A DNA stretch of 64,000 nucleotides from Clostridiales bacterium. Lineage in GTDB: Bacteria > Bacillota > Clostridia > Caldicoprobacterales > UBA3941. Both the position numbers and the translations under genes were made by a program. This document shows, in pieces, positions 1 through 64,000 of the stretch; the first letter of the stretch is position 1, and every line of letters starts with the position of its first letter. The stretch spans positions 1-64,000 of the forward strand of contig JAAYGY010000002.1 in assembly GCA_012735575.1 (NCBI GenBank), given 5' to 3'. Under the pieces are notes generated by a model, which did no database searches, was not told the origin of the DNA, and was given only the letters and a program-made list of their open reading frames with translations.

Positions 1-543
1 GCTCTGGCTGTTGGTACTACCAGCGAAGGGGAATATCTTGATATTGTATTAGAGAGGGAAATGGATCCTCAAATCCTGTGCTATAGGATGAATGAGAAAC
101 TACCTGAAGGGATTAGATTTCTAAAATGTGTTGTTGTGGATGAAAAAGCACCCTCCCTAATGAGTCTTATAAAACGAGGAGAGTATATAATAAAAATCTC
201 AGCCCCGCCTTTTGAACAGAAGGATTTATCTTCCTTGATAAAAGATTTTCTAGAACAAAGAGAAATACTGATGGTTAAAAAGACAAAAAAGGGCAACCGT
301 CAAATCGATATAAGATCCATGATTCATAATATGGATTTAGTAAATCAGGATCAGGACTGGATTATAATAAAGGCAATGTTAAGCACGGGCAGTAAGGCAA
401 ACTTAAGACCAGATCAATTAGCAGAAGCCTTACTTGACTTTGCTAAGATATCTTATGGTGCTGAACTGCCATTGGAAATACATCGTTTAGACTTATATCT
501 CTTTCAGGACGGCAAGTGGGTAACACCTGTTGAAATGGAATAG
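1..543 (+). CDS. DUF2344 / TIGR03936-family radical-SAM-linked protein (5' partial)
   Basis: The frame is open from base 1, so the Met codon at 61 is internal and the gene starts left of the window. The upstream 20 codons read ALAVGTTSEGEYLDIVLERE, and TSEGE(Y/W)LD is typical of DUF2344 proteins. These proteins usually follow a B12-binding radical SAM gene and precede rng, and rng does follow here after 9 bases. Biochemical function is unknown; a role in RNA or ribosome modification is only suggested by context. The visible part is 180 residues and ends in VTPVEME. Family assignment is from recalled motif and context, so moderately sure. Confidence 0.75.
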   Translation, partial: ALAVGTTSEGEYLDIVLEREMDPQILCYRMNEKLPEGIRFLKCVVVDEKAPSLMSLIKRGEYIIKISAPPFEQKDLSSLIKDFLEQREILMVKKTKKGNRQIDIRSMIHNMDLVNQDQDWIIIKAMLSTGSKANLRPDQLAEALLDFAKISYGAELPLEIHRLDLYLFQDGKWVTPVEME

Positions 544-552
544 GAGGACAGG

Positions 553-2088
553 ATGTTGGGTAAAAAGATCATAGTAGATGTCCAGTATGATCAAACTCGG
601 GTTGCTCTACTTGAAGACGATGAGTTGGTTGAGTTATATATGGAAGGTGAAGAGAATCAGGGAATAGTTGGCAATATATATAGGGGCAAGGTAGAGAACG
701 TGCTTCCTGGCATGCAAGCTGCTTTTGTAGATATAGGACTTGACAAAAATGCTTTTTTATATGTTGGAGATATTACTTCGGATCAGTCTGTCTTTGAGTT
801 TTCCGGAGAAGGGGATGAGTCTATAAAGGATACTAAAGACTTATCAATAGATAATATTATAAGCAGGGGGCAGGAAATAACTGTTCAGGTACTCAAGGAA
901 CCTATTGGGACAAAGGGGCCTAGAGTGACTACCCAAATTACCTTGCCTGGTAGGTATCTGGTATTAATGCCTACCGTCAACTATGTTGGAGTATCTAGGA
1001 GAATTGAAGAAGAAGAGGAAAGAAAACGCTTAAAAGAAATAGCTGAGCGTATAAAGCCTGGTAATATGGGTGTGATAGTTAGAACTGCAGCCCAGGGGAA
1101 GGATCAGGAAGATTTTATACAGGATATGGATTTTTTATGCCGATTGTGGGCCAAGATTCAGGTAAAAGAATGGAGAGGTAAAGTTCCCAGAGTTTTGTAT
1201 GAAGATAGAGATGTTATATACAGAACTATTAGAGATTTTTATGAACCAGATATTGATAAAATTATAATAAATAGCAGAGCAGAATATGAGAGAACTTTAG
1301 AATTTGCTGGTGTACTTTTCCCAGGGTTGGAAAAGAAGATGGAGCTTTTTGATAAGCCAATGGGTGTATTCCAGTACTATAATATAGAATCTAAAATAGA
1401 AAAGGCTATCCAAAAGAAGGTCTGGCTTAAAAATGGTGGTTACTTAATCATTGATACAACCGAGGCACTAACAGTAATAGATGTTAATACTGGGAAATTT
1501 GTAGGTTCAAAGAACTTGGAGGACACAGTGCTTAAGACTAATCTGGAAGCGGCCCAGGAAATTGCACATCAGATTAGGCTTAGGGACATTGGAGGAATCA
1601 TAATTATTGATTTTATAGATATGAACCAGGAAGAGAGTAAAAATAAAGTGCTGGAAGTTCTTAAAAATGCGCTAAAAAAAGATAGAACCAAGACCAATGT
1701 TATAGGCTTTACTGGTTTAGGATTAGTAGAGATGACCAGAAAAAAAGTTAGGAGCAGGTTGTCTTCTAAATTATTAAAGCCCTGTCCCTATTGTCATGGA
1801 ACCGGCAGAGTATATTCTGAATCCATGGTAGTAGCACGAATAGAAAAAGAGATTGAAAATATGGTGAAAACATCCAATCTATGGGGCGTAGTTGTGGAGG
1901 TACATCCGAATGTAGCAAGATCCTGGACAGAGGATGGGGAGAAAAATATTGAGATTCTGGAAAAAAGCCTAGATTGTAAGATCTATATTAAGGATAATCA
2001 AAACTTTCATATAGAAGAAAGCGTAATACATCCTTTGGTCAGTCAACAGGACGCAGATAGATTCTTTTTGGAGAATAAGGGGTTTTAA
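553..2088 (+). CDS. rng: Ribonuclease G/E family endoribonuclease
   Basis: Rne/Rng endoribonuclease that cuts single-stranded, AU-rich RNA (rRNA processing and mRNA decay) with 5'-monophosphate sensing. The S1 domain lies at about residues 38-130 (GNIYRGKVENVLPGMQAAFV). The metal-binding catalytic Asp residues are D310 (in DVNTGKFVG) and D353 (in IDFIDM). The zinc-link CPYC is C411/C414. The spacings D-D 43 and D-C 58 equal those of E. coli RNase E (303/346/404). At 511 residues it is RNase G-sized, without the long RNase E scaffold. The AGGAGG at 543-548 overlaps the stop of the DUF2344 gene, so the two are probably co-transcribed. The ribosomal genes rplU-rpmA, which often follow, are absent. 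Confidence 0.95.
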   Translation: MLGKKIIVDVQYDQTRVALLEDDELVELYMEGEENQGIVGNIYRGKVENVLPGMQAAFVDIGLDKNAFLYVGDITSDQSVFEFSGEGDESIKDTKDLSIDNIISRGQEITVQVLKEPIGTKGPRVTTQITLPGRYLVLMPTVNYVGVSRRIEEEEERKRLKEIAERIKPGNMGVIVRTAAQGKDQEDFIQDMDFLCRLWAKIQVKEWRGKVPRVLYEDRDVIYRTIRDFYEPDIDKIIINSRAEYERTLEFAGVLFPGLEKKMELFDKPMGVFQYYNIESKIEKAIQKKVWLKNGGYLIIDTTEALTVIDVNTGKFVGSKNLEDTVLKTNLEAAQEIAHQIRLRDIGGIIIIDFIDMNQEESKNKVLEVLKNALKKDRTKTNVIGFTGLGLVEMTRKKVRSRLSSKLLKPCPYCHGTGRVYSESMVVARIEKEIENMVKTSNLWGVVVEVHPNVARSWTEDGEKNIEILEKSLDCKIYIKDNQNFHIEESVIHPLVSQQDADRFFLENKGF

Positions 2089-2120
2089 AAAGTCAAAAGG
2101 AACCGCCCTGCCCTATTTTT

Positions 2121-2136
2121 AGAACCAGGTGGTTCT
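2121..2136. repeat. 16-base palindrome after rng
   Basis: AGAACCA-GG-TGGTTCT is a perfect inverted repeat in the 112-base gap between rng and the aminotransferase gene. No U-run follows, so it is a weak terminator at best. It could equally be a processing hairpin or a protein-binding site. Confidence 0.4.
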
Positions 2137-2200
2137 TGATAAAGAATAGATAAACTGCTATAGTGGTGGCCAAGGATCATAATTGGGAGGGCGAAATAAA

Positions 2201-3421
2201 TTGAGAATAATAAATAAATCCAAAAAACTAGAAAATGTCTGTTATGATATCAGAGGGCCAGTATTGGATGAATCTAAGAGATTGGAAGAGGAAGGATATA
2301 ATATTATCAAATTGAATATTGGTAATCCTGCGCCCTTTGGCCTTAACGCACCAGATGAAATAATAGTTGATGTTATTATGAATTTGAAAAACGCCCAAGG
2401 TTATAGCGATTCTAAAGGAATTTTTTCCGCTAGAAAAGCTATTATGCAGTATTGTCAGAAAAAGAATATTAATGGAGTAGCTATAGATGATATTTATATA
2501 GGTAATGGTGTTAGCGAACTGATTATGATGGCTATGCAGGGATTGCTGGATAATGGAGATGAAATTTTAATACCAGCTCCCGATTATCCTCTATGGACTG
2601 CTGCAGTTAACCTTGCTGGAGGTAAGCCGGTACATTATATATGTGACGAGCAATCCGATTGGTATCCAGATCTGGAGGATATGACAAAAAAGATCACACC
2701 TAATACAAAGGGAATTGTAGTCATAAATCCCAATAATCCTACAGGGGCAGTATATCCTGTAGAGATATTAGAAGGAATTATAGATCTAGCTAGAGAACAT
2801 GATTTAATAATTTTCTCCGATGAGATATATGACAAAATCCTCTATGATGGGATAACTCATACATCTATAGCTTCTTTAGCAGACGATGTACTATTTATAA
2901 CCATGAATGGCTTATCTAAGTCACATCGGATTGCTGGATTTAGAGCAGGCTGGATGGTAATTAGTGGCGATAAGTCTGGAGCACATGATTATATAGAGGG
3001 ACTTAATATGCTAGCCTCAATGCGACTGTGCAGTAATGTTCCTGCGCAGTATACTATTCAAACTGCTCTGGGTGGTTATCAGAGTATAGAGGATTTGGTT
3101 AAGCCAGGTGGCAGGCTTAAGGAGCAGAGGGATTACGCCTGGGAGAGGGTTAATAGTATACCTGGAATTTCCTGCGTTAAGCCCAAAGGTGCCTTCTATC
3201 TGTTTCCTAAGATAGATGTAAAGCGTTATAATATCGTGGATGATGAAAAATTTGTTTTAGACTTTCTCTTGCAGGAAAAAGTTCTATTGGTTCAGGGAAC
3301 AGGATTTAATTGGCCCGACCCTGATCATTTTAGAATAGTGTTTTTACCTAATCTGATAGATTTAAAGGAAGCCTTGGATAGACTGGAGAATTTCTTATTG
3401 GATTATGTACAAAAGGTTTGA
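2201..3421 (+). CDS. AlaA/AlaT-like PLP-dependent aminotransferase
   Basis: Fold-type I aminotransferase of the AlaA group, probably glutamate-pyruvate transaminase, linking alanine and pyruvate. Signatures: LNIGNPAPFG near the N-terminus, the substrate-side NPNNPTGA motif, SDEIYD, and the PLP lysine K240 in LSKSHRIAGFRAGWM. A TTG start at 2201 is chosen because GGGAGG (2185-2190) lies about 10 bases upstream; the in-frame TTG at 2183 would itself overlap that ribosome binding site. This gives 406 residues, normal for the family. A pyruvate dehydrogenase operon lies downstream, which fits a role in alanine/pyruvate metabolism, but substrate specificity is inferred from family resemblance only. 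Confidence 0.87.
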   Translation: MRIINKSKKLENVCYDIRGPVLDESKRLEEEGYNIIKLNIGNPAPFGLNAPDEIIVDVIMNLKNAQGYSDSKGIFSARKAIMQYCQKKNINGVAIDDIYIGNGVSELIMMAMQGLLDNGDEILIPAPDYPLWTAAVNLAGGKPVHYICDEQSDWYPDLEDMTKKITPNTKGIVVINPNNPTGAVYPVEILEGIIDLAREHDLIIFSDEIYDKILYDGITHTSIASLADDVLFITMNGLSKSHRIAGFRAGWMVISGDKSGAHDYIEGLNMLASMRLCSNVPAQYTIQTALGGYQSIEDLVKPGGRLKEQRDYAWERVNSIPGISCVKPKGAFYLFPKIDVKRYNIVDDEKFVLDFLLQEKVLLVQGTGFNWPDPDHFRIVFLPNLIDLKEALDRLENFLLDYVQKV

Positions 3422-3435
3422 AAATATAATTAGCG

Positions 3436-3472
3436 AAGACGTCTCTATAAAATATAAAGAGGCGTCTTTTTT
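3436..3472 (+). terminator. Intrinsic terminator after the aminotransferase
   Basis: An 11-bp stem with one G-U pair (AAGACGTCTCT at 3436-3446, AGAGGCGTCTT at 3458-3468) and an 11-base loop is followed by TTTTTTAT. It separates the aminotransferase from the pyruvate dehydrogenase cluster. Confidence 0.9.
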
Positions 3473-3557
3473 ATAATTAGGAATTTCAAGTTTAACATGC
3501 ATAGTATCAGTGTATAAGATTATAAAATAAAGGGATTTAGAATAGGAGGTATGAGGC

Positions 3558-4007
3558 TTGTATAAGTATGAGTTTTTTAACTGTTTGGATAGCCTTATTA
3601 CTGAAGTACAAACAGCTGTTTTAGCTACTGTAGGCAAAGATGGGCGGCCAAAAATGCGTTGGATGACCCCTGCCACATTAAAGGAAAGGCAAGGTTTTAT
3701 CTACTGTGTAGCAGCTATCAATTCAGACAAGGTAGCTGATCTTAATAAAAATCCCAAGGTAGAATGGATGATACAAAGCAAAGCTTTAGATCGCATTATT
3801 AATATAAAAGGTTTTATAAATATAATTGATAATCCTTCCATGAAAACGGAAATTCTTCAAACCATTGGGAAAAGATTAAATGTGTTTTGGAAGGTTAATC
3901 TTCAAGATACTGAGTTTGTAGTATTGGAGACTGTTTTAGAAGAGGCTGTTTACTTGGAACCAATGAAAGGGAAGATGGAAAGAATTTGTTTCAGGGAGGG
4001 AGATTAA
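3558..4007 (+). CDS. Pyridoxamine 5'-phosphate oxidase-family (FMN-binding split barrel) protein
   Basis: A 149-residue split-barrel flavin-type protein. The N-terminal TAVLATVGKDGRPKMRWMTP is the typical first strand pair of the PNPOx-like superfamily, and the C-terminal half (VVLETVLEEAVYLEP) has the usual closing strands. Such small members often bind FMN, F420 or heme and act as general stress or reductase proteins; the substrate is unknown. The start is TTG 3558, since AGGAGG at 3544-3549 lies 8 bases upstream and the nearer ATG (3551) runs into a stop. The stop codon overlaps the ATG of the E1 alpha gene (TAATG), so it is the first gene of the pdh operon. Confidence 0.82.
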   Translation: MYKYEFFNCLDSLITEVQTAVLATVGKDGRPKMRWMTPATLKERQGFIYCVAAINSDKVADLNKNPKVEWMIQSKALDRIINIKGFINIIDNPSMKTEILQTIGKRLNVFWKVNLQDTEFVVLETVLEEAVYLEPMKGKMERICFREGD

Positions 4008-4990
4008 TGAGTCGGGTTTTTCCTGTTGAAAAATATGATAAAGGCTTTTTATTAAAATTGCTTAGAGACATGGTTCTTGTTAGAAGGGTAGAAGAAAAGG
4101 CAGGACAAATGTACGGACTCCAAAAGATTGGAGGATTCTGCCATTTATATATAGGCCAGGAGGCTGTAGCCACAGGCTCCGTAGCAGCTATTGATCTTAC
4201 TAAAGATTATGTTCTAACTACCTATAGAGATCACGGGCATGCCTTGGTCTGTGGCATGGATCCGGGAGTATTAATGGCGGAACTCTTTGGCAAGATAACT
4301 GGCTGTGCCAGAGGTAAAGGAGGCTCTATGCACTTGTTTGATGTGGAAAATCATATGTATGGCGGCCATGGTATTGTAGGATCCCATATCCCCTTGGCAA
4401 CAGGGGTGGCTTTAAAGATAAAATATAAGGAAGAGGATGGGGTAGTGCTATGTTACTTTGGTGATGGTGCTATACATCAGGGTGCTTTTCATGAGAGTTT
4501 AAACATGGCAAAGATTTGGAATCTTCCTATCGTGTATATTTGTGAGAATAACCAGTACGGTATGGGTACCAATTATGAAAGAGTATCGGCAGTTCATGAG
4601 TTCTATATAATGAGCAATTCATATGGAATTCCAGGAAAGCAAGTGGATGGCATGAATGTATTAGAAGTATATGAAGAGACCAAAAAGGCTGTCAAACAGG
4701 CCAGAGAGGAAGGACTTCCAAGTTTTTTGGAGATTAAGACCTACAGGTACAGAGGACATTCCATGAGTGATCCAGCCAAATACAGAACAAGGGAGGAACT
4801 GGATGAATATAGACAGCAGGATCCCATTCTATTATTAAAGAATGAAATGGTAGAAAAAAACATAATAACTGAAGAGGATTATAAAAAGATAGATGATGAA
4901 TGTAAAGCAATAGCAACCCAGGCGGTTGAATTTGCAGAGAATAGCCAAGAGCCAGGGTTGGAAACCCTATACGAAGACGTTCTGGCCTAG
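4007..4990 (+). CDS. pdhA: Pyruvate dehydrogenase E1 component, alpha subunit
   Basis: Thiamine-diphosphate-dependent decarboxylase half of the E1 heterotetramer, oxidising pyruvate toward acetyl-CoA. The ThDP motif starts at GDG 152-154 (GDGAIHQGAFHESLNMAK) and ends at ENNQYGMGT about 28 residues later. RDHGHAL and RYRGHSMSDPAKYR (the phosphorylation-loop region of the family) are present. The ATG at 4007 follows GGGAGGG (3994-4000) and gives 327 residues; a TTG at 3986 would add seven residues but lies before the ribosome binding site. It sits with E1 beta, E2 and E3 in order. Acetoin or branched-chain 2-oxoacid dehydrogenase is the alternative; overall similarity looks closest to pyruvate dehydrogenase. 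Confidence 0.9.
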   Translation: MSRVFPVEKYDKGFLLKLLRDMVLVRRVEEKAGQMYGLQKIGGFCHLYIGQEAVATGSVAAIDLTKDYVLTTYRDHGHALVCGMDPGVLMAELFGKITGCARGKGGSMHLFDVENHMYGGHGIVGSHIPLATGVALKIKYKEEDGVVLCYFGDGAIHQGAFHESLNMAKIWNLPIVYICENNQYGMGTNYERVSAVHEFYIMSNSYGIPGKQVDGMNVLEVYEETKKAVKQAREEGLPSFLEIKTYRYRGHSMSDPAKYRTREELDEYRQQDPILLLKNEMVEKNIITEEDYKKIDDECKAIATQAVEFAENSQEPGLETLYEDVLA

Positions 4991-5024
4991 AATAAGATAA
5001 TAGATGGCAAAGGGGGATGTAAAT

Positions 5025-6002
5025 ATGCCTATTATCACTTATCGTGAAGCCTTGAGAAGTGCCATGGATGAGGAGATGGCAAGAGATGAAAATGTTATTT
5101 TATTGGGAGAAGAAGTAGGCCAGTATGATGGTGCCTATAAGGTAAGCCAGGGACTTTTAGATAAATATGGTCCGAAGAGGGTTATCGATACGCCTATCAC
5201 AGAAGAAGGTTTTACAGGTGTTGGGATTGGTGCCGCTATGGCAGGATTAAGACCCATAGTTGAATGGATGACCTTTAACTTTTCCATAATGGCTTTGGAT
5301 CAGGTCATCAACAATGCTGCAAAGATGAGATATATGTCGGGAGGGCAGTTAAAGGTACCCATTGTATTTAGGGGACCTAATGGTCCTGCAGAATATTTGG
5401 CAGCCCAGCATTCACAGGCACTTCAAACCTTATTTGTTCATATTCCCGGACTTAAGGTCGTTGCTCCTGCTACCCCCTATGATGCTAAGGGGCTTTTAAA
5501 GTCGGCTATTAGGGATGATAACCCTGTAGTCTTTTTAGAGGGGGAGTTAATGTACCCATGGAAAGGAGAAGTGCCAGAGGAAGAATATCTTATACCTATT
5601 GGCAAGGCTGATATAAAACGAGAAGGCAACGATGTCACCATAATCACTTACTCAAAACCATTGCTGGTGGTAGAGCAGGCAGCCAAGGAGTTAGAAAAAC
5701 AGGGTATCCAGGCTGAGATAGTGGATTTAAGATCTTTAAGGCCTATAGACGAGGAAACCATATATAATTCTGTGAAAAAGACCAATAGATGCGTTATAGT
5801 TGATGAATCATGGCCTATGGTTAGTGTAGCATCCCATGTTGGTTGGATGGTATCTCGATATTGTTTCGACTATTTAGATGCACCTGTTGAACTGGTAACC
5901 AGTGAGGATGTACCCATGCCCTACAACCATAAGTTAGAGTTAGCAGTCCAACCTTCTGTTGAAAAGATTTTCAATGCGGTAAAGAAAGTGATGTATATTT
6001 GA
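5025..6002 (+). CDS. pdhB: Pyruvate dehydrogenase E1 component, beta subunit
   Basis: Transketolase-like beta chain of E1. Recognisable blocks are ITYREALRSAMDEEM, VILLGEEVGQYDGAYKVSQG, DTPITEEGFTGVGIGAAMAG, and HSQALQTLFVHIPGLKVV, the last with the active-site His in AAQHSQ. Start: an ATG at 5025, because AGGGGG (5010-5016) is correctly spaced for it. The ATG at 5004 has no ribosome binding site. The 325-residue length is typical. The gap from E1 alpha is 34 bases, and the E2 gene follows after 18 bases, so translation is probably coupled along one mRNA. Confidence 0.92.
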   Translation: MPIITYREALRSAMDEEMARDENVILLGEEVGQYDGAYKVSQGLLDKYGPKRVIDTPITEEGFTGVGIGAAMAGLRPIVEWMTFNFSIMALDQVINNAAKMRYMSGGQLKVPIVFRGPNGPAEYLAAQHSQALQTLFVHIPGLKVVAPATPYDAKGLLKSAIRDDNPVVFLEGELMYPWKGEVPEEEYLIPIGKADIKREGNDVTIITYSKPLLVVEQAAKELEKQGIQAEIVDLRSLRPIDEETIYNSVKKTNRCVIVDESWPMVSVASHVGWMVSRYCFDYLDAPVELVTSEDVPMPYNHKLELAVQPSVEKIFNAVKKVMYI

Positions 6003-6020
6003 TTGGAACGGAGGGATATC

Positions 6021-7253
6021 ATGGCTGAGCAAGTATTGATGATTGCCTTGTCACCCACAATGGAAACTGGAACTATCTCCAAATGGGAAAAGAAGGAAGG
6101 AGATAGAGTGGAATCAGGTGAAGTCTTGTGCCAGGTGGAAACAGATAAGGCCACTATGGATTATGAGGCCATACAAGAAGGTGTACTTCTTAAAATACTG
6201 GTAAATGAAGGAGAACAGGCTGGTATAGGTTTTCCCATTGCCATAATAGGAGAAGAGGGAGAGGACATAACAGAATTATTGTCCAGTATTAAAGTAGGTG
6301 CAGACAGACAAGGACAACTAGAGGATGATAATGGGGATAATAGAGAGAGAAGTGATTTTCAAAAAGAAAAAGTGTATGATCATACAGACTTCCCTAAAGG
6401 AGACAGAATAATAGCTTCTCCACTTGCCAGAAGGATGGCAGAGCAAAGAGGATTAGATCTAGCTTCTGTTAAGGGAAGCGGTCCAAGGGGCAGGATCATA
6501 AAACGGGATATACTATCATATGCTGAACAAGTGGCATCTACACCTAGCTCAGTGAATGTTAAACCTACAGCTACAGATGAAATATTTCCAGTTACCGCCA
6601 AGAGGGCAATTATAGCTCAAAGGCTGGCAGAATCAAAGTTTTCAGCACCTCACTATTATTTAAGGCTAAAGGTACGGACTGACGATTTTATGAAGGCACG
6701 CAAATCCTTAAATCAGTCTATAGAAAAAGGCGTGTCTGTAAATGCCTTTTTAATAAAGTTTGTTGCGGAAACTATAAAGAGACATCCTATAATAAACTCT
6801 ACATGGCAGAAGGATACTATATTAAGGCACGGCAGTATTGACATTGGGCTTGCAGTAGCCCAGAATGATGGACTTATTACTCCCATGGTAAGGGATTGTG
6901 GAAATAAAGGCATTATAGAAATTGAGAATGAACTTAAAGATCTTATCAATAAAGCATTAAACAATAAATTGACTCCTGAGGAGTATTCAGGGGCAACCTT
7001 TACCATTAGTAATCTAGGTTCCTTTGGAATCGAGGAGTTCACTGCCATTATTAATCCTCCTGGTTCAGCTATACTAGCTGTAGGAAAGATGGAACGTCAA
7101 CCAGTAGTGAATAACGACAATAACATTGAAATACAAACCCTTATGACCATGACCCTTTCATGTGATCACAGGGTAATAGATGGTGCTGTAGGGGCAGCTT
7201 TCCTGAAAGACTTAAAGGATATTATAGAAAATCCTATAAGAGCACTATACTGA
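6021..7253 (+). CDS. pdhC: Pyruvate dehydrogenase E2, dihydrolipoamide acetyltransferase
   Basis: Core of the complex; transfers the acetyl group to CoA. Residues 1-80 form a single lipoyl domain with the lipoyl lysine K43 in ETDKATMDY. An Asp/Glu/Lys-rich linker follows (about 85-120). A peripheral-subunit-binding domain lies at about 128-165 (ASPLARRMAEQRGLDLASV...GPRGRIIKRD), and the catalytic CAT domain is C-terminal with the HxxxDG motif at H383-D387-G388. The ATG at 6021 is preceded by GGAGGG; the in-frame TTG at 6003 is too far upstream. At 410 residues this is a one-lipoyl E2 of ordinary size. Confidence 0.93.
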   Translation: MAEQVLMIALSPTMETGTISKWEKKEGDRVESGEVLCQVETDKATMDYEAIQEGVLLKILVNEGEQAGIGFPIAIIGEEGEDITELLSSIKVGADRQGQLEDDNGDNRERSDFQKEKVYDHTDFPKGDRIIASPLARRMAEQRGLDLASVKGSGPRGRIIKRDILSYAEQVASTPSSVNVKPTATDEIFPVTAKRAIIAQRLAESKFSAPHYYLRLKVRTDDFMKARKSLNQSIEKGVSVNAFLIKFVAETIKRHPIINSTWQKDTILRHGSIDIGLAVAQNDGLITPMVRDCGNKGIIEIENELKDLINKALNNKLTPEEYSGATFTISNLGSFGIEEFTAIINPPGSAILAVGKMERQPVVNNDNNIEIQTLMTMTLSCDHRVIDGAVGAAFLKDLKDIIENPIRALY

Positions 7254-7271
7254 TGAAGGAGAACGATAGAT

Positions 7272-8669
7272 ATGAACCATAAATATGATTTTGATGTATT
7301 GGTAATAGGATCAGGACCCGGTGGCTATGTGGCAGCCATTCGTGCCTCTCAGCTTGGTTTAAAGACTGCTGTTATAGAAAAAGATAGACCGGGTGGGGTT
7401 TGTCTAAATGTAGGGTGCATTCCATCCAAAGCTTTAATTCATCAGGCTGAAGTGTACAGAAACAGTCAAGCCCTTGTGGATATGGGTATAAAATTAGATA
7501 AAGCTGGCTTTGATTATTCGAAAGTGTTTAAAAAGTCCCGAAAAGCAGCTAATACTTTGGTTAGAGGAGTAGAATATCTTCTCAAAAAGAATAATATAGA
7601 GTTAATTTATGGGAAGGGATTTATTGAATCTCCCAATCAGGTATTGGTTGGGGATGATAGGCGGCTAACCGCCAAGAATATTATAATAGCTACAGGATCA
7701 AGGCCAAGGGAAATACCAGGGTTTGCCATTGATGAGGATACTGTTCTATCCTCAACAGGAGCTCTTATGTTGGAGAAACTGCCTAAAGATATTATTATAT
7801 TAGGAGCAGGCGCTATAGGTATAGAGTTTGCTCATATTCTAAATGCTTTTGGAGTAGAGGTTCATATAGTTGAAATGATGGACAGTATACTTCCCTTCGA
7901 GGATAAGGAGATAACAACCACACTACAAAAAAACCTTCACAAACGGGGAATCAAGTTTTATACCAGCACTAAAGCTTTATCCATGGATAAAATAGATAAT
8001 AATAGAGTTGTTGTTACTTTGGAGGATTCAAAAGGAAAGAAACTCCAAAAAGAAGCAGAAAAGGTATTGGTAGCGGTGGGACGCAGCCCTAATACAATAG
8101 GAATCGGTCTGGAGAATCTGGGGATAGAGACTGATAGAGGGTTTATCCCAGTGAGAGATTACTACCAGACAAAGATACAAGGGGTCTTTGCTATTGGGGA
8201 TGTTGTAAATTCTCCCCTATTAGCTCATGTGGCCTCTAAAGAAGGAGAAATAGCAGCAGAGTTTATAGCAGGTCTTAATCCTGAGCCTAAAATAAATATA
8301 AATGCAGTACCAAGTGCGGTATATTGTGAACCTCAGATAGCCAGTTTTGGATATACTGAGGAGAAGGCCAAGGCAGAAGATATAGATTATAAAAAAGCAG
8401 TATTTCCCTATAGAGGTGCAGGAAAGTCCGTAGCTATAGAAAAGTCTGAGGGAATGGTTAAAATACTGTATGATCCTTCTACTGGAGAGATATTGGGAGC
8501 ACATATAGTAGGAGCCGAAGCGACTGAGCTTATCCATGAACTATTATTAGCCAAGTGGGGCGAGTTACTTGTTGAGGATATTGCAACTATGATTCATGCA
8601 CACCCTACTCTTACAGAGGCAGTAATGGAGGCGGCACGTAGTGCCGAGGGGTGGGCAATTCACTTTTAA
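7272..8669 (+). CDS. lpdA: Dihydrolipoyl dehydrogenase (E3)
   Basis: FAD flavoenzyme that reoxidises the E2 lipoyl group with NAD+. The N-terminal FAD fold is VIGSGPGGYVAAIRA. The redox disulfide is C44/C49 in GGVCLNVGCIPSK. The NAD fold is IILGAGAIGIEFAHIL, and the second FAD block is GVFAIGDVVN. The C-terminal catalytic His is H444 in HAHPTLTEA. It has no extra lipoyl domain at the N-terminus, unlike some firmicute E3 proteins. It ends the pdh operon; a hairpin follows at 8716. Confidence 0.95.
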   Translation: MNHKYDFDVLVIGSGPGGYVAAIRASQLGLKTAVIEKDRPGGVCLNVGCIPSKALIHQAEVYRNSQALVDMGIKLDKAGFDYSKVFKKSRKAANTLVRGVEYLLKKNNIELIYGKGFIESPNQVLVGDDRRLTAKNIIIATGSRPREIPGFAIDEDTVLSSTGALMLEKLPKDIIILGAGAIGIEFAHILNAFGVEVHIVEMMDSILPFEDKEITTTLQKNLHKRGIKFYTSTKALSMDKIDNNRVVVTLEDSKGKKLQKEAEKVLVAVGRSPNTIGIGLENLGIETDRGFIPVRDYYQTKIQGVFAIGDVVNSPLLAHVASKEGEIAAEFIAGLNPEPKININAVPSAVYCEPQIASFGYTEEKAKAEDIDYKKAVFPYRGAGKSVAIEKSEGMVKILYDPSTGEILGAHIVGAEATELIHELLLAKWGELLVEDIATMIHAHPTLTEAVMEAARSAEGWAIHF

Positions 8670-8715
8670 AAAAAGAGGATTTTTGACAAATAAATAGAAT
8701 TAAATATATATTGCC

Positions 8716-8748
8716 AAATATGCCATCTTTAATTTAGATGGCATATTT
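8716..8748 (+). terminator. Hairpin between lpdA and the MFS gene
   Basis: A perfect 13-bp stem (AAATATGCCATCT at 8716-8728, AGATGGCATATTT at 8736-8748) with a 7-base loop. Its 3' arm ends in U-rich sequence, but no long U-run follows. It probably terminates the pdh operon. A TTGACA at 8683-8688 with a poor TATATA 16 bases downstream could instead make it part of a leader for the MFS gene. Confidence 0.6.
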
Positions 8749-8784
8749 AGTAATGTAAAAAAATATAGAAAAAGAGGGAATTGT

Positions 8785-10029
8785 ATGAAGAAGAGTATGA
8801 AGAATTATATTTTGATTTTTTTTGACACAATACTTTTTGCTAATGCTATGGTTTTTCTTTCCATTAATGTTGTTATACCCTCTTTCCTAACTGACTTAGG
8901 TTCTAGTACCTTTATCATCGGCCTAGCTAGTGCCATAGTCAGTATAGGTACTTTTGTTACTCAACCTGTTTTTGCGCAGCTAGCTATGAATTTACCCTTA
9001 AAACATAAGACCTTTGCTAGAATTTTAATTACACAGAGGATAATTTTCATACTGTACGTAATATTTATCCCTTTCTTCACAAGAATCAGCTTTCAGACGT
9101 CCATAATAGCATTTTTGATTTTCTGGGGAATATTTAATATGTTTGTTGGTTCCTATTCACCTTTTTTTATGAGTATTTTTTCTAAAATAATCGATAATGA
9201 CAAACGTGGCAGGTTGGTTGGTTATAGTGGTGCTATAGGGAATATTATTGCTTTGGGTGCTGCCTCATTAGTAGGGACATTTCTGAAGGATTTTATTTTT
9301 CCCTATAACTATATGTGGATTTTTGGGATAGGAACTTTTCTACTCTTGTTAGATGGAATTTTATTTCTATTAGTTAAGGAGCCACCAGAGCCTGTAGAAA
9401 AAGGCAAGATTAGCTATTTGCAATATATAAAAGCGGTACCCAAGGCTATAAAGGAGTCCCCGGGATTTGCCAGAGCTGTTTTAGGAAATAGCTTTATTGT
9501 TGTGTCCAATATATCCCTGTCTTACTATACTCTATATGCAATTAGAAATTACCAAGCTGGTCCGACCCAAATTGCAGCCTTTACATCTATATCTGTAATT
9601 CTTAACACTCTGGGTAATACAGTATTTGGAGGATTGGCTGACCGGCATGGACATAGGAAAGTTCTGAAATGGGCTGCTATTTTCGGTACAATAGCCATGT
9701 TAGTAATTGTTGGAATACCAGGCCTATATGCTGTATACATAGCCTTTGCTTTTAGTACCCTTTGTAACAGCGGATATTTCATTAGTTCAGGTGTAAACAT
9801 AGTTCAAAACAGTCCTGAAGGTCGGGTTCCCATATACATAAGTATCAATACTCTAATTACATTAGTAGTTTCATCCTTGTTAACCATGCTTAGTGGTATA
9901 GTAATAGATAAATTTTCGTTTCTCCCTGTATTTATACTTACCGGCATTTCAGCAATACTAGGTGTTATATTGTTTTCCCAAAACAAATGGATAGGTATAA
10001 GAAAAAAACAGTTCAGTAAAGGACAGTAG
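8785..10029 (+). CDS. MFS transporter
   Basis: A 414-residue major facilitator protein with about 12 hydrophobic segments. The loop after TM2 has KHKTFARILITQR, and the loop of the second half has GGLADRHGHRKVLKW, which matches the GX3D(R/K)XGRK-type motif A. A central cytoplasmic loop (EPPEPVEKGKISYLQ) separates the halves. The substrate is unknown; drug or metabolite efflux is typical. The ATG at 8785 is preceded by AGAGGG. It stands alone between the pdh operon and HPr, so context gives no substrate hint. Confidence 0.85.
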   Translation: MKKSMKNYILIFFDTILFANAMVFLSINVVIPSFLTDLGSSTFIIGLASAIVSIGTFVTQPVFAQLAMNLPLKHKTFARILITQRIIFILYVIFIPFFTRISFQTSIIAFLIFWGIFNMFVGSYSPFFMSIFSKIIDNDKRGRLVGYSGAIGNIIALGAASLVGTFLKDFIFPYNYMWIFGIGTFLLLLDGILFLLVKEPPEPVEKGKISYLQYIKAVPKAIKESPGFARAVLGNSFIVVSNISLSYYTLYAIRNYQAGPTQIAAFTSISVILNTLGNTVFGGLADRHGHRKVLKWAAIFGTIAMLVIVGIPGLYAVYIAFAFSTLCNSGYFISSGVNIVQNSPEGRVPIYISINTLITLVVSSLLTMLSGIVIDKFSFLPVFILTGISAILGVILFSQNKWIGIRKKQFSKGQ

Positions 10030-10120
10030 ACAAGATTTTATTTTTAGGATATTATACTTATAATAAGGAATTACAAGAGCTATTAGACTTATATCATTTT
10101 ATTTGGGGGAAAGGGAAGAG

Positions 10121-10387
10121 ATGTTAGAGAAAGAGTTTGTAATAAATGACGAAACTGGTTTACATGCTCGACCAGCAGCTAAATTTACTAAAGTAGCTAA
10201 TTCCTTTAAATCGGAGATACGAGTGATTAAGGGCGACAAAACAGGCAATGGTAAAAGCCTTTTATCTATACTTGCCCTGGGTATTTTTGGAGGCACTAAA
10301 TTCACAGTAAAAATCGTAGGACCAGATGAAGTCGAGGCAATGTACAGTATAACACGATTAATCGAAAGAAATTTTAAAGAAGATTAG
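10121..10387 (+). CDS. HPr-family phosphocarrier protein
   Basis: An 88-residue HPr homologue. The phosphorelay histidine is H15 in TGLHARPAA, and the regulatory serine aligns at S46 in NGKSLLSILALG, the site used by HPr kinase in Firmicutes. Start: ATG 10121 after AAAGGGAAG, giving standard HPr length; an upstream TTG (10103) adds six non-conserved residues. No PTS enzymes are near; dinB follows after 30 bases, an unusual neighbour. It could serve sugar uptake (ptsH) or only catabolite regulation (Crh-like); having both His15 and Ser46 favours a true HPr. Confidence 0.9.
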   Translation: MLEKEFVINDETGLHARPAAKFTKVANSFKSEIRVIKGDKTGNGKSLLSILALGIFGGTKFTVKIVGPDEVEAMYSITRLIERNFKED

Positions 10388-10417
10388 TATCTTTGTGAGA
10401 AGTGCTAAGGAGAGGAA

Positions 10418-11467
10418 ATGTCAGAGCTCAAGGTTATTCATTTAGACATGGATGCTTTTTATGCTGCTGTAGAGCAAAGAGATCATCCTCAATACAGAGG
10501 CAAGCCTGTGGTTGTAGGAGGAGATCCAAAAGGGAGAGGAGTTGTTAGCACAGCATCCTATGAAGCCAGAAAGTTCGGTGTTCATTCGGCAATGTCATGT
10601 AAACGTGCAGCTGAACTATGTCCAGGTGCCATATTTTTACCTGTAGATATGGACAAGTATAAGAAAGAGTCCAGGAAGATCCATTATATTTTTAGGAAAT
10701 ATACATCAATAATTGAGCCAATTTCTATTGACGAAGCTTTTTTAGAGATAGAAGATGGAAATGCAGTGGATATAGCTAAAAAAATAAAGGAGGACATATA
10801 TAATAGTACAGGATTAACTGCTTCTGTTGGAGTTTCATATAATAAATTTGTGGCAAAATTGGCATCAGATATGAAAAAACCAGATGGTTTTACCGTAATT
10901 ACCTATGATGATGCTCAGCGCATTCTACCCGAGCTGCCAATACGAAAGATTTGGGGAGTGGGAGAGAAAACAGAAAAAGAGCTTAACAATATAGGTATTT
11001 TTACCGTAAAAGATTTACTACAATATGATCATGAGTTTTTATTGAAAAATTGGGGCCGAAGGGCACATGAACTATTGCAATTATGTCAGGGTATAGATTA
11101 CAGTCCGGTTCAAATAGATCAAGAAATAAAAAGCATGGGTGAAGAAACTACCCTAAAAGAGGATACGATGGATCTAGATGTTTTGAGGAATTACCTTAAA
11201 GATTTTTCCCTAGCCATAAGTGGCCGAATGTCTCAGAAGGGAATTGAATGCAGAACTATTACTGTGAAAATAAAATATAATGATTTCAAAATAATAACCA
11301 GAGGCACTACTTTAAACAGGGCTACAAATTCACCGTATACCCTTTATGAGTGTGCCTCTGAGATATTAGACAGTAGAGTTCCTTTGGTTAGACCTGTCAG
11401 ACTTATAGGTCTTCAGGTATCAAACTTGATATATCCTTATGATCCAGTTCAGATATCATTTCTATAG
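10418..11467 (+). CDS. dinB: DNA polymerase IV (Y-family)
   Basis: Error-prone translesion polymerase. The first catalytic block HLDMDAFYAAVEQRDHP holds the metal-binding Asp, the second is SIDEAFLE, and YNKFVAKLASDMKKPDG, the helix-hairpin-helix (IRKIWGVGEKTEKEL) and the little-finger domain follow in order. The 349-residue length is normal. The C-terminus ends in IYPYDPVQISFL; a QLPLF-like beta-clamp motif may be represented by QISFL. The ATG at 10418 follows AAGGAGAGG. It is probably co-transcribed with the HPr gene. Confidence 0.95.
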   Translation: MSELKVIHLDMDAFYAAVEQRDHPQYRGKPVVVGGDPKGRGVVSTASYEARKFGVHSAMSCKRAAELCPGAIFLPVDMDKYKKESRKIHYIFRKYTSIIEPISIDEAFLEIEDGNAVDIAKKIKEDIYNSTGLTASVGVSYNKFVAKLASDMKKPDGFTVITYDDAQRILPELPIRKIWGVGEKTEKELNNIGIFTVKDLLQYDHEFLLKNWGRRAHELLQLCQGIDYSPVQIDQEIKSMGEETTLKEDTMDLDVLRNYLKDFSLAISGRMSQKGIECRTITVKIKYNDFKIITRGTTLNRATNSPYTLYECASEILDSRVPLVRPVRLIGLQVSNLIYPYDPVQISFL

Positions 11468-11468
11468 C

Positions 11469-11551
11469 CTCCTTCCAAATGAATAAGGGCTATATTTGAA
11501 TAAAAAAAATAATTAGGGAAAATATTCAAATATAGGGCAAAATGGAAGGAG
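11469..11551 (+). promoter_or_regulatory. Two-tier hairpin burying the RBS of the next gene
   Basis: Immediately after the dinB stop, CTCCTTCCA (11469-11477) is perfectly complementary to TGGAAGGAG (11543-11551), which is the ribosome binding site of the 87-residue gene. Inside, CTATATTTGAATA (11490-11502) pairs perfectly with TATTCAAATATAG (11523-11535). Together this makes a 13-bp inner and 9-bp outer stem. It may act as a translational switch or a transcript end. Confidence 0.6.
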
Positions 11552-11559
11552 TGAATCCG

Positions 11560-11823
11560 ATGGAAACTGGTCAGCTAATAAAAAAATTCACCAAAGAGGG
11601 AAATAGAAAATTAGATAAAGAGTATTCAGGCACAAGAAAAGCCATATATCAACTTGCTTTTGAAAAAACTCGGGAATACATGCGTGTAGGTGATGTGGGC
11701 TTAGGGCCAGATGAAAGGGAAATATTGACTATACTCATTGCTAATAGTATGATGCAAAGTTTTTCACTAGGATATGGTATTGGAAAAGTTGAGGGTTTAA
11801 CCAATAGGCAGATTCATCTATAA
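11560..11823 (+). CDS. Hypothetical small protein
   Basis: An 87-residue soluble protein that I do not recognise. It is predicted helical and charged at the N-terminus (LIKKFTKEGNRKLDKEYSGTRKAIYQLAFEK is rich in Lys/Glu), with a C-terminal SFSLGYGIGKVEGLTNRQ. The ATG at 11560 is chosen because GGAAGGAG ends 8 bases before it; an earlier in-frame ATG at 11542 overlaps the ribosome binding site. That site lies inside a long hairpin, so translation may be controlled. No membrane segment or known motif was seen. Confidence 0.65.
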   Translation: METGQLIKKFTKEGNRKLDKEYSGTRKAIYQLAFEKTREYMRVGDVGLGPDEREILTILIANSMMQSFSLGYGIGKVEGLTNRQIHL

Positions 11824-11904
11824 GAAAAAAATAGCTTTTAGCAGATCATTGTGCTAAGATATAAGTATAAATAATAGAGAATATATTGGATTGAAAGGTG
11901 TTTT

Positions 11905-13611
11905 ATGGGGGTGCAAATAAACAGATTCAAGAAAAATATTAAATGGAAAGACCGGCCTCTCATTTTAGGTATTTTTGCAGCAACCATCCTGTTATATGTT
12001 TTGCTTAAACTCTGCGAGGATAGGTCTTTTTTTGTATTATCAGCTGATACTTTACTTGCTCTATATATAATTTTGGAGATTGCGGCTATTGGCATAGCCT
12101 TTTGCGTTTTTGTTGTTACATACTACTCATCATCGCATACTCAAGGGGCATCTGTATTTATAATTGCATGTACTTTTTTATCCGTCACTCTGTTAGATAT
12201 GGTGCATATTTTTTCATATAAAGGTATGCCATACTTTTTAACCATATCTTTACCCCAAAAGGCTACAGCCCTATGGATGGTTTCCAGGCTAGTAATGTCT
12301 ATAGGAATGTTTATTGCAAGCCTTCTTCCTAGTAGAAAGAGGATAGAGGGTTATCCAGGTGTTTATATTGCAATAGATATCATTCTAACCCTGCTAACAA
12401 TAGCTCTGGTTGTTTACAAATCAAATCTCTTGTCTTCTGTATATTTGGAAGGGGAGGGTTCTACCTCATTTCATATAGGTTTTGAGCTTTTTATATCAGC
12501 TCTTTTATTGATAACTGCAGCCATCTATCATAGGCAATATATAAAAGACGATAAAAATATAGTATATATCCTGTTGGTTGCTGGGTTTTTAATTGCTGCT
12601 TTAGGAGAAATGGCCTTTACTTTAAATACCGTAAACGATGGAGCATATGCTACATACAATCTGCTAGGATATTTGTATAAACTTGTAGCCCGTTTCTTGA
12701 TTTTTCGGGGGCTTTTTATCATCAATATTAAAAAACCGTATATGGAATTATCAGAAGCCAAGAAAAGATTATATAATTACGTTGATGATCTGGAAAGATC
12801 TGTGGAGCAAAGAACCAAGGAAATAACTCGTGCAAATGAAAAAATAATAAAGAATCTGAGGGATGCCAAGCATATCCAAATGGCATTGATGACTACAGAA
12901 TTTCCCAAGGTCCCAGGGATGGAGTTTGCAGCCAAATATCTTCCTTGTGAACAGATAGGTGGAGACTTTTATAATGTTTTCCGCTTGGATGAACAGCATA
13001 TTGGCATCTTAATAGGTGATGTAGCCGGACACGGAGTATCTGCAGCTATGGTAAATGTTTTCATAAACCAAAATATGAGGTTTAGGATAGATTATGAAGA
13101 TAATAAATACCGCATTTTGACTCCCAGGGGGGTTTTAATGAATTTGTATCATATTTATAATAATATGTCCTTTCCTGAGGAAATGTATGTAGTTCTTTTC
13201 TATGGTATTTACAATACTGAAACTGGCAAGTTAACCTATGCATCAGCGGGGATGAACACCTATCCAGTAATTATCAAGAGCAATGGAAAGGTGTCCTATA
13301 TAAAACTTGATGGTTTCCCTATATGTAAATTTGGTAAATACTTTAAACCCGACTATGAGACCAAGACCATAGACCTGGCTCCGGGGGATTCCTTAGTATT
13401 TTATAGTGATGGATTAAGGGAGATAGATCGTAAGAGACCTGATCTTTTTACTACAGAAAATATTATGGAGTATTTAAAAGGAATGGAGAAATACACAGCA
13501 AAAGAGATATGTCAGGAACTATTTGGCGCTTATCATACCTTACTTGGTGGTAATGAGATGTTGGATGATGTAACCATTTTAGTTGTCAAAACTCCACCGT
13601 CTAAGATATAA
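11905..13611 (+). CDS. MASE3-domain membrane protein with SpoIIE/PP2C-type phosphatase domain
   Basis: A 568-residue membrane-bound signalling protein. The N-terminal ~280 residues carry about eight hydrophobic segments and the MASE3 sensor hallmark DMVHIFSYKGMPYF. A short coiled region follows (about 285-325, LYNYVDDLERSVEQRTKEI). The C-terminal ~240 residues are a SpoIIE/RsbU-type Ser/Thr phosphatase with GGDFYNVF, IGDVAGHGVSAAM, YASAGMNTYP, FYSDGLREI and DDVTILVV, the Asp residues of which bind Mn/Mg. Such proteins usually dephosphorylate an anti-sigma-factor antagonist. No partner STAS or kinase gene is adjacent, so the target is unknown. The ATG at 11905 follows AAAGGTG. Confidence 0.85.
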   Translation: MGVQINRFKKNIKWKDRPLILGIFAATILLYVLLKLCEDRSFFVLSADTLLALYIILEIAAIGIAFCVFVVTYYSSSHTQGASVFIIACTFLSVTLLDMVHIFSYKGMPYFLTISLPQKATALWMVSRLVMSIGMFIASLLPSRKRIEGYPGVYIAIDIILTLLTIALVVYKSNLLSSVYLEGEGSTSFHIGFELFISALLLITAAIYHRQYIKDDKNIVYILLVAGFLIAALGEMAFTLNTVNDGAYATYNLLGYLYKLVARFLIFRGLFIINIKKPYMELSEAKKRLYNYVDDLERSVEQRTKEITRANEKIIKNLRDAKHIQMALMTTEFPKVPGMEFAAKYLPCEQIGGDFYNVFRLDEQHIGILIGDVAGHGVSAAMVNVFINQNMRFRIDYEDNKYRILTPRGVLMNLYHIYNNMSFPEEMYVVLFYGIYNTETGKLTYASAGMNTYPVIIKSNGKVSYIKLDGFPICKFGKYFKPDYETKTIDLAPGDSLVFYSDGLREIDRKRPDLFTTENIMEYLKGMEKYTAKEICQELFGAYHTLLGGNEMLDDVTILVVKTPPSKI

Positions 13612-13653
13612 TTAAGATATAATAACAAAGATTTTTGAAAGAGGGTAGTTACT

Positions 13654-13899
13654 TTGGAAAAAAGGATTGGGGTTATAGGTATCGTAGTGGAGAACCATGA
13701 AGAATCAGGAAGTACTGTCCAAGAGGTGTTATCCAAGTATTCTTCTATTATAATAGGAAGAATGGGTATTCCCTATAGGAAGAGAGGTATTTCTGTAATA
13801 TCCATCATTGTAGAAGGCGATACAGATGAAATAGGTGCTTTAACTGGAAGGTTGGGCAATCTAAAGGGAGTAACCGTTAAGACAGCGTTAACATCATAG
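13654..13899 (+). CDS. TM1266-family iron-only hydrogenase system putative regulator
   Basis: An 81-residue ACT-like ferredoxin-fold protein matching the TM1266 family (ATTVQEVLSKYSSIIIGRMGIP-type core, here with GSTVQEVL and IIIGRMGIPYRKRGISVISI). Members are found with [FeFe]-hydrogenase and its maturation genes and resemble NikR C-terminal domains. Here no hydrogenase gene is nearby in the window. A TTG start at 13654 follows GAGGG. Role is inferred from family only; ligand unknown. Confidence 0.75.
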   Translation: MEKRIGVIGIVVENHEESGSTVQEVLSKYSSIIIGRMGIPYRKRGISVISIIVEGDTDEIGALTGRLGNLKGVTVKTALTS

Positions 13900-13906
13900 T
13901 ATTTAA

Positions 13907-13940
13907 AAAGTGCCGGTTGAAAGGGTTCAATCGGCACTTT
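13907..13940. terminator. Bidirectional terminator between converging genes
   Basis: A 15-bp stem with one G-U pair (AAAGTGCCGGTTGAA at 13907-13921 and TTCAATCGGCACTTT at 13926-13940, loop AGGG) is followed by CCTTTTCTT on the plus strand and preceded by A-rich sequence. It serves the TM1266 gene and the minus-strand gene, whose last codons it overlaps. Confidence 0.85.
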
Positions 13941-14904
13941 CCTTTTCTTCAGAATCCAAAGAAAGTAGCTGGGCCATTTTCATGATTAGATCTAGAGATT
14001 TAGCTTGTTCAGGTTTTAACACGGATTTAAGTGAATGGGATATAGCGTCTATATTTATGGCTTTATTATCCTCCTCATAATTTTCTGGGGCTGTATCTGC
14101 ATCAATATCTGCATTTGAAGTAATTTTATTTTCAGCTGTAATAGATGAATTATCATTTTCAGAAGAATTGATCCCTTGTGCAAGGTCTATGGTTTCCATT
14201 AACTTTAAAATATTACTTATCTGATTGAAATGCTGCTGTCGTTCACCAGGAATCAAAATTTTTATAATATCAATTAAATCAATTACCTTTGCCAGACTAT
14301 TCTTATTTGAGTTTTGTACCTCTAAACTTCGCTGCTTGAACCTATTGAGACGATACGCTAACACCTCAAGGCTATCTATGGTATTCAATATGCGATTTAG
14401 AAGGATTTGATTTTCTACTGATATATAAGGCTGAATTGATCTAATAATGCCAATAGCCCTTTCTTGATAGCCGGATGTTTGCATACTGGTGTCCGATTTG
14501 CTAAATTTGTAATAAGACCCCCTTAATAGACTCTCTAATAGGGATTTTGCCTCTGTCAATCCAAAAATAAAGTTAATTCCATCCTGATATTCTGAATCAA
14601 GATAAGGATAGATAGAAGATAATATATCTAATATTGTATCCCAATCATCGAAGTTATCTTCAGTTTTATTCCTTGAGACAGTTCTTGCTTTATCTCTTTT
14701 TATGTACGGCGAAACCAATAGTATAAGTAAGATAAGGCGCAGAGGATTCTTTTGATTTGGTGGTGCGTAGGTGAATCCCAGGGGTATATTTTTTTCTTCT
14801 GTTTTAGGATTGCTGTTTATTGGTATTGGTGCCCTATGACTATTATTAAGCATGGAGAAAGAATTTACATACGAACTATATTGAGGAGCATTTAAGAGTT
14901 CCAT
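13927..14904 (-). CDS. Hypothetical protein with about four repeated helical units
   Basis: A 325-residue soluble protein that I do not recognise. A low-complexity N-terminus (1-60) includes a short hydrophobic stretch (PLRLILLILLVSPY). Four units with the pattern (I/L)(K/R/S)x(I/V)xP follow: ILSSIYPYLDSEYQ at about 93, IIRSIQPYISVEN at about 150, IIKILIPGERQQHF at about 213, and LKSVLKPEQAKSL at about 292. Each continues as an amphipathic helix. An acidic Asn/Asp-rich linker (about 240-285) separates the last unit. The same unit recurs in the divergent neighbour at 15059. Start: ATG preceded by AAAGGAGG. Function is unknown. Confidence 0.7.
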   Translation of the reverse strand: MELLNAPQYSSYVNSFSMLNNSHRAPIPINSNPKTEEKNIPLGFTYAPPNQKNPLRLILLILLVSPYIKRDKARTVSRNKTEDNFDDWDTILDILSSIYPYLDSEYQDGINFIFGLTEAKSLLESLLRGSYYKFSKSDTSMQTSGYQERAIGIIRSIQPYISVENQILLNRILNTIDSLEVLAYRLNRFKQRSLEVQNSNKNSLAKVIDLIDIIKILIPGERQQHFNQISNILKLMETIDLAQGINSSENDNSSITAENKITSNADIDADTAPENYEEDNKAINIDAISHSLKSVLKPEQAKSLDLIMKMAQLLSLDSEEKESAD

Positions 14905-15058
14905 AGGATACCTCCTTTATAGACCTATATTCTCCATATTATGCTGCTGCTTTTAAAAGGTGAATAAAATATTTTTAATAAAGAGTTTTACAGTATCAAT
15001 ACTTATATTTGTGAATAGGATGATATTAGGACCGAAACTTGGGAAAGGGTGGGATAAA

Positions 15059-15277
15059 ATGGATATTAATAAAGATAACATGGAAAAAATGGCCAGACTG
15101 TTTAATAACCTGGAGGGAAAGCCGGAAGATCAGGTAATTAGAGAAATAGCTCATCTTATAAAATCGGGTCAGGCAGGCATAACACCTGCCAAAGCTAAGC
15201 AAATGATTAAAACTATACTGCCTATGATGGATAGTAATCAAAGAAGAAAGTTAGAAAAGCTTCTTAGAGTTTTATAA
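15059..15277 (+). CDS. Small helical protein sharing a motif with its divergent neighbour
   Basis: A 72-residue, Lys-rich, all-helical protein. Its C-terminus MIKTILPMMDSNQRRKLEK has the same (I)KxI(L)P unit seen four times in the minus-strand neighbour, followed by the same helix with leucines (KLLRVL). The ATG at 15059 is chosen because of GGGTGGG about 6 bases upstream; the open frame extends to 14960 but without a ribosome binding site. The pair is divergent around a 154-base gap. The function is not known. Confidence 0.65.
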   Translation: MDINKDNMEKMARLFNNLEGKPEDQVIREIAHLIKSGQAGITPAKAKQMIKTILPMMDSNQRRKLEKLLRVL

Positions 15278-15279
15278 AA

Positions 15280-15312
15280 AAAGGTCCGCTAGCCTAAATG
15301 CTGCGGATCTTT
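15280..15312. terminator. Bidirectional terminator
   Basis: AAAGGTCCGC (15280-15289) pairs with GCGGATCTTT (15303-15312) with one G-U pair and a 13-base loop. Plus-strand U-rich TTTATCTTT follows, and minus-strand U-rich sequence precedes. It overlaps the 3' end of the class V aminotransferase gene. Confidence 0.75.
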
Positions 15313-16451
15313 ATCTTTCTACTGATTTCCCCTACTGCCTTAATACAGGCTTTAACTTCTTCCAATGTGGTATATATTCCAGGGCTAAATCGGACAGTTC
15401 CCTGTTCTTTGGTACCTATGGTACTGTGGGCAAGGGGTGAGCAATGCAAACTCCCCCTGGTGGCAATATTGTACTTCTGACTTAATATATTTACTATTTC
15501 TCTGGAATCCCTATCCCAAATATTTATAGATATAATTCCAGTTCTAAGTTTAATATTAGTAGGTCCGTATATTTTTACGCCTTCCATTTGGGAGAAAGCA
15601 TTTACAAAGAGTTTTTCCAAATTAGTAATATGGGCCATAATTTTGTGTTGTCCTTTGTTTAAAATATATTCTATTCCCGCACCTAACCCTGCAATTCCAG
15701 GTGTGTTTAAAGTCCCTGACTCATAACGGTCAGGCAAGAAATCTGGTTGATATATGCTTTCGGATTGGCTGCCTGTGCCTCCTTCCCTAATTTGCTTTAG
15801 ATCCACGCCTTCCCTGATATAAAGAACACCAGTACCTTGAGGACCCAGGAGCCCTTTGTGTCCAGGCATTGCTACCAGATCAACCGGTAATTTTCCTAAA
15901 TCTATAGGAAGGCAGCCTGCTGTTTGTGCAGCGTCCAATAGATAATAGATACCATAATTTCTTGCTATTTTGCCAATCTCTTCAATAGGCATTAAGGAAC
16001 CAGTTACGTTGGATGCATGGGTTGTTACAATAAGCCGGGTATTTGGTCTAATACTTTTTTCTATGTCCATAGGATCCAGGAGCCCTTGACTATCAGCAGA
16101 AACTATAGTAGTTTCAATTTCCATCTCTGCCAAATGCATGAGGGGTCTTATGACAGAATTATGTTCCATGGATGTAGTTATAACATGATCGCCTTTCTTT
16201 AAAGTACCCTTGATGGCAAGATTTAGGCTATCAGTTGTGTTATAAGTAAAAATCATTCTAAAAGGGTCGGTAACATTAAACAGTTGACAGAGCATTTCCC
16301 TGCCATAAAGAAGAATGTTAGCTGCCTCTACTGCCATGGTATGGCTAGAGCGTCCGGGATTAGCACCATATCTTTTCATGGTTTTTAATACATTAGTGTA
16401 AACTGAATCAGGCTTTGGCCAGGATGTGGCAGCATTGTCCATATATATCAT
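15294..16451 (-). CDS. Class V aminotransferase, cysteine desulfurase-like (EF2568/TIGR01977 type)
   Basis: PLP enzyme of the cysteine desulfurase / selenocysteine lyase fold, 385 residues. Motifs: YMDNAATSWPKP at the N-terminus, TYNTTDSLNLAIKG, TSMEHNSVIRPL, LDAAQTAG, the PLP lysine in MPGHKGLLGPQGTGVLY, and GTGSQSES with YESGTLNTPGIAGLGAGI. These match the TIGR01977 group rather than IscS or SufS. Near the C-terminus RGSLHCSPLAH carries a plausible active-site Cys. It is divergent from a DUF3343 (Se/S-carrier-like) gene, a pairing consistent with sulfur or selenium mobilisation. The exact substrate is not shown by sequence. Confidence 0.85.
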   Translation of the reverse strand: MIYMDNAATSWPKPDSVYTNVLKTMKRYGANPGRSSHTMAVEAANILLYGREMLCQLFNVTDPFRMIFTYNTTDSLNLAIKGTLKKGDHVITTSMEHNSVIRPLMHLAEMEIETTIVSADSQGLLDPMDIEKSIRPNTRLIVTTHASNVTGSLMPIEEIGKIARNYGIYYLLDAAQTAGCLPIDLGKLPVDLVAMPGHKGLLGPQGTGVLYIREGVDLKQIREGGTGSQSESIYQPDFLPDRYESGTLNTPGIAGLGAGIEYILNKGQHKIMAHITNLEKLFVNAFSQMEGVKIYGPTNIKLRTGIISINIWDRDSREIVNILSQKYNIATRGSLHCSPLAHSTIGTKEQGTVRFSPGIYTTLEEVKACIKAVGEISRKIKIRSI

Positions 16452-16634
16452 TTTTACTCCCCCGATTCTTCATGTAACAAAAATAGAAGATATAAATATA
16501 TTAGTAATATAAAATCTTAATTTTGAGTCTTAGGTCAATATTATATTAACTATGGTTATAGAAGGTGCTCAAGGAGCAAATTGAGAACCATGATCTTGAT
16601 AATTAAAATTAGATGAAAGGTTAGGAGGTAACCT

Positions 16635-16910
16635 ATGCCGGTAGTTGAAGAATTCAATTTTATATCCTTTAATTCCAGGCAACATGCTTTATACTTTAGC
16701 CAACTATTAAAAAATGCAGGCTATGACTCACAAATAATTTCTACTCCTAAAGGGGTAGCTTTAGGCTGCGGATTATCTGTGAAATTTTCTCCTCATATAA
16801 CATCAAATGTTTATAATATATACAAGCAAAGCAGACTCCCTATAGTGGGTTTTTATTCAATGAAACGGATAGGGAATTATAGGGAATTAGTTAGAATTCC
16901 TTTAAAATAG
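16635..16910 (+). CDS. DUF3343 putative Se/S carrier-like protein
   Basis: A 91-residue protein of the DUF3343 family (putative Se/S carrier-like). FNSRQHALYFSQLLKNAGYD and the conserved Cys in STPKGVALGCGLSVKF match the family core. The ATG at 16635 follows TTAGGAGGT. It is divergent from the class V aminotransferase, with which family members are commonly neighbours. The proposed role is to accept sulfur or selenium on the Cys; that is a family-level hypothesis. Confidence 0.82.
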   Translation: MPVVEEFNFISFNSRQHALYFSQLLKNAGYDSQIISTPKGVALGCGLSVKFSPHITSNVYNIYKQSRLPIVGFYSMKRIGNYRELVRIPLK

Positions 16911-17272
16911 CTCTAGGATCCGGGAGATTCTATTTTTTATATTATTTATATAAGATTGTGTATATGTTTATTACTACAACAATATAACTTTTATAATTTA
17001 CTGCATAAGTTGATTAATATAGCTTACTGTCCTAGTTTAAGTAGTGGTTAAATGAATATTATGAGATATTGACAATTGAAGGTATTCGCTGATTTGGAGA
17101 AAATTAGATTTTCAGATTTCTCCAAATCAGTGATAAAATGAACTCTAAAGAGTCATTATGAGTACAATAATTTTGTTTATTCCAGCACTTATGGCATAAT
17201 AGTATTAAGATATTTGTTGGGATAAATATAATAATATTTGCAGACAAGTAATATTCCGAAAGGGTGACATAA
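16911..17272. other. 362-base AT-rich gap without a gene
   Basis: No credible coding frame was found. It holds a weak terminator-like hairpin just after the DUF3343 stop (AATAG with CTATT, then TTTTTA, about 16906-16937) and a strong inverted repeat at 17089-17130, described separately. A TTGACA at 17069-17074 has no good -10 at 17 bases. Confidence 0.6.
17089..17130. repeat. Perfect 14-bp inverted repeat upstream of nth
   Basis: CTGATTTGGAGAAA (17089-17102) and TTTCTCCAAATCAG (17117-17130) are exact reverse complements around a 14-base loop, extendable outward by a G-U and a C-G pair. No U-run follows. It lies 143 bases before nth and is not explained by any gene end. Confidence 0.6.
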
Positions 17273-17923
17273 ATGGAAAACAATAAGAAAAATATAGACA
17301 AGATACTAGAGCTATTAGAGGAAAGATACCGTGGAGCTGGAACTGAGCTGGAGCATAAAAATCCATTTCAACTGCTAATTGCTACTATACTTTCGGCTCA
17401 ATGTACTGATAAGCAGGTGAACAAGGTAACTCCCAGCCTTTTTGAAAAATATCCTGGTCCGGAAGATTTTGCAGCACTTGAACCGGAAGAACTGGAACCT
17501 CATATAAAAAGTTGTGGTTTTTATAAGACCAAGAGTAGAAATATAGTTGCAACCTGTAAAATTCTTATGGAAAAGTATAATGGACAAGTTCCCAAGGATA
17601 TCGATACCCTTCAAAGATTACCCGGGGTGGGAAGAAAAACAGCAAATGTAGTGGCCAGCAACGCTTTTGGTGTTGATGCTATTGCTGTGGATACTCATGT
17701 TTTTAGGGTATCCAACAGGTTAGGGTTAGCTAATGCTGATAATGTATTAGAAACTGAAAAACAACTTATGGAGAATATACCTAAAAATAAATGGAGGGAT
17801 GCCCATCACTGGATAATACATCATGGCAGGCAGATATGCAATGCCAGAAAGCCAAAATGTGAAATATGTTTCCTATCACCTTATTGTCCCTATTATCAGG
17901 AGAATATAATAGGGAAGAAGTAA
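17273..17923 (+). CDS. nth: Endonuclease III
   Basis: DNA glycosylase/AP lyase for oxidised pyrimidines. The helix-hairpin-helix LQRLPGVGRKTANVV carries the catalytic Lys, and the catalytic Asp is in VDTHVFRVSNRLGL. The C-terminal 4Fe-4S cluster motif is CX6CX2CX5C (CNARKPKCEICFLSPYC). It is 216 residues, normal for the family. The ATG at 17273 follows AAGGGTGA. Confidence 0.96.
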   Translation: MENNKKNIDKILELLEERYRGAGTELEHKNPFQLLIATILSAQCTDKQVNKVTPSLFEKYPGPEDFAALEPEELEPHIKSCGFYKTKSRNIVATCKILMEKYNGQVPKDIDTLQRLPGVGRKTANVVASNAFGVDAIAVDTHVFRVSNRLGLANADNVLETEKQLMENIPKNKWRDAHHWIIHHGRQICNARKPKCEICFLSPYCPYYQENIIGKK

Positions 17924-18020
17924 ATAAAAGTATAATATACCACAATAAATTGTTGCTATGAAATTTTAATAATTTGTGTTAAAATAAATAAAACTTTAAA
18001 GTATCAGGGAGGCGGAGAAG

Positions 18021-18842
18021 TTGAAAATCTATGGCCTAGTAGGTACTAGTGGCACAGGCAAAAGTTACAGAGCCTCTACCCTTGCAAATGAACTAGATAT
18101 TTTATACATTATAGATGACGGTTTGTTTATCAAAGGCAGCAAGGTAATTGCGGGCAAGTCTGCGAAAAGAGAAGCCACTATGATAGCTGCTGTGCGACGA
18201 GCATTATTTATGGACAAGGAGCATGCAAACATAGTCAAAAATGCCATAGATAAAGAAAACCCTGATGCCATTTTAATTCTGGGCACTTCTGTCAATATGA
18301 TAAACAGGATTGCAGATACCCTTGGCCTACCATCTGTTGTGGAAATAATCAGGATTGAAGATATTGCTTCCGAAGAAGAAATACAAGTAGCTCGTACTAT
18401 TCGAAAAGATCAGGGTAAGCACGTAATTCCGGTACCGACCCTTGAAATTAGAAAGGATTTTTCTGGATACTTGTTAAATCCTCTAAGGATTTTTAGATTT
18501 ACTGGTAAGGGCAGAAAAATAGAAACTTTAGAAAAAACCGTAATGAGGCCTACCTATAGCTATATGGGCAAGTTTTTTATATCTGATTATGCTGTTGAAT
18601 CTCTAGCCTTATATAACGCAAATAAAGTAGAAGGCGTGCATAGAGTAGCAAAAGTAAATTCTGTTAGTCATTCAGGTGGTGTAGTAATAGATATAGAAAT
18701 AATCGTTTTTTATGGATATAAAATTCATGAAATTATGGAAGAGATTCAGATAAATGTATCAAACGATATAGTGGATTTAACAGGAATTAATGTACTGCAA
18801 GTAAATGTAGCAACAAAAGGTATTGTTGTTGATAAAACCTAA
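18021..18842 (+). CDS. P-loop NTPase fused to an Asp23/Gls24-type domain
   Basis: A 273-residue protein. The N-terminus holds a Walker A motif GLVGTSGTGKSYRAS at residues 5-19 and a hydrophobic Walker B-like strand AILILGTSVNM. The middle (about 85-175) has an IVEIIRIEDIAS-type segment and a linker. The C-terminal ~95 residues (VAKVNSVSHSGGVVIDIEIIVFYG...INVSNDIVDLTGINVLQVNV) look like the alkaline-shock Asp23/Gls24 fold. It starts at TTG 18021 after GGGAGGCGG. Its role is unknown; membrane or cell-envelope stress is a family-level hint for Asp23. I infer the fusion from sequence resemblance, with the N-terminal P-loop being certain and the C-terminal call likely. Confidence 0.7.
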   Translation: MKIYGLVGTSGTGKSYRASTLANELDILYIIDDGLFIKGSKVIAGKSAKREATMIAAVRRALFMDKEHANIVKNAIDKENPDAILILGTSVNMINRIADTLGLPSVVEIIRIEDIASEEEIQVARTIRKDQGKHVIPVPTLEIRKDFSGYLLNPLRIFRFTGKGRKIETLEKTVMRPTYSYMGKFFISDYAVESLALYNANKVEGVHRVAKVNSVSHSGGVVIDIEIIVFYGYKIHEIMEEIQINVSNDIVDLTGINVLQVNVATKGIVVDKT

Positions 18843-18863
18843 TAAGTGAATGGATTCACTTAT
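18842..18863. promoter_or_regulatory. 22-base palindrome upstream of nfnAB, Rex-box-like
   Basis: ATAAGTGAAT-GG-ATTCACTTAT is a perfect palindrome 57 bases before the nfnA start. Its core GTGAA-N4-TTCAC matches the inner part of the Rex (NADH-sensing repressor) operator TTGTGAA-N4-TTCACAA, but the outer TT/AA are AA/TT here. It overlaps the stop of the preceding gene, so a hairpin role is also possible. Confidence 0.4.
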
Positions 18864-18919
18864 CTATAACTATTATAAATCGTAAACATTTTCAATTAAT
18901 GCAATGGGAGGATAAACTC

Positions 18920-19741
18920 GTGTTTGAGATATTGGATAAAAGGATCCTAGCTCCTAATATTGTCCTGATGAAGGTAAAAGCACCTTTGATAACAAAAAAA
19001 GCCATGCCTGGTCAGTTTATTATGTTAAGGGTTAGCGAGGAGGGCGAAAGAATACCTCTGACAATTGCTGATTATGACAGGCAGGAGGATAGTATATCAA
19101 TCATTTTTCAGGAGGTAGGGTTTACTACAAGGGATTTAGGAAATCTTGAAGCAGGTGATTATATAAGAGATTTTGCAGGTCCCCTGGGGCGAGGATCCAA
19201 TCTAGAGGGACTCAATAAGGTATTGTGTGTAGGTGGTGGTGTAGGGATAGCCCCCCTATATCCTCAGATAAAGTTTTTAGGTGAACAGGGATCGTATGTG
19301 GATGTTGTTATAGGTGCTCGAAGTAGTGACTATGTTATACTGCAGGATGAGATAAAAAATTATGCAGCAAATACTTATATTACAACTGATGATGGATCTT
19401 TAGGTCATAAAGGGTTTGTAACTGATATAGTCAAGGAATTAATAGACAGGGGAAATCAGTATGATTCAGTTATTGCTGTAGGTCCTTTACCTATGATGAA
19501 AGCTGTTTGTGACATTACCAAGAAATATAATATTCCTACAACTGTTAGTATGAACCCAATAATGGTAGATGGTACAGGAATGTGCGGTGGTTGCAGAGTA
19601 ACAGTTGGAGGAAAGGTTTATTATGCCTGTGTTGACGGCCCTGAATTTGATGGGCATTTAGTTGATTTTGATGAAGCCATAAGGCGACAGCATATGTATA
19701 AAAAAGAAGAGCAAATAGAGCATGATTGCAGAATAAAATAG
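18920..19741 (+). CDS. nfnA: NADH-dependent ferredoxin:NADP+ oxidoreductase, subunit A (sulfide/dihydroorotate dehydrogenase-like)
   Basis: Small subunit of NfnAB, the electron-bifurcating transhydrogenase that couples NADPH, NAD+ and ferredoxin. It has an FAD domain (PGQFIMLRV, ERIPLTIADYD), an NAD-binding domain (VLCVGGGVGIAPLYPQ), and C-terminal [2Fe-2S] Cys residues in GTGMCGGCRVTV and YYACVDGPEFDGHLVDF. Start: GTG 18920, with GGGAGG 8 bases upstream; the ATG at 18899 precedes the ribosome binding site. It is 273 residues. The nfnB gene follows after 12 bases. Related GltA-associated subunits are the alternative. Confidence 0.88.
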   Translation: MFEILDKRILAPNIVLMKVKAPLITKKAMPGQFIMLRVSEEGERIPLTIADYDRQEDSISIIFQEVGFTTRDLGNLEAGDYIRDFAGPLGRGSNLEGLNKVLCVGGGVGIAPLYPQIKFLGEQGSYVDVVIGARSSDYVILQDEIKNYAANTYITTDDGSLGHKGFVTDIVKELIDRGNQYDSVIAVGPLPMMKAVCDITKKYNIPTTVSMNPIMVDGTGMCGGCRVTVGGKVYYACVDGPEFDGHLVDFDEAIRRQHMYKKEEQIEHDCRIK

Positions 19742-19753
19742 GGGGAAAGTTTT

Positions 19754-21172
19754 ATGAGTTTGATACTTGATAGAGTACCTGTCCGAGAACAAGATCCCCA
19801 AATCAGAAAGCACAATTTCAACGAAGTTTCTTTCGGATATAACTTGGTGGAGGCTATACAGGAGGCGAAGCGCTGCATACAATGTAAAAAACCCAGATGT
19901 ATTGATGGCTGCCCTGTGAATATAGATATACCCAAATTTATTGCTCATGTTTCAGAGGGTGATATAGACAAGGCTAATGAGGCTATTAAAGAAACCAACA
20001 ACCTGCCAGCAATATGTGGACGTGTGTGTCCACAGGAAGAACAGTGTGAAGCTCGATGTATACTTGGAATAAAGGGTGAGCCTGTTGCGATAGGACGGTT
20101 GGAGAGGTTTGCTGCTGATTATACCATGGATAAAACAATCCAAGAATCGATACAAATAGAAAAAAATGGGATAACAATTGCTGTAGTGGGAAGTGGACCG
20201 TCAGGTTTAGCTGCGGCAGCGGATCTTGCTAAACTGGGTTATGAAGTTCATATATTCGAAGCCTTCCATGAGCCAGGCGGTGTATTAATATACGGGATAC
20301 CGGAATTTAGACTTCCCAAAAAATTAGTAAAAAAGGAGATAGAAGGTTTAAAAAAGTTAGGAGTAAAGATTTATACCAATATCATTATTGGCAAGACTAT
20401 AACTATAGATGAGCTGCTTGAGAAAGGCTATAAAGCTGTATTTATTGGAAGCGGCGCGGGTCTGCCTAAATTTATGAATATTCCCGGAGAAAATTTAAAC
20501 GGCGTATATTCTGCAAATGAATACTTGACCAGAATCAATCTTATGAAAGCTTATGATTTTCCCAACAGCCATACCCCGATAAAGAAAGGGAAAAGGGTGG
20601 CAGTAGTAGGGGGTGGCAATGTGGCCATGGATGCAGCCAGAAGTGCACTGCGATTGGGAGCAGAAGAGGTTCGTATAGTATACCGTAGATCAGAAGAGGA
20701 GATGCCGGCTAGACTGGAGGAAGTGCATCATGCCAAAGAAGAGGGCATAATATTTGATGTTCTCACTAATCCGGTAGAGATAATAGGACAAGATGGATGG
20801 GTTAAGAGCTTAAAGTGCGTCAGGATGGAACTGGGAGAGCCAGATTCTTCAGGTAGAAGAACACCGATAGCTATACCCAATTCTGATTTTACCATTGATG
20901 TAGATATAGTAATTATGGCTATTGGGACTAGCCCTAATCCCCTTATTATTTCCACTACTGAAGGTCTTAAAACCCATAGCTGGGGAGGAATTATAGTGGA
21001 TGAAGAAACAGGTGCCACCAGTAAGGATAGGGTATATGCAGGAGGTGATGCAGTAACCGGGGCTGCTACAGTTATTTTAGCCATGGGGGCAGGAAAAAAG
21101 GCAGCTAAAGCTATTCATGAAAGATTATTATATGAGGCGAAGGAAAAAGAAAAATATGCAAGTAAGATGTAA
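19754..21172 (+). CDS. nfnB: NfnB / NADPH-dependent glutamate synthase small-chain-like subunit
   Basis: A 472-residue flavoprotein with an N-terminal ferredoxin-like domain holding two Cys clusters for 4Fe-4S (AKRCIQCKKPRCIDGCPVNI and CGRVCPQEEQCEARC). FAD (VVGSGPSGLAAAADLAKLGY) and NADPH (VAVVGGGNVAMDAARSALRLG) domains follow. With nfnA it forms the bifurcating complex. No large glutamate-synthase (GltB) subunit is adjacent, which favours Nfn over glutamate synthase. ATG 19754 follows GGGGGAAAG. The 3' end overlaps the glycosylase gene by 17 bases. Confidence 0.88.
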   Translation: MSLILDRVPVREQDPQIRKHNFNEVSFGYNLVEAIQEAKRCIQCKKPRCIDGCPVNIDIPKFIAHVSEGDIDKANEAIKETNNLPAICGRVCPQEEQCEARCILGIKGEPVAIGRLERFAADYTMDKTIQESIQIEKNGITIAVVGSGPSGLAAAADLAKLGYEVHIFEAFHEPGGVLIYGIPEFRLPKKLVKKEIEGLKKLGVKIYTNIIIGKTITIDELLEKGYKAVFIGSGAGLPKFMNIPGENLNGVYSANEYLTRINLMKAYDFPNSHTPIKKGKRVAVVGGGNVAMDAARSALRLGAEEVRIVYRRSEEEMPARLEEVHHAKEEGIIFDVLTNPVEIIGQDGWVKSLKCVRMELGEPDSSGRRTPIAIPNSDFTIDVDIVIMAIGTSPNPLIISTTEGLKTHSWGGIIVDEETGATSKDRVYAGGDAVTGAATVILAMGAGKKAAKAIHERLLYEAKEKEKYASKM

Positions 21173-22022
21173 TGGAAATGTAGTAGAAGTAGAGAGTTTA
21201 ACTAACTTTCATCCCCAACATATTTTTGAGTGCGGACAAGCCTTTCGCTGGAACTGGGATGGCCAAGGATATGTGGGGGTGGTTGCAGACAAGGCAGTCA
21301 GGACAGTATGGGATGGAACTAAGTTATTTATAGAAAATGCCACAAGAGAGGATTTTCATAATTTTTGGTGCTTTTATTTTGACTTAGAAACTAATTATGG
21401 AAAAATCATAGATACATTATCTGAAGATCCAGTGCTGAAAGAAGCTGTCAAGTATGGCTGGGGGATTAGAATATTGAATCAAGATCCCTGGGAAACTTTA
21501 ATCTCCTTTATTATATCGGCCAATAACGGAATAAAAAGGATTAAATCCATAATAGAAAGATTATCTAACAGATATGGGGAAAAGATTTTCTATCAAGATC
21601 ATGAGTATTATACATTTCCCAGTATAGATGCACTGGCCAGTGCCCATGAAAAGGATTTAAGGGAATGTGGTTGTGGTTATCGAGCGCCGTATATACGGAA
21701 AACTGCTCAGCTAGTTCAGGAAGGTCAGATTAACCTGGCTGCTTTACGGGATATGGACTACGCAGAAGCTAAAGAGCAACTATTAAAATGTCCAGGAGTA
21801 GGACCTAAGGTAGCTGACTGTATACTTCTATTCTCCTTGGGAAAGAGTCAGGCCTTTCCTGTTGATGTGTGGATCAAACGGATAATGGAAACATTGTATA
21901 TTGATGATATAAAGAATTTTAAGGATATAAGGGAGTTTGCAGAAAATCGCTTTGGTTCTCTTGCAGGATACGCACAACAGTATTTATTTTATTATGCCAG
22001 GGAAAAGAAAATCGGAAAATAA
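21156..22022 (+). CDS. 8-oxoguanine DNA glycosylase (Ogg family)
   Basis: Base-excision glycosylase/AP lyase, 288 residues. The N-terminal domain has FECGQAFRWNWDGQGYVGV, and the HhH catalytic block is CPGVGPKVADCILLF with catalytic K218, then D237 in FPVDVW. The K-D spacing of 19 equals that of human OGG1 (K249/D268). Start: ATG 21156, preceded by GAAGGA; an upstream ATG (21117) lies deep inside nfnB. It is translationally coupled to nfnB by overlap. Substrate identity rests on the Ogg-like architecture. Confidence 0.88.
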   Translation: MQVRCNGNVVEVESLTNFHPQHIFECGQAFRWNWDGQGYVGVVADKAVRTVWDGTKLFIENATREDFHNFWCFYFDLETNYGKIIDTLSEDPVLKEAVKYGWGIRILNQDPWETLISFIISANNGIKRIKSIIERLSNRYGEKIFYQDHEYYTFPSIDALASAHEKDLRECGCGYRAPYIRKTAQLVQEGQINLAALRDMDYAEAKEQLLKCPGVGPKVADCILLFSLGKSQAFPVDVWIKRIMETLYIDDIKNFKDIREFAENRFGSLAGYAQQYLFYYAREKKIGK

Positions 22023-22047
22023 GATAAAAAAACGGAAAATGCTTTAT

Positions 22048-22077
22048 TGACAACAACAGCTGCTTTTGATAAACTGA
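22048..22077 (+). promoter_or_regulatory. Promoter before guaB
   Basis: TTGACA (22048-22053) and TAAACT about 17 bases later make a reasonable sigma-A promoter in the 97-base gap before guaB. No riboswitch aptamer was recognised here. Confidence 0.55.
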
Positions 22078-22113
22078 CTTTTAACAAATTATCCTATTAT
22101 TCTAATTAACTGA

Positions 22114-23619
<1,506 letters not shown>

Positions 23620-23640
23620 TAATATTGTCAAAAAAAGATA

Positions 23641-23673
23641 AAGCTATGGACTAGCCATTCCATGGCTTTTCTT
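23641..23673 (+). terminator. Intrinsic terminator between guaB and guaA
   Basis: AAGCTATGGA (23641-23650) pairs with TCCATGGCTT (23659-23668) with one G-U pair, an 8-base loop and a following TTCTTTT. Confidence 0.8.
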
Positions 23674-23719
23674 TTCTATTGTTTATTATTTGTACTTATT
23701 AACAAGGAGGATAAAGTTT

Positions 23720-24973
23720 ATGGAAAAGGAATTAGTGCTGGTTCTAAACTTTGGTGGTGAATCCAGTCAAAAAATTGCCCGCAAAATACGAGATTTAAAA
23801 GTATATAGTGAAATTCTACCTTATAATGCATCAATAGACAGGATAAAAAACTTGAAGCCAAAAGGTATAGTGTTGACTGGCATTCATGATGTAAATACTT
23901 CTGACAAAAATAAATATATTAAAGAAGCTAATCAGTTGGATGTACCTAATAAGGTAATAAATAGTGTGGATGAAGAAGAAATAAAGAATTTTATATTTGA
24001 ACAATGTGGCTGTCAAGGTAATTGGGATATGGCAAGCTTTATTGATGACTCTATTGAAAGGATTAGGCAAAGAGTTGGCAATAAAAAGGTCTTGTGTGCC
24101 TTATCCGGAGGCGTGGATAGCTCTGTTGCAGCTGTATTGATACATAAAGCTATAGGTGATCAACTGGTATGTATCTTTGTAGATCATGGGTTGATGAGAA
24201 AGAATGAGGGAGACGAGGTTGAGCGGGTTTTCAAGGAACAGTTTAATTTAAATTTAATTAGGGTAAATGCTGAGGACCGTTTCCTCAATCGTCTAAAGGG
24301 TGTGTCTGATCCAGAAACAAAACGAAAAATCATTGGAGAGGAATTTATTCGGGTATTTGAGGAAGAAGCAAAGAAGATAGGAAAGGTTGATTTTTTAGTT
24401 CAGGGCACTATATATCCCGATGTTATAGAAAGCGGTGGAGATGAGGCCCATCTGGTAAAAAGCCATCATAATGTAGGCGGTTTACCAGAAAATGTGGAAT
24501 TTGAGGAGATTATTGAGCCTCTAAGGGATCTTTTTAAAGACGAGGTCAGAAGAGTGGGTGAAGAACTTGGTATACCAAAGCATATGGTATGGAGACAGCC
24601 CTTTCCAGGTCCGGGACTAGCCATTAGGATAATAGGAGATATAACCCGTGAAAAGTTAGATATACTAAGAGAAGCCGATGCAATATTCAGGGAAGAAATT
24701 GCATTAGCAGGGCTGGACAAAGAAATCTGGCAATATTTTGCGGTATTAACTGATATGAAAAGTGTAGGTGTAACCCATGGGAAACGAACCTACGATTATA
24801 CCATTGCATTAAGGGGCGTTACCAGTATCGATGGTATGAGCGCCAATTGGGCTAGAATTCCTCATGAAGTACTAGATAAAATATCTAGACGCATAACTGC
24901 TGAAGTTCCCCACGTAAACAGGGTGGTGTATGATATAACCAGCAAGCCACCAGCTACTATTGAATGGGAATAA
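23720..24973 (+). CDS. guaA: GMP synthase with internally deleted glutaminase domain
   Basis: Amidates XMP to GMP using ATP. It is 417 residues versus about 510 for normal GuaA. Residues 4-54 align with the start of the class I glutaminase ([42 protein letters not shown]), but TGGPxSV is TGIHDVN. After LDVP (73-76) the sequence jumps directly to the end of the domain ([19 protein letters not shown]96). The nucleophile elbow (GxCYG) and the His/Glu segment are therefore absent. The ATP-pyrophosphatase half is intact: SGGVDSS at 129-135, [12 protein letters not shown], and the C-terminal [12 protein letters not shown] 23720 follows AAGGAGG; no frameshift or stop is seen. It should use ammonia or a separate glutaminase. 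Confidence 0.92.
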
Positions 24974-25030
24974 TTTAAGTTATTGACAAATCAAGAATTA
25001 TCAATAATTTATTGTTGCTAATGTTACTGT

Positions 25031-25086
25031 AAGGTAGGTTTTGTTTTATAGGTAGATGCCTGTTCGTCAAAACCTACTTTATTTTA
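25031..25086 (+). terminator. Hairpin after guaA
   Basis: AAGGTAGGTTTTG (25031-25043) pairs with CAAAACCTACTTT (25068-25080) with one G-U pair and a 24-base loop, followed by ATTTTAT. Likely the guaA terminator. Confidence 0.65.
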
Positions 25087-25150
25087 TAGTAGTGTGTATA
25101 TCAAAATGTTAATAAATCCGAGTAATATTAATTTATAGGGGGAATTTGAT

Positions 25151-25477
25151 ATGAATGATTTTGGCCTAAAAGAAATGCAAGAAATGCAAAAACAATTGCA
25201 GCAAAAATATAGGGATAAATGGGGTGATTTATCTCCAGATATAGGCCGGGATATGTTATTGTGGATGATGATTGAGGTCGGTGAAGCAGCTGATATTATC
25301 AAGAAAAAAGGCGACAATAGTATCATGAATGATGAAGAGACCAGAAATCATTTTTTAGAGGAATTGTGTGATGTATTAATGTATTATAATGATATACTGC
25401 TTTGTTATTCCATTTCACCTGAAGAATTAAAGAAGGTATATTTGCAAAAACATAATAGAAATATGAAACGCTGGTAA
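25151..25477 (+). CDS. MazG-like nucleotide pyrophosphohydrolase
   Basis: A 108-residue all-alpha NTP-PPase domain. The metal-binding helices are EVGEAADIIKKKGD and HFLEELCDVLMYYND, giving the EExxE / ExxD pattern of MazG and dUTPase-2 folds. Substrate could be a non-canonical or general NTP. ATG 25151 follows TAGGGGGAA. It lies between guaA and the purine operon promoter, so it probably has its own transcript from the 177-base gap upstream. Function is inferred from the fold only. Confidence 0.78.
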   Translation: MNDFGLKEMQEMQKQLQQKYRDKWGDLSPDIGRDMLLWMMIEVGEAADIIKKKGDNSIMNDEETRNHFLEELCDVLMYYNDILLCYSISPEELKKVYLQKHNRNMKRW

Positions 25478-25512
25478 TTTCCTTTATGCCACTAGAAAAG
25501 TAGGGCAGAAGA

Positions 25513-25556
25513 AAAACCGAACATTATTTGAGAATATCAAAAAAATGTTCAAAAAA
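25513..25556 (+). promoter_or_regulatory. Inverted PurBox pair upstream of purC
   Basis: AAAACCGAACATT (25513-25525) matches the PurR operator consensus AWWWCCGAACWWT. The second, inverted box AATGTTCAAAAAA (25544-25556) keeps GTTC but has AA for GG. The two are 18 bases apart and sit just before the promoter, the arrangement used by the Bacillus-type PurR repressor. No purR gene is in the window. Confidence 0.8.
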
Positions 25557-25559
25557 TCA

Positions 25560-25587
25560 TTGACATTCGTATACATTGTGCTATCAT
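25560..25587 (+). promoter_or_regulatory. Sigma-A promoter of the purine operon
   Basis: TTGACA (25560-25565), a 16-base spacer, and TATCAT (25582-25587). Directly downstream of the PurBox pair. Confidence 0.8.
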
Positions 25588-25609
25588 TAAGATATGAAAA
25601 CAATAATTG

Positions 25610-25782
25610 GCTCATATAAATCTAAATCTCAATCGTAAAATATTAACTATGAGCGAAAGCGTACCTGGGGTTGTGGGCAATTAGTCCTGTCAGGTTAATG
25701 GAGTAAGGATATTATCTTTTGATAGTATTACACCTAAGAAAAAACCCAGTCGGGTAGGTTTCGCTTGCCTACTAGACTGGGT
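25610..25782 (+). promoter_or_regulatory. Decayed purine riboswitch leader of purC
   Basis: The P1 arms GCTCATA (25610-25616) and TATGAGC (25648-25654) enclose only 31 bases, against 55-59 in the two related elements in this window. The core GTTTCTAC (J2/3) and P2 are missing, while CGTAAA from loop L3 (25634-25639) and the C before TATGAGC remain. The downstream platform is kept: AGCGAAA after P1, and a hairpin ACCCAGTC (25744-25751) / GACTGGGT (25775-25782) with TTTCGCT in its loop. It ends in ATAATAATTT rather than a U-run. Probably a nonfunctional remnant. Confidence 0.65.
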
Positions 25783-25807
25783 ATAATAATTTCTAAGAGG
25801 TGATATT

Positions 25808-26494
25808 ATGGAATTGGTATACAAGGGAAAGACAAAGGATATATACAAATTAGAAGATGGCAACTATATTTTTAAATTTAAAGATGATGTGACAGGAGAG
25901 GATGGAGTATTTGACCCAGGAGGGAATACTGTAGTATCAAAGGTTGAGGGTATGGGAAAATCAAACTTAAGAGTTACTAAGTTTTTCTTTGATAAGTTGA
26001 AAGAGTTGGGTATTCCTACGCATTATATAGATGCAGATCTAGATAACAATACTATGACTGTAATGCCTGCAAAGCTGTTTGGTAAAGGTGTTGAGGTAAT
26101 ACTTAGATATAGAGCTGTAGGCAGTTTTATCCGACGCTATGGTGCCTATGCAAAGGAAGGGCAGCATCTGGATGGATATGTTGAAGTCACTTTGAAGGAT
26201 GATAAGAGAAAGGACCCCTTGATTACAGAAGATGGCCTTGTGATGCTTAACATAATGACAAGGGATGAATATAAGACGATCAAAGAGCTGACCAAAAGGA
26301 TTGCCCAAGTAGTAAAGGACGAGCTTGAAAGAAAGGGAATGGAATTGTACGATATAAAGTTTGAGTTTGGAAGAATTGGTGAGGACAACCATATAGGCCT
26401 TATTGACGAGATTTCTGGTGGAAATATGCGAGTTTATAAGAATGGAGAATATGTAGAACCTCTTGAGCTGGAAAGATTAATGTTTGGAGATTAG
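25808..26494 (+). CDS. purC: SAICAR synthase (phosphoribosylaminoimidazole-succinocarboxamide synthase)
   Basis: Joins CAIR and aspartate with ATP. It has YKGKTKDIYKLEDGNYIFKFKDD at the N-terminus, VILRYRAVGSFIRRYG, DPLITED and the C-terminal LIDEISGGNMRVYKNGE (in place of the usual GDEISPDxxR). It is 228 residues, somewhat short of the usual ~235-240. ATG 25808 follows AAGAGGTGA. It is the first gene of purC-L-E-F-M-N-H-D. The SAGNMR for SPDxxR change at the substrate end is noticeable, but the rest of the family core is present. Confidence 0.9.
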   Translation: MELVYKGKTKDIYKLEDGNYIFKFKDDVTGEDGVFDPGGNTVVSKVEGMGKSNLRVTKFFFDKLKELGIPTHYIDADLDNNTMTVMPAKLFGKGVEVILRYRAVGSFIRRYGAYAKEGQHLDGYVEVTLKDDKRKDPLITEDGLVMLNIMTRDEYKTIKELTKRIAQVVKDELERKGMELYDIKFEFGRIGEDNHIGLIDEISGGNMRVYKNGEYVEPLELERLMFGD

Positions 26495-26505
26495 TTGAAT
26501 GTTTT

Positions 26506-26578
26506 GCTCATATAAGTCTCATAATAGGGTTGGGACGTTTCTACAAAATGACCGTAAATCATTCGGCTATGTATGAGC
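26506..26578 (+). promoter_or_regulatory. Variant purine-riboswitch-like aptamer inside the operon, before purL
   Basis: P1 arms GCTCATA (26506-26512) and TATGAGC (26572-26578) enclose GTCTC/GGGAC (P2), J2/3 GTTTCTAC (26537-26544), AATGA/TCATT (P3) and L3 CCGTAAA (26552-26558). A GGG in L2 can kiss CC in L3. Deviations from the guanine consensus: J1/2 reads TAAGTC instead of TAATC, and the 3' side has an extra TATG between GGC and P1. Ligand specificity cannot be read with certainty. Confidence 0.72.
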
Positions 26579-26599
26579 GAAACTATACCTGGAGGTTCT

Positions 26600-26645
26600 A
26601 ACCCAGTTGTGTAGGTTTCGCTTAATCTATTCAGCTGGGTTTTTG
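26600..26645 (+). terminator. Riboswitch-linked terminator before purL
   Basis: AACCCAGTTG (26600-26609) pairs with CAGCTGGGTT (26632-26641), followed by a U-run. Its loop has GTTTCGCT, which is complementary to AGCGAAAC just after P1 (26576-26583), giving a mutually exclusive antiterminator: ligand-bound P1 favours termination. Confidence 0.75.
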
Positions 26646-26693
26646 TTTATGGTGAGGATAACGGGTTATAAAACTACTAAGGAGGAGTAGAGC

Positions 26694-29600
26694 ATGAGAA
26701 GAATATTGATTGAAAAAAAGAGCACTGCTAATTCAGAGGCAAAGGAATTATACGCTGAATTTAAGGATTATCTAGGCATTAAAAGTCTTGAGGGCCTTAG
26801 AGTTATTAATTCATACGAAGTATATGGTGCAAGGGATGAGGAAATAGATAAAATTGTTGAAATGGTTTTATATGAGCCAGCATTAGACCTCCTATATGAA
26901 GACATGCCTCCTATCGGAAAAGCTGAAAAAGCCTTTAGAGTAGAAAATATTAAAGGGCAGTATAATCAAAGAGAAGCTGCAGCAAATGAATTAGTCAAAA
27001 ACTATCTTGGTTTTGAACAAGTAAAGATTCAGCATTCAAAGTATATAATCCTCAAAAATATATCAGACACAGATCTAGAAAAGGCAAAAGCATATTATAT
27101 TAATCCTACAGAATCAAGAGAAATTCCCCTTGATAAAGAGAGCTATATAGAAGAAGAGGACATAGGCGATGATGTGGAAATTGTTGAGGGCTTTATAGAT
27201 ATGAATGAAAAAAATCTGGAAAATCTCCTTAAAACAGTTGGACTAGCCATGGATTTGAAAGATTTGCAATTTTGTCAGGAATATTTTAGGAATATTCAAA
27301 GAAATCCAACTGTTACAGAACTAAAAGTAATAGATACCTATTGGTCTGATCACTGTAGACACAAAACTTTTAATACTGAAATAATCAATATGGAAATAGA
27401 GGAAGGCAAATTAAGGGAAGTATTTGAACAGGCATTAAAGGAATATTTAGCATCTAGAAAATATGTATATGGAGATAATCCCAAACCTGTAACCCTAATG
27501 GATATGGCAACTATAAACATGAAAGAAATAAAGAAAAAAGGGCTGCTGAAGGATAAGGAGGAAACGGATGAAGTAAATGCTGCATCCATAGAAGTGGATG
27601 TGGATTGCAATGGAAAGACTGAAAAATGGCTTTTGATGTTTAAAAATGAAACCCACAACCATCCTACAGAAATAGAGCCTTTTGGTGGCGCAGCCACATG
27701 TTTAGGTGGTGCCATAAGAGACCCCTTGTCCGGAAGGGCATATGTTTATCAGGCTATGAGAATAACTGGTGCTGCAGATCCAAGGTACAAATATGAGGAT
27801 ACTATACCTGGAAAACTGCCTCAAAGACAGATAACCCGAACTGCTATGGAAGGATATTCATCTTATGGATATCAGATAGGAAGTGCTACAGGGTACGTTA
27901 ATGAGTACTATCATGAGGGTTTTGCTGCAAAGAGGATGGAATTAGGTGCACTGGTTGCTGCTGTGCCAAAAGATTGGGTGCTAAGAGGCTCTCCTGAGGC
28001 AGGAGATTTGGTCATTCTGATAGGAGGACGGACAGGAAGGGATGGGATTGGTGCTGCTGTAGGCTCGTCAAAGGAGCATACTGAAGAGGCTTTAGGAAAA
28101 AGTGGTACAGATGTGCAAAAAGGTAATCCTTTAGTGGAACGAAAGATAGTAAGACTTTTTAGGAACAAAGAGACAACAAGGCTTATAAAGAAATGCAACG
28201 ATTTTGGTGCTGGAGGCGTTGCTGTTGCAGTAGGAGAGCTGGCTGACGGGTTAAAAATTGATTTGGATATGGTTTCCCTAAAATATCCTGGACTTAAAGA
28301 TTGGGAAATTGCTATCTCTGAGTCCCAAGAGAGAATGGCAGTATTAATAGACAGGAATAACCTGGATAAGTTTATGAAACTTGTAGAGAGTGAGGACCTT
28401 GAGGGCGCCGTAGTGGCAGAGGTAACAGATGATAGCAGGGTCACAATGACCTGGAGAGGCAAAACTGTATTAGATTTAGACAGCGACTTTTTAAACAGCG
28501 GAGGAATTAGAAATAAAGCAGAGGTAAGAGTTCAGTTACCAAATGAGGATATATACCTAAAGGGGGATCCAGAATATATCAGGGATGGAGACTTAAAAGG
28601 AAATTTCCTTAGAAATATAAGTGATCTCAATACTGCTAACCAAAAAGGATTAATAGAGAGGTTTGACAGTACCTATGGTTCAGGAACAGTTTTAATGCCC
28701 TTGGGAGGGAAAAACAATATAACACCTCAGGAGGGTATGGTGGCCAAGCTACCGGTATTAGACGGAAAAACAAGTACTTGCTCCATAATGACCTGTGGTT
28801 ATGATCCAAGCCTATGCCAATGGAGTCCTTTCCATGGGGGTTACTATGCAGTTATAGAGTCATTGTCAAAGATAGTGGCTTTAGGAGGGGATTTCAGAAA
28901 GGCGAGACTAACCTTCCAGGAGTATTTTGAAAGATTGGGCGATGATCCAACAAAATGGGGGAAACCTTTTTCCGCCTTATTAGGAGCCTTTATTGTTCAA
29001 AAGAATTTGGATATACCGAGCATTGGCGGAAAGGATAGCATGAGCGGTACTTTTGAAGATTTAAACGTACCTCCTTCGCTTATAAGCTTTGCTGTAGTTA
29101 CAGAAGATGTAAAAAATATTATATCTAGAGAGTTTAAGAAAACTGACTCCCAAGTGGTAGTTATAAATTTAGAAATTGATGAAAATGGTTTAATAGATTT
29201 TGAAGAGCTTAAGAAAAATTATACCAGAATAAAAGAATTAGTGGATAAAGGCATTGTATTATCAAGCTCTGTGGTAAAGTTTGGCGGTATAGCAAGAAGT
29301 ATTTCAGAAATGGCTTGCGGTAATGGAATCGGATTTGAATTTGATAACAATATACTAAGCAGGATATATAAACCCCTGTATGGATCAATTGTATTGGAGA
29401 TAGAGGAGAAAGAGGCTGTAGAAGCCCTTCTTGATGGAATAAGCTACTCAATAGTTGGAAGAACTACAAAAAAAGAAGAGATTAGCTTAGGCCAGGTTTC
29501 CATTAGCCTTAAGGAAATTATGGAAAAATGGCAAAGCCCCCTTGAGGATGTATTCCCTATTTATGAAGAAAAAGTTCAAACAAAGGAAATTCTATATGAT

Positions 29601-30401
29601 GGAGGAAACAGGATAAATAAACCAACAGGCTTAAATATAGCAAAGCCAAAGGTTTTAATACCTGTATTTACAGGAACTCATGGTGAATATGACACTGAAC
29701 TGAGATTTAAGGAAGCCGGCGCAGAGGTTGAGACCGTTGTGTTTAAGGGTTTAACTAGGGACAAAATAGAAGACTCCATAGATGAATTGGCAAAAAGAAT
29801 AAGCCAGTGCCAGATATTGGTCTTTGCTAATGGATTCATTCTGGGCAATGAACCTGAAGGAGCAGGAAAGCTAATAAACATACTATTTAATCATCCAAGG
29901 CTTAAGGATGCTTTAAATAATCATATTTCCACAAAGGATGGCCTAATTTTAGGCATTGGTAGCGGGCTAAATGCTTTAATTAAATTAGGGCTTATAGAAA
30001 AGGGATGTGTATCAGGGCAAGATGAAAATTCAACATCTATCACATCAAATTTGTGGGGCAATTTTATATCCACAATAGTAGATGTAAAAGTAGTATCAAA
30101 CCTTTCCCCCTGGATGAGTGGAATGAATGTGGGGAATATTTATTCAGTACCTGTTGCCACAAGGGAAGGCAGGATAATCTTAGGTAAAGAAGATTTGACA
30201 GCCAAGGGCCAAGTTGCGACTCAGTTTGTAGATATTAATCCCACAGGTTCGGATTTGGCCATAGATGCACTTACCAGCCTAGATGGAAGGGTATTAGGAA
30301 CTGTAAGCTTAATAGACAGGATTGGAAAGGATATTTATAAGAATGTACACATAAAAGGCGTACACAATATATTTAAGGCTGGAGTTAAATATTTTAACTA
30401 G
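26694..30401 (+). CDS. purL: Single-chain FGAM synthase with inactivated glutaminase domain
   Basis: Converts FGAR to FGAM with ATP and ammonia. At 1235 residues it is the long, one-chain form. The synthase core is intact: WSDHCRHKTFNT, HNHPTEIEPFGGAATCLGGAIRD, GRTGRDGIGAAVGSS, and the second ATP half. The C-terminal class I glutaminase (from about 985, PKVLIPVFTGTHGEYDTEL) has lost its catalytic residues. LG(I/V)CNG is LGIGSG with G1089 for the Cys, and the His-x-x-Glu of HPER/GHSER is L1206-I-D1208-R. GGFSYGD is ANGFILGN, and SHGEGR is ATREGR. The fold is retained, perhaps structurally. It starts at ATG 26694 after AAGGAGG. Confidence 0.93.
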   Translation: MRRILIEKKSTANSEAKELYAEFKDYLGIKSLEGLRVINSYEVYGARDEEIDKIVEMVLYEPALDLLYEDMPPIGKAEKAFRVENIKGQYNQREAAANELVKNYLGFEQVKIQHSKYIILKNISDTDLEKAKAYYINPTESREIPLDKESYIEEEDIGDDVEIVEGFIDMNEKNLENLLKTVGLAMDLKDLQFCQEYFRNIQRNPTVTELKVIDTYWSDHCRHKTFNTEIINMEIEEGKLREVFEQALKEYLASRKYVYGDNPKPVTLMDMATINMKEIKKKGLLKDKEETDEVNAASIEVDVDCNGKTEKWLLMFKNETHNHPTEIEPFGGAATCLGGAIRDPLSGRAYVYQAMRITGAADPRYKYEDTIPGKLPQRQITRTAMEGYSSYGYQIGSATGYVNEYYHEGFAAKRMELGALVAAVPKDWVLRGSPEAGDLVILIGGRTGRDGIGAAVGSSKEHTEEALGKSGTDVQKGNPLVERKIVRLFRNKETTRLIKKCNDFGAGGVAVAVGELADGLKIDLDMVSLKYPGLKDWEIAISESQERMAVLIDRNNLDKFMKLVESEDLEGAVVAEVTDDSRVTMTWRGKTVLDLDSDFLNSGGIRNKAEVRVQLPNEDIYLKGDPEYIRDGDLKGNFLRNISDLNTANQKGLIERFDSTYGSGTVLMPLGGKNNITPQEGMVAKLPVLDGKTSTCSIMTCGYDPSLCQWSPFHGGYYAVIESLSKIVALGGDFRKARLTFQEYFERLGDDPTKWGKPFSALLGAFIVQKNLDIPSIGGKDSMSGTFEDLNVPPSLISFAVVTEDVKNIISREFKKTDSQVVVINLEIDENGLIDFEELKKNYTRIKELVDKGIVLSSSVVKFGGIARSISEMACGNGIGFEFDNNILSRIYKPLYGSIVLEIEEKEAVEALLDGISYSIVGRTTKKEEISLGQVSISLKEIMEKWQSPLEDVFPIYEEKVQTKEILYDGGNRINKPTGLNIAKPKVLIPVFTGTHGEYDTELRFKEAGAEVETVVFKGLTRDKIEDSIDELAKRISQCQILVFANGFILGNEPEGAGKLINILFNHPRLKDALNNHISTKDGLILGIGSGLNALIKLGLIEKGCVSGQDENSTSITSNLWGNFISTIVDVKVVSNLSPWMSGMNVGNIYSVPVATREGRIILGKEDLTAKGQVATQFVDINPTGSDLAIDALTSLDGRVLGTVSLIDRIGKDIYKNVHIKGVHNIFKAGVKYFN

Positions 30402-30412
30402 GAGGGTCTAAA

Positions 30413-30895
30413 TTGAAGGTAGCTATTGTTATGGGAAGTTTATCCGATAGAGACTTAGGAAATAAGGTGACAGGAATACTAGATAAGTTTGGAGTGGACT
30501 ATGAAATAAGGGTCATATCGGCTCACAGAACACCTCACACCGCCTTTGAATTTGCAGAAAAGGCTGAAGTGAGAGGAATTGAAGTCATAATAGCCATTGC
30601 TGGTAAAGCGGCTCATTTAGCTGGAGTAATAGCTGGTATTACCCACCTTCCGGTAATAGGCATTCCAGCAAAATCTTCAACAATGGATGGATTAGACTCC
30701 CTTTTATCTGTTGTTCAGATGCCAAAAGGGGTTCCAGTGGCAACGGTTGCTATAGATGGAGGAGAGAATGGTGCTCTTTTGGCAGTCCAAATGCTGTCTT
30801 TGAAATATCCGGAGCTAAAGGAAAAATTAAAGGCGTATAAAATGGAACTGGCAAAAGACGTGGCTGAGATGGATAAAACCATCCAAGGAAAATAG
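30413..30895 (+). CDS. purE: N5-carboxyaminoimidazole ribonucleotide mutase (PurE class I)
   Basis: Isomerises N5-CAIR to CAIR. MGSLSDRDLG, SAHRTPHTAFEFAE, IAIAGKAAHLAGVIAG and LLSVVQMPKGVPVATVAIDGG are the PurE signatures; the class I His is in SAHRTP. The 160-residue length is normal. No purK (needed with class I PurE) is in the operon, so it is elsewhere or absent. TTG 30413 has GGAGGG 6 bases upstream. It follows purL after 11 bases. Confidence 0.94.
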   Translation: MKVAIVMGSLSDRDLGNKVTGILDKFGVDYEIRVISAHRTPHTAFEFAEKAEVRGIEVIIAIAGKAAHLAGVIAGITHLPVIGIPAKSSTMDGLDSLLSVVQMPKGVPVATVAIDGGENGALLAVQMLSLKYPELKEKLKAYKMELAKDVAEMDKTIQGK

Positions 30896-30906
30896 GAGGG
30901 AATGTA

Positions 30907-32241
30907 TTGAGTGGAATTATTGGAATGTATAGCCCTAACAGAACAGATGCATCCCAAATTGCCTATTATGGTCTTTATGCACTGCAGCATCGAGGACAGG
31001 CCAGTACTGGTATAGCAGTTAACAACTATGGATTTATTGATTACCATAAGGGTCAGGGATTAGTCAACGAAGTCTTTCCAAAGGATGTAATAGAAAGGCT
31101 TATGGGCAATATTGCCATAGGCCATGTAAGGTATGCTACAGGCCAGGACAGCAAGGATAAGAACAATGTAGAACCCCTGGTGGTAGGCTATAGAAAAGGA
31201 GCTCTAGCTCTTTGTCTTGATGGAAGTATTACAAATGCAAAAGCACTAAGGGATGATTTAGAGGATAAGGGCGTAATATTCCAAAGTACTTTAGATGCAG
31301 AAGTCATTGCCAACCTAATAGCAAGGTATCATAAGGATAGACTGGAAGAGGCTATTATAAGAGCCATAGATGATATAAAAGGGTCCTATAGTATAGTGAT
31401 GATGAATGCCAACAGCCTGATTGTTGCAAGGGATCCCCATGCCTTAAGACCTATGGTATTAGGCAGGGTAAAGGAGGGATATATTGTAGCCTCTGAAACC
31501 TGTGCCTTCGATACTATAGGAGCAGAGTTTATAAGAAATATTAAGGCTGGTGAAATGATAGTCATAGATGAAAAAGGGGTAAGGACTGTTCAAGAAAAGA
31601 AAGGAAAGATCAGCCACTGTCTGTTTGAATTCATATACTTTGCAAGGCCAGATAGTTATGTGGACAATAGAAGTATATATACAGCTCGTATTGAAATAGG
31701 AAGACAGCTAGCCAGAGAAAGCCCCGTTGATGGAGATATTGTTATTGGTGCACCAGATTCTGGAATAGTATCAGCCGTTGGCTATGCCGAAGAATCCCAA
31801 ATTCCCTATAGGGATGGTTTAATTAAAAACAGGTATGTAGGCAGAACCTTTATTGAGCCAACTCAAGAATTAAGGGAACAGGGAGTAAGAATAAAGCTAA
31901 ATGTCTTAAAGGATAATGTAAATGGAAAAAGGGTTATATTGGTAGATGATTCTATAGTAAGAGGAACGACAGTTAAGAGGATTATAGAATTATTGAAAAA
32001 AGCTGGTGCCAAGGAGGTTCATGTCAGAATAAGCTCGCCTCCTGTAACCCATTCCTGCTATTTAGGCGTGGACACTCCAAATGAAGAATTTCTAATGGCA
32101 AAGGGCATGACTGTAGAGGATGTTAGAAGGAAGCTAGGAGCTGATTCTTTATACTATATTTCTTTGGAGGGGCTTATGAAGGCAATTGGAGGAGATGACG
32201 GATTTTGTACAGGCTGCTTTACAGGAGGGTATCCGGTGTAA
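30907..32241 (+). CDS. purF: Amidophosphoribosyltransferase lacking its catalytic cysteine
   Basis: First step of purine synthesis: PRPP plus an amino group gives phosphoribosylamine. The N-terminal Ntn glutaminase normally exposes a Cys after removal of Met (MCGxxGI). Here the start reads MSGIIGMYS: Ser2 replaces Cys, encoded AGT. The oxyanion-hole HNGN is LDGS at 104-107 (D105 for Asn). LQHRGQ and GHVRYAT are kept. The phosphoribosyl half is normal (VILVDDSIVRGTT). The four 4Fe-4S Cys positions (SHCLFEF, THSCYLG, FCTGCFT) are all present. TTG 30907 is fixed by GGAGGG 6 bases upstream. Likely ammonia-dependent. Confidence 0.93.
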   Translation: MSGIIGMYSPNRTDASQIAYYGLYALQHRGQASTGIAVNNYGFIDYHKGQGLVNEVFPKDVIERLMGNIAIGHVRYATGQDSKDKNNVEPLVVGYRKGALALCLDGSITNAKALRDDLEDKGVIFQSTLDAEVIANLIARYHKDRLEEAIIRAIDDIKGSYSIVMMNANSLIVARDPHALRPMVLGRVKEGYIVASETCAFDTIGAEFIRNIKAGEMIVIDEKGVRTVQEKKGKISHCLFEFIYFARPDSYVDNRSIYTARIEIGRQLARESPVDGDIVIGAPDSGIVSAVGYAEESQIPYRDGLIKNRYVGRTFIEPTQELREQGVRIKLNVLKDNVNGKRVILVDDSIVRGTTVKRIIELLKKAGAKEVHVRISSPPVTHSCYLGVDTPNEEFLMAKGMTVEDVRRKLGADSLYYISLEGLMKAIGGDDGFCTGCFTGGYPV

Positions 32242-32331
32242 TTATAGCATATTAAACAAGCATATTATGGTGACAGAGCAATAGCCGTTTAAATAGCAAA
32301 GAGGCTAAAATAAGAATAAAGAGGTGTTAAT

Positions 32332-33360
32332 ATGTCTCTAACATATAAAGACGCGGGAGTTAATAAGGAGTCTGGGTATAAACAAGTTCAGCTAATAAAA
32401 AAGTTTATTAGCAAAACCTATACTCCGGGAGTTATATCGGACATTGGGGGGTTTGCTGGACTTTTTCAGCTGGATACCAAGGCTTATGAAGAACCAATTT
32501 TGGTATCGGGAACCGATGGAGTGGGCACAAAGCTAAAAATTGCTTTTATGATGGACAAACACGATACCATTGGGCAAGACTGTGTTGCCATGTGCGTCAA
32601 CGATATTTTATGCCAGGGCGCCAAACCTCTGTTTTTCCTGGATTATATTGCTACAGGCAGACTGAAGCCAGAAAAAATGGCAAAAATCGTTGAAGGGGTC
32701 TCCAACGGATGTGTAAAGGCAGGATGTGCATTAATTGGGGGAGAGACAGCCGAAATGCCTGGCTTTTATAACGATGAAGAGTACGATATAGCCGGTTTTT
32801 GTGTAGGCATTGTTGATAAAAAAAATCTAATAACAGGTGCCAACATAAAGGAGGGAGATGTTATCATAGGGCTTCCCTCAAGTGGAATTCACAGCAACGG
32901 ATATTCTCTAGTGAGGAAAATTGTATTTGATAAGGAGAAAATGGATGTAGATTCCTATGTACCTGAACTAGAAACAACTTTAGGAGAAGAACTGCTCAAG
33001 CCTACTAGAATATATGCAGATGTTATTATTGAGTTAGCAGGCAAGTTCAATATAAAAGGAATTAGCCATATTACAGGGGGCGGCTTTATAGAAAACGTAC
33101 CTAGAATGCTTCCACAAGGTTTAACTGCCTATATGGATGTAACCGTAATCCAAACTCCGAAAATATTTAATATGATACAAAAATGGGGACAAATTGAAAC
33201 CACTGAAATGTATGGAACCTTCAACATGGGAGTCGGAATGGTACTAGTTGTAGATAAGAAAGAGCTGACAGCAATAGAAGAGCACCTGAAACATAAGAAT
33301 GAAAAGTACTATGTGCTTGGGGATATAAGAAGGGGTAGTGAAGGAGTAGTACTATGGTAA
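32332..33360 (+). CDS. purM: AIR synthase (phosphoribosylformylglycinamidine cyclo-ligase)
   Basis: ATP-dependent ring closure giving AIR. The N-terminal SYKDAGV-type start is here TYKDAGVNKESGY. DGVGTKLKIAF, ECVNDILCQGAKPLFFLDY-type VAMCVNDILCQGAKP, LIGGETAEMPGFY and GISHITGGGFIENVPRML are the PurM signatures. It is 342 residues. The 3' end overlaps purN by 7 bases. ATG 32332 follows AAGAGGTG. Confidence 0.95.
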   Translation: MSLTYKDAGVNKESGYKQVQLIKKFISKTYTPGVISDIGGFAGLFQLDTKAYEEPILVSGTDGVGTKLKIAFMMDKHDTIGQDCVAMCVNDILCQGAKPLFFLDYIATGRLKPEKMAKIVEGVSNGCVKAGCALIGGETAEMPGFYNDEEYDIAGFCVGIVDKKNLITGANIKEGDVIIGLPSSGIHSNGYSLVRKIVFDKEKMDVDSYVPELETTLGEELLKPTRIYADVIIELAGKFNIKGISHITGGGFIENVPRMLPQGLTAYMDVTVIQTPKIFNMIQKWGQIETTEMYGTFNMGVGMVLVVDKKELTAIEEHLKHKNEKYYVLGDIRRGSEGVVLW

Positions 33361-33977
33361 ACATAGGGGTGCTTATTTCTGGAAATGGGACTAATTTGCA
33401 GGCTATTATTGATGGCATAGATAGAGGAATTATTAAGGGAAAGATACAGGTGGTTATATCAAACAGGAAAGATGCCTTTGGCCTTATAAGAGCAAAGAAA
33501 GCCAATATTGAATCTTTGTACATAGATCCTGCAGGCTGTGATGCCGCTGCTTATGATCAAAAAATATTATATGAGCTAAAGAAAAGAAATGTAGATCTAG
33601 TAGTGTTGGCAGGCTATTTAAGGATATTATCAAAGGAGTTCATAGAAGAGTATAAAAATAGAATCATAAACATACATCCATCTTTAATACCAAGCTTTTG
33701 CGGCAGAGGATATTATGGGGATAGGGTCCATAAAGCTGTGCTTGACTACGGAGTAAAATATACTGGTGCTACTGCCCACTTGGTAGATGAAGGCACCGAT
33801 ACAGGGCCGATTATACTTCAGGAAGTGGTGAAGGTAGATGATAATGATAGTGTGGAGACACTGAAAGAAAAGGTTCTTGAAGTAGAACATAGCATTTTGG
33901 TACAGGCAGTAAAATTGTTTTGTGAAAACAAACTGTCTATAAAAGGAAGATTAGTAAGTATAATAGATGAGGAGTGA
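33354..33977 (+). CDS. purN: GAR transformylase (formyl-THF-dependent)
   Basis: Transfers formyl from 10-formyl-THF to [16 protein letters not shown], the catalytic Asn/His in INIHPSLIP, and the Asp in [13 protein letters not shown] are all present. The loop [15 protein letters not shown] replaces the usual FPGKG(F/Y)YG. It is 207 residues. It starts within the last codons of purM, suggesting coupled translation. Confidence 0.94.
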
Positions 33978-33982
33978 GGATA

Positions 33983-35509
33983 TTGAAAAGAGCATTGATT
34001 AGTGTTTTTGATAAGAGAGGAGTAGTGGATTTTGCAAAGGAGCTGACCGATTTAGGTTGGCAGATAATATCTACAGGGGGTACTTATAAAGAGCTAAAAA
34101 ATGCTGGAATAGATGTTTTAGAAGTTGAAGAGATTACCGAGTTTCCCGAAATATTAAACGGGAGAGTTAAGACTTTAAATCCATACATCCACGGAGGAAT
34201 ACTCTATAAAAGAGATGACAAGGATCATGTAAAAACATTAGTAGATATGAATATATCCTCTATAGATATGGTGGTAAACAACCTATATCCTTTTGAAGAA
34301 ACAATGCTAAAAGGGAAGAACCATGAGGAAATAATAGAAAATATAGATATAGGCGGACCCTCCATGATAAGAGCTGCAGCCAAAAACTATAAGCATGTAA
34401 CAGTTATAATAGACCCCGAAGACTATTCTAAAGTATTATCAGAGCTTAAAGAGAATAATGATACCAGTCTGGGAACTCGTCTATACCTGGCAAGAAAAGT
34501 CTTTAACTACACTGCTTATTATGATTCTCTCATATCTAAATATTTTAATGAGCTAGAAGAAGTTGAATTTCCTGATTTTATAACATTAGGATATAAGTTA
34601 ATGGATAACTTAAGATACGGTGAAAACCCTCACCAAAAAGCAGCATTTTATGTTAGCCCAAATCCACCAGAGGGAAGTATTGCGTTAGGTAAAAAACTTC
34701 ATGGAAAGGAATTGTCCTTTAACAATATAAACGATGGAAATGCTGCTATAGATATGGTAAAAGAGTTTGATGAGCCTACTGTTGTGGCAGTTAAGCATGC
34801 AAATCCATGTGGTATAGGCAGTGGAAATAACTTATTAGAAGCCTATTTAAAAGCCTATGAGTGTGATAAGGAATCTATATATGGTGGAATAATTGCTACA
34901 AACAGAGAAGTTGATGAAGATGTTGCCAAGGAAATGGCCAAGATATTTTTAGAAGTAATCATATCACCTTCTTTCACCGAAGAGGCTTTAGCTGTATTAA
35001 CTAAAAAGAAAAACTTAAGGCTTATAGAACTGGGGACTCTTAAGAAAGAAGATAAGGATATAGAAGTTAAGAATATATCAGGTGGTATTTTGATTCAGGA
35101 TAAGGATATAGTTAACCTTTTAGATGATGTGAAAGTAGTGACTGAAAGAAAGCCAACTGAAAAGGAAATGAAAGACCTAATCTTTGCCTGGAAGGCTGTT
35201 AAACATTTAAAATCCAATGGAGTTGTTATCGCTAAAGATAAGGCTACCATTGGCATAGGTGGAGGCGAGGTAAACCGATTCTGGGCAGTACAAAATGCTG
35301 TGGAAAGAGCAAAGGAAAAGATAAAAGGAAGTGTTTTGGCTTCTGATGGATTTTTCCCATTTAAGGATTCCGTTGAGTTGCTGGGACAATCAGGAGTAAC
35401 TGCTATAATACAACCTGGTGGCTCCATTAGAGACCAAGAAACAATTGAAGAAGCAAATAAACATAATATTGCCATGGTGTTTACCGGTATAAGACATTTT
35501 AAACACTAG
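33983..35509 (+). CDS. purH: Bifunctional AICAR transformylase / IMP cyclohydrolase
   Basis: Last two steps to IMP. The cyclohydrolase half has [44 protein letters not shown] (Asn for the usual His after KTL) and [19 protein letters not shown]. The transformylase half has [13 protein letters not shown] and [11 protein letters not shown] with the Lys-His pair. The consensus SAFGGIIA is here [14 protein letters not shown] start at 33983 is chosen because GAGGAG (33969-33974) is 8 bases upstream; a GTG at 33974 would sit on that site. It overlaps no gene but follows purN closely. Confidence 0.93.
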
Positions 35510-35521
35510 GGGGTATTAAGA

Positions 35522-36772
35522 GTGAAAGTACTAGTTGTAGGCAGTGGAGGAAGAGAACACACATTATGCTGGAAAATTGCCCAGTCACAAAAAGTAAAGA
35601 AAGTTTACTGTGCACCTGGCAATGGAGGCACAAGGCATGTCGCAGAGAATGTTGGTATAAAAGCAAATGATATAGAAGGATTACTAGAATTTGCACTAAA
35701 AACCAAGATTGATTTAACAGTAGTAGGTCCTGAGGAACCACTGGTATTGGGAATCGTTGACAAGTTTCAGGAAAAAGGGCTTAAAATATTCGGGCCTGAT
35801 AAAAAATGTGCAAGGTTAGAAGGCAGTAAGAGTTATGCCAAGGAGTTTATGAAAAAATATGATATACCAACGGCAAAATATGAAACCTGTTATAGTTTTC
35901 AGGAAGCTTTTAACGCATTAAATAGTTTTTCATATCCCTTGGTAATTAAGGCGGATGGGCTATGTGCAGGAAAAGGCGTAGAAATAGTCGACACAAAGGA
36001 AGATGCATTAAGAATACTTGAAGAAGTATTAGTAAGCAAGAAATTCGGAGAGCAGGGAAGCAAGGTAGTCATAGAAGAGTTTTTAGAAGGCACTGAAATG
36101 TCCTTGCTATGCTTTGTTACACAAAATACAATAATACCTATGGAAAGTGCAAAGGATTATAAGAAAATCTATGAAGGGGATTTAGGGCCGAATACAGGAG
36201 GGGTAGGCGCCTTCTCTCCAAGTCCTTTGCTTACCAATGAATTAGACAAGAGAATAAGGGAGGAAGTACTCGATAGAATAGAGTATGGCCTACATAGAGA
36301 AAATTTAAGCTTTAAAGGCATACTATACGTGGGTCTTATGATAGTAGAGGGTAAACCTAAAGTTTTAGAGTTTAATGTAAGATTTGGAGATCCGGAAACT
36401 GAGGTTCTGATTCCTAGACTTGAATCGGATATAGTTGAGCTTTTTGAAAAAACCATAGATTCATCACTAAAGTCTTCGGATATAAAGTGGAGCCAGCAAA
36501 GCTGTATAACTGTAGTGTTAACTTCAGAAGGCTATCCTGGAGAATTCAATAAGGGTTTTGAGATTCATATAGATGATAGCCTGGATAAGGATATAATCCT
36601 ATTCCACAATGGAACCAGATATGAAAAGGGTAGGTTATTAACCGATGGAGGAAGGGTATTATCTGTTACAGCTTTAAGTAATTCCTTAAAAGAAGCCAGA
36701 GAAAAGGTATTCTCAAACATAAACAGGATAAGTTTTGAGGGAAAGTGTTACAGAAGAGATATTGGTGAATAG
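35522..36772 (+). CDS. purD: GAR synthetase (phosphoribosylamine-glycine ligase)
   Basis: ATP-grasp ligase making GAR from phosphoribosylamine and glycine. VVGSGGREHTLCWKIAQS, VVGPEEPLVLGIVDKF, YPLVIKADGLCAGKGVEIVD, VVIEEFLEGTEMSLL, GPNTGGVGAFSPSP and FNVRFGDPETEVL are diagnostic. It is 416 residues. GTG 35522 follows AGGGGG. It ends the operon; a PurBox pair and promoter for the permease follow. Confidence 0.95.
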   Translation: MKVLVVGSGGREHTLCWKIAQSQKVKKVYCAPGNGGTRHVAENVGIKANDIEGLLEFALKTKIDLTVVGPEEPLVLGIVDKFQEKGLKIFGPDKKCARLEGSKSYAKEFMKKYDIPTAKYETCYSFQEAFNALNSFSYPLVIKADGLCAGKGVEIVDTKEDALRILEEVLVSKKFGEQGSKVVIEEFLEGTEMSLLCFVTQNTIIPMESAKDYKKIYEGDLGPNTGGVGAFSPSPLLTNELDKRIREEVLDRIEYGLHRENLSFKGILYVGLMIVEGKPKVLEFNVRFGDPETEVLIPRLESDIVELFEKTIDSSLKSSDIKWSQQSCITVVLTSEGYPGEFNKGFEIHIDDSLDKDIILFHNGTRYEKGRLLTDGGRVLSVTALSNSLKEAREKVFSNINRISFEGKCYRRDIGE

Positions 36773-36795
36773 TTAAGGATAAAATGAACCAAATA

Positions 36796-36839
36796 AAATC
36801 CGAACATTAGGTTAAAAACTTAAAAAAATGTTCCAATTC
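36796..36839 (+). promoter_or_regulatory. Inverted PurBox pair before the purine permease
   Basis: AAATCCGAACATT (36796-36808) is an exact PurBox. An inverted, weaker box AATGTTCCAATTC (36827-36839) lies 18 bases on, the same spacing as upstream of purC. This suggests PurR control of the permease in addition to its riboswitch. Confidence 0.8.
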
Positions 36840-36842
36840 TCA

Positions 36843-36871
36843 TTGACATTTTCGTACTCCTTTGGTATATT
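36843..36871 (+). promoter_or_regulatory. Sigma-A promoter of the permease gene
   Basis: TTGACA (36843-36848), a 17-base spacer, TATATT (36866-36871). Confidence 0.8.
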
Positions 36872-36888
36872 AACTATGTGACAAGTAG

Positions 36889-36959
36889 CACTCATATAAT
36901 CCTGATAATTGGTTCAGGAGTTTCTACCAGGCAGCCGTAACTGCCAAAGGCTATGAGTG
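36889..36959 (+). promoter_or_regulatory. Purine (guanine-type) riboswitch aptamer
   Basis: P1 arms CACTCATA (36889-36896) and TATGAGTG (36952-36959); J1/2 TAATC; P2 CCTGA/TTCAGG; J2/3 GTTTCTACC; P3 GGCAG/CTGCC; L2 TTGG able to kiss L3 CCGTAA. The base before TATGAGTG (position 74 equivalent) is C, which specifies guanine or hypoxanthine rather than adenine. AAAG before GGC is a small insertion in J3/1. Confidence 0.9.
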
Positions 36960-36998
36960 AATTGTATGATATTGTAGAGCTTTTAAGCTTTCCAATAT

Positions 36999-37044
36999 AG
37001 GCAAATAGATTCACTCAGGTCATGAATCTATTTGCCTCTTTTTT
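36999..37044 (+). terminator. Riboswitch terminator before the permease
   Basis: AGGCAAATAGATTCA (36999-37013) pairs perfectly with TGAATCTATTTGCCT (37023-37037), followed by CTTTTTTC. ATTCACTCA (37009-37017) can instead pair with TGAGTGAAT (36954-36962) from P1, forming the antiterminator. Confidence 0.88.
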
Positions 37045-37096
37045 CATAATATTGAAATTACTACAAGACCTGATAATAACAAAGGAGGAAACACAA

Positions 37097-38434
37097 ATGA
37101 ACGGTTTCTTTGAACGAACTTTTAAGCTAAAGGAGCACAACACAAATGTAAGAACTGAGATTATGGCCGGTATTACAACATTTATGACCATGGCTTATAT
37201 TCTAGTTGTTAATCCCAACATTTTATCTTCTGCCGGCATGGATAGGGGCGCTGTCTTTACTGCAACAGCTCTATCAGCAGCTATAGCTACAATTGCCATG
37301 GCATTTTTAGCTAACTATCCCGTAGCTCTTGCATCGGGAATGGGACTTAATGCTTTTTTCGCAATAGTTGCATCTCAATATTCATGGGAAATAGCATTAG
37401 TCGCTATACTTCTTGAAGGTATTATTTTTATTCTTTTGTCATTAGTCAATTTTAGAGAAGCAATTGTCAATGGTATCCCTGAAAATCTTAAATATGCTAT
37501 AACTGTAGGAATAGGACTCTTTATTGCACTTATTGGTTTACAAAATGCTGGAGTAGTAGTAGCAAGCCCAGATACTATAATGGGACTTGGAGATTTAAAA
37601 AGCATACCTGTAATTTTATCCCTTATAGGATTATTAGGCATTATATACATGACTCATAAGGGAGTAAAAGGTGCGCTCCTTTGGGGTATTTTAGGCACAT
37701 ATGTATTAGGAATTATATGTCAGCTAATTGGACTATATACTGTTGATCCAGATGCGGGTAGATTTGACCTTATTCCATCCTTGCAGCTTATTTCATTGCC
37801 ACCTTCAATAAGGCCTACCCTTTTCAAATTTGATTTTGCTGGAGCTTTTAAGTTAGGATTTGAATTTATAGTTATTATGTTTTCTTTCCTGTTTGTGGAT
37901 ATTTTCGATACAGTGGGAACTCTTATTGGTGTCGCCAGCAAGGGAAATCTCCTCGATAAGGATGGTAAACTACCTAGAGCAAAAGAAGCTCTAATGGCAG
38001 ATGCCATAGGTACTGTTTCAGGTGCTTGCCTGGGTACTTCTACAGTTACCAGCTATGTAGAAAGTGCAGCTGGTGTAGCAGAAGGTGGAAGAACTGGATT
38101 AACTTCACTTGTTACCGGAGTACTGTTTGTAGTGGCTTTAATATTTGCCCCCATCTTTACTGCAATACCTTCCTTTGCAACTGCACCTGCTTTGGTTGTG
38201 GTAGGCTTGTTTATGGTAACAGCTATTACTAAGATTGATTTTAGCGATTTTACCGAAGGTTTACCAGCATTCCTGGCAATTATAATGATGCCCTTTACAA
38301 GCAGTATTGCTGAAGGTATAGTATTTGGTATGCTATCCTGGGTTATTCTGAAAGTAGTCACCGGAAATGCTAAGAAAGTTCAACCCATCATGTACATTCT
38401 TGCAGTATTGTTTATCTTAAAAATAATTCTCTAA
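37097..38434 (+). CDS. NCS2-family purine permease (AzgA/PbuG-like)
   Basis: A 445-residue, about 13-TM transporter of the AzgA-like NCS2 branch, probably carrying guanine/hypoxanthine or adenine. The N-terminus is FKLKEHNTNVRTEIMAGITTFMTMAYILVVNP, with GMGLNAFFA and the later DIFDTVGTLIGVASK (TM8 region), then GTSTVTSYVESAAGVAEGGRTGLTS. The ATG at 37097 follows AAAGGAGG; the longer open frame to 37022 begins inside the terminator. A guanine riboswitch and PurBoxes upstream support purine import. Confidence 0.93.
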   Translation: MNGFFERTFKLKEHNTNVRTEIMAGITTFMTMAYILVVNPNILSSAGMDRGAVFTATALSAAIATIAMAFLANYPVALASGMGLNAFFAIVASQYSWEIALVAILLEGIIFILLSLVNFREAIVNGIPENLKYAITVGIGLFIALIGLQNAGVVVASPDTIMGLGDLKSIPVILSLIGLLGIIYMTHKGVKGALLWGILGTYVLGIICQLIGLYTVDPDAGRFDLIPSLQLISLPPSIRPTLFKFDFAGAFKLGFEFIVIMFSFLFVDIFDTVGTLIGVASKGNLLDKDGKLPRAKEALMADAIGTVSGACLGTSTVTSYVESAAGVAEGGRTGLTSLVTGVLFVVALIFAPIFTAIPSFATAPALVVVGLFMVTAITKIDFSDFTEGLPAFLAIIMMPFTSSIAEGIVFGMLSWVILKVVTGNAKKVQPIMYILAVLFILKIIL

Positions 38435-38480
38435 AGACTATACTTCATATATAGTTAATAGGGAACATCAAATAATGAGA

Positions 38481-38513
38481 AAACACCCGATGCTTTTACA
38501 GCTTCGGGTGTTT
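38481..38513. terminator. Bidirectional terminator between permease and dapB
   Basis: AAACACCCGA (38481-38490) pairs with TCGGGTGTTT (38504-38513), with extra GC pairs inside and A/T-rich flanks on both sides of converging genes. Confidence 0.75.
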
Positions 38514-38536
38514 CTGTGTGTAATGATAATATTATA

Positions 38537-39763
38537 TTATAGGCCAAATTCATCAATTAGCATATCCATTGCTTGTTTTTCATGGATTTTATCAATAAAA
38601 CAATCGATTCTTATGTTAGAAGTAACTGAAGCTTTAATGGGGATATTATGCCTGGTGAACAGCTCAAAGACGCTGGCGGCTATTTTTGGATGTTGTTCTA
38701 GACCCAATCCTTCAATAGACAACTTTACAATATTGGTATCCAGCTTTATGGATAGGCCACTATCTTTTGAAACCAGATCTTTACAAAAGCTCTCCGCTTG
38801 TTGAAGATTATCTGCTGACAGAGCAAAAGCTATATCACTCATTCTGTCTGCAGGAGAGGTTTGACTAATTAACTCCAAATAATTATTTCCGCCAGCAAAT
38901 TCTCTATATATATTTGCAATGGTATTAAGCTTTGCAGGCGCGTTACGAATAGATACCAGAATAATATTGTCGTGAGTAGTAATATTGGTAACTGGACTTC
39001 TATCATCTAGTACATTTTTCATATTATATAATCCAGGAGCTCTATTTGCCATATATCTTGCTGCCCTGAGTGCTCCTACGGCAAATATCTGTTTAGAGTA
39101 TGCAGTATGTTCTATTTCAATAGTTTCATCGTTTCCAGCAAACAAAACTGTATGCTGCCCTACAATGGTGCCTCCGCGAATAGCATGGATTCCTAGGTCA
39201 GAAGGAGATCTCCTTTCATTTTTAGAATGCCTGCCATATATATAGTTTTTCGAATTTAGAAATACTTCATTTATAGCATCTGCCAAGGCATAGGCGGTTC
39301 CACTGGGAGCATCAATTTTCTGATTATGATGCTTTTCAATAATTTCTATATCAAAGGAATCGCCAAGCACCTGTGCTGCTTTTTGAATAAGTTGGTACAT
39401 CAGATTAACACCTACAGACATATTGGCAGCTTGTAAAATGGGTATGGTTTTGCTGTATTCTGTTATGGTTTCCAGTTCCTTTGGACTAAAGCCTGTAGTT
39501 GCAATTACAAGGGCACAATTTCGTTTAACAGCTGCGTCAAGCAAAGAGGGCAGAGCCTTAGGCAGGGAAAAATCTATTATAACATCACAATCCTCGCTGC
39601 ATTCTGCTAATGACGAGTATACCGGGAATGGGTTATCATAGGCATCGGTAACTCTGTCGATTCCGGCCACAACTTGTATATCAGGTTGTTTAACTGCCAT
39701 AGATGCAACTACTTGCCCCATCTTACCATTACATCCATGGATAATTATTTTTGTCATATGCAA
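38537..39763 (-). CDS. dapB: 4-hydroxy-tetrahydrodipicolinate reductase fused to tandem ACT domains
   Basis: DapB makes tetrahydrodipicolinate with NAD(P)H in lysine/diaminopimelate synthesis. Residues 1-255 are a complete DapB: IIIHGCNGKMGQVV, FSLPKAL, ATTGF, MSVGVNLMY and the catalytic EKHHNQKIDAPSGTA. Normal DapB ends there (about 250-270 residues). Here ~150 more residues follow (about 258-408), aligning with the aspartokinase ACT-ACT module: NIILVSIRNAPAKLNTIANIY for ACT1 and VKLSIEGLGLEQHPKIAASVFE for ACT2, ending in DEFGL. That suggests allosteric control, for example by lysine, but the ligand is unproven. TTG start at 39763, RBS AGGAG. It is downstream of asd under a lysine riboswitch. 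Confidence 0.9.
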   Translation of the reverse strand: MHMTKIIIHGCNGKMGQVVASMAVKQPDIQVVAGIDRVTDAYDNPFPVYSSLAECSEDCDVIIDFSLPKALPSLLDAAVKRNCALVIATTGFSPKELETITEYSKTIPILQAANMSVGVNLMYQLIQKAAQVLGDSFDIEIIEKHHNQKIDAPSGTAYALADAINEVFLNSKNYIYGRHSKNERRSPSDLGIHAIRGGTIVGQHTVLFAGNDETIEIEHTAYSKQIFAVGALRAARYMANRAPGLYNMKNVLDDRSPVTNITTHDNIILVSIRNAPAKLNTIANIYREFAGGNNYLELISQTSPADRMSDIAFALSADNLQQAESFCKDLVSKDSGLSIKLDTNIVKLSIEGLGLEQHPKIAASVFELFTRHNIPIKASVTSNIRIDCFIDKIHEKQAMDMLIDEFGL

Positions 39764-39810
39764 GAAACACTCCTGTCTTTAATTAATTTGAGATGATAAG
39801 CAGGTCTGTT

Positions 39811-40818
39811 TTAAGATTCATTTTGCCAGTACCATATTAGCTTTTCAGCAATTTGGACAGTATTGGTGGCAGCACCTTTCCTAATGTTATCAGCAACAAC
39901 CCATAAGTTAATCCCGTAATCAACGCTTTCATCCCTTCGGATTCTGCCTACAAAGACCTGATCCTTTCCATTACATTTTATAGGCATTGGATATTGATTG
40001 TTTACAGGATCGTCAATTACTTCAATACCTGGAGCATTAGCTAATAGATTTTTCAATTCTTCTAAATCAAAATCCTGTTTTAGTTCTACGTTTATAGATT
40101 CACTGTGTCCGTTGTATACAGGAACCCTAACGGTTGTAGCAGTGATTCTCAAACTATTATCGTTGAAGATTTTTTTGGTCTCTTGGATCATCTTCATCTC
40201 TTCTTTAGTATATCCATTGTCTAAGAAGGAATCAATATGAGGTATACAATTGCTAAAGATAGGATGAGGGAATTTTTTTGGTTCTTCTCCCTTAATACCA
40301 TTTTCTAGGTCTTTGTATCCTGCCACACCAGCTCCTGAAACAGCTTGATAGGTGGAATAGACAATTCTCTTGATACCATACTTGTCATATAAAGGCTTTA
40401 AGGCGACTACAGCCTGTATGGTAGAGCAATTGGGATTGGCTATTATACCCTTATGGTTAAGAACTTCTTCCGGGTTTACCTCGGGAACCACTAAAGGTAC
40501 ATTTGGATCCATCCTCCATGCACTACTGTTATCAATAACTACTATTCCCTTTTCAGCAGCAATAGGAGCATAGGTTTGGCTTACACTGCCTCCTGCAGAA
40601 AATAGAGCAATGTCTATATCCTTACCGTCAAAGCATGTAGGAGTAAGCTCTTCTATTACATAGTCCTTGCCCATGAAATTAATGACTGAGCCGGCAGATC
40701 GAGCAGAAGCAAACATATAGTATTTGTCAATAGGTAGCTGTTTCTCCTCTAGGACTTCCAAAAATTTACGACCTACCATTCCAGTAACTCCAACTATTGC
40801 AAGATTATACTTTTTCAT
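39811..40818 (-). CDS. asd: Aspartate-semialdehyde dehydrogenase
   Basis: Reduces aspartyl-phosphate to the semialdehyde. The N-terminus NLAIVGVTGMVGRKFLEVLEE is the NADP fold. The catalytic Cys lies in NPNCSTIQAV. FSNCIPHIDSF, PVYNGHSESI and the C-terminal NLWVVADNIRKGAATNTVQIAE complete the family. It is 335 residues. First gene after the lysine riboswitch on the minus strand; dapB follows after 47 bases. Confidence 0.95.
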   Translation of the reverse strand: MKKYNLAIVGVTGMVGRKFLEVLEEKQLPIDKYYMFASARSAGSVINFMGKDYVIEELTPTCFDGKDIDIALFSAGGSVSQTYAPIAAEKGIVVIDNSSAWRMDPNVPLVVPEVNPEEVLNHKGIIANPNCSTIQAVVALKPLYDKYGIKRIVYSTYQAVSGAGVAGYKDLENGIKGEEPKKFPHPIFSNCIPHIDSFLDNGYTKEEMKMIQETKKIFNDNSLRITATTVRVPVYNGHSESINVELKQDFDLEELKNLLANAPGIEVIDDPVNNQYPMPIKCNGKDQVFVGRIRRDESVDYGINLWVVADNIRKGAATNTVQIAEKLIWYWQNES

Positions 40819-40866
40819 AATTTGCCTCCCTAATATATAAAATTAAAACTTATCCAAATAAAATAA

Positions 40867-40887
40867 CGGCTGATGTATCACCAGCCG
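40867..40887 (-). terminator. Terminator of the lysine riboswitch
   Basis: On the minus strand CGGCTGGTG pairs with CATCAGCCG around ATA, followed by U-rich TTATTTTATTT. It lies between the aptamer and asd. Confidence 0.8.
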
Positions 40888-40925
40888 CTTTCGCCATACT
40901 TGTAGAAATAACAAGTCCTACGAAA

Positions 40926-41098
40926 GCAGTTAGCTCTCCATCAAATTAATATTTGATGACAATCCTAGAGTTATTTACCCTAGGACCAAGGTATAAATTG
41001 CGGATCTTTATACCTTTCGGCATCTTTTCCTTTAGGTTCCTTCAACGAATTCCGCCTTCTCCGGTAACTTACTCATAAAAGATGCACCTCTAAACTGC
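40926..41098 (-). promoter_or_regulatory. Lysine riboswitch (L box)
   Basis: Read on the minus strand, the element begins with GCAGTTTAGAGGTGC and ends with GGAGAGCTAACTGC, giving P1. Conserved L-box blocks in order: AGAGGTGC, GAGTAA, GAAGGAACCTAAAGG, GATGCCGAAAGG, GGTCCTAGGG, and GTCATCAAAT...ATTTGATGGAGAGCTA. It precedes asd-dapB, so lysine should shut off these genes by termination. Confidence 0.93.
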
Positions 41099-41150
41099 AT
41101 TTGGATATGAAAACTAAACTTGTTTTATAGAGTTAGTTTGTTTTCAATTT

Positions 41151-41179
41151 ATGATACCATTGATAAATGCGGATGTCAA
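41151..41179 (-). promoter_or_regulatory. Promoter of the asd-dapB leader
   Basis: On the minus strand: TTGACA (41179-41174), a 17-base spacer, TATCAT (41156-41151). Close to consensus and correctly placed before the lysine aptamer. Confidence 0.82.
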
Positions 41180-41523
41180 ATGATTTTATGCAAAATATTA
41201 CTTCGAATCCTGCAATTAATTGAAAATTTCCCATTGATATTTCTTGTAGAAAAAGGTATATTATCAGTACATCATCTAAGTGCTATTCCAGTTGTATTTA
41301 AACCGGTTAATAAAACCTGGAAAAATGTCAAAGGGGGAGAATATTTGGCAAACATGATAAATTGAAATGTTTAAAGATCATGGAATAATCTGTTATCCCA
41401 GAAAAACGGCTTAATTATCTATGATTCATAAAACCTATAGTATAATCTATACCATTTACATGAGAATAAACATATAGTAAAATAGAAATAACTTATGAGA
41501 TATTATACGAGGAGGCTATTGAT
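41180..41523. other. 344-base gap before dapA
   Basis: No credible gene. A frame spanning 41120-41365 lacks a ribosome binding site and runs through the asd promoter. A dapA promoter is expected in its right end; TATAGTATAAT-like AT-rich stretches near 41437 and 41476 are candidates, but no clear -35 can be assigned. Confidence 0.5.
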
Positions 41524-42399
41524 ATGAAAGAGTGGGGACGATTGCTTACTGCCATGGTGACACCTTTTGATGAAAATTTGGATGTTGATTATGATAAGGC
41601 TGTGGAGCTTGCCAAAAAAATTATTGATGATGGTAGTACAGCTATAGTTGTAGTAGGAACTACAGGGGAGTCTCCTACGCTGACATCTGAAGAAAAGTAT
41701 GAGTTATTTAGGATACTAAAAAGGGAAGTAAATGCACCAATAATAGCAGGCATTGGTACCAACTGCACTAGAGCAACTATAGAGGCAGGAAAATTAGCTA
41801 TCGAGAGCAAGGCTGATGGAGTAATGGTAGTTGTACCATATTACAATAAACCTAATCAAAAAGGCCTATATGAACATTTTAGGACTGTTGCTGAAGCTAT
41901 TGATCTGCCTATGATGCCCTATAATGTTCCATCAAGGACTGGTGGTAATATGGAAGCTGAAACTACTATAGCCCTATCAAAGATACACAATATTGTAGCA
42001 GTAAAAGAAGCTAGTGGAAATATGGATCAAATTACCAAGATAATTGCTGGATGCCATAAGGATTTCCTAGTCTATTCAGGAGATGATGCCTTTACCCTTC
42101 CAACCTTGTGCGCTGGTGGGTATGGAGTGGTCAGTGTAGCGGCACAAGTTGCTGGACGTAAGATAAGGGAAATGATAGATGCTTATGTAAACGGCGATAT
42201 TAACACAGCGGCCAAAATTCACCAAGCTTTAAATCCCCTGTTCAATGCATTGTTTATGACTACAAACCCCATACCTGTTAAAGCTGCTTTAAATATAATG
42301 GGAATGAATGTTGGTGGATTGCGCTTACCTTTGGTAGAAGCCGATGAAAAGGTAAAAGATACATTAAGGGAAGAATTACACTCTTTGGGCCTTATATAA
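41524..42399 (+). CDS. dapA: 4-hydroxy-tetrahydrodipicolinate synthase
   Basis: Condenses pyruvate and aspartate semialdehyde. VVVGTTGESPTL, the catalytic Tyr Y133 in PYNVPSRTGG and the Schiff-base lysine K161 in VKEASGNMDQ are at the standard positions. It is 291 residues. ATG 41524 follows GAGGAGG. It is divergent from the asd-dapB transcript; no riboswitch was seen on this strand. Confidence 0.95.
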   Translation: MKEWGRLLTAMVTPFDENLDVDYDKAVELAKKIIDDGSTAIVVVGTTGESPTLTSEEKYELFRILKREVNAPIIAGIGTNCTRATIEAGKLAIESKADGVMVVVPYYNKPNQKGLYEHFRTVAEAIDLPMMPYNVPSRTGGNMEAETTIALSKIHNIVAVKEASGNMDQITKIIAGCHKDFLVYSGDDAFTLPTLCAGGYGVVSVAAQVAGRKIREMIDAYVNGDINTAAKIHQALNPLFNALFMTTNPIPVKAALNIMGMNVGGLRLPLVEADEKVKDTLREELHSLGLI

Positions 42400-42511
42400 A
42401 TAGGTTGTTGCTTTACACCTATTGTTTTTTGATTTTTTATAGTTTTTTTGTTAAAATACAATAATAAACAAAGGAAAGACATGACTTGTTGTCTGAGAAA
42501 GGGCTGTTGAG

Positions 42512-43363
42512 ATGTTTGGTGGATTTTTTAATAGAATGTATTATGGCAACCCCAACAAACCAGATCTTAAAAAGGAAGATATGAAAGAGGGGCCCATTAA
42601 ACTATTTTTTATTGTACTACAGGTTAGGTTTTGGAAACTAATTCAGCTTAACTTGCTATATTCTATATTCTGGATTCCAGCCTTTGCTGTAACCTATATG
42701 AATCTTATGGCTGTGTCTCAATCTCCAGAGGTGCTACAATCTTCAGGTAATATTCAAAGTTTTCTTTTTACAATGCTATTAATGCTAGTGCCTTGTATGC
42801 TTATTGCAGGACCGGCAACAGCAGGTACTAGCTATGTAATTAGAAACTGGGCTAGAGACGAGCACGCATGGTTATGGAGCGACTTTAAGGATGCTTGGAA
42901 ACAGAACTGGAAAGAAAGTCTATTGATCATGCTAATTAACGGCATAGCCTTGCTGGTGTTTTATGTAAATATTACTTTCTATACAGTTCAAGCTCAACAA
43001 AATCTGTTATTCACTGTATTGCGTTACTTGATTATGGTTATAGGCATAATATACGCAATGATGAACATGTTTATATTTCCCATGTTAGTAACATATAAGC
43101 TTAAGGTTAGGGAAATATTTAAGAATGCTATAATCTTTACAATGGCGGAGTTGCCCAGAGCTTTTGTTATATTCTTGTTAGCCTTTTTACTTTTCGGTGT
43201 AGTATTTTATTATAGTATTCCTTTTATTCTGCCTTTCTTTATCATAGGTCTGACTTTCCCTATGTTCATAACGATTTCTTTTGCAAACTGGGTTTTTGAA
43301 AAATATCTTAACAAGAGACTAAGAGAAGAAAATGAAGAAATAGAAACAAATGAGGCGCCCTAG
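42512..43363 (+). CDS. YesL/DUF624-family membrane protein
   Basis: A 283-residue protein with about five to six hydrophobic segments and a C-terminal charged tail (NKRLREENEEIETNEAP). The N-terminus (MFGGFFNRMYYGNPNKPDLKKEDMKEGPIKLF) and the central WSDFKDAWKQNWKESLLI match DUF624 proteins, often found with sugar-uptake genes. No such genes are adjacent here. The function is unknown. The ATG at 42512 has a modest ribosome binding site. Confidence 0.7.
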   Translation: MFGGFFNRMYYGNPNKPDLKKEDMKEGPIKLFFIVLQVRFWKLIQLNLLYSIFWIPAFAVTYMNLMAVSQSPEVLQSSGNIQSFLFTMLLMLVPCMLIAGPATAGTSYVIRNWARDEHAWLWSDFKDAWKQNWKESLLIMLINGIALLVFYVNITFYTVQAQQNLLFTVLRYLIMVIGIIYAMMNMFIFPMLVTYKLKVREIFKNAIIFTMAELPRAFVIFLLAFLLFGVVFYYSIPFILPFFIIGLTFPMFITISFANWVFEKYLNKRLREENEEIETNEAP

Positions 43364-43405
43364 AGGCCCTCTTTTTTAAAGGAAAATTATAAGGAGCTTA
43401 ATACA

Positions 43406-44140
43406 ATGTATCAAGAATTTGCCTATATATACGATAAAATGATGGAAGATGTTGATTATATACAGTGGGTTGATTATATAGAAAGTTTGTTTTCCCTATA
43501 TAATGTGAAACCTAGAGATATTGCAGATTTAGCCTGTGGCACTGGTAATATAACGACTATAATGGCGGAGCGGGGTTATAATATGATAGGAATTGATAGC
43601 TCACAAGATATGCTGTTGGTTGCCCAGGAAAAGTCGAGAAAAAAAGGATTGAAGATACCTTTTGTTTGCCAGGATATGAGAGAAATTGCACTCCACAGGC
43701 AGGCAGATGCAGTCCTTATCATGTGTGACGGAATTAATTATATTATTGATGATGAGGATATTGACAGAGTTTTCTCTCTTATTTACAATATTCTAAGACC
43801 TGGAGGAGTCTTATTATTTGATATAAGCAGCTATTACAAACTATCTACTATTTTAGGGGATAATATTATTATAGATGACGGCCATGGTATTTTTCTTGTA
43901 TGGGAAAATAGTTTTGACACTGAAGAAAATATCTGTACAATGGATTTAACTTTTTTTCTTCAGGAAGACTCCCTATACAGGAGATTTGATGAGATCCATA
44001 TGCAAAAGGCTTATCATGCACAAGATCTTGTTGATAAATTGGAGCAAAAGAGGTTTAAAAATATTAACTGCTATCATCATCTAAGCTTTGATACTCCTAA
44101 AAAGCATAGTCAGAGATTGATGTTCGCGGCACAAAAATAA
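43406..44140 (+). CDS. Class I SAM-dependent methyltransferase
   Basis: A 244-residue Rossmann methyltransferase. YDKMMEDVDYIQWVDYI precedes motif I IADLACGTGNITTIMAERG, followed by IGIDSSQDMLLVAQEKS (motif Post I) and LRPGGVLLFDISS (motif III). It resembles YrrT/UbiE-like small-molecule methyltransferases; substrate unknown. ATG 43406 follows AAGGAGC. Confidence 0.85.
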   Translation: MYQEFAYIYDKMMEDVDYIQWVDYIESLFSLYNVKPRDIADLACGTGNITTIMAERGYNMIGIDSSQDMLLVAQEKSRKKGLKIPFVCQDMREIALHRQADAVLIMCDGINYIIDDEDIDRVFSLIYNILRPGGVLLFDISSYYKLSTILGDNIIIDDGHGIFLVWENSFDTEENICTMDLTFFLQEDSLYRRFDEIHMQKAYHAQDLVDKLEQKRFKNINCYHHLSFDTPKKHSQRLMFAAQK

Positions 44141-44236
44141 TATTTACCTTATATGAAGGTGTTAAATAAACATAATTAGAGTTCGTCAATCATATTTAAC
44201 AAAAAAATACAATTTGGAATGTGAGGTACTATAGAT

Positions 44237-45121
44237 ATGAAAGACTATATAATAAGAGCAACAGCAGCCAATGGCAATATTAGAGCTTTTGCGGCTACAA
44301 CTACATATCTAGTTGATGCAGCTCGGAAAACTCATGGACTGTACCCAGTAGCCTCAGCTGCTTTAGGGAGAACTTTGACAGCGGCTGCCATGATGGCCAT
44401 TGATTTAAAAGGTAAAGATGACACCTTGTCAGTAGTTATCAAAGGTGGAGGCCCTATAGGCAATATAGTGGTAGTTAGCAAGAGTAATGGGAAAATTAAG
44501 GGTTATGTGGACAATCCCCGCGTAGAACTGCCACTTAACTCATTAGGTAAGCTGGACGTAGCCAGCGCTGTAGGAAATCAGGGAAAGTTAACTGTAATCA
44601 AGGATTTAGGCTTAAAGGAGCCCTATGCCGGTCAGGTTGACTTGGTGACAGGTGAAATCGGGGAGGATTTAGCATATTATATGGCCTACTCTGAACAGCA
44701 ACCATCCGCTGTGACTGTAGGTGTTTTAGTAAATCCTGACGGAAGTGTTAAAGCAGCGGGAGGTTTTATTATTCAGCCTTTGCCTGGGGCACCAGTTGAA
44801 GTGATAGATGAAATAGAAAGAAGAATATACCAAGCACCTGCTATATCTACAATGGTGGATAATGATATGAAACCCGAAGATATTTTAAAACAAATCTTAG
44901 GCCCCATGGATATGAAGGTGAACGATACCGTATATCCAGAATTTTTCTGTGACTGTAATAGGGAAAGATTAGAAGCGGTGCTATTGACTTTAGGAAAAAA
45001 AGAGCTGGAAACTATACTTAAGGAGGATGGACAGGCAGAATTGGTGTGTCATTATTGTAACACTGTATACAATTTTGACGAAGAAGATATAAAACAGCTA
45101 ATCAAATACGCCAGGTCTTAA
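44237..45121 (+). CDS. hslO: Hsp33 redox-regulated chaperone
   Basis: Cytosolic holdase activated by oxidative unfolding. RATAANGNIRAFAATTT at the N-terminus and the C-terminal zinc site CDCNRERLEAVLLTLG...CHYCNTVYNF (CxC and CxxC) are the family signatures. It is 294 residues. ATG 44237 follows GTGAGGT. Confidence 0.95.
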   Translation: MKDYIIRATAANGNIRAFAATTTYLVDAARKTHGLYPVASAALGRTLTAAAMMAIDLKGKDDTLSVVIKGGGPIGNIVVVSKSNGKIKGYVDNPRVELPLNSLGKLDVASAVGNQGKLTVIKDLGLKEPYAGQVDLVTGEIGEDLAYYMAYSEQQPSAVTVGVLVNPDGSVKAAGGFIIQPLPGAPVEVIDEIERRIYQAPAISTMVDNDMKPEDILKQILGPMDMKVNDTVYPEFFCDCNRERLEAVLLTLGKKELETILKEDGQAELVCHYCNTVYNFDEEDIKQLIKYARS

Positions 45122-45196
45122 TTGTGTTTGAATATGGTGCCTTGGTAAGTTTTGTGTTATAATATACTCATTAAATTTTGATGTCGGGAGATGAAA

Positions 45197-46912
45197 ATGG
45201 CTAAAGAACTATTTGCTAGGAAGCAAAGGAAGGTAATACCCTTTGACCAAAGCGGTCAGTTTTATTATAGAAAAGCAAAAAAGCATATGAATAATAATAA
45301 TTATCTTGGTGCTTTAAATCTTTATAGAAAGGCAATAGAGAAGGAACCTCACAATATAGATTATCTCTTGGACCTAGCCGAGGTTTTTACAGAAATGGGA
45401 TGTTTTGATCAATCCAGTAGAGTACTGTTTACTGTTTTGCAAAAGGAGAAAGCAAGGATTGATTGTTATTTTGGCTTAGGATGTAATTTTTTAGGTATGC
45501 AGGATTACGATAGAGCAATTGAGTGTTTTGAGAAATATTTGGATGGGGATCCTCATGGAATATATTCAGAGGAAGCAAGAGATTTATTAGATTTATTGGA
45601 AGAATATGAATATTATGATGATGATTACGAAGGCTTTGCTTTGGCTACGGAGAGTATATATACCTTAGCAGCTGAAGGCAAGGATCTTCTAGATCAGGGT
45701 GAGTATAAAAAGGCAATTAACAAGCTGGAAAAAGTTATAAAACTAGAGCCTACCCTTACTTTTGTGAAGAATAATCTATCCTTGGCCTATTTTTGCGCTG
45801 GAAAGATTAATGAGGCTATAGAGATCAGTTTGGAAGTTTTGGATACGGATCCTCAAAATATACATGCCAACTGCAACATTTGTCTCTTTGTAAATGAGAG
45901 AGATGGCTCAGAAAGCAGCCAGAAATACCTAGATAAAATAGTTAATTTCAGAACAGAAGATCCGGAGGAGCTTCATAAAATCGCTGTAACTTTATGTGAA
46001 TTGAAAGAGCATAGTAAGGCAAACCGCATTTTGAAAAAATTATTGCAGTATAAGCCCTATGATGTTCGAATTCTTCATTATGTAGCCGTATCTCATTTTA
46101 ACCTTAAAGAATATAGAGAAGCTATTAAACATTGGAGGAAAATAAGCAAAATTGATCCGGACAACACCATAAGCGATTACTATATTCGCTTAGCACAGGA
46201 ATATCTTGATAACAAAGACATCAGCAGGGAGATATTTTATCATTTTCAAGTTCCATATGATGAAATTCTTCGCAGGATAAAGGAGCTAAATAGTATCCTA
46301 AAATTAGATGAGAGAGAATTACTAATAAGATGGAAAAATGATGATAACCTGATAACTTTGTTAAGATGGGGATTAGGACTCAATGATGATTTAATAAAGA
46401 AAGCGATATTAAATGTAGTAGCATCTTTTAATGATGAAAAAGCAGAGGAGTTCCTTCGAGAATTCCTACTTATGTTAAATGAAAGTGATGAGTTAAAAAC
46501 CGAAGCTCTAGGTCTGTTGAAACAGATGGCGGCTGAGGAGCCCTACTTAACCTATGTGGACGATGATTTAATGGAGGTAAAAGTAGACCTTTTAGATGAT
46601 GATTCATTTCAGATGCCCTTGGAAATGGAAATGGTACTTAATATAGCAGCTTTTAAAATGGAAGGTAGATATGAGAATGGATACAAAGAAATTATAGAAC
46701 AGATATGGACCAAATTTGTAAAATCCTTGTATCCCAATAAACTGCCCAGAATTAAAAAATATGAGGCTTGGGCAGCGGCATTAGAACTATATTACTGTAT
46801 GGATCAGGATATATACATTAAAAAGAAAGATATTGCCGACTATTATAATATAACCTATTCGGCTCTATATAATAATCTAAATAAGCTAAAGAGGGTGTTG
46901 GAGAATCAATAG
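45197..46912 (+). CDS. TPR protein with a C-terminal helix-turn-helix-like end
   Basis: A 571-residue soluble protein. At least six TPR-like repeats lie at about 20-340 (for example NNNYLGALNLYRKAIEKEP, QGEYKKAINKLEKVIKLEP, LKEYREAIKHWRKISKIDP). The C-terminal part (about 340-571) is helical, and its last 30 residues (KKKDIADYYNITYSALYNNLNKLKRVL) look like a winged/HTH unit. An acidic run lies near 465-490. The start ATG 45197 is preferred to ATG 45191 because GGGAG (45186-45190) would be too close to the latter. Function is unknown; it may be an adaptor that also binds nucleic acid. Confidence 0.72.
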   Translation: MAKELFARKQRKVIPFDQSGQFYYRKAKKHMNNNNYLGALNLYRKAIEKEPHNIDYLLDLAEVFTEMGCFDQSSRVLFTVLQKEKARIDCYFGLGCNFLGMQDYDRAIECFEKYLDGDPHGIYSEEARDLLDLLEEYEYYDDDYEGFALATESIYTLAAEGKDLLDQGEYKKAINKLEKVIKLEPTLTFVKNNLSLAYFCAGKINEAIEISLEVLDTDPQNIHANCNICLFVNERDGSESSQKYLDKIVNFRTEDPEELHKIAVTLCELKEHSKANRILKKLLQYKPYDVRILHYVAVSHFNLKEYREAIKHWRKISKIDPDNTISDYYIRLAQEYLDNKDISREIFYHFQVPYDEILRRIKELNSILKLDERELLIRWKNDDNLITLLRWGLGLNDDLIKKAILNVVASFNDEKAEEFLREFLLMLNESDELKTEALGLLKQMAAEEPYLTYVDDDLMEVKVDLLDDDSFQMPLEMEMVLNIAAFKMEGRYENGYKEIIEQIWTKFVKSLYPNKLPRIKKYEAWAAALELYYCMDQDIYIKKKDIADYYNITYSALYNNLNKLKRVLENQ

Positions 46913-46981
46913 CCCTCTTTAGCTAATAGTGTTTGGCTAAATATAAAGTTTTTCTGCCAGTTAAAAAGGGGGTTTTATAGT

Positions 46982-47182
46982 ATGAGATGGAGTGCTGTAT
47001 TAAAAGAATTTAGGGATAATAAGGGAATTGTCTGCCCCCAACATAGTCAAGAACACATTGCAATCCCTATTGAATACTTACCAAAAGGTTGTAGGGTGGG
47101 AGATGTTCTCCAGTTCAATGTTTCCTTTGATCCTTTTAGTACTATTTTGCTGATAAATGAATCAGATACCCAGGACAACTAG
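46982..47182 (+). CDS. DUF3006-like small protein
   Basis: A 66-residue protein. KGIVCPQHSQEHIAIPIEYLPKGCRVGDVLQFNVSF resembles DUF3006, whose members have a short beta fold with an IP...LPxG(x)xGD core. Function unknown. ATG 46982 follows AAAAAGGGGGT. It sits just upstream of ykvI. Confidence 0.6.
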   Translation: MRWSAVLKEFRDNKGIVCPQHSQEHIAIPIEYLPKGCRVGDVLQFNVSFDPFSTILLINESDTQDN

Positions 47183-47198
47183 ATATTTATTCATATTT

Positions 47199-47267
47199 GC
47201 TCTCCCGGTTAAATATATAGACATTAGATAATAGAATTCATAGCTGGATAAGTGATTCTGGGAGAGT
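47199..47267 (+). promoter_or_regulatory. Hairpin sequestering the ykvI ribosome binding site
   Basis: GCTCTCCCGG (47199-47208) pairs with CTGGGAGAGT (47258-47267) using two G-U pairs. The second arm contains the GGAGAG ribosome binding site, 10 bases before the ATG at 47277. A 49-base loop lies between. This may regulate translation. Confidence 0.45.
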
Positions 47268-47276
47268 GGGTTTTTC

Positions 47277-48317
47277 ATGTACAAAAATCATAAGCTGGCT
47301 GCAGCGGTTCAAATTGCATTTGCTTATGTGGGTACAGTGGTGGGGGCAGGCTTTGCATCTGGACAGGAAGTTATGGGCTTTTTCACCATTTATGGGGATA
47401 ATTCCTTATGGGCAATTTTGATATCTTCCTTCCTCTTTGTTTACATTGGAATCCAGATACTTCTGCTGGGAATGGAGCTTGGGGCTTCCTCATTTAAAAA
47501 ATTAATGGATACCATGTTTGGATTTCTCTCTCCTATAGTCAGTATATATCTTATCTTTGCTATGATGGTTATCAATATGGCTATGTTAGCTGGAGCTGGT
47601 GCAGTATTTCAAGAGTTTGGCAAAATGCCATATATAGTTGGGGTTATCATAACTGCACTGATAGCTATTGTAATTATTGGATATGGGATTAAAGGAGTAT
47701 TGTCCATAAATAAAATACTAATCACTGTTATTCTTGCATTTCAGTTTATAATAGTTTTCATCACCTTATTTAATAGATACAACTTTAAAGGTCAAATAAG
47801 CTTTATCCAGGCAGGACCTATTCATTTGATAAAGCAAGGTATATCTTATGCTTCCTTCAATATAATTCTTAGTACCGGAGTATTGGCAAAACTGGGGCAT
47901 GAGTTTAAGGATAGGGATACATTGGTAATGGGCGGCTTGATAGGCGGATGTATTCTGGGGTTTATGCTGCTGGTTCTTCATTTTTGTTTGCTGGCACATA
48001 TACCTGATATTTTCGATTATGAAATTCCAGTACTCTATATTATTTCTGATAATTCCTGGTTTTTCTCAATTCTTTATTCTTTTGTTGTATGGGGGGCTAT
48101 ACTTACAACCCTTGTAGGCAATTTATATTCAATGACTTCTTTTTTTCATGACAGATTTGGTATTAATCATTTAATTTCGGCTACATTAATAGTATGTTCA
48201 GCATCCTTTCTGTCTACCCTTGGTTTTTCATCTATTGTTAATACCCTTTATCCTATAGTAGGATTAATAGGGGTTATTTTTATAGTAGCCGTGTTTTTTT
48301 ATACAAGGAAATTATAA
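47277..48317 (+). CDS. YkvI-family membrane protein (LeuT-fold)
   Basis: A 346-residue protein with about ten hydrophobic segments. [26 protein letters not shown] matches the conserved first helix of the YkvI family (a LeuT/APC-like group). The rest ([21 protein letters not shown]) fits as well. The substrate is unknown. ATG 47277 sits 10 bases after GGGAGAG, which is part of a hairpin. Confidence 0.82.
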
Positions 48318-48336
48318 TTTTTTTGAGGTGCAGAGG

Positions 48337-49677
48337 ATGACCTTACAAAATATTAGTATTCCTGAAAAAATTAGATTTGTATTAAATAAGCTTCACCAGG
48401 CTGGATTTGAAGCCTATGTTGTGGGTGGTTGTGTTCGGGATTCTCTACTGGGCAAAGAACCTTATGACTGGGATATTGCTACCTCTGCTACTCCTGAGGA
48501 GATAAAAAAGGTATTTGGAGGCTAGCAACAGATTGACACGGGTATTAAACATGGTACTGTGATGGTTCTTGTGGACGGGGAATTAATCGAGATTACAACC
48601 TATAGGATAGATGATCAGTATACCGATGGACGCAGACCAGATAAAGTATATTTTACTGATAGCATAATTGAGGATTTAAGGCGCAGGGATTTTACTATTA
48701 ACGCCTGTGCGATGACAGATAATCATATTATTGATCCTTTTGGAGGTCAGGAAGATTTAAAAAACAGTATAATACGTTGTGTAGGCAATCCAAAAGAACG
48801 CTTCACCGAAGATGCTCTTAGAATTCTCAGGGGAATTCGATTTGCATCAATTCTAGGGTTTCAGGTTGAAGACAGGACAAAAAAGGCTATGCTGGAATGC
48901 ATGCACTTACTTAGGAATATTTCCCAAGAACGCATAACCGCTGAATTTTGCAAGGCTTTGCTGGGAATAAAAGTGTATGATACTTTTAGGGAGTTTAGGG
49001 ATATAATTTTATTTTTAATACCTGAGACTGAAGCTATGGTTGGATTTGTGCAGTATAATGATCATCATATATACGATGTATATGAGCATTCTTTAAAATC
49101 TGTAGAATTAATTGAAAAAGATACTGTTTTAAGAGTCACCATGTTTTTTCATGATATTGGCAAGCCCTTATGCTTTTCAATGGATAATAATAGAATTGGT
49201 CATTTTTATGGACATGCTGATATATCTGCTCAAATAACCAAAAAAGTTTTAAGGAGAATGAGATTTTCAAATAGGGACACACAGGATATAGTCCAGTTAA
49301 TTAAATATCATAATAGACAAATAGCACGAACTAGGAAAAGTATTAACAGATTGCTTAGAGAAATAGGGGAGATCCAGTTTAGAAGATTATTAAAGGTAAA
49401 GAGAGCCGATGCTTTAGCCAAAAATCCCTTATACTTCAAGGAAAAGCTGGACCACCTGGATGCTATAGAAGAAATATTGGGTAATGTTCTGGCGGAGGGA
49501 GCCTGCATCAATCTAAAAGATTTGACTATTGACGGTCATGACCTTATTAAACTAGGGATTCCCCAGGGAAGAGAAATAGGGATTATTCTTAACAAGCTAT
49601 TGGACTTAGTAATCAATGAAGAAATAGAAAACAGTAGAGAAGTCTTACTAGAAAAAGCCAGAGAGTTCTTAGTATAG
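48337..49677 (+). pseudogene. CCA tRNA nucleotidyltransferase interrupted by an in-frame TAG
   Basis: The coding frame runs from ATG 48337 (GAGGTG upstream) to 49677 in a single frame, broken only by TAG at 48523-48525. The first part holds [10 protein letters not shown] and the catalytic [18 protein letters not shown], then the stop, then QQIDTGIKHGTVMVLVDG, RRRDFTINAC, ERFTEDALRILRGIRFA and a C-terminal HD domain (FFHDIGKPL). Without the stop it would be about 446 residues, normal for the family. It adds or repairs CCA on tRNAs. The two tRNA genes in this window already encode CCA. It is either a real nonsense mutation, a sequencing error, or read-through. Confidence 0.85.
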
Positions 49678-51840
49678 ATTTTCAAGCTTGGTACCTGGAT
49701 AAAAATGCTCAATAATTTCTAAATAGGATTTGCCCAATAGAGAAAGACCATAAGCCCCGTACTGGCTCATGCCAACTCCGTGTCCATATCCACCGCCAGT
49801 AAAGATAACCTGGGAAACCTCCCCCCTATTATCTCTGATTATGTCTATATAGAAAAAAGAACTAGGCAGAATGGGGAAGTCAGTAACAATGCTGTTATCA
49901 TGACGAAGTATCTGTATAGGCTTTTCACCAGGGATAAGATTAACAGGTTTTAAAAGCCGTCTAATATTGAGCTCTTTTATAACCCTATAAACTCCGCTGG
50001 TGGTAGTGATTTCTAGTTCCATAACATTGCCACCCTGACCTCTTTTAATAGGTGTAATGTTTTGTAGTTTTCCCAGGTTTTCAGGTATTGGTTGCTGACT
50101 AAAAGCTCCTTCATTATCCCGTGTCAGGACGAAAGCAGGTTGATTTTGCTGTAAGGCAGCTATATTTTGATTTAGCACAGCTTCGATTTGCTCTCGAGTC
50201 ATGGTAAAAGACCAACGGAAAAATGGGGAGAACTGGTCATAGCTTTCCAGATTTTTTTGGTTGATAAAAGCTCTAAAATTTTCCTCATTATAAAGGCTGG
50301 CTGCGTCTCCTTCAAATTGGGGCTGTGCAGATAAGTAAGGAATTTCTGTGCTGGGGAAAACATCCTCTATGCTCCATGTTTCATGAAAATTAGCAGTATA
50401 GCCACAAGAAGTAGAAAAGAAACGAGCATCAATAATTTCACCTTCATAAAGAGGGACCAGGCCCCGGGTTTGGTCAACAGCCTGTATGGCAATAGGATGT
50501 TCTTGGATATTGTTATACATCTGACTTGCTGTGCTGTCATCAACATGGGCACCTAGGCTTGCAAAACCTTTGGATTTCAGGCTTCTAACAGCATAGGCAC
50601 GAGCTGCAACAGCTTGAACCTTAAGGCTTTCAAGGCCAAACTTGATAGGCATTTCACTGGGTACAACAGAATACAGATATTCTTCCAGGTCTACCTCATT
50701 GATTATTGTTAATCCATTACCATTACTTGAAATTTCAATATTTCCTCTATATGGAGTGCCAGATAGCCCTTGAGTTTGAGCTCGAATAATACTGTTTAGG
50801 ATTATATTACCTCCATTTCTAGGAGAAATATACCAACGGTTGGAAGATGATGCGATTAAATTGCCATTACTATATAACTGTATGCCATTTTCCCCATCAT
50901 TCATAAAAACTATTTCCTGATCCTTTTCCATGTTAAACTCCATATCATCAACTATATTTTTTATATTTAGTCCATGACTAGATGATAATCTTACCTCTTG
51001 ATGAACAAGGCTTTGAAAATCTGTATTATTAAGAACAACACGTATTATATTATTTGGCATTCTATTTGGATTAACATATCCTATTAGGATCTTGTTTTTT
51101 GAAGAAGGGGGATAATACAAGGTAACATCCATTATGCCTACTGGCAATATGGAGCTTTTACTATATACCGGTTTATTGTTATAGATTTCATATATGTTCA
51201 ATGATGACTCAATGGGTATGTATCCTATGTGTGAATCTTCAATGTGGCTGGGTGATGCAGACATTACCCTGTTAAGATGAAGAGGTATCATATGTTCATA
51301 TAGAAGTATATAATCTTCTATTAGCACAAGGGAAAGAGGCATACCAATATTTATACTACTTTTTTGCGATGGGAAAACACAATATAGATGAGTTCCTGCC
51401 ACATCCATTTGATATTCAATATAATTATTACTTTTTTCTTTAGCTGCCAAGGGCACAGCTGCTTCAATATTGGCGATTTTAGGGAATTGGGTGATTAACC
51501 ATCTGTTTGATATTTTGGATAGAATAAACCATACAGGAACAGAACCATATTCAGTAGTAAGGGATACTTTGATTTTTACATTGTGTTCATATTTTTGAGA
51601 TTCCAATATTTTGTGATCTTTTATTATGTTTTCATCCATTAGAAGAGTAAGAAAAGCATCATCATGAAGCTCTGGTACTATATAATCTATCAAAGATATT
51701 CTGGACGATTTATTAATATTCTTTAAGAATTCATCCAGGTTTCTGACTGCTGGATTTTTTTTGACAAAAATAAACAATATAATAGCGACCAGGATTATGG
51801 TCAGGATAGAGTAAATATATGGTTTTTTTATATAACTCAT
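49669..51840 (-). CDS. SpoIID/LytB-domain protein with long N-terminal extracytoplasmic region
   Basis: A 723-residue protein with one N-terminal membrane anchor (IYSILTIILVAIILFIFV, residues 11-28) and the rest outside. Residues about 30-330 are unknown, probably beta-rich domains. The C-terminal ~390 residues carry the SpoIID core: EEYLYSVVPSEMPIKFGLESLKVQAVAARAYAV, the linking CGYTANF region, and GGGYGHGVGMSQYGAYGLSLLG. SpoIID-like proteins cut glycan strands during sporulation or in cell-wall remodelling. It converges on the cca gene, overlapping its end by 9 bases. It is much longer than SpoIID proper (~340). Confidence 0.85.
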   Translation of the reverse strand: MSYIKKPYIYSILTIILVAIILFIFVKKNPAVRNLDEFLKNINKSSRISLIDYIVPELHDDAFLTLLMDENIIKDHKILESQKYEHNVKIKVSLTTEYGSVPVWFILSKISNRWLITQFPKIANIEAAVPLAAKEKSNNYIEYQMDVAGTHLYCVFPSQKSSINIGMPLSLVLIEDYILLYEHMIPLHLNRVMSASPSHIEDSHIGYIPIESSLNIYEIYNNKPVYSKSSILPVGIMDVTLYYPPSSKNKILIGYVNPNRMPNNIIRVVLNNTDFQSLVHQEVRLSSSHGLNIKNIVDDMEFNMEKDQEIVFMNDGENGIQLYSNGNLIASSSNRWYISPRNGGNIILNSIIRAQTQGLSGTPYRGNIEISSNGNGLTIINEVDLEEYLYSVVPSEMPIKFGLESLKVQAVAARAYAVRSLKSKGFASLGAHVDDSTASQMYNNIQEHPIAIQAVDQTRGLVPLYEGEIIDARFFSTSCGYTANFHETWSIEDVFPSTEIPYLSAQPQFEGDAASLYNEENFRAFINQKNLESYDQFSPFFRWSFTMTREQIEAVLNQNIAALQQNQPAFVLTRDNEGAFSQQPIPENLGKLQNITPIKRGQGGNVMELEITTTSGVYRVIKELNIRRLLKPVNLIPGEKPIQILRHDNSIVTDFPILPSSFFYIDIIRDNRGEVSQVIFTGGGYGHGVGMSQYGAYGLSLLGKSYLEIIEHFYPGTKLENLY

Positions 51841-52013
51841 TCTATCACTCCCACAATATTGCTCATAGGTCTTCTACTGATTATTTACTAATCTATCTAA
51901 TCTTATAATACCATATATTATGTTTCTATAATTATATGATATTAATTTTTTATAAAAGTATGGAGATAGATTAAATTTCGTGTTAGAATGTTTATGAAAA
52001 GGGGTGGGAGACT

Positions 52014-53801
52014 TTGAAAAAACATATCTTTTTAATATTGTCCTTTATAATTTTTATTTCCACATTGGGAGTATGTGAATCTTTAGCTAGTGAAGATACG
52101 CCCAAATCATGGGATATTCATTCCTATGAGGCTATGATCCATGTGAACACTGACGGTTCAGTATCAGTAGAGGAATATGTGACATATAAGTTTAATAAAA
52201 ATTATACTGGTGTTGTAAGAAAAAATATTGACGCATTTGCTGCATCTGCAGTAGAAAATATAAGCATACACCATGTTTCTGAAGTCAATGAAGAAGATAT
52301 TAAAAAATCTAAGCTGGAGCAGATTAAATCGGATGCTTATGAGGTTTTATATGACCAGGAATATGGTTTTATTAACGGAATAGATATATCTGTAGATGCA
52401 GAAGAAAAACAAAAAACTCTGGTCTATAAATACACCTTATATGATCTAGTAGGTATATATAAGGATATGGCTTTGTTGGAATGGTCCTTTATTAACAAGG
52501 AGGATGGTCCTTGTCTGGGAGACATTTCTATTAGTGTACATATTCCCAAGGGAGGGGATGTAGAACTAACACAAGCTTTTTTACAGGGAGTTCTCTATAG
52601 TCAACAACTGCAAGATAATAGTGTTGTTCAATTTGATGCTAGCCTAATGACTGGTGAGGATGATCTAAGGCTACTATTGTTATTGCCTACTTCTATGGTT
52701 GCTGAAGGCAGAAAAATCATAGATAATGAAATAACTGAACAAGTTTTGGCTGACATGCAACAATATGAAGAAATGATAGGACAAGCCCGTCAAGCCTATG
52801 AAAGACGTCAATTAACAGTTAAGCTACTTACTATTCTTTCATGTGTCTTTATTGTCGGGGTATTGGCATTTCTTTTTGTAAAGTATGACAAGGACCCAAA
52901 AACGGGTATTAAAAAAACCTATGTAAATGAATTGCCAGCCAATTACTATACTCCTGCTGAGTTAGGGGTATTTATGAATAAAGGCAGGATAAGAGAGGAT
53001 TATATTATTGCTACTTTAATTGATTTAGTAAATAGAGGATATATAAAAGCAGAATCACAGGAAGAGGAAGGTTTTGTTCTTTCCCAAAATCCAGAAACAG
53101 ATACCAAGGATTTGAAAGCTCATGAGCAATATCTATTAATATGGCTTTTTGATGACTTCGGACATGGTTCTACCAATATATCCACCAAAGATTTTGAAAC
53201 ATGGATTAAAGATAGTAGTAATAGCCAACGTTATCAGTATAAATATAATACATGGAAGAAACTAGTTCTTGACCAGGCCGATAAATGGAAATTCTTCGAA
53301 AACGTTAAAAGGGCAAAACTCTATGGCTTACTTATTGGTGTTGTAGCCATTATACCTGGGGTTGTATTATACACAATGGGAGAAGCAGTAAAGGGTTTGG
53401 TAGTTGTGGGGTTGTCTCTGATTCTCATGGCATATTCTCAATTTATACGTAAGAGGACAAATTTTGGTGCTATCAATAATGTTCTGTGGAGGAGCTTTAA
53501 GAATTACTTAGAAAATCCTTTACAATCGGATTTACCTAAACCCAAATTGGATGTATGGGATAGGTTTTTAGCCTACAGTATTCCTATTAAAGGGGCTAAT
53601 TATATTATAGAACAGATAGCAAAATTATATGGTTCTGATAATTTAACAACTGAAAGCCTGTTCTTTCTACACAGGGATAACATGGACAAGACCAAAGCAT
53701 GGTTGGATTCAATGAAAAGTGATGATGTTTTTGGGGGCAAGTTTTTAGGCGCATTTAGTCTACCTCAATTAAAAAAGATTACTATAGATAAAAAAGGATG
53801 A
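52014..53801 (+). CDS. DUF2207-domain membrane protein
   Basis: A 595-residue protein. An N-terminal signal peptide (KKHIFLILSFIIFISTLGVCESLA) is followed by an extracytoplasmic DUF2207 domain (IHSYEAMIHVNTDGSVSVEEYVTYKF). A TM segment lies at about 272-290 and another pair at about 442-480, with a cytoplasmic winged-helix-like part between (RIREDYIIATLIDLVNRGYIKAE). TTG 52014 follows GGGGTGGGAG. The function is unknown. It is divergent from the SpoIID-type gene. Confidence 0.82.
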   Translation: MKKHIFLILSFIIFISTLGVCESLASEDTPKSWDIHSYEAMIHVNTDGSVSVEEYVTYKFNKNYTGVVRKNIDAFAASAVENISIHHVSEVNEEDIKKSKLEQIKSDAYEVLYDQEYGFINGIDISVDAEEKQKTLVYKYTLYDLVGIYKDMALLEWSFINKEDGPCLGDISISVHIPKGGDVELTQAFLQGVLYSQQLQDNSVVQFDASLMTGEDDLRLLLLLPTSMVAEGRKIIDNEITEQVLADMQQYEEMIGQARQAYERRQLTVKLLTILSCVFIVGVLAFLFVKYDKDPKTGIKKTYVNELPANYYTPAELGVFMNKGRIREDYIIATLIDLVNRGYIKAESQEEEGFVLSQNPETDTKDLKAHEQYLLIWLFDDFGHGSTNISTKDFETWIKDSSNSQRYQYKYNTWKKLVLDQADKWKFFENVKRAKLYGLLIGVVAIIPGVVLYTMGEAVKGLVVVGLSLILMAYSQFIRKRTNFGAINNVLWRSFKNYLENPLQSDLPKPKLDVWDRFLAYSIPIKGANYIIEQIAKLYGSDNLTTESLFFLHRDNMDKTKAWLDSMKSDDVFGGKFLGAFSLPQLKKITIDKKG

Positions 53802-53830
53802 GAGATAAAGTTTCTCTCATCTTTTTTAAC

Positions 53831-54655
53831 TTAATTTTGCCATTTTATAAGTTTTTTCTCTAACCAAGCAGTAAACTGATACATTAAAACCGCTGCAATT
53901 GAAAGTATAAATATGCTGGTCATAACTAGATCGAGCTTAAACACTTGACCGCCGTACACGATTAAATGACCTAGTCCTGCCTTGGAAACTAGGAATTCTC
54001 CAACAACAACTCCTACCCAGGACATACCCACATTGATTTTAAGAGCTGATATTATGGTAGGAATACTGGCAGGGAGGATAACTTTTTTGAGTATTTGTAG
54101 CTTTGTTGCCCCAAAGGTTTGAAGCAGTTTAATCTTGTCGGGATTGATCTCCAAAAAACCGTTGAGCACTGTAATGATAGTAACGATAAGGGATACCAAT
54201 AGAGCCATGGTTATAATAGCAAAAGGTCCTGCGCCAATCCATACAATGATAATGGGACCTAGTGCAACCTTAGGCAGACTATTTAGCACCACAAGATAGG
54301 GGTCAGCTACTTTGGCAGCAAAATCTGACCACCATAGTATTATTGCAATAGCTGTGCCAAATGCAGTTCCCAATATAAAGCCTACTATTGTTTCTAAGAT
54401 ACTGATGGAAATATGCATCCAAAGGGTTCCTTCCTCATGTAGACTTATCAAAGTATTTATTATTCTACTAGGCTGGCTAGTAATAAAGGCATCGATTATT
54501 TTAAGTCTGGCTGTCAACTCCCACAGTGCTATAAAAATAATCAGAATGCTTATTTGGGTAAGTCGTATTAAGAGTTTTCTTTTTTTAATTTTGGCAATAT
54601 ACTCTGCATGCTCTTTGGATACTGCTTTGTGATTATTCTTATTGTACATGTACAT
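53831..54655 (-). CDS. ABC transporter permease (SsuC/TauC type)
   Basis: A 274-residue membrane permease with about six TM helices. The ABC-interacting EAA motif is LLQTFGATKLQILKKVILPASIPTIISALK (E-A-A-type loop), and GMSWVGVVVGEFL follows. It is translationally coupled to the ATPase gene (overlap 17 bases), with GGAAGGAG before the ATG. The substrate is not shown by sequence; sulfonates, taurine, or a thiamin precursor are typical for this class. Confidence 0.88.
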   Translation of the reverse strand: MYMYNKNNHKAVSKEHAEYIAKIKKRKLLIRLTQISILIIFIALWELTARLKIIDAFITSQPSRIINTLISLHEEGTLWMHISISILETIVGFILGTAFGTAIAIILWWSDFAAKVADPYLVVLNSLPKVALGPIIIVWIGAGPFAIITMALLVSLIVTIITVLNGFLEINPDKIKLLQTFGATKLQILKKVILPASIPTIISALKINVGMSWVGVVVGEFLVSKAGLGHLIVYGGQVFKLDLVMTSIFILSIAAVLMYQFTAWLEKKLIKWQN

Positions 54656-55415
54656 CCAACTCCTTCCATATGGTGTTAAAGTACTGACGAAATTCTGGAG
54701 CTTGGCGACGGCTTATAGGGTTATCTCTTTCACTGGTTAGTTGAATTTCATGAATGCTCTTTATAGTAGCAGGTCTTTTACTTAGAACTATAACCCTGTC
54801 AGACATACTGATTGCTTCAGAAATATCATGGGTAACTAGTAGTGCAGTTTTACCCTCTTTTCGAATGATTGTGCTTACTTCATCAGACATTGCCAACCTC
54901 GTCTGATAGTCTAGAGCTGAGAAGGGTTCATCAAGTAATAAGATTTTAGGATCAACAGCAAGGGTGCGTATTAGAGCTGCTCGCTGTCTCATTCCTCCTG
55001 AGAGCTGATCTGGATAATGGTTTTTAAATTCCCCCAGACCATAGGTTTCTAGTAGTCTTTCTACCTTTTCTTTGGTTTCCCGGTTTGTCTTGCCATGGAT
55101 CTCAAGACCCAATAGTGCATTTTGCATTATAGTACGCCATTCAAAGAGATGATCTTGTTGTAACATGTACCCTACATCAGTTGAAGGACCTTCAACTTTT
55201 TTGCCATCTACTAGAATTTCTCCCTTAGTAGGTTTTATCAATCCTGCAATTAGAGAAAGTATAGTAGTTTTCCCACATCCACTGGGACCAACAATTCCAA
55301 TAAATTCTCCTTGTTTAACAGAGAAGGATATATCATTAACAGCGTGGGTTTCACCCTCCAGAGTATAATATTTCAAGGACACGTTTTTTAGGCTTACCAT
55401 ATCTTTTTTATTCAT
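54639..55415 (-). CDS. ABC transporter ATP-binding protein (SsuB/TauB type)
   Basis: A 258-residue ATPase: Walker A GPSGCGKTT, Q-loop YMLQQDHLFEW, signature LSGGMRQRAALIRTLA, Walker B ILLLDEPFSALD and the H-loop VTHDISEAI. It lies between the binding-protein gene and the permease. A terminator-like hairpin upstream (55514-55545) may lower its expression relative to the binding protein. Confidence 0.92.
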   Translation of the reverse strand: MNKKDMVSLKNVSLKYYTLEGETHAVNDISFSVKQGEFIGIVGPSGCGKTTILSLIAGLIKPTKGEILVDGKKVEGPSTDVGYMLQQDHLFEWRTIMQNALLGLEIHGKTNRETKEKVERLLETYGLGEFKNHYPDQLSGGMRQRAALIRTLAVDPKILLLDEPFSALDYQTRLAMSDEVSTIIRKEGKTALLVTHDISEAISMSDRVIVLSKRPATIKSIHEIQLTSERDNPISRRQAPEFRQYFNTIWKELDVHVQ

Positions 55416-55513
55416 ATATTCAGTCCCCCTTGCATGCGTAGATATATAGGTTTATATATGATTTCTAAAGGTTATGTTCATAATTCATTATATTCTCCGG
55501 CATATGATTTGTT

Positions 55514-55545
55514 AAACTAAAAGCCCCCTAGGGGGCTTTTAGTTT
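55514..55545. terminator. 32-base perfect palindrome between binding-protein and ATPase genes
   Basis: AAACTAAAAGCCCCC (55514-55528) and GGGGGCTTTTAGTTT (55531-55545) are exact reverse complements around TA. It has U-rich arms on the minus strand after the binding-protein gene. It likely terminates part of the transcripts. Confidence 0.75.
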
Positions 55546-55569
55546 GCTTATTCTAAAATTTTGATATCA

Positions 55570-56565
55570 TTATTTAACTGCATTTTCGGCGAATTCATTG
55601 TTTATAAGTTCTTCATAGGATGCTCTTTTATCAAGTTCACCAGCCATCTCCATGATATCCTGCAAATGGTTAAAGTCTTCTTCTTTTAGAATAGGATTGG
55701 TAGCCCAGGAATCCTGGTCCTTATACCTTTGAACAACCTGTGTAAGTAGATCTAGATCGCTGTCTGGGAAAGCTGGTTGTATAGCTTTAGCTATTTCTTC
55801 AGGAGATCTATCCTTAACAAATTGCTGACCCATATAAATTGCATTGGTAAAACGTTGAATTAGATCCTTATTTTTTTCAATGAAGCTTTTTTTCGCAGTA
55901 TATGCTGTATAAGGTATATTGCCAGCAGCAACTCCTACAGAAGCAACAACATAACCTGCACCTTCGTTTTCTAATGTTGAGGCTACTGGTTCAAAAAGGG
56001 TTACATAGTCTCCAGTCCCGCCGGTAAAGGCACCAGCCATTAGTGCAAACTGAATGTTGGTCAGGACTTCTACATCTTCACCAGGTATTAATCCATGTTT
56101 CTTAAGTACATATTCAAGAGTCATTAGGGGAACTCCACCTTTTCGTCCGCCTATAATAGTTTTTCCTCTTAGATTCTCCCATTTAAAGTCTGGTTCTTCT
56201 TCACGACCCATCAAAAAGGAACCGTCTGTTTGGGTTAATTGAGCAAAAATTTGTGCGTAATCCTCTCTGCCTTCGTTATAAACATAGATAGCTGCTTCAG
56301 GCCCCATAAAACCAATGTCGGCCTGATCAGCTAATACAGCGGTCATGACCTTGTCAGCTCCCTCACCTGTAGAAAGTTCAATGTCTATACCTTCCTCCTT
56401 AAAATATCCTTCATGTATTGCAACATATTGAGGAGCATAGAAAATTGAATGGGTCACTTCTATCAAGCGGACTTTGTGACCTTGTTGCTGATTGCAGCCT
56501 GATACAAGAAAAGAAACAGTCAGCATCAAAACCAGCGCTAAAATGATATATTTTACTGTTTTCAT
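55570..56565 (-). CDS. ABC transporter substrate-binding lipoprotein (SsuA/NMT1-like)
   Basis: A 331-residue periplasmic-binding-type lipoprotein. The signal peptide ends in the lipobox LVSGC. IHEGYFKEEGIDIELSTGEGADKVMTAVLADQADIGFMGPEA is typical of the NMT1/ThiY/SsuA-like family. The ligand is unknown; no TPP riboswitch or metabolic genes that would fix it are near. The ATG at 56565 is chosen because GGAGGTG lies 8 bases upstream; the longer frame to 56595 is not supported. Confidence 0.88.
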   Translation of the reverse strand: MKTVKYIILALVLMLTVSFLVSGCNQQQGHKVRLIEVTHSIFYAPQYVAIHEGYFKEEGIDIELSTGEGADKVMTAVLADQADIGFMGPEAAIYVYNEGREDYAQIFAQLTQTDGSFLMGREEEPDFKWENLRGKTIIGGRKGGVPLMTLEYVLKKHGLIPGEDVEVLTNIQFALMAGAFTGGTGDYVTLFEPVASTLENEGAGYVVASVGVAAGNIPYTAYTAKKSFIEKNKDLIQRFTNAIYMGQQFVKDRSPEEIAKAIQPAFPDSDLDLLTQVVQRYKDQDSWATNPILKEEDFNHLQDIMEMAGELDKRASYEELINNEFAENAVK

Positions 56566-56735
56566 ATGATAATAGCACCTCCGGAAATTTATCATAGTTT
56601 AGGTACTTTTATAATATTCAGGGATTAATAAAAGGTGAATTATACTATCAGAAAGCTTGATTATAGGAATTAGAAAAATAAGATGACATTTTAATACTCA
56701 TATGATATAATGAATTATTATGTTAGGTGTATTAT

Positions 56736-56811
56736 GCCAATATAGCTCAGATGGTAGAGCAACGGTCTCGTAAACCGTAGGTCAGGGGTTCGAGTCCCCT
56801 TATTGGCTCCA
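56736..56811 (+). tRNA. tRNA-Thr (anticodon CGT)
   Basis: Acceptor stem GCCAATA/TATTGGC, D arm GCTC...GAGC, anticodon stem ACGGT/ACCGT with loop CTCGTAA, T arm AGGGG TTCGAGT CCCCT. CCA is encoded. Confidence 0.95.
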
Positions 56812-56818
56812 TATTCTT

Positions 56819-56895
56819 CGGGATGTGGCGCAGTTTGGTAGCGCACTTGCTTCGGGAGCAAGGGGTCGCAGGTTCAAATCCTGTCATCCCGACCA
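56819..56895 (+). tRNA. tRNA-Pro (anticodon CGG)
   Basis: Acceptor stem CGGGATG/CATCCCG (the C1-G start typical of tRNA-Pro), anticodon stem CTTGC/GCAAG with loop TTCGGGA, T arm GCAGG TTCAAAT CCTGT. CCA is encoded. It follows tRNA-Thr after 7 bases. Confidence 0.95.
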
Positions 56896-57039
56896 CTATT
56901 CTATTGTAATTCCTTCGCTCGTTTTGGAGGAATTTTTAATTATAAGTAGAATATAGAACAATAAGTAATAGCTAGTATAAATTTGTCGGGAAAAGTCCAA
57001 ATTAAGTCAAAGCTATATAAAGAGAAGAGGAAAATAAAC

Positions 57040-57564
57040 ATGAACATACCCAATATATTGACAACTATTAGATTCTGTCTCGTAGGTGTATTTATCTATG
57101 TCTTTAATAATCCTGCTATAGAGAACAATTTAAAATGGGGTATTATTATTTTTGTAGTGGCAGGTATTACTGATGTGCTAGATGGGTACATTGCCAGGAA
57201 ATACGATATGATCACCAAATGGGGTAAGCTCATGGATCCTTTAGCCGATAAGCTGATGCTAATTGTGGTCCTTATAAGTTTGTACACAGTGAATATAGTT
57301 CCCTTAATTGTTATCATTATAGTGCTGGCTAAGGAACTATTAATGGTACTAGGTGCCATATTCTTATATAAAAACAGACAGACTGTAGTACAATCTAATA
57401 TTGTTGGAAAAGCTGCTAGTGCAGCCTTTTATGTAGCTATTATAGCTCTGGTGTTTGAATTACCCTACGCCTACTATATGTTAGGGATTGCAGTTTTTCT
57501 TACCTTATTCGCCCTTGTTCAATATGGTATAATAAATCTCGGCAATCATAACACCAATGCATAA
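57040..57564 (+). CDS. pgsA: CDP-diacylglycerol-glycerol-3-phosphate 3-phosphatidyltransferase
   Basis: Makes phosphatidylglycerophosphate. The CDP-alcohol phosphotransferase motif (DGx2ARx8Gx3Dx3D) is DVLDGYIARKYDMITKWGK and LMDPLADKL. About five TM segments are present. The 174-residue length is normal. The ATG at 57040 follows AGAGG; a frame starting at 56983 lacks a ribosome binding site. Confidence 0.93.
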   Translation: MNIPNILTTIRFCLVGVFIYVFNNPAIENNLKWGIIIFVVAGITDVLDGYIARKYDMITKWGKLMDPLADKLMLIVVLISLYTVNIVPLIVIIIVLAKELLMVLGAIFLYKNRQTVVQSNIVGKAASAAFYVAIIALVFELPYAYYMLGIAVFLTLFALVQYGIINLGNHNTNA

Positions 57565-57572
57565 TTTAAGTC

Positions 57573-57600
57573 TTGACAACATATCTTTATAGGTTATAAT
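57573..57600 (+). promoter_or_regulatory. Promoter of the T-box-valS operon
   Basis: TTGACA (57573-57578), a 16-base spacer, and an exact TATAAT (57595-57600). Confidence 0.9.
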
Positions 57601-57635
57601 AGTTATAAAAATGTCACTGGTTTTGAGCAACAAGT

Positions 57636-57894
57636 TCATATCAATGTGATGATGAAGAGGAGTACATTTTTAAGGCCGACAGAAAAGGAAATCCGCTGGC
57701 TGAGAGGTTTCCCCGGTTCAAGAAAATGGAAGGTCGCTTCTGAACATTTCAGCTGAAATGTAAGTAGGCTGGAACGCTAATCCCGTTAAAGATTTTGAGC
57801 GTTTGCTTATGTATTGTATACTACTATATAAGCAAAAAACAAGGTGGTACCGCGGAGTCTTACGTCCTTGTCCTTAGGATGTAAGGCTTTTTTT
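57636..57894 (+). promoter_or_regulatory. T-box leader (valine-type)
   Basis: Stem I (GATGAAGAGGAGTAC to GGTCGCTTCTGAAC) is followed by stem II/III, the T-box sequence AAGGTGGTACCGCGG at 57841-57855, and a terminator (CTTACGTCCT 57859-57868, AGGATGTAAG 57876-57885, then TTTTTTT). GTC (Val) at the specifier position in GAAGGTCGCTTC fits the downstream valS. The specifier base positions are inferred. Confidence 0.9.
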
Positions 57895-57914
57895 ATTCAT
57901 GAAAGGTGTTGTTT

Positions 57915-58124
57915 ATGTTAAAACTGGCGTTAGATAATTTACTTAATATAGATAAAGTGGGTTTGTGGGCTTTCATAATAGCCGCTTTTATCACCTATGG
58001 TGCTAAATTTATATCTATAAAGATATTAAGAGTTTCATCCCATAAGGCTTTCAAGGTAACTGTTATGTTAAAAATACTTGGAGTTCTTATAGGTTTATTT
58101 GGATTGATTAGAATTACTAAATAA
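57915..58124 (+). CDS. Small membrane protein between T-box and valS
   Basis: A 69-residue protein with two hydrophobic helices ([18 protein letters not shown] and [18 protein letters not shown]). It has no recognised family. The ATG at 57915 has GAAAGGTG 7 bases upstream; a GTG at 57906 would overlap that site. It is under the valine T-box and immediately precedes valS (19-base gap), so it is expressed with the synthetase. Function unknown; a role linked to valine or translation is only inference. Confidence 0.7.
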
Positions 58125-58143
58125 TGGGAGAGGAGAGTATAGG

Positions 58144-60798
58144 ATGAGTGAAGATCGAATTATTGCAAAAACCTACGATCCAAAACAAGTAGAAGATAAA
58201 ATATATAGGGAATGGGTGGAGAGAGGTTATTTTAGAGGTGAAGTAGACAGGAGTAAAAAACCTTTCTGTATTGTAATTCCTCCTCCAAATATAACTGGGC
58301 AGCTTCATATGGGTCATGCCCTGGACAATACACTACAGGATACTCTGATTCGCTGGAGAAGAATGCAGGGATATTCAGCACTATGGGTTCCAGGAACTGA
58401 CCATGCTAGTATTGCTACTGAAGTAAAAATAGTTGAAGAAATGGCAAAAGAAGGACTAACTAAAAATGATGTTGGAAGAGAAGGTTTTTTAGAAAGAGCA
58501 TGGGAATGGAAAGAAAAATACGGTGGAAAGATTGTAGATCAGTTAAAAAAATTAGGATCATCCCTTGACTGGTCCAGGGAGCGCTTTACTATGGATGAAG
58601 GCTGTAGTGAGGCAGTTATTGAGGTGTTCATAAGACTATATGAAAAGGGCCTTATATACCGTGGTGACAGGATTATCAACTGGTGCCCAGAGTGTAAGAC
58701 GGCTTTATCAGATGCTGAGGTAGAGCATCAGGAGCAAGAAGGCCATTTCTGGCATATTTACTATCCAATTAAGGACAGCAATGAGAAACTGACCATTGCA
58801 ACCACAAGACCTGAAACCATGCTGGGAGATACTGCTGTAGCAGTCCATCCTGAAGATGAAAGATACCAGCATCTCATAGGTAAAAAGGTAATACTGCCCC
58901 TGATGAATCGTGAAATACCCATTATAGCTGACGAATATGTAGATAGGGAGTTTGGTACAGGCGTTGTAAAGATTACACCTGCCCATGATCCTAACGATTT
59001 TGAGGTAGGGCTTCGTCACAACCTTGAACAGCTTCGAGTTATGGACGATGAAGGAATAATGAATGAACATGCAGGAAAATATCAAGGCCTTGATAGATAT
59101 GAAGCAAGAAAAAGAATCGTATTGGACCTGGAGGCTCAAGGCCTTTTAGCCAAAATTGAGGAACATAGCCATAATGTAGGGCACTGCTATAGATGCGATA
59201 CTGTAGTAGAACCTATTGTATCCAAACAGTGGTTTGTAAAGATGGAACCTTTAGCCAAACCTGCAATTGAAGCTGTTAGAGATGGACGTATTAAGTTCAT
59301 ACCTGAAAGATTTGAAAAGATATACTTTAATTGGATGGAGAATATCAGGGATTGGTGCATTTCCAGGCAATTATGGTGGGGTCATAGAATTCCTGCTTAC
59401 TATTGCCAAGGCTGCAATAATACAATAGTATCTCGGGATATGCCAGATTATTGTACCAAATGTGGTAGTACACGATTCCAGCAGGATGAGGATGTTTTGG
59501 ATACATGGTTTAGTTCTGCCCTTTGGCCCTTCTCAACTTTAGGGTGGCCTAATAAGACGGAAGAGTTAGAGTATTTTTATCCAACCAGCGTTCTTGTAAC
59601 AGGTTATGACATTATATTTTTCTGGGTAGCCCGAATGATCTTTTCCGGACTGAAGCATATGGGTGATGTTCCTTTCCGTCATGTATTTATCCATGGCATT
59701 GTTAGGGATGCACAAGGGCGAAAGATGAGTAAATCTTTAGGTAATGGTATAGATCCTTTAGAGGTAATTGAAGAATATGGTGCCGATGCTCTAAGACTTA
59801 GTCTCCTTACAGGGAACTCACCAGGGAATGATATGAGGTTCCATTATGAACGTGTAGAAGCCTCCAGAAATTTTGCTAATAAAATATGGAATGCCTCCAG
59901 GTTTATTCTGATGAATCTAAAGGATGCTGTTCCAAAGAAACCTGATATAGAGAAATTGGAGCTGCCTGACCGTTGGATAGTCAGTAAATACAATAGACTT
60001 GTTAAAGAGGTTACTGACAATCTTGAAAAATATGAGTTGGGTATTGCAGTTCAGAAACTCTATGATTTTATTTGGAGTGAGTTCTGCGATTGGTACATTG
60101 AGCTTGCCAAACCAAGATTATATGACCAGGGAGAAGAGCAAAAGGAAATAGTGCTGTATACACTTACCTATGTATTGTCCAATACCTTAAAACTACTGCA
60201 TCCTTTTATGCCTTTTATAACAGAGGAGATATGGCAACACTTGCCTCATGAAGGGAAAAGTATTATGATATCCCCTTGGCCTGAGTACAATGAAGATGAA
60301 GTAGATGCAAAGGCCGAAGATCAAATGGAAGCAATAATGAATGCCATTAGAAGTATAAGAAATATTAGGGCTGAAATGGATGTACATCCATCCCAAAAGG
60401 CACAGGTGGTCATTATTCCTTCCCAGGGTTATGAAGAAGTATTTGAAGAGGGTAAAATCTACTTTGAAAGACTGGCTTATGCATCAAAGGTAACCTTGGA
60501 GGAAACTGAAGAGAATATACCTGAAAACAGCGTTTCTGCAGTTACAGACAAGGCACAAATATTTATGCCATTAGAAGATTTAGTTGATTTAGACAAGGAG
60601 ATGGCAAGGCTTAATAAGGAAAAGGAAACCCTAAATAAAGAAATTGCCAGAGCTAATGGAAAGCTATCCAATGAGAATTTTGTTAAAAAAGCGCCTCCTG
60701 CCATAGTGGAGGAGGAAAGGCAAAAACTTAAGAAGTATCATGAGATGATGGATAAAGTAAATGACCGCATAGAGGCTTTGAAAAAAATGATGAAGTAA
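58144..60798 (+). CDS. valS: Valyl-tRNA synthetase
   Basis: Class I synthetase that charges tRNA-Val and edits mischarged threonine. HIGH is H55-M-G-H58 in [18 protein letters not shown] is K527-S531 in [11 protein letters not shown]. The CP1 editing domain ([19 protein letters not shown]) is intact. The C-terminal coiled coil ([19 protein letters not shown]) is present. It is 884 residues. ATG 58144 follows GGGAGAGGAG; a T-box is upstream. Confidence 0.97.
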
Positions 60799-60819
60799 GG
60801 GCAGGTGGAAGGTATTTCA

Positions 60820-62115
60820 ATGAATTATAACCAAGCTTTGGAATATATATATAGAGCCTATAAATTTGGATCCAAACTAGGACTGGAGAATATCACTGAC
60901 CTACTAAATCGATTGGGTAACCCACAATATAAGTTTAAATATATCCATGTAGCAGGAACAAATGGCAAAGGCTCAGTTACTTCAATGATAGCTCATATTC
61001 TTCATGAGGCAGGATACAAGGTAGGAATGTTTACATCCCCTTATTTAGAAAATTTTACTGAAAGAATTCAAATAAATCTCAAAGAAATGCCTCGGGAGGA
61101 TTTAGGTGCTGTCACTGAAATAGTAAAAGAAAAGGTGGAAGAGATGGTTGCGGAGGGACGCAACCATCCCACCGTATTTGAAATTATAACCGCCATCGGT
61201 CTGGTTTACTTTGCGAAGCAACAAGTTGATATGGCTGTGGTGGAAGTGGGCTTGGGAGGCCGCTTTGATGCTACCAATGTCGTGGACAAACCTTTATTGT
61301 CAGTAATCACATCCATTGGCTTTGATCATATGGATGTGTTAGGCAACACTTTAGGGGAAATCGCCTTTGAAAAAGCTGGTATAATAAAGCCAGGCAGACC
61401 AGTGGTAACCTATCCCCAGTTAAGTGAAGCTATATCAGTTCTTAGACAAGTATCAAAAGATAGGAATGCATTATTATATGAAGTTTCTCCTGATCAAATA
61501 AATGTTAAAGAATCATCCCTGGAAGGTAATTTTTTTGATTTCCGATATAAAGGCAGGGAATATAAAGATCTTAGACTAAACTTAATTGGTGAGCATCAGC
61601 TATTGAACGCAGCAACTGCCTTGACAGCTATAGAGGTAGTAAGGGGTTTGGGGGTCTTGGTACCTGAGACATCCATTTATCAGGGGCTGGCCAGGACAAA
61701 ATGGCCAGGACGCTTGGAAAAAGTTTATCAAAATCCATTGATTATTATCGACGGTGCTCATAATGCAGCCGGTGCCAGTGCACTAGCTGATACTATCAGT
61801 AAATATTTTGACAAAGAAGAGGTAACTTTGGTGTTGGGTATACTAAATGACAAGGAAGTTGATGCAGTCGTTAGCAAAGTTTGTCCTTTGGCTCATACCA
61901 CAGTTACAACTAAACCTGACAATCCTAGAGCTATGGACCCTGAACAGCTAAGTAGTAAGGCTTTAGAATATTGTGACCGGGTAATAACTGAACCAAAGAT
62001 CCCAGATGCAATTGATAAGGCAATAGATATTGCAGGCCATCAAGGCGTTGTACTAATATGTGGATCCTTATACCTGGCAGGGACTGCGAGAACTCATATA
62101 AAAAGCAAAGTTTAA
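60820..62115 (+). CDS. folC: Folylpolyglutamate synthase / dihydrofolate synthase
   Basis: Adds glutamates to folates (and glutamate to dihydropteroate). The P-loop is VAGTNGKGSVTSMIAHIL, the Mur-ligase signature is AVVEVGLGGRFDATNVV, and DHMDVLGNTLGEIAFEKAGIIKPGRPVV and IIDGAHNAAG follow. It is 431 residues. ATG 60820 follows GGTGGAAGG; a GTG at 60805 is before that site. Confidence 0.94.
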   Translation: MNYNQALEYIYRAYKFGSKLGLENITDLLNRLGNPQYKFKYIHVAGTNGKGSVTSMIAHILHEAGYKVGMFTSPYLENFTERIQINLKEMPREDLGAVTEIVKEKVEEMVAEGRNHPTVFEIITAIGLVYFAKQQVDMAVVEVGLGGRFDATNVVDKPLLSVITSIGFDHMDVLGNTLGEIAFEKAGIIKPGRPVVTYPQLSEAISVLRQVSKDRNALLYEVSPDQINVKESSLEGNFFDFRYKGREYKDLRLNLIGEHQLLNAATALTAIEVVRGLGVLVPETSIYQGLARTKWPGRLEKVYQNPLIIIDGAHNAAGASALADTISKYFDKEEVTLVLGILNDKEVDAVVSKVCPLAHTTVTTKPDNPRAMDPEQLSSKALEYCDRVITEPKIPDAIDKAIDIAGHQGVVLICGSLYLAGTARTHIKSKV

Positions 62116-62137
62116 TATAATTTATAGACTAGATGAA

Positions 62138-62200
62138 ATACTTCCAAAGTAGACAATCTAATTGATAAAAAATTAGATTATCTACCTGGAGGTATTTTTT
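62138..62200 (+). terminator. Intrinsic terminator after folC
   Basis: An imperfect stem: ATAC-TCCA-GTAGA-ATCTAAT on the 5' side (62138-62162) and ATTAGAT-TCTAC-TGGA-GTAT on the 3' side (62171-62194), ending in TTTTTT. Ends the pgsA-valS-folC region. Confidence 0.85.
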
Positions 62201-62444
62201 ATGTAAAAAAAATATCTCCCTCTTTTCAATTACACATTTTACCTTCCCTCCATATAATGAAATTAGACTAAATTAGCTGGTTGCACTGGTTCAACTGTTA
62301 GATCACTATTTATATAATGGCTGCTGATAAGGGAACTTTTAATAATCATTGTGATTCATATGGTGTGAACTAATACTACGGGCCAAATTCCCTTTTATGA
62401 TAGTTTCACATTCAATAGCCATTAATATTTTGGGGAGGGTATTT
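62201..62444. promoter_or_regulatory. Leader of the beta-propeller gene
   Basis: No gene in this stretch. A TATAAT (62313-62318) lies 17 bases after a weak -35, TTCAAC (62290-62295). No structured RNA is evident. Confidence 0.45.
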
Positions 62445-63353
62445 ATGAATTATAAGTCTTTAATTGTAGTTTGCAATACTGGAGATAGCACTATTTCAGT
62501 TATTGATCCCTACCTTTTCCGCGAAATTGAAAGGATACAGCTTCCAAACGATTCTGGTCCTTACCATTTGGTAGGGTATGACAAGAGCTGTAAGATTTTA
62601 GTTAGCCAATACTATGCAGATTCTATAACATCTATTGATTTATTAAAAGGGGAAATACTAGATTCAGTTGCCACAGGAAGGCGCCCTTGGTATATGGTCT
62701 GTGATCAAGAAGGAGGCTTGGCTTTTGTCACCAACAGTGACTCCGATACAATATCCGTGGTTTGTATTAAAAAAATGAAATTAATTAGTCAAATGAAAAC
62801 TGGTTCCATGCCTCAAGGGATAGATTTTAATCCCCACTTAAGAACATTAGCTATAGCCAATTTTAACTCAAATAATATAATGATAATTGATGCTGATGAT
62901 TTATCTGAAAAAAAAATTATTAGGTTAGATAAAAACCCCATGCAAGTAAAATATTCCTCAAAAGGTGATTTTTTATATATAGGTTGTACTTCTTCCAACA
63001 ATAGCGATATGGGAAGCATTAAGATACTGGATACTGGCAGCTACGATACATTAACCGATATTAGTTTAAATGCATTACCCGGTCAAATTTGTAACACTAA
63101 AGATGGGAAATATATACTTATTGCCTCAATGGGCAATGGAGGGCTGGTTGTCGTGGATATAGGTGAGAAAAAAATAGTAAACCATGTGCCCACAAATGGC
63201 ATGACACATGGTATGGCTATGGATCCTAAAGAGAAGTACGTGTATGTAACCAATCCCAACGATAATTCTATTTCAGTTGTTGATTGGGTAGAGGGTAAAA
63301 AAATCAATTCTATGAAGGTAGGGAAAGAACCTAATGGCATTATATTTATATGA
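62445..63353 (+). CDS. YVTN-type beta-propeller protein (YncE-like)
   Basis: A 302-residue protein of repeated ~42-residue units with the blade motif (F/V)(V/I)TNxxxxTISV(V/I)D: VVCNTGDSTISVIDP, VTNSDSDTISVVCI, IANFNSNNIMIIDAD, VTNPNDNSISVVDW. It looks like a seven-bladed YVTN/YncE-like propeller. No signal peptide, so probably cytoplasmic or spore-associated. Function unknown. ATG 62445 follows GGGGAGGG. Confidence 0.8.
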   Translation: MNYKSLIVVCNTGDSTISVIDPYLFREIERIQLPNDSGPYHLVGYDKSCKILVSQYYADSITSIDLLKGEILDSVATGRRPWYMVCDQEGGLAFVTNSDSDTISVVCIKKMKLISQMKTGSMPQGIDFNPHLRTLAIANFNSNNIMIIDADDLSEKKIIRLDKNPMQVKYSSKGDFLYIGCTSSNNSDMGSIKILDTGSYDTLTDISLNALPGQICNTKDGKYILIASMGNGGLVVVDIGEKKIVNHVPTNGMTHGMAMDPKEKYVYVTNPNDNSISVVDWVEGKKINSMKVGKEPNGIIFI

Positions 63354-63362
63354 AAACACACA

Positions 63363-63884
63363 CTATATTAATCGATCTAACATAGCCTTAAAGACCTCGG
63401 GTGCTCTAAGGCGCCAGTTTTCACATATTGTTCTGGCCTGACTGCTATCGGGAACATTCAGTTTTAGTTCCATAAGAACCAGTTCCTTTTCAGTTACCCT
63501 ACATAATACCTCGTATTGCTTATGATTGATCTTTTTGTAATCAGCAGTAATTTGACTCTCATCCTTTAGACGAGCCCTATTATTCTCTGCATAGGATTCT
63601 ATAATATTCCTTAGTGTAGGAGAGATTCTCTTCTTAAAAAAAGCTAAAACTTTATTACCCTTAGAAGATAAGGTTAGAAATTGAGAATTACTTGTTTCCA
63701 TATTGTCTATCAACCCGCCAGATATTAGCTCAATTATATATTGCTGAAGTTCAAAATAATTAATAATATTATTTTCTATAAAAAAACGAGTAATTTGACT
63801 ATTAGTTAAAGGGATTCCTAAACATCCCATAAAATACAGTATGGACAATTTGTCCTCAGCTAAAACATTAGTATCTTGATTCAT
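63363..63884 (-). CDS. DUF4364-family protein
   Basis: A 173-residue protein with an N-terminal winged helix (EDKLSILYFMGCLGIPLTNSQITRFFIENN) typical of DUF4364. A C-terminal segment (RVTEKELVLMELKLNVPDSSQARTICENW) completes the family. These are believed to be DNA-binding or sporulation-linked; the role is unproven. The ATG at 63884 follows GAGGTGGGA; the longer frame to 63902 begins upstream of that site. Confidence 0.8.
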   Translation of the reverse strand: MNQDTNVLAEDKLSILYFMGCLGIPLTNSQITRFFIENNIINYFELQQYIIELISGGLIDNMETSNSQFLTLSSKGNKVLAFFKKRISPTLRNIIESYAENNRARLKDESQITADYKKINHKQYEVLCRVTEKELVLMELKLNVPDSSQARTICENWRLRAPEVFKAMLDRLI

Positions 63885-63954
63885 AGTTCCCACCTCATAC
63901 AAATCTTTAGAAATTCTAAGGATATAATATTATGATTATAGCACAAAATACAAC

Positions 63955-63990
63955 AAAATAATACGGCGAAAAAAAACGCCGTATTATTTT
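63955..63990. terminator. Hairpin near the right edge
   Basis: AAAATAATACGGCG (63955-63968) and CGCCGTATTATTTT (63977-63990) pair perfectly around eight A. The GC-rich centre and A/T ends fit a terminator for a minus-strand gene entering from the right, or a bidirectional one. Confidence 0.75.
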
Positions 63991-64000
63991 ATCTACTAAT

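Follow-up and report, generated by a model that had tools for sequence, protein, structure and literature searches.

The gap between purC and purL in a purine biosynthesis operon of a Clostridiales bacterium raises the question of whether a riboswitch lodged inside the operon has acquired a different ligand or a different set point. The window analyzed here covers 64,000 nucleotides of a draft genome that totals 2.59 Mb over 105 contigs. It carries the gene order purC, riboswitch, purL, purE, purF, purM, purN, purH, purD and a permease-like gene, and the purC leader, the pur genes and the parts of the riboswitch described below lie on the plus strand. purC (25808..26494) has TIGR00081 as its best NCBIfam match at 118 bits, below the cut-off of 189.9; purL, encoding a single-chain FGAM synthase (26694..30401), is the first gene downstream of the riboswitch and matches TIGR01857 at 1519.6 bits, and the six genes from purE to purD (30413..36772) all have NCBIfam matches above cut-off. 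A consensus promoter scan found no promoter of purL's own within the purC-purL gap. A reading made from the sequence alone had proposed that changes in J1/2 and J3/1 alter the ligand specificity of a purine-riboswitch-like element before purL, and that its internal position gives it control of purL-D and not of purC.

The element is real. When every Rfam family was searched against the full window, the element matched Purine (RF00167) at 62.4 bits (E 1.9e-8; gathering cut-off, 37 bits), far above chance, and the sister genome (G001) carries an ortholog in its own purC-purL gap. As a purine-riboswitch attenuator inside the operon, it is placed to control purL to purD, but not purC. The sequence-only reading starts the element at 26506, where the canonical P1 (26506-26512) begins; P1 can be extended to 26501, and the resulting 5' arm GUUUUGCUCAUA (26501..26512) forms up to 12 pairs, including one U.G, with the 3' arm UAUGAGCGAAAC of the uninterrupted register identified by folding (26572..26583), or else a bulged alternative. 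The extended P1 starts ∼6 bases past the purC stop codon (26492-26501), as it does in the sister genome, and a ribosome finishing purC could mask the P1 5' arm, coupling translation to attenuation. P1 is followed by J1/2 UAA (U22, A23 and A24; 26513..26515), P2-L2 (GUCUCAU-AAUAGGG-UUGGGAC, 26516..26536), a fully canonical J2/3 GUUUCUAC (G46 to C53; 26537..26544) and P3-L3 (AAAAUGA-CCGUAAA-UCAUUCG, 26545..26565), in which L3 CCGUAAA occupies 26552-26558 and the base of P3 has two mismatches (A54.G72 and A.C). J2/3 and L3 are thus as the sequence-only reading gave them. In the covariance model alignment, J3/1 (26566..26567) consists of G73, where A is usual, and C74, the C that specifies guanine; the sequence directly 3' of this GC is UAUGUAUGAGCGAAAC.

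Several observations bear on whether the ligand pocket has changed. First, a covariance model was used to align 148 purine aptamers drawn from the window, from its relatives and from the class to which it belongs. The set comprises 68 rows from 64 sources and another 80 from as many class places; these 80 were picked from high in the class match list, so that strong scorers are over-represented and weaker or unlisted matches fall outside the set. Loci repeating a place already in the set were excluded, and L040, a distinct place, is also outside it. Positions 20-22, 46, 47, 49-52, 75 and 76 are invariant in all 148 aptamers, while 23 is not; position 53 carries C in 146 of them and position 74 in 142. 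The window riboswitch has the common letter at every invariant position and at C53 and C74. Second, the ligand-contact nucleotides U22, U47, U51 and C74 (C for guanine), as named in PMC3764141 and PMC9295807, are all intact. Third, J1/2 has no insertion. The sequence-only reading had taken it as TAAGTC instead of TAATC, but neither the Rfam nor the covariance model R2 alignment requires an insertion, and we exclude one: the supposed extra G is position 25, miscounted as junction, which pairs with C45 (26536) as the first pair of P2 in a two-sided swap of the common U25-A45. Pair 25-45 is U-A in 80 of the 148 rows and G-C in 19, and A at position 73 (117 rows) gives way to G in 23 rows and to U in 8, which leaves A73 to G unsupported as a specificity change. 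Thus, two of the three peculiarities of this aptamer are common, because G25-C45 and G73 recur at these frequencies among its relatives, and the proposed change of specificity through J1/2 and J3/1 is not supported for a pocket that is canonical. At the purC-purL gap, Rfam also gives Purine and not 2'-dG-II (RF03165). On this evidence, the window riboswitch is not a specificity variant and is predicted to recognize the ordinary ligand.

The third peculiarity, the duplicated TATG of the sequence-only reading, is real and lies in the 3' P1 arm: the tandem UAUG (UAUGUAUG, 26568..26575) offers two alternative 3' partners to the P1 CAUA and is absent from the sister-genome ortholog. Four extra bases at this place occur in only 1 of the 148 aligned aptamers, that of the window riboswitch, and L040, the place outside the set, also has no P1 insertion. 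The genome is in 105 contigs and the insertion is seen in one genome only, both of which would fit an assembly error in a draft genome hiding an ordinary guanine riboswitch; however, a clean tandem duplication of four bases is atypical of short-read errors, and we regard this explanation as scarcely credible. The R2 covariance model assigns the four bases to J3/1, between C74 and U75, which counts against reading them as a bulge in P1. Such an extended J3/1 (GCUAUG) could be the working register of a true specificity variant that reads another purine or nucleoside, in the manner of the xanthine-II and guanine-II aptamers, which carry J3-1 and J2-3 insertions according to Hamal Dhakal et al. 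2022 (PMC9295807). We nevertheless consider a specificity variant highly improbable. The J2-3 insertion of two or one nucleotides by which that paper defines these classes is absent from GUUUCUAC, and U51, which is G in xanthine-II, is retained; the uninterrupted register can pair U22 and A23 as well, which would destroy the pocket; the downstream genes are those of de novo purine synthesis, as for guanine-I; and the sister ortholog is without the insertion. Moreover, that paper gives guanine-II a Kd for guanine of about 8 nM or better despite its J3-1 insertion, so that such insertions need not alter the ligand.

The sequence-only reading also described a terminator with a mutually exclusive antiterminator, and both are confirmed. 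The terminator stem CCCAGUUG/CAGCUGGG (26602-26639) is followed by UUUUUGUUU; together with its U tract, the intrinsic terminator spans 26600..26648, with a hairpin energy of −19.4 kcal/mol and the tail TTTTTGTTT. The antiterminator, checked at 12 pairs, joins GCGAAACUAUAC (26577..26588), which overlaps P1, to GUGUAGGUUUCGC (26609..26621), which lies within the terminator hairpin, and GCGAAAC is common to the P1 arm and the antiterminator. In the mechanism that we propose, transcripts initiated upstream of purC would run into the purC-purL gap, where bound guanine, or a similar purine like hypoxanthine, would keep P1 closed; GCGAAAC would then be unavailable to the antiterminator and transcription would terminate before purL. 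Without ligand, the antiterminator would form and purL to purD would be transcribed. The UAUG duplication would add a second P1 register, probably shifting the set point rather than the ligand.

The relatives suggest where this leader came from. The sister ortholog in the purC-purL gap is a guanine-only leader (62.2 bits), and the purC leader of the same genome is an intact tandem guanine-PRPP riboswitch (77.8 and 62.7 bits). A genome of the same family (G002) has an intact tandem before what we read from the locus as purE (77.5 and 66.5 bits), and in Schnuerera sp. xch1 the purC-purL gap itself holds, before purL, a tandem whose guanine half scores 82.3 bits and whose ykkC/PRPP half scores 60.6 bits. 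In each of these tandems, the second aptamer was recognized with RF00442, the ykkC/guanidine-I model, whose cut-off of 63 is exceeded by the G002 aptamer only; the PRPP label rests on the tandem arrangement, in which a guanine aptamer accompanies it upstream of pur genes, as PMC5912903 describes. RF00442 matches in two further genomes (G003 and G005) were below the cut-off and were not used; no pur leader was confirmed at either locus, and both loci read as having an ilvB-like frame. A protein search of genome contigs with purC gave 137 relatives, of which 80 loci were kept; among the 20 of these 80 whose leaders were run through Rfam, only one (L050) has purine riboswitches. In the window, RF00442 has no match in 25500-26700 (E up to 5) or elsewhere in the genome (E up to 0.001). 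Both purL leaders keep ACCUGGAGGUUCU beside CCAG (CCAGUU); in the alignment with the tandem copies, these match the edges of the PRPP aptamer on either side, and its interior is missing. The window purL riboswitch therefore looks like a descendant of a tandem guanine-PRPP riboswitch that has, by this alignment, lost its PRPP half.

The leader of purC (25610..25781) appears to be the other copy in a decayed state. It aligns over its full length with the sister tandem except for a 23-base gap that takes out P2 and the start of J2/3, and it shows many changes in the PRPP core. It retains P1 (25610-25616/25648-25654), the antiterminator arms and the hairpin (25745-25781), while P2 is lost, the core of the PRPP aptamer is altered and there is no U tract. 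Rfam found neither a guanine nor a ykkC aptamer in it at E up to 5, and the R2 model with filters off recovered only the P1 remnant, at 17.5 bits. The U tract is missing from the purC leaders of both the window genome and its sister (tails TATAATAATTTCTA and TATAAGATTTTCTA) and is present in G002, Schnuerera and both purL leaders. Upstream, at 25517..25587, lie CCGAACATT and AATGTTC, which we take to resemble PurR boxes, and a promoter TTGACA-16-TATCAT that matches at 11 of 12 positions; the genome encodes PurR above cut-off (363 bits). Because both aptamers have decayed, the U tract is missing, and a strong promoter, PurR-like boxes and a PurR gene are present, the promoter is probably the sole point of control for purC, and purL-purD are probably controlled by this promoter and the guanine attenuator. 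The sister genome shows this in part the other way round: both aptamers are present in its purC tandem, while its purL copy has a C.A mismatch in P2 as well as C53 changed to U, a letter seen at this position in no other of the 148 rows. With two genomes, this is a suggestion of reciprocal decay and nothing firmer. Altogether, a two-part switch appears to have been duplicated here: the purL element of the window would be the half that survives of one copy, and the copy before purC has decayed.

What the duplication does to the surviving half can be approached through folding. When the P1 CAUA pairs with the first UAUG (register A), the geometry of the pocket is kept at the cost of a 4-base bulge; when it pairs with the second UAUG (register B), P1 is uninterrupted and the pocket is lost. 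The P1/P2/P3 frame in which U75-A76 pair with A21-U20 is thus possible through the bulge, and a higher stability is predicted for the other register. With the core held and the transcript extending to the antiterminator, the ViennaRNA ensemble energies were −32.4 kcal/mol for register B, −29.4 for the antiterminator and −23.4 for register A, all nearest-neighbour values that exclude tertiary contacts, ligand and kinetics. For the sister ortholog, which lacks the duplication, the same energies were −25.6 kcal/mol for the antiterminator versus −23.0 for P1. In this model, the sister purL leader is an ordinary default-ON switch, and the energies suggest that the window leader leans toward termination without ligand. 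The property most likely to have changed would therefore be sensitivity and not the identity of the ligand; with two P1 registers, of which the one that breaks the pocket is predicted to be stabler, the switch may plausibly have become weaker or changed in sensitivity. The switch might be partly locked OFF or weak in binding.

These energies also fit a harsher outcome, in which the duplication has wrecked the switch: P1 would close uninterrupted without ligand or pocket, leaving a ligand-blind partial terminator that is decaying like the purC copy. The model favors register B by ∼9 kcal/mol over the pocket-preserving register and by ∼3 kcal/mol over the antiterminator; the duplication is confined to a single row of the alignment; in this genome, the purC copy has decayed; and the sister purL copy carries its rare core change and its mismatch in P2. 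However, every pocket position is intact, which is unexpected for a decaying copy, the pocket-preserving UAUG emerges first, so that co-transcriptional binding may precede formation of the rival register, and a terminator fixed ahead of seven purine-synthesis genes would be costly. We consider a wrecked switch unlikely. More speculatively, the UAUG tandem could be a two-register P1 in which guanine captures the first-emerging, pocket-preserving register, and the stronger, ligand-blind register closes P1 anyway, so that a single 4-base duplication would have produced a kinetically gated leader with default termination. We hold this doubtful, and we know of no report of kinetic gating with default termination in the purine riboswitch class. 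The reading that we prefer, to which we assign a probability of roughly 75%, is that of a guanine-I OFF attenuator within the operon, with guanine as the predicted ligand, descended from a tandem that lost its PRPP half and probably altered by the duplication in its set point rather than in its ligand.

In comparison with known systems, the window riboswitch shares with guanine-I (RF00167; Bacillus subtilis xpt type) the three-way junction, J1/2, J2/3, L2-L3 and C74, as well as a terminator/antiterminator platform and predicted control of purine synthesis genes; it differs in the UAUG duplication in the 3' P1 arm, G73, G25-C45, the mismatched base of P3 and its position between operon genes. 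Its guanine aptamer, antiterminator and terminator align with the intact tandems of its relatives, which are of the guanine-PRPP type described by Sherlock et al. 2018 (PMC5912903); unlike these tandems, the window purL leader has no PRPP aptamer and would have guanine as its only input, and in the purC copy both aptamers have decayed. With xanthine-II and guanine-II (PMC9295807), it shares only that it can be read as having extra J3/1 bases; the J2/3 insertion is lacking, U51 is kept, and both the genes and the lineage are different. Among open-licence papers searched for riboswitches in purL leaders, shifts of the P1 register and decay of tandem riboswitches, no title or abstract described this arrangement.

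Other riboswitches were seen in the course of this analysis. A whole-genome Rfam search returned two Purine matches, the element in the purC-purL gap and one at 36872-36973 (70.3 bits), which precedes the permease-like gene 3' of purD; this gene is without an NCBIfam match and is named from a reading of its protein sequence. Both genus members have a permease-leader aptamer with G73 and 2-3 extra bases near P3/J3-1, namely this one and that of L045 (899-1000). Each of the five intact aptamers in the genus thus has G73, but the window's decayed purC copy has A there. One U is inserted in the P3 3' strand near J3-1 in a subfamily that comprises L033 (1633-1707), L035, L036, L038, L039, L040, L041, L043, L044, L027 and L026; A23 is also changed to U in L027, L033, L035 and L041, and the clear cases lie upstream of genes that read as NCS2-like permeases. 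L035 scores 38.6 bits with the 2dG-II model, below its cut-off of 60. At L033 828-1600 (G008), we read a purD-like fragment directly after a purine aptamer, in place of the aptamer's own expression platform. The window also holds a lysine riboswitch on the minus strand (40923-41100; 124.1 bits) and a T-box leader on the plus strand (57640-57872; 117.6 bits), both from Rfam.

Most likely, purL-E-F-M-N-H-D are under a predicted guanine-responsive OFF attenuator, and purC is left to a PurR-type promoter. PurR of Bacillus responds to PRPP. Together with their relatives, these leaders look like a natural series in which a two-input RNA logic gate was copied and dismantled, from the intact tandem (Schnuerera, G002 and the purC leader of the sister genome), through a tandem that lacks the PRPP half (the two purL leaders), to the decayed tandem (the window purC leader). 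The value of each input thereby becomes testable in a setting where a PurR-type repressor may already act at the promoter.

Follow-up and report, generated by a model that had tools for sequence, protein, structure and literature searches.

Why should DapB, an enzyme whose characterized bacterial representatives are described as plain homotetramers (PMC3390394), carry a regulatory unit of the kind found in aspartokinases? The question is raised by a gene in the window, by which we mean the whole 64,000-nucleotide stretch of Clostridiales DNA analyzed here (genome G000). The gene is a single open frame at 38537-39763 on the minus strand, stop codon included, and its product has 406 to 408 residues. 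The ATG at 39757 agrees with the start of homologues, and a TTG at 39763, two codons upstream, is better placed with respect to an AGGAG sequence, leaving the start defined to within two residues. Read from the ATG, the coding region (38540-39757, minus strand) divides into a DapB catalytic part (residues 1 to 250; 39008-39757) and a tandem ACT pair of the aspartokinase regulatory-subunit type (residues 256 to 406; 38540-38992). The DapB model TIGR00036 matched residues 2 to 251 over its whole length (E = 2e-68; 230.9 bits against a curated cutoff of 122), and aspartokinase models matched residues 248 to 405, the best being NF005656 (E = 4.5e-23). The second ACT domain (residues 346 to 404; 38546-38722, minus strand) also matched Pfam ACT_9 (PF22468) above the gathering score (E = 1.7e-8), and a search of the PDB with the tail alone returned aspartokinases as its sole matches (3l76, E = 6.7e-20; also 5yei, 2re1, 2dtj, and others). 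These matches confirm the preliminary description of this DNA, which had proposed that DapB is joined here to an ACT-ACT tail of the aspartokinase type. Domain searches found no kinase catalytic domain in the fusion protein, where DapB occupies its place, and the fusion is therefore not an aspartokinase. A chance match is ruled out by the E values and by the many fused homologues in separate genomes, and an assembly artifact by some 20 distinct fused homologues that share the same junction.

The DapB part of the fusion is apparently intact. It is 40% identical to Escherichia coli DapB and contains both the NAD(P)H loop GCNGKMG and the catalytic motif E-HHxxKxDAPSGTA, with the equivalents of E. 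coli H159, H160, and K163; loop and motif were retained across 13 aligned fusions. No second, unfused dapB was found in G000, where a weak match (C73) fell below the cutoff, and because the genome thus has no other dapB, the DapB part of the fusion is likely to be active as a reductase. In its full catalytic part and its active-site motif, the protein resembles other members of TIGR00036 (E. coli DapB; Staphylococcus aureus 3qy9), whereas the DapB structures matched in the PDB comprise about 215 to 330 residues without an ACT tail, to which the fusion adds about 150 regulatory residues.

An AlphaFold2 model of the whole fusion protein (pLDDT 84.7) matched DapB structures, and the ACT pair modeled alone, from 34 aligned sequences, reached a pLDDT of 91.8 and a pTM of 0.84. 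The best Foldseek matches of the latter model were all aspartokinase regulatory domains (2re1_A, TM 0.89/0.90), and comparison with the Corynebacterium glutamicum aspartokinase (CgAK) structure containing Lys and Thr (3aaw) gave TM values of up to 0.90. We confidently predict from these models that the tail is a tandem ACT fold of the aspartokinase regulatory-subunit type; at the level of the model, this excludes the possibility, considered in the preliminary description, that the tail is not an ACT fold. The modeled tail shares its topology with the beta subunits of alpha2beta2 aspartokinases (C. glutamicum 2dtj/3aaw, Mycobacterium tuberculosis 3s1t, and Pseudomonas aeruginosa 5yei; TM 0.84 to 0.90) and keeps the equivalents of CgAK Q298 and S381. 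Unlike those subunits, it is attached to DapB rather than to a kinase and lacks three features of the threonine region of CgAK: D-x-P-G, A279, and N374. Among fusion pairs with unsaturated dS, dN/dS was ∼0.05 to 0.12 for the ACT part, compared to 0.035 to 0.09 for DapB, which rules out a relic. Judged by these ratios, the tail is under strong purifying selection and, being constrained, is taken to be functional.

The fusion had at first been treated as a single oddity. A search for further DapB-ACT fusions revealed instead a family that has free-standing and aspartokinase-borne forms as well. Our collection scan identified twelve fusions (in Caldicoprobacter, Christensenella, Mahella, uncultured Clostridia, and two Spirochaetota MAGs) and 24 loci in which dapB ends at ∼250 residues and is followed by a separate ACT-pair open reading frame (ORF). 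Across 196 sampled Clostridia genomes, which include related and hence nonindependent genomes, the fusion was present in 14, a free ACT-pair ORF in at least 30, and a LysC-type aspartokinase with ACT domains of the same subfamily in at least 24. Aspartokinase ACT domains assigned to this subfamily scored ∼145 to 182 bits against the family profile, compared to at most 132 for other aspartokinases. Among the genomes listed, the free ORF immediately followed dapB on its own strand in 30 of 30, the LysC-type gene lay just downstream of dapB in 18 of 24 (often with a dapD-like gene between), and no two of the three forms occurred together in any genome.

The free pairs (for example, in Acetivibrio mesophilus, L048, and Monoglobus, L021) belong to the same ACT subfamily as the fusion tail and occupy the same operon position, often under a lysine riboswitch (L-box). 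Unlike the tail, they are encoded by separate genes with their own start codons, ATG in most cases, and usually with a ribosome-binding site, which is clear in many of them; their frame may be that of dapB or another. Stop-codon readthrough from dapB into an ACT ORF in the same frame is ruled out as a general explanation by the start codons that most free ORFs possess, the many ribosome-binding sites, and the several ORFs in another frame. The dapB-linked aspartokinases of some Clostridia families (L148 to L165) likewise carry the same ACT subfamily, with its QTxP and TTSE motifs, just downstream of dapB, but they retain the kinase domain, are separate proteins, and usually have the dapD-like gene in between. 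These loci (in genomes G022, G109, G054, and others) are organized as asd-dapA-dapB-(dapD-like)-lysC operons, and in most of them the protein encoded between dapB and lysC has 237 to 273 residues and is taken as a putative DapD.

A tree built from 109 ACT pairs placed the fused tails in one group (96/96), the free pairs in another (98/99), and the dapB-linked aspartokinases and their close kin in a third (98/94), with other aspartokinases apart. A QTxP-type motif occurred in 24 of 26 linked-clade aspartokinases, 30 of 39 free pairs, and 18 of 21 fusions, compared to none of 22 other aspartokinases; conversely, D-x-P-G was absent from all linked-clade aspartokinases, free pairs, and fusions and present in 19 of the 22 others. 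The QTxP motif and the loss of D-x-P-G, common to the fused, free, and dapB-linked forms, thus set them apart from other aspartokinases. Sister tests among the three rejected no grouping, and two long dapB-ACT gaps (L166 and L046) contained no detectable kinase-domain remnant. The ACT pair probably derives from dapB-linked LysC, and the simplest reading, whose direction we infer, is that one ACT subfamily was born there and persists without the kinase. Loss of the kinase is the most likely origin, with the branching order of the fused, free, and aspartokinase ACT domains left undecided by the tree: the kinase half of lysC would have been lost, giving a free ACT-pair gene beside dapB, which would then have been fused to DapB in one lineage.

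The fusion gene lies downstream of asd (aspartate-semialdehyde dehydrogenase; 39811-40818, minus strand; NF011456, E = 9e-141), and the L-box that the preliminary description had placed upstream of asd-dapB was recovered as a full-length RF00168 aptamer at 40923-41100 on the minus strand (cmscan, 124.1 bits, E = 9.2e-33). No other L-box was detected in G000 (2.59 Mb, 96% complete). The aptamer is oriented in the sense direction and is followed by an expression platform with a terminator-like hairpin at 40865-40889 (minus strand; an 11-pair stem, then ATTTTATTTG), as in an L-box operon, and the leader region gave a folding z score of -5.9. Farther upstream, a promoter-like TTGACA-17-TATCAT at 41151-41179 (minus strand; 11 of 12 consensus matches, extended TG) is only suggestive, such sites being no commoner in the region than in shuffled sequence. 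L-boxes precede many of the other fusion and free-ACT operons. Other fusion loci that have all three genes show the order asd-dapA-dapB-ACT, with L006 and L203 as exceptions. In the window's own family (the window, L006, and L203), dapA is divergent from asd-dapB (in the window, 41524-42399, plus strand; TIGR00674, E = 8e-102) and of another type, 38 to 47% identical to the dapA of other loci; in contrast to the order elsewhere, this reads as a local replacement or relocation.

Several other elements were observed nearby. The window has purine riboswitches at 26488-26589 and 36872-36973 (both plus strand), the latter preceding a permease-like membrane protein of 470 residues (37022-38434), and, a short distance beyond two tRNA genes (56736-56892), a full-length T-box leader at 57640-57872 (plus strand; 117.6 bits). 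In the close relative L006, a group II intron match lies downstream of the fusion gene (5804-5880, minus strand).

What the ACT pair would bind can be approached through CgAK, in which changes at Q298, I272, N372, I375, E382, S381, T361, and A279 have been examined for feedback inhibition (PMC10464499). Of 21 fusions mapped on this enzyme, all kept S381, 20 kept Q298, and 16 kept E382; D274, G277, A279, and N374, retained in other aspartokinases, were largely lost. The L-box and the kinship with LysC make lysine the most probable ligand in the family at large. The window's tail keeps Q298, N372, I375, and S381 and loses D274, G277, A279, N374, and E382. In its own family (G000, G147, and L006), the Glu of the TTSE motif, E382 in CgAK, is replaced by Asn or Ser, and lysine sensing is less certain there as a result; the lysine pocket may be altered. 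The preliminary description had aligned the tail with the regulatory ACT domains of lysine-sensitive aspartokinase. The aspartokinase kinship stands, and the label "lysine-sensitive" does not follow from it, given the substituted Glu and the loss of the D-x-P-G and N374 residues of the CgAK threonine region.

These substitutions, together with the long branch leading to the window's family (1.82 changes per column), would fit a site that has drifted, so that the pair regulates DapB there with a ligand other than lysine, be it a different amino acid of the aspartate family, DAP, or dipicolinate, or with none. We consider this unlikely: the equivalents of S381, Q298, N372, and I375 are kept in a tail under purifying selection, and the L-box on the same operon shows that lysine is sensed at the RNA level. 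The tail might instead only stabilize or oligomerize DapB without sensing anything, as its somewhat faster evolution relative to DapB and the differences in ligand residues among fused lineages could suggest. That seems improbable for a tail in which the S381 equivalent is invariant, Q298 nearly so, and TTSE present in most members, which is under strong purifying selection and which has free-standing counterparts beside unfused dapB genes.

If the ACT pair is a sensor, its target need not be DapB. The pair has its nearest homologues and structural matches among aspartokinase beta subunits, and it shares its ACT subfamily with the dapB-linked LysC genes; it could accordingly be a beta-type subunit acting in trans on an aspartokinase in an alpha2beta2-like arrangement, with DapB as a mere carrier or as a tether joining the two enzymes. 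We hold this to be quite unlikely. The conserved fusion partner is DapB rather than an aspartokinase, and in every fused and free-ACT genome checked except G170, one or more aspartokinases come with a complete ACT region of their own, so that none of these genomes visibly has an ACT-less aspartokinase awaiting a beta subunit. In G170, which is 87% complete, no aspartokinase catalytic domain was found despite the presence of a DapB-ACT fusion. The two aspartokinases of G000, one DapG-type (PRK08210) and one PRK09034-type, both belong to other ACT classes. With no ACT-less aspartokinase seen to need the pair in the genomes checked, DapB is its simplest target. The DapG-type gene of G000 adjoins dipicolinate synthase genes (DpaA/DpaB), and the source organism is presumed from these genes to be a spore former. 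HTPA is also the source of dipicolinate where DpaA/DpaB are present, and DapB then catalyzes the first committed step toward DAP and lysine.

The preceding enzyme bears on where lysine would act. At the lysine-site positions H53, H56, and E84 of E. coli DapA, the window's DapA has S53, K56, and A84. The lysine-contacting H56 was kept in the DapA of 18 of 19 free-ACT loci, compared to 0 of 15 fusion loci with a readable dapA, in all of which it is Lys, Arg, or Gln. According to a review, H56K and E84T are C. glutamicum-type substitutions that abolish lysine inhibition of DapA (PMC10464499). With H56 absent from every one of these 15, the fusion loci probably lack lysine control at DapA; the window's DapA is predicted to be lysine-insensitive, and DapA and DapB may trade places as the step under lysine control.

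Taken together, the conservation of the fusion, its intact catalytic motifs, the modeled ACT fold, purifying selection, the linkage to dapB, and the L-box support reading the tail as a sensor. With modest confidence, we propose that the ACT pair is an amino acid sensor drawn from the dapB-linked LysC subfamily that now controls DapB and most likely binds lysine. The fusion gene would yield an active DapB with a covalently attached sensor, namely, the tandem ACT unit of a LysC-type subfamily that other Clostridia encode downstream of dapB. The pair would dimerize and bind an amino acid end product, for which lysine is the leading candidate across the family; binding would change DapB activity in the tetramer, and HTPA reduction would become a feedback point in addition to the L-box acting on the mRNA. 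It is likely that the ACT pair controls DapB, although the fusion or the gene neighborhood could also serve coexpression only. More tentatively, and at somewhat less than an even chance, the sensor may have moved along the pathway in Clostridia, starting in a lysC gene located after dapB, becoming a free regulatory subunit of DapB, and ending as a domain fused to DapB, thereby shifting protein-level lysine feedback from aspartokinase to DapB.

Enzyme-level regulation in Vibrio natriegens and E. coli has been described for aspartokinase and DapA, with DapB not named (PMC12925634), in agreement with the initial view that the DapB step is not usually feedback regulated. Our search of the open literature, which did not extend to subscription literature, returned no published description of a DapB-ACT fusion or a dapB-linked ACT protein. 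The fusion would belong to a known class, that of ACT-regulated biosynthetic enzymes, and allosteric control of DapB is not described in the sources consulted. If our proposal is correct, DapB would be regulated in many Clostridia, among them gut and thermophilic genera, by an aspartokinase-derived sensor present as a subunit or a domain, and dozens of free ACT-domain ORFs beside dapB would gain a predicted function. The aspartokinase-borne, free, and fused forms offer a natural series in which to study how an allosteric module switches enzymes. For spore formers such control may matter, as DapB acts just after the branch to dipicolinate.
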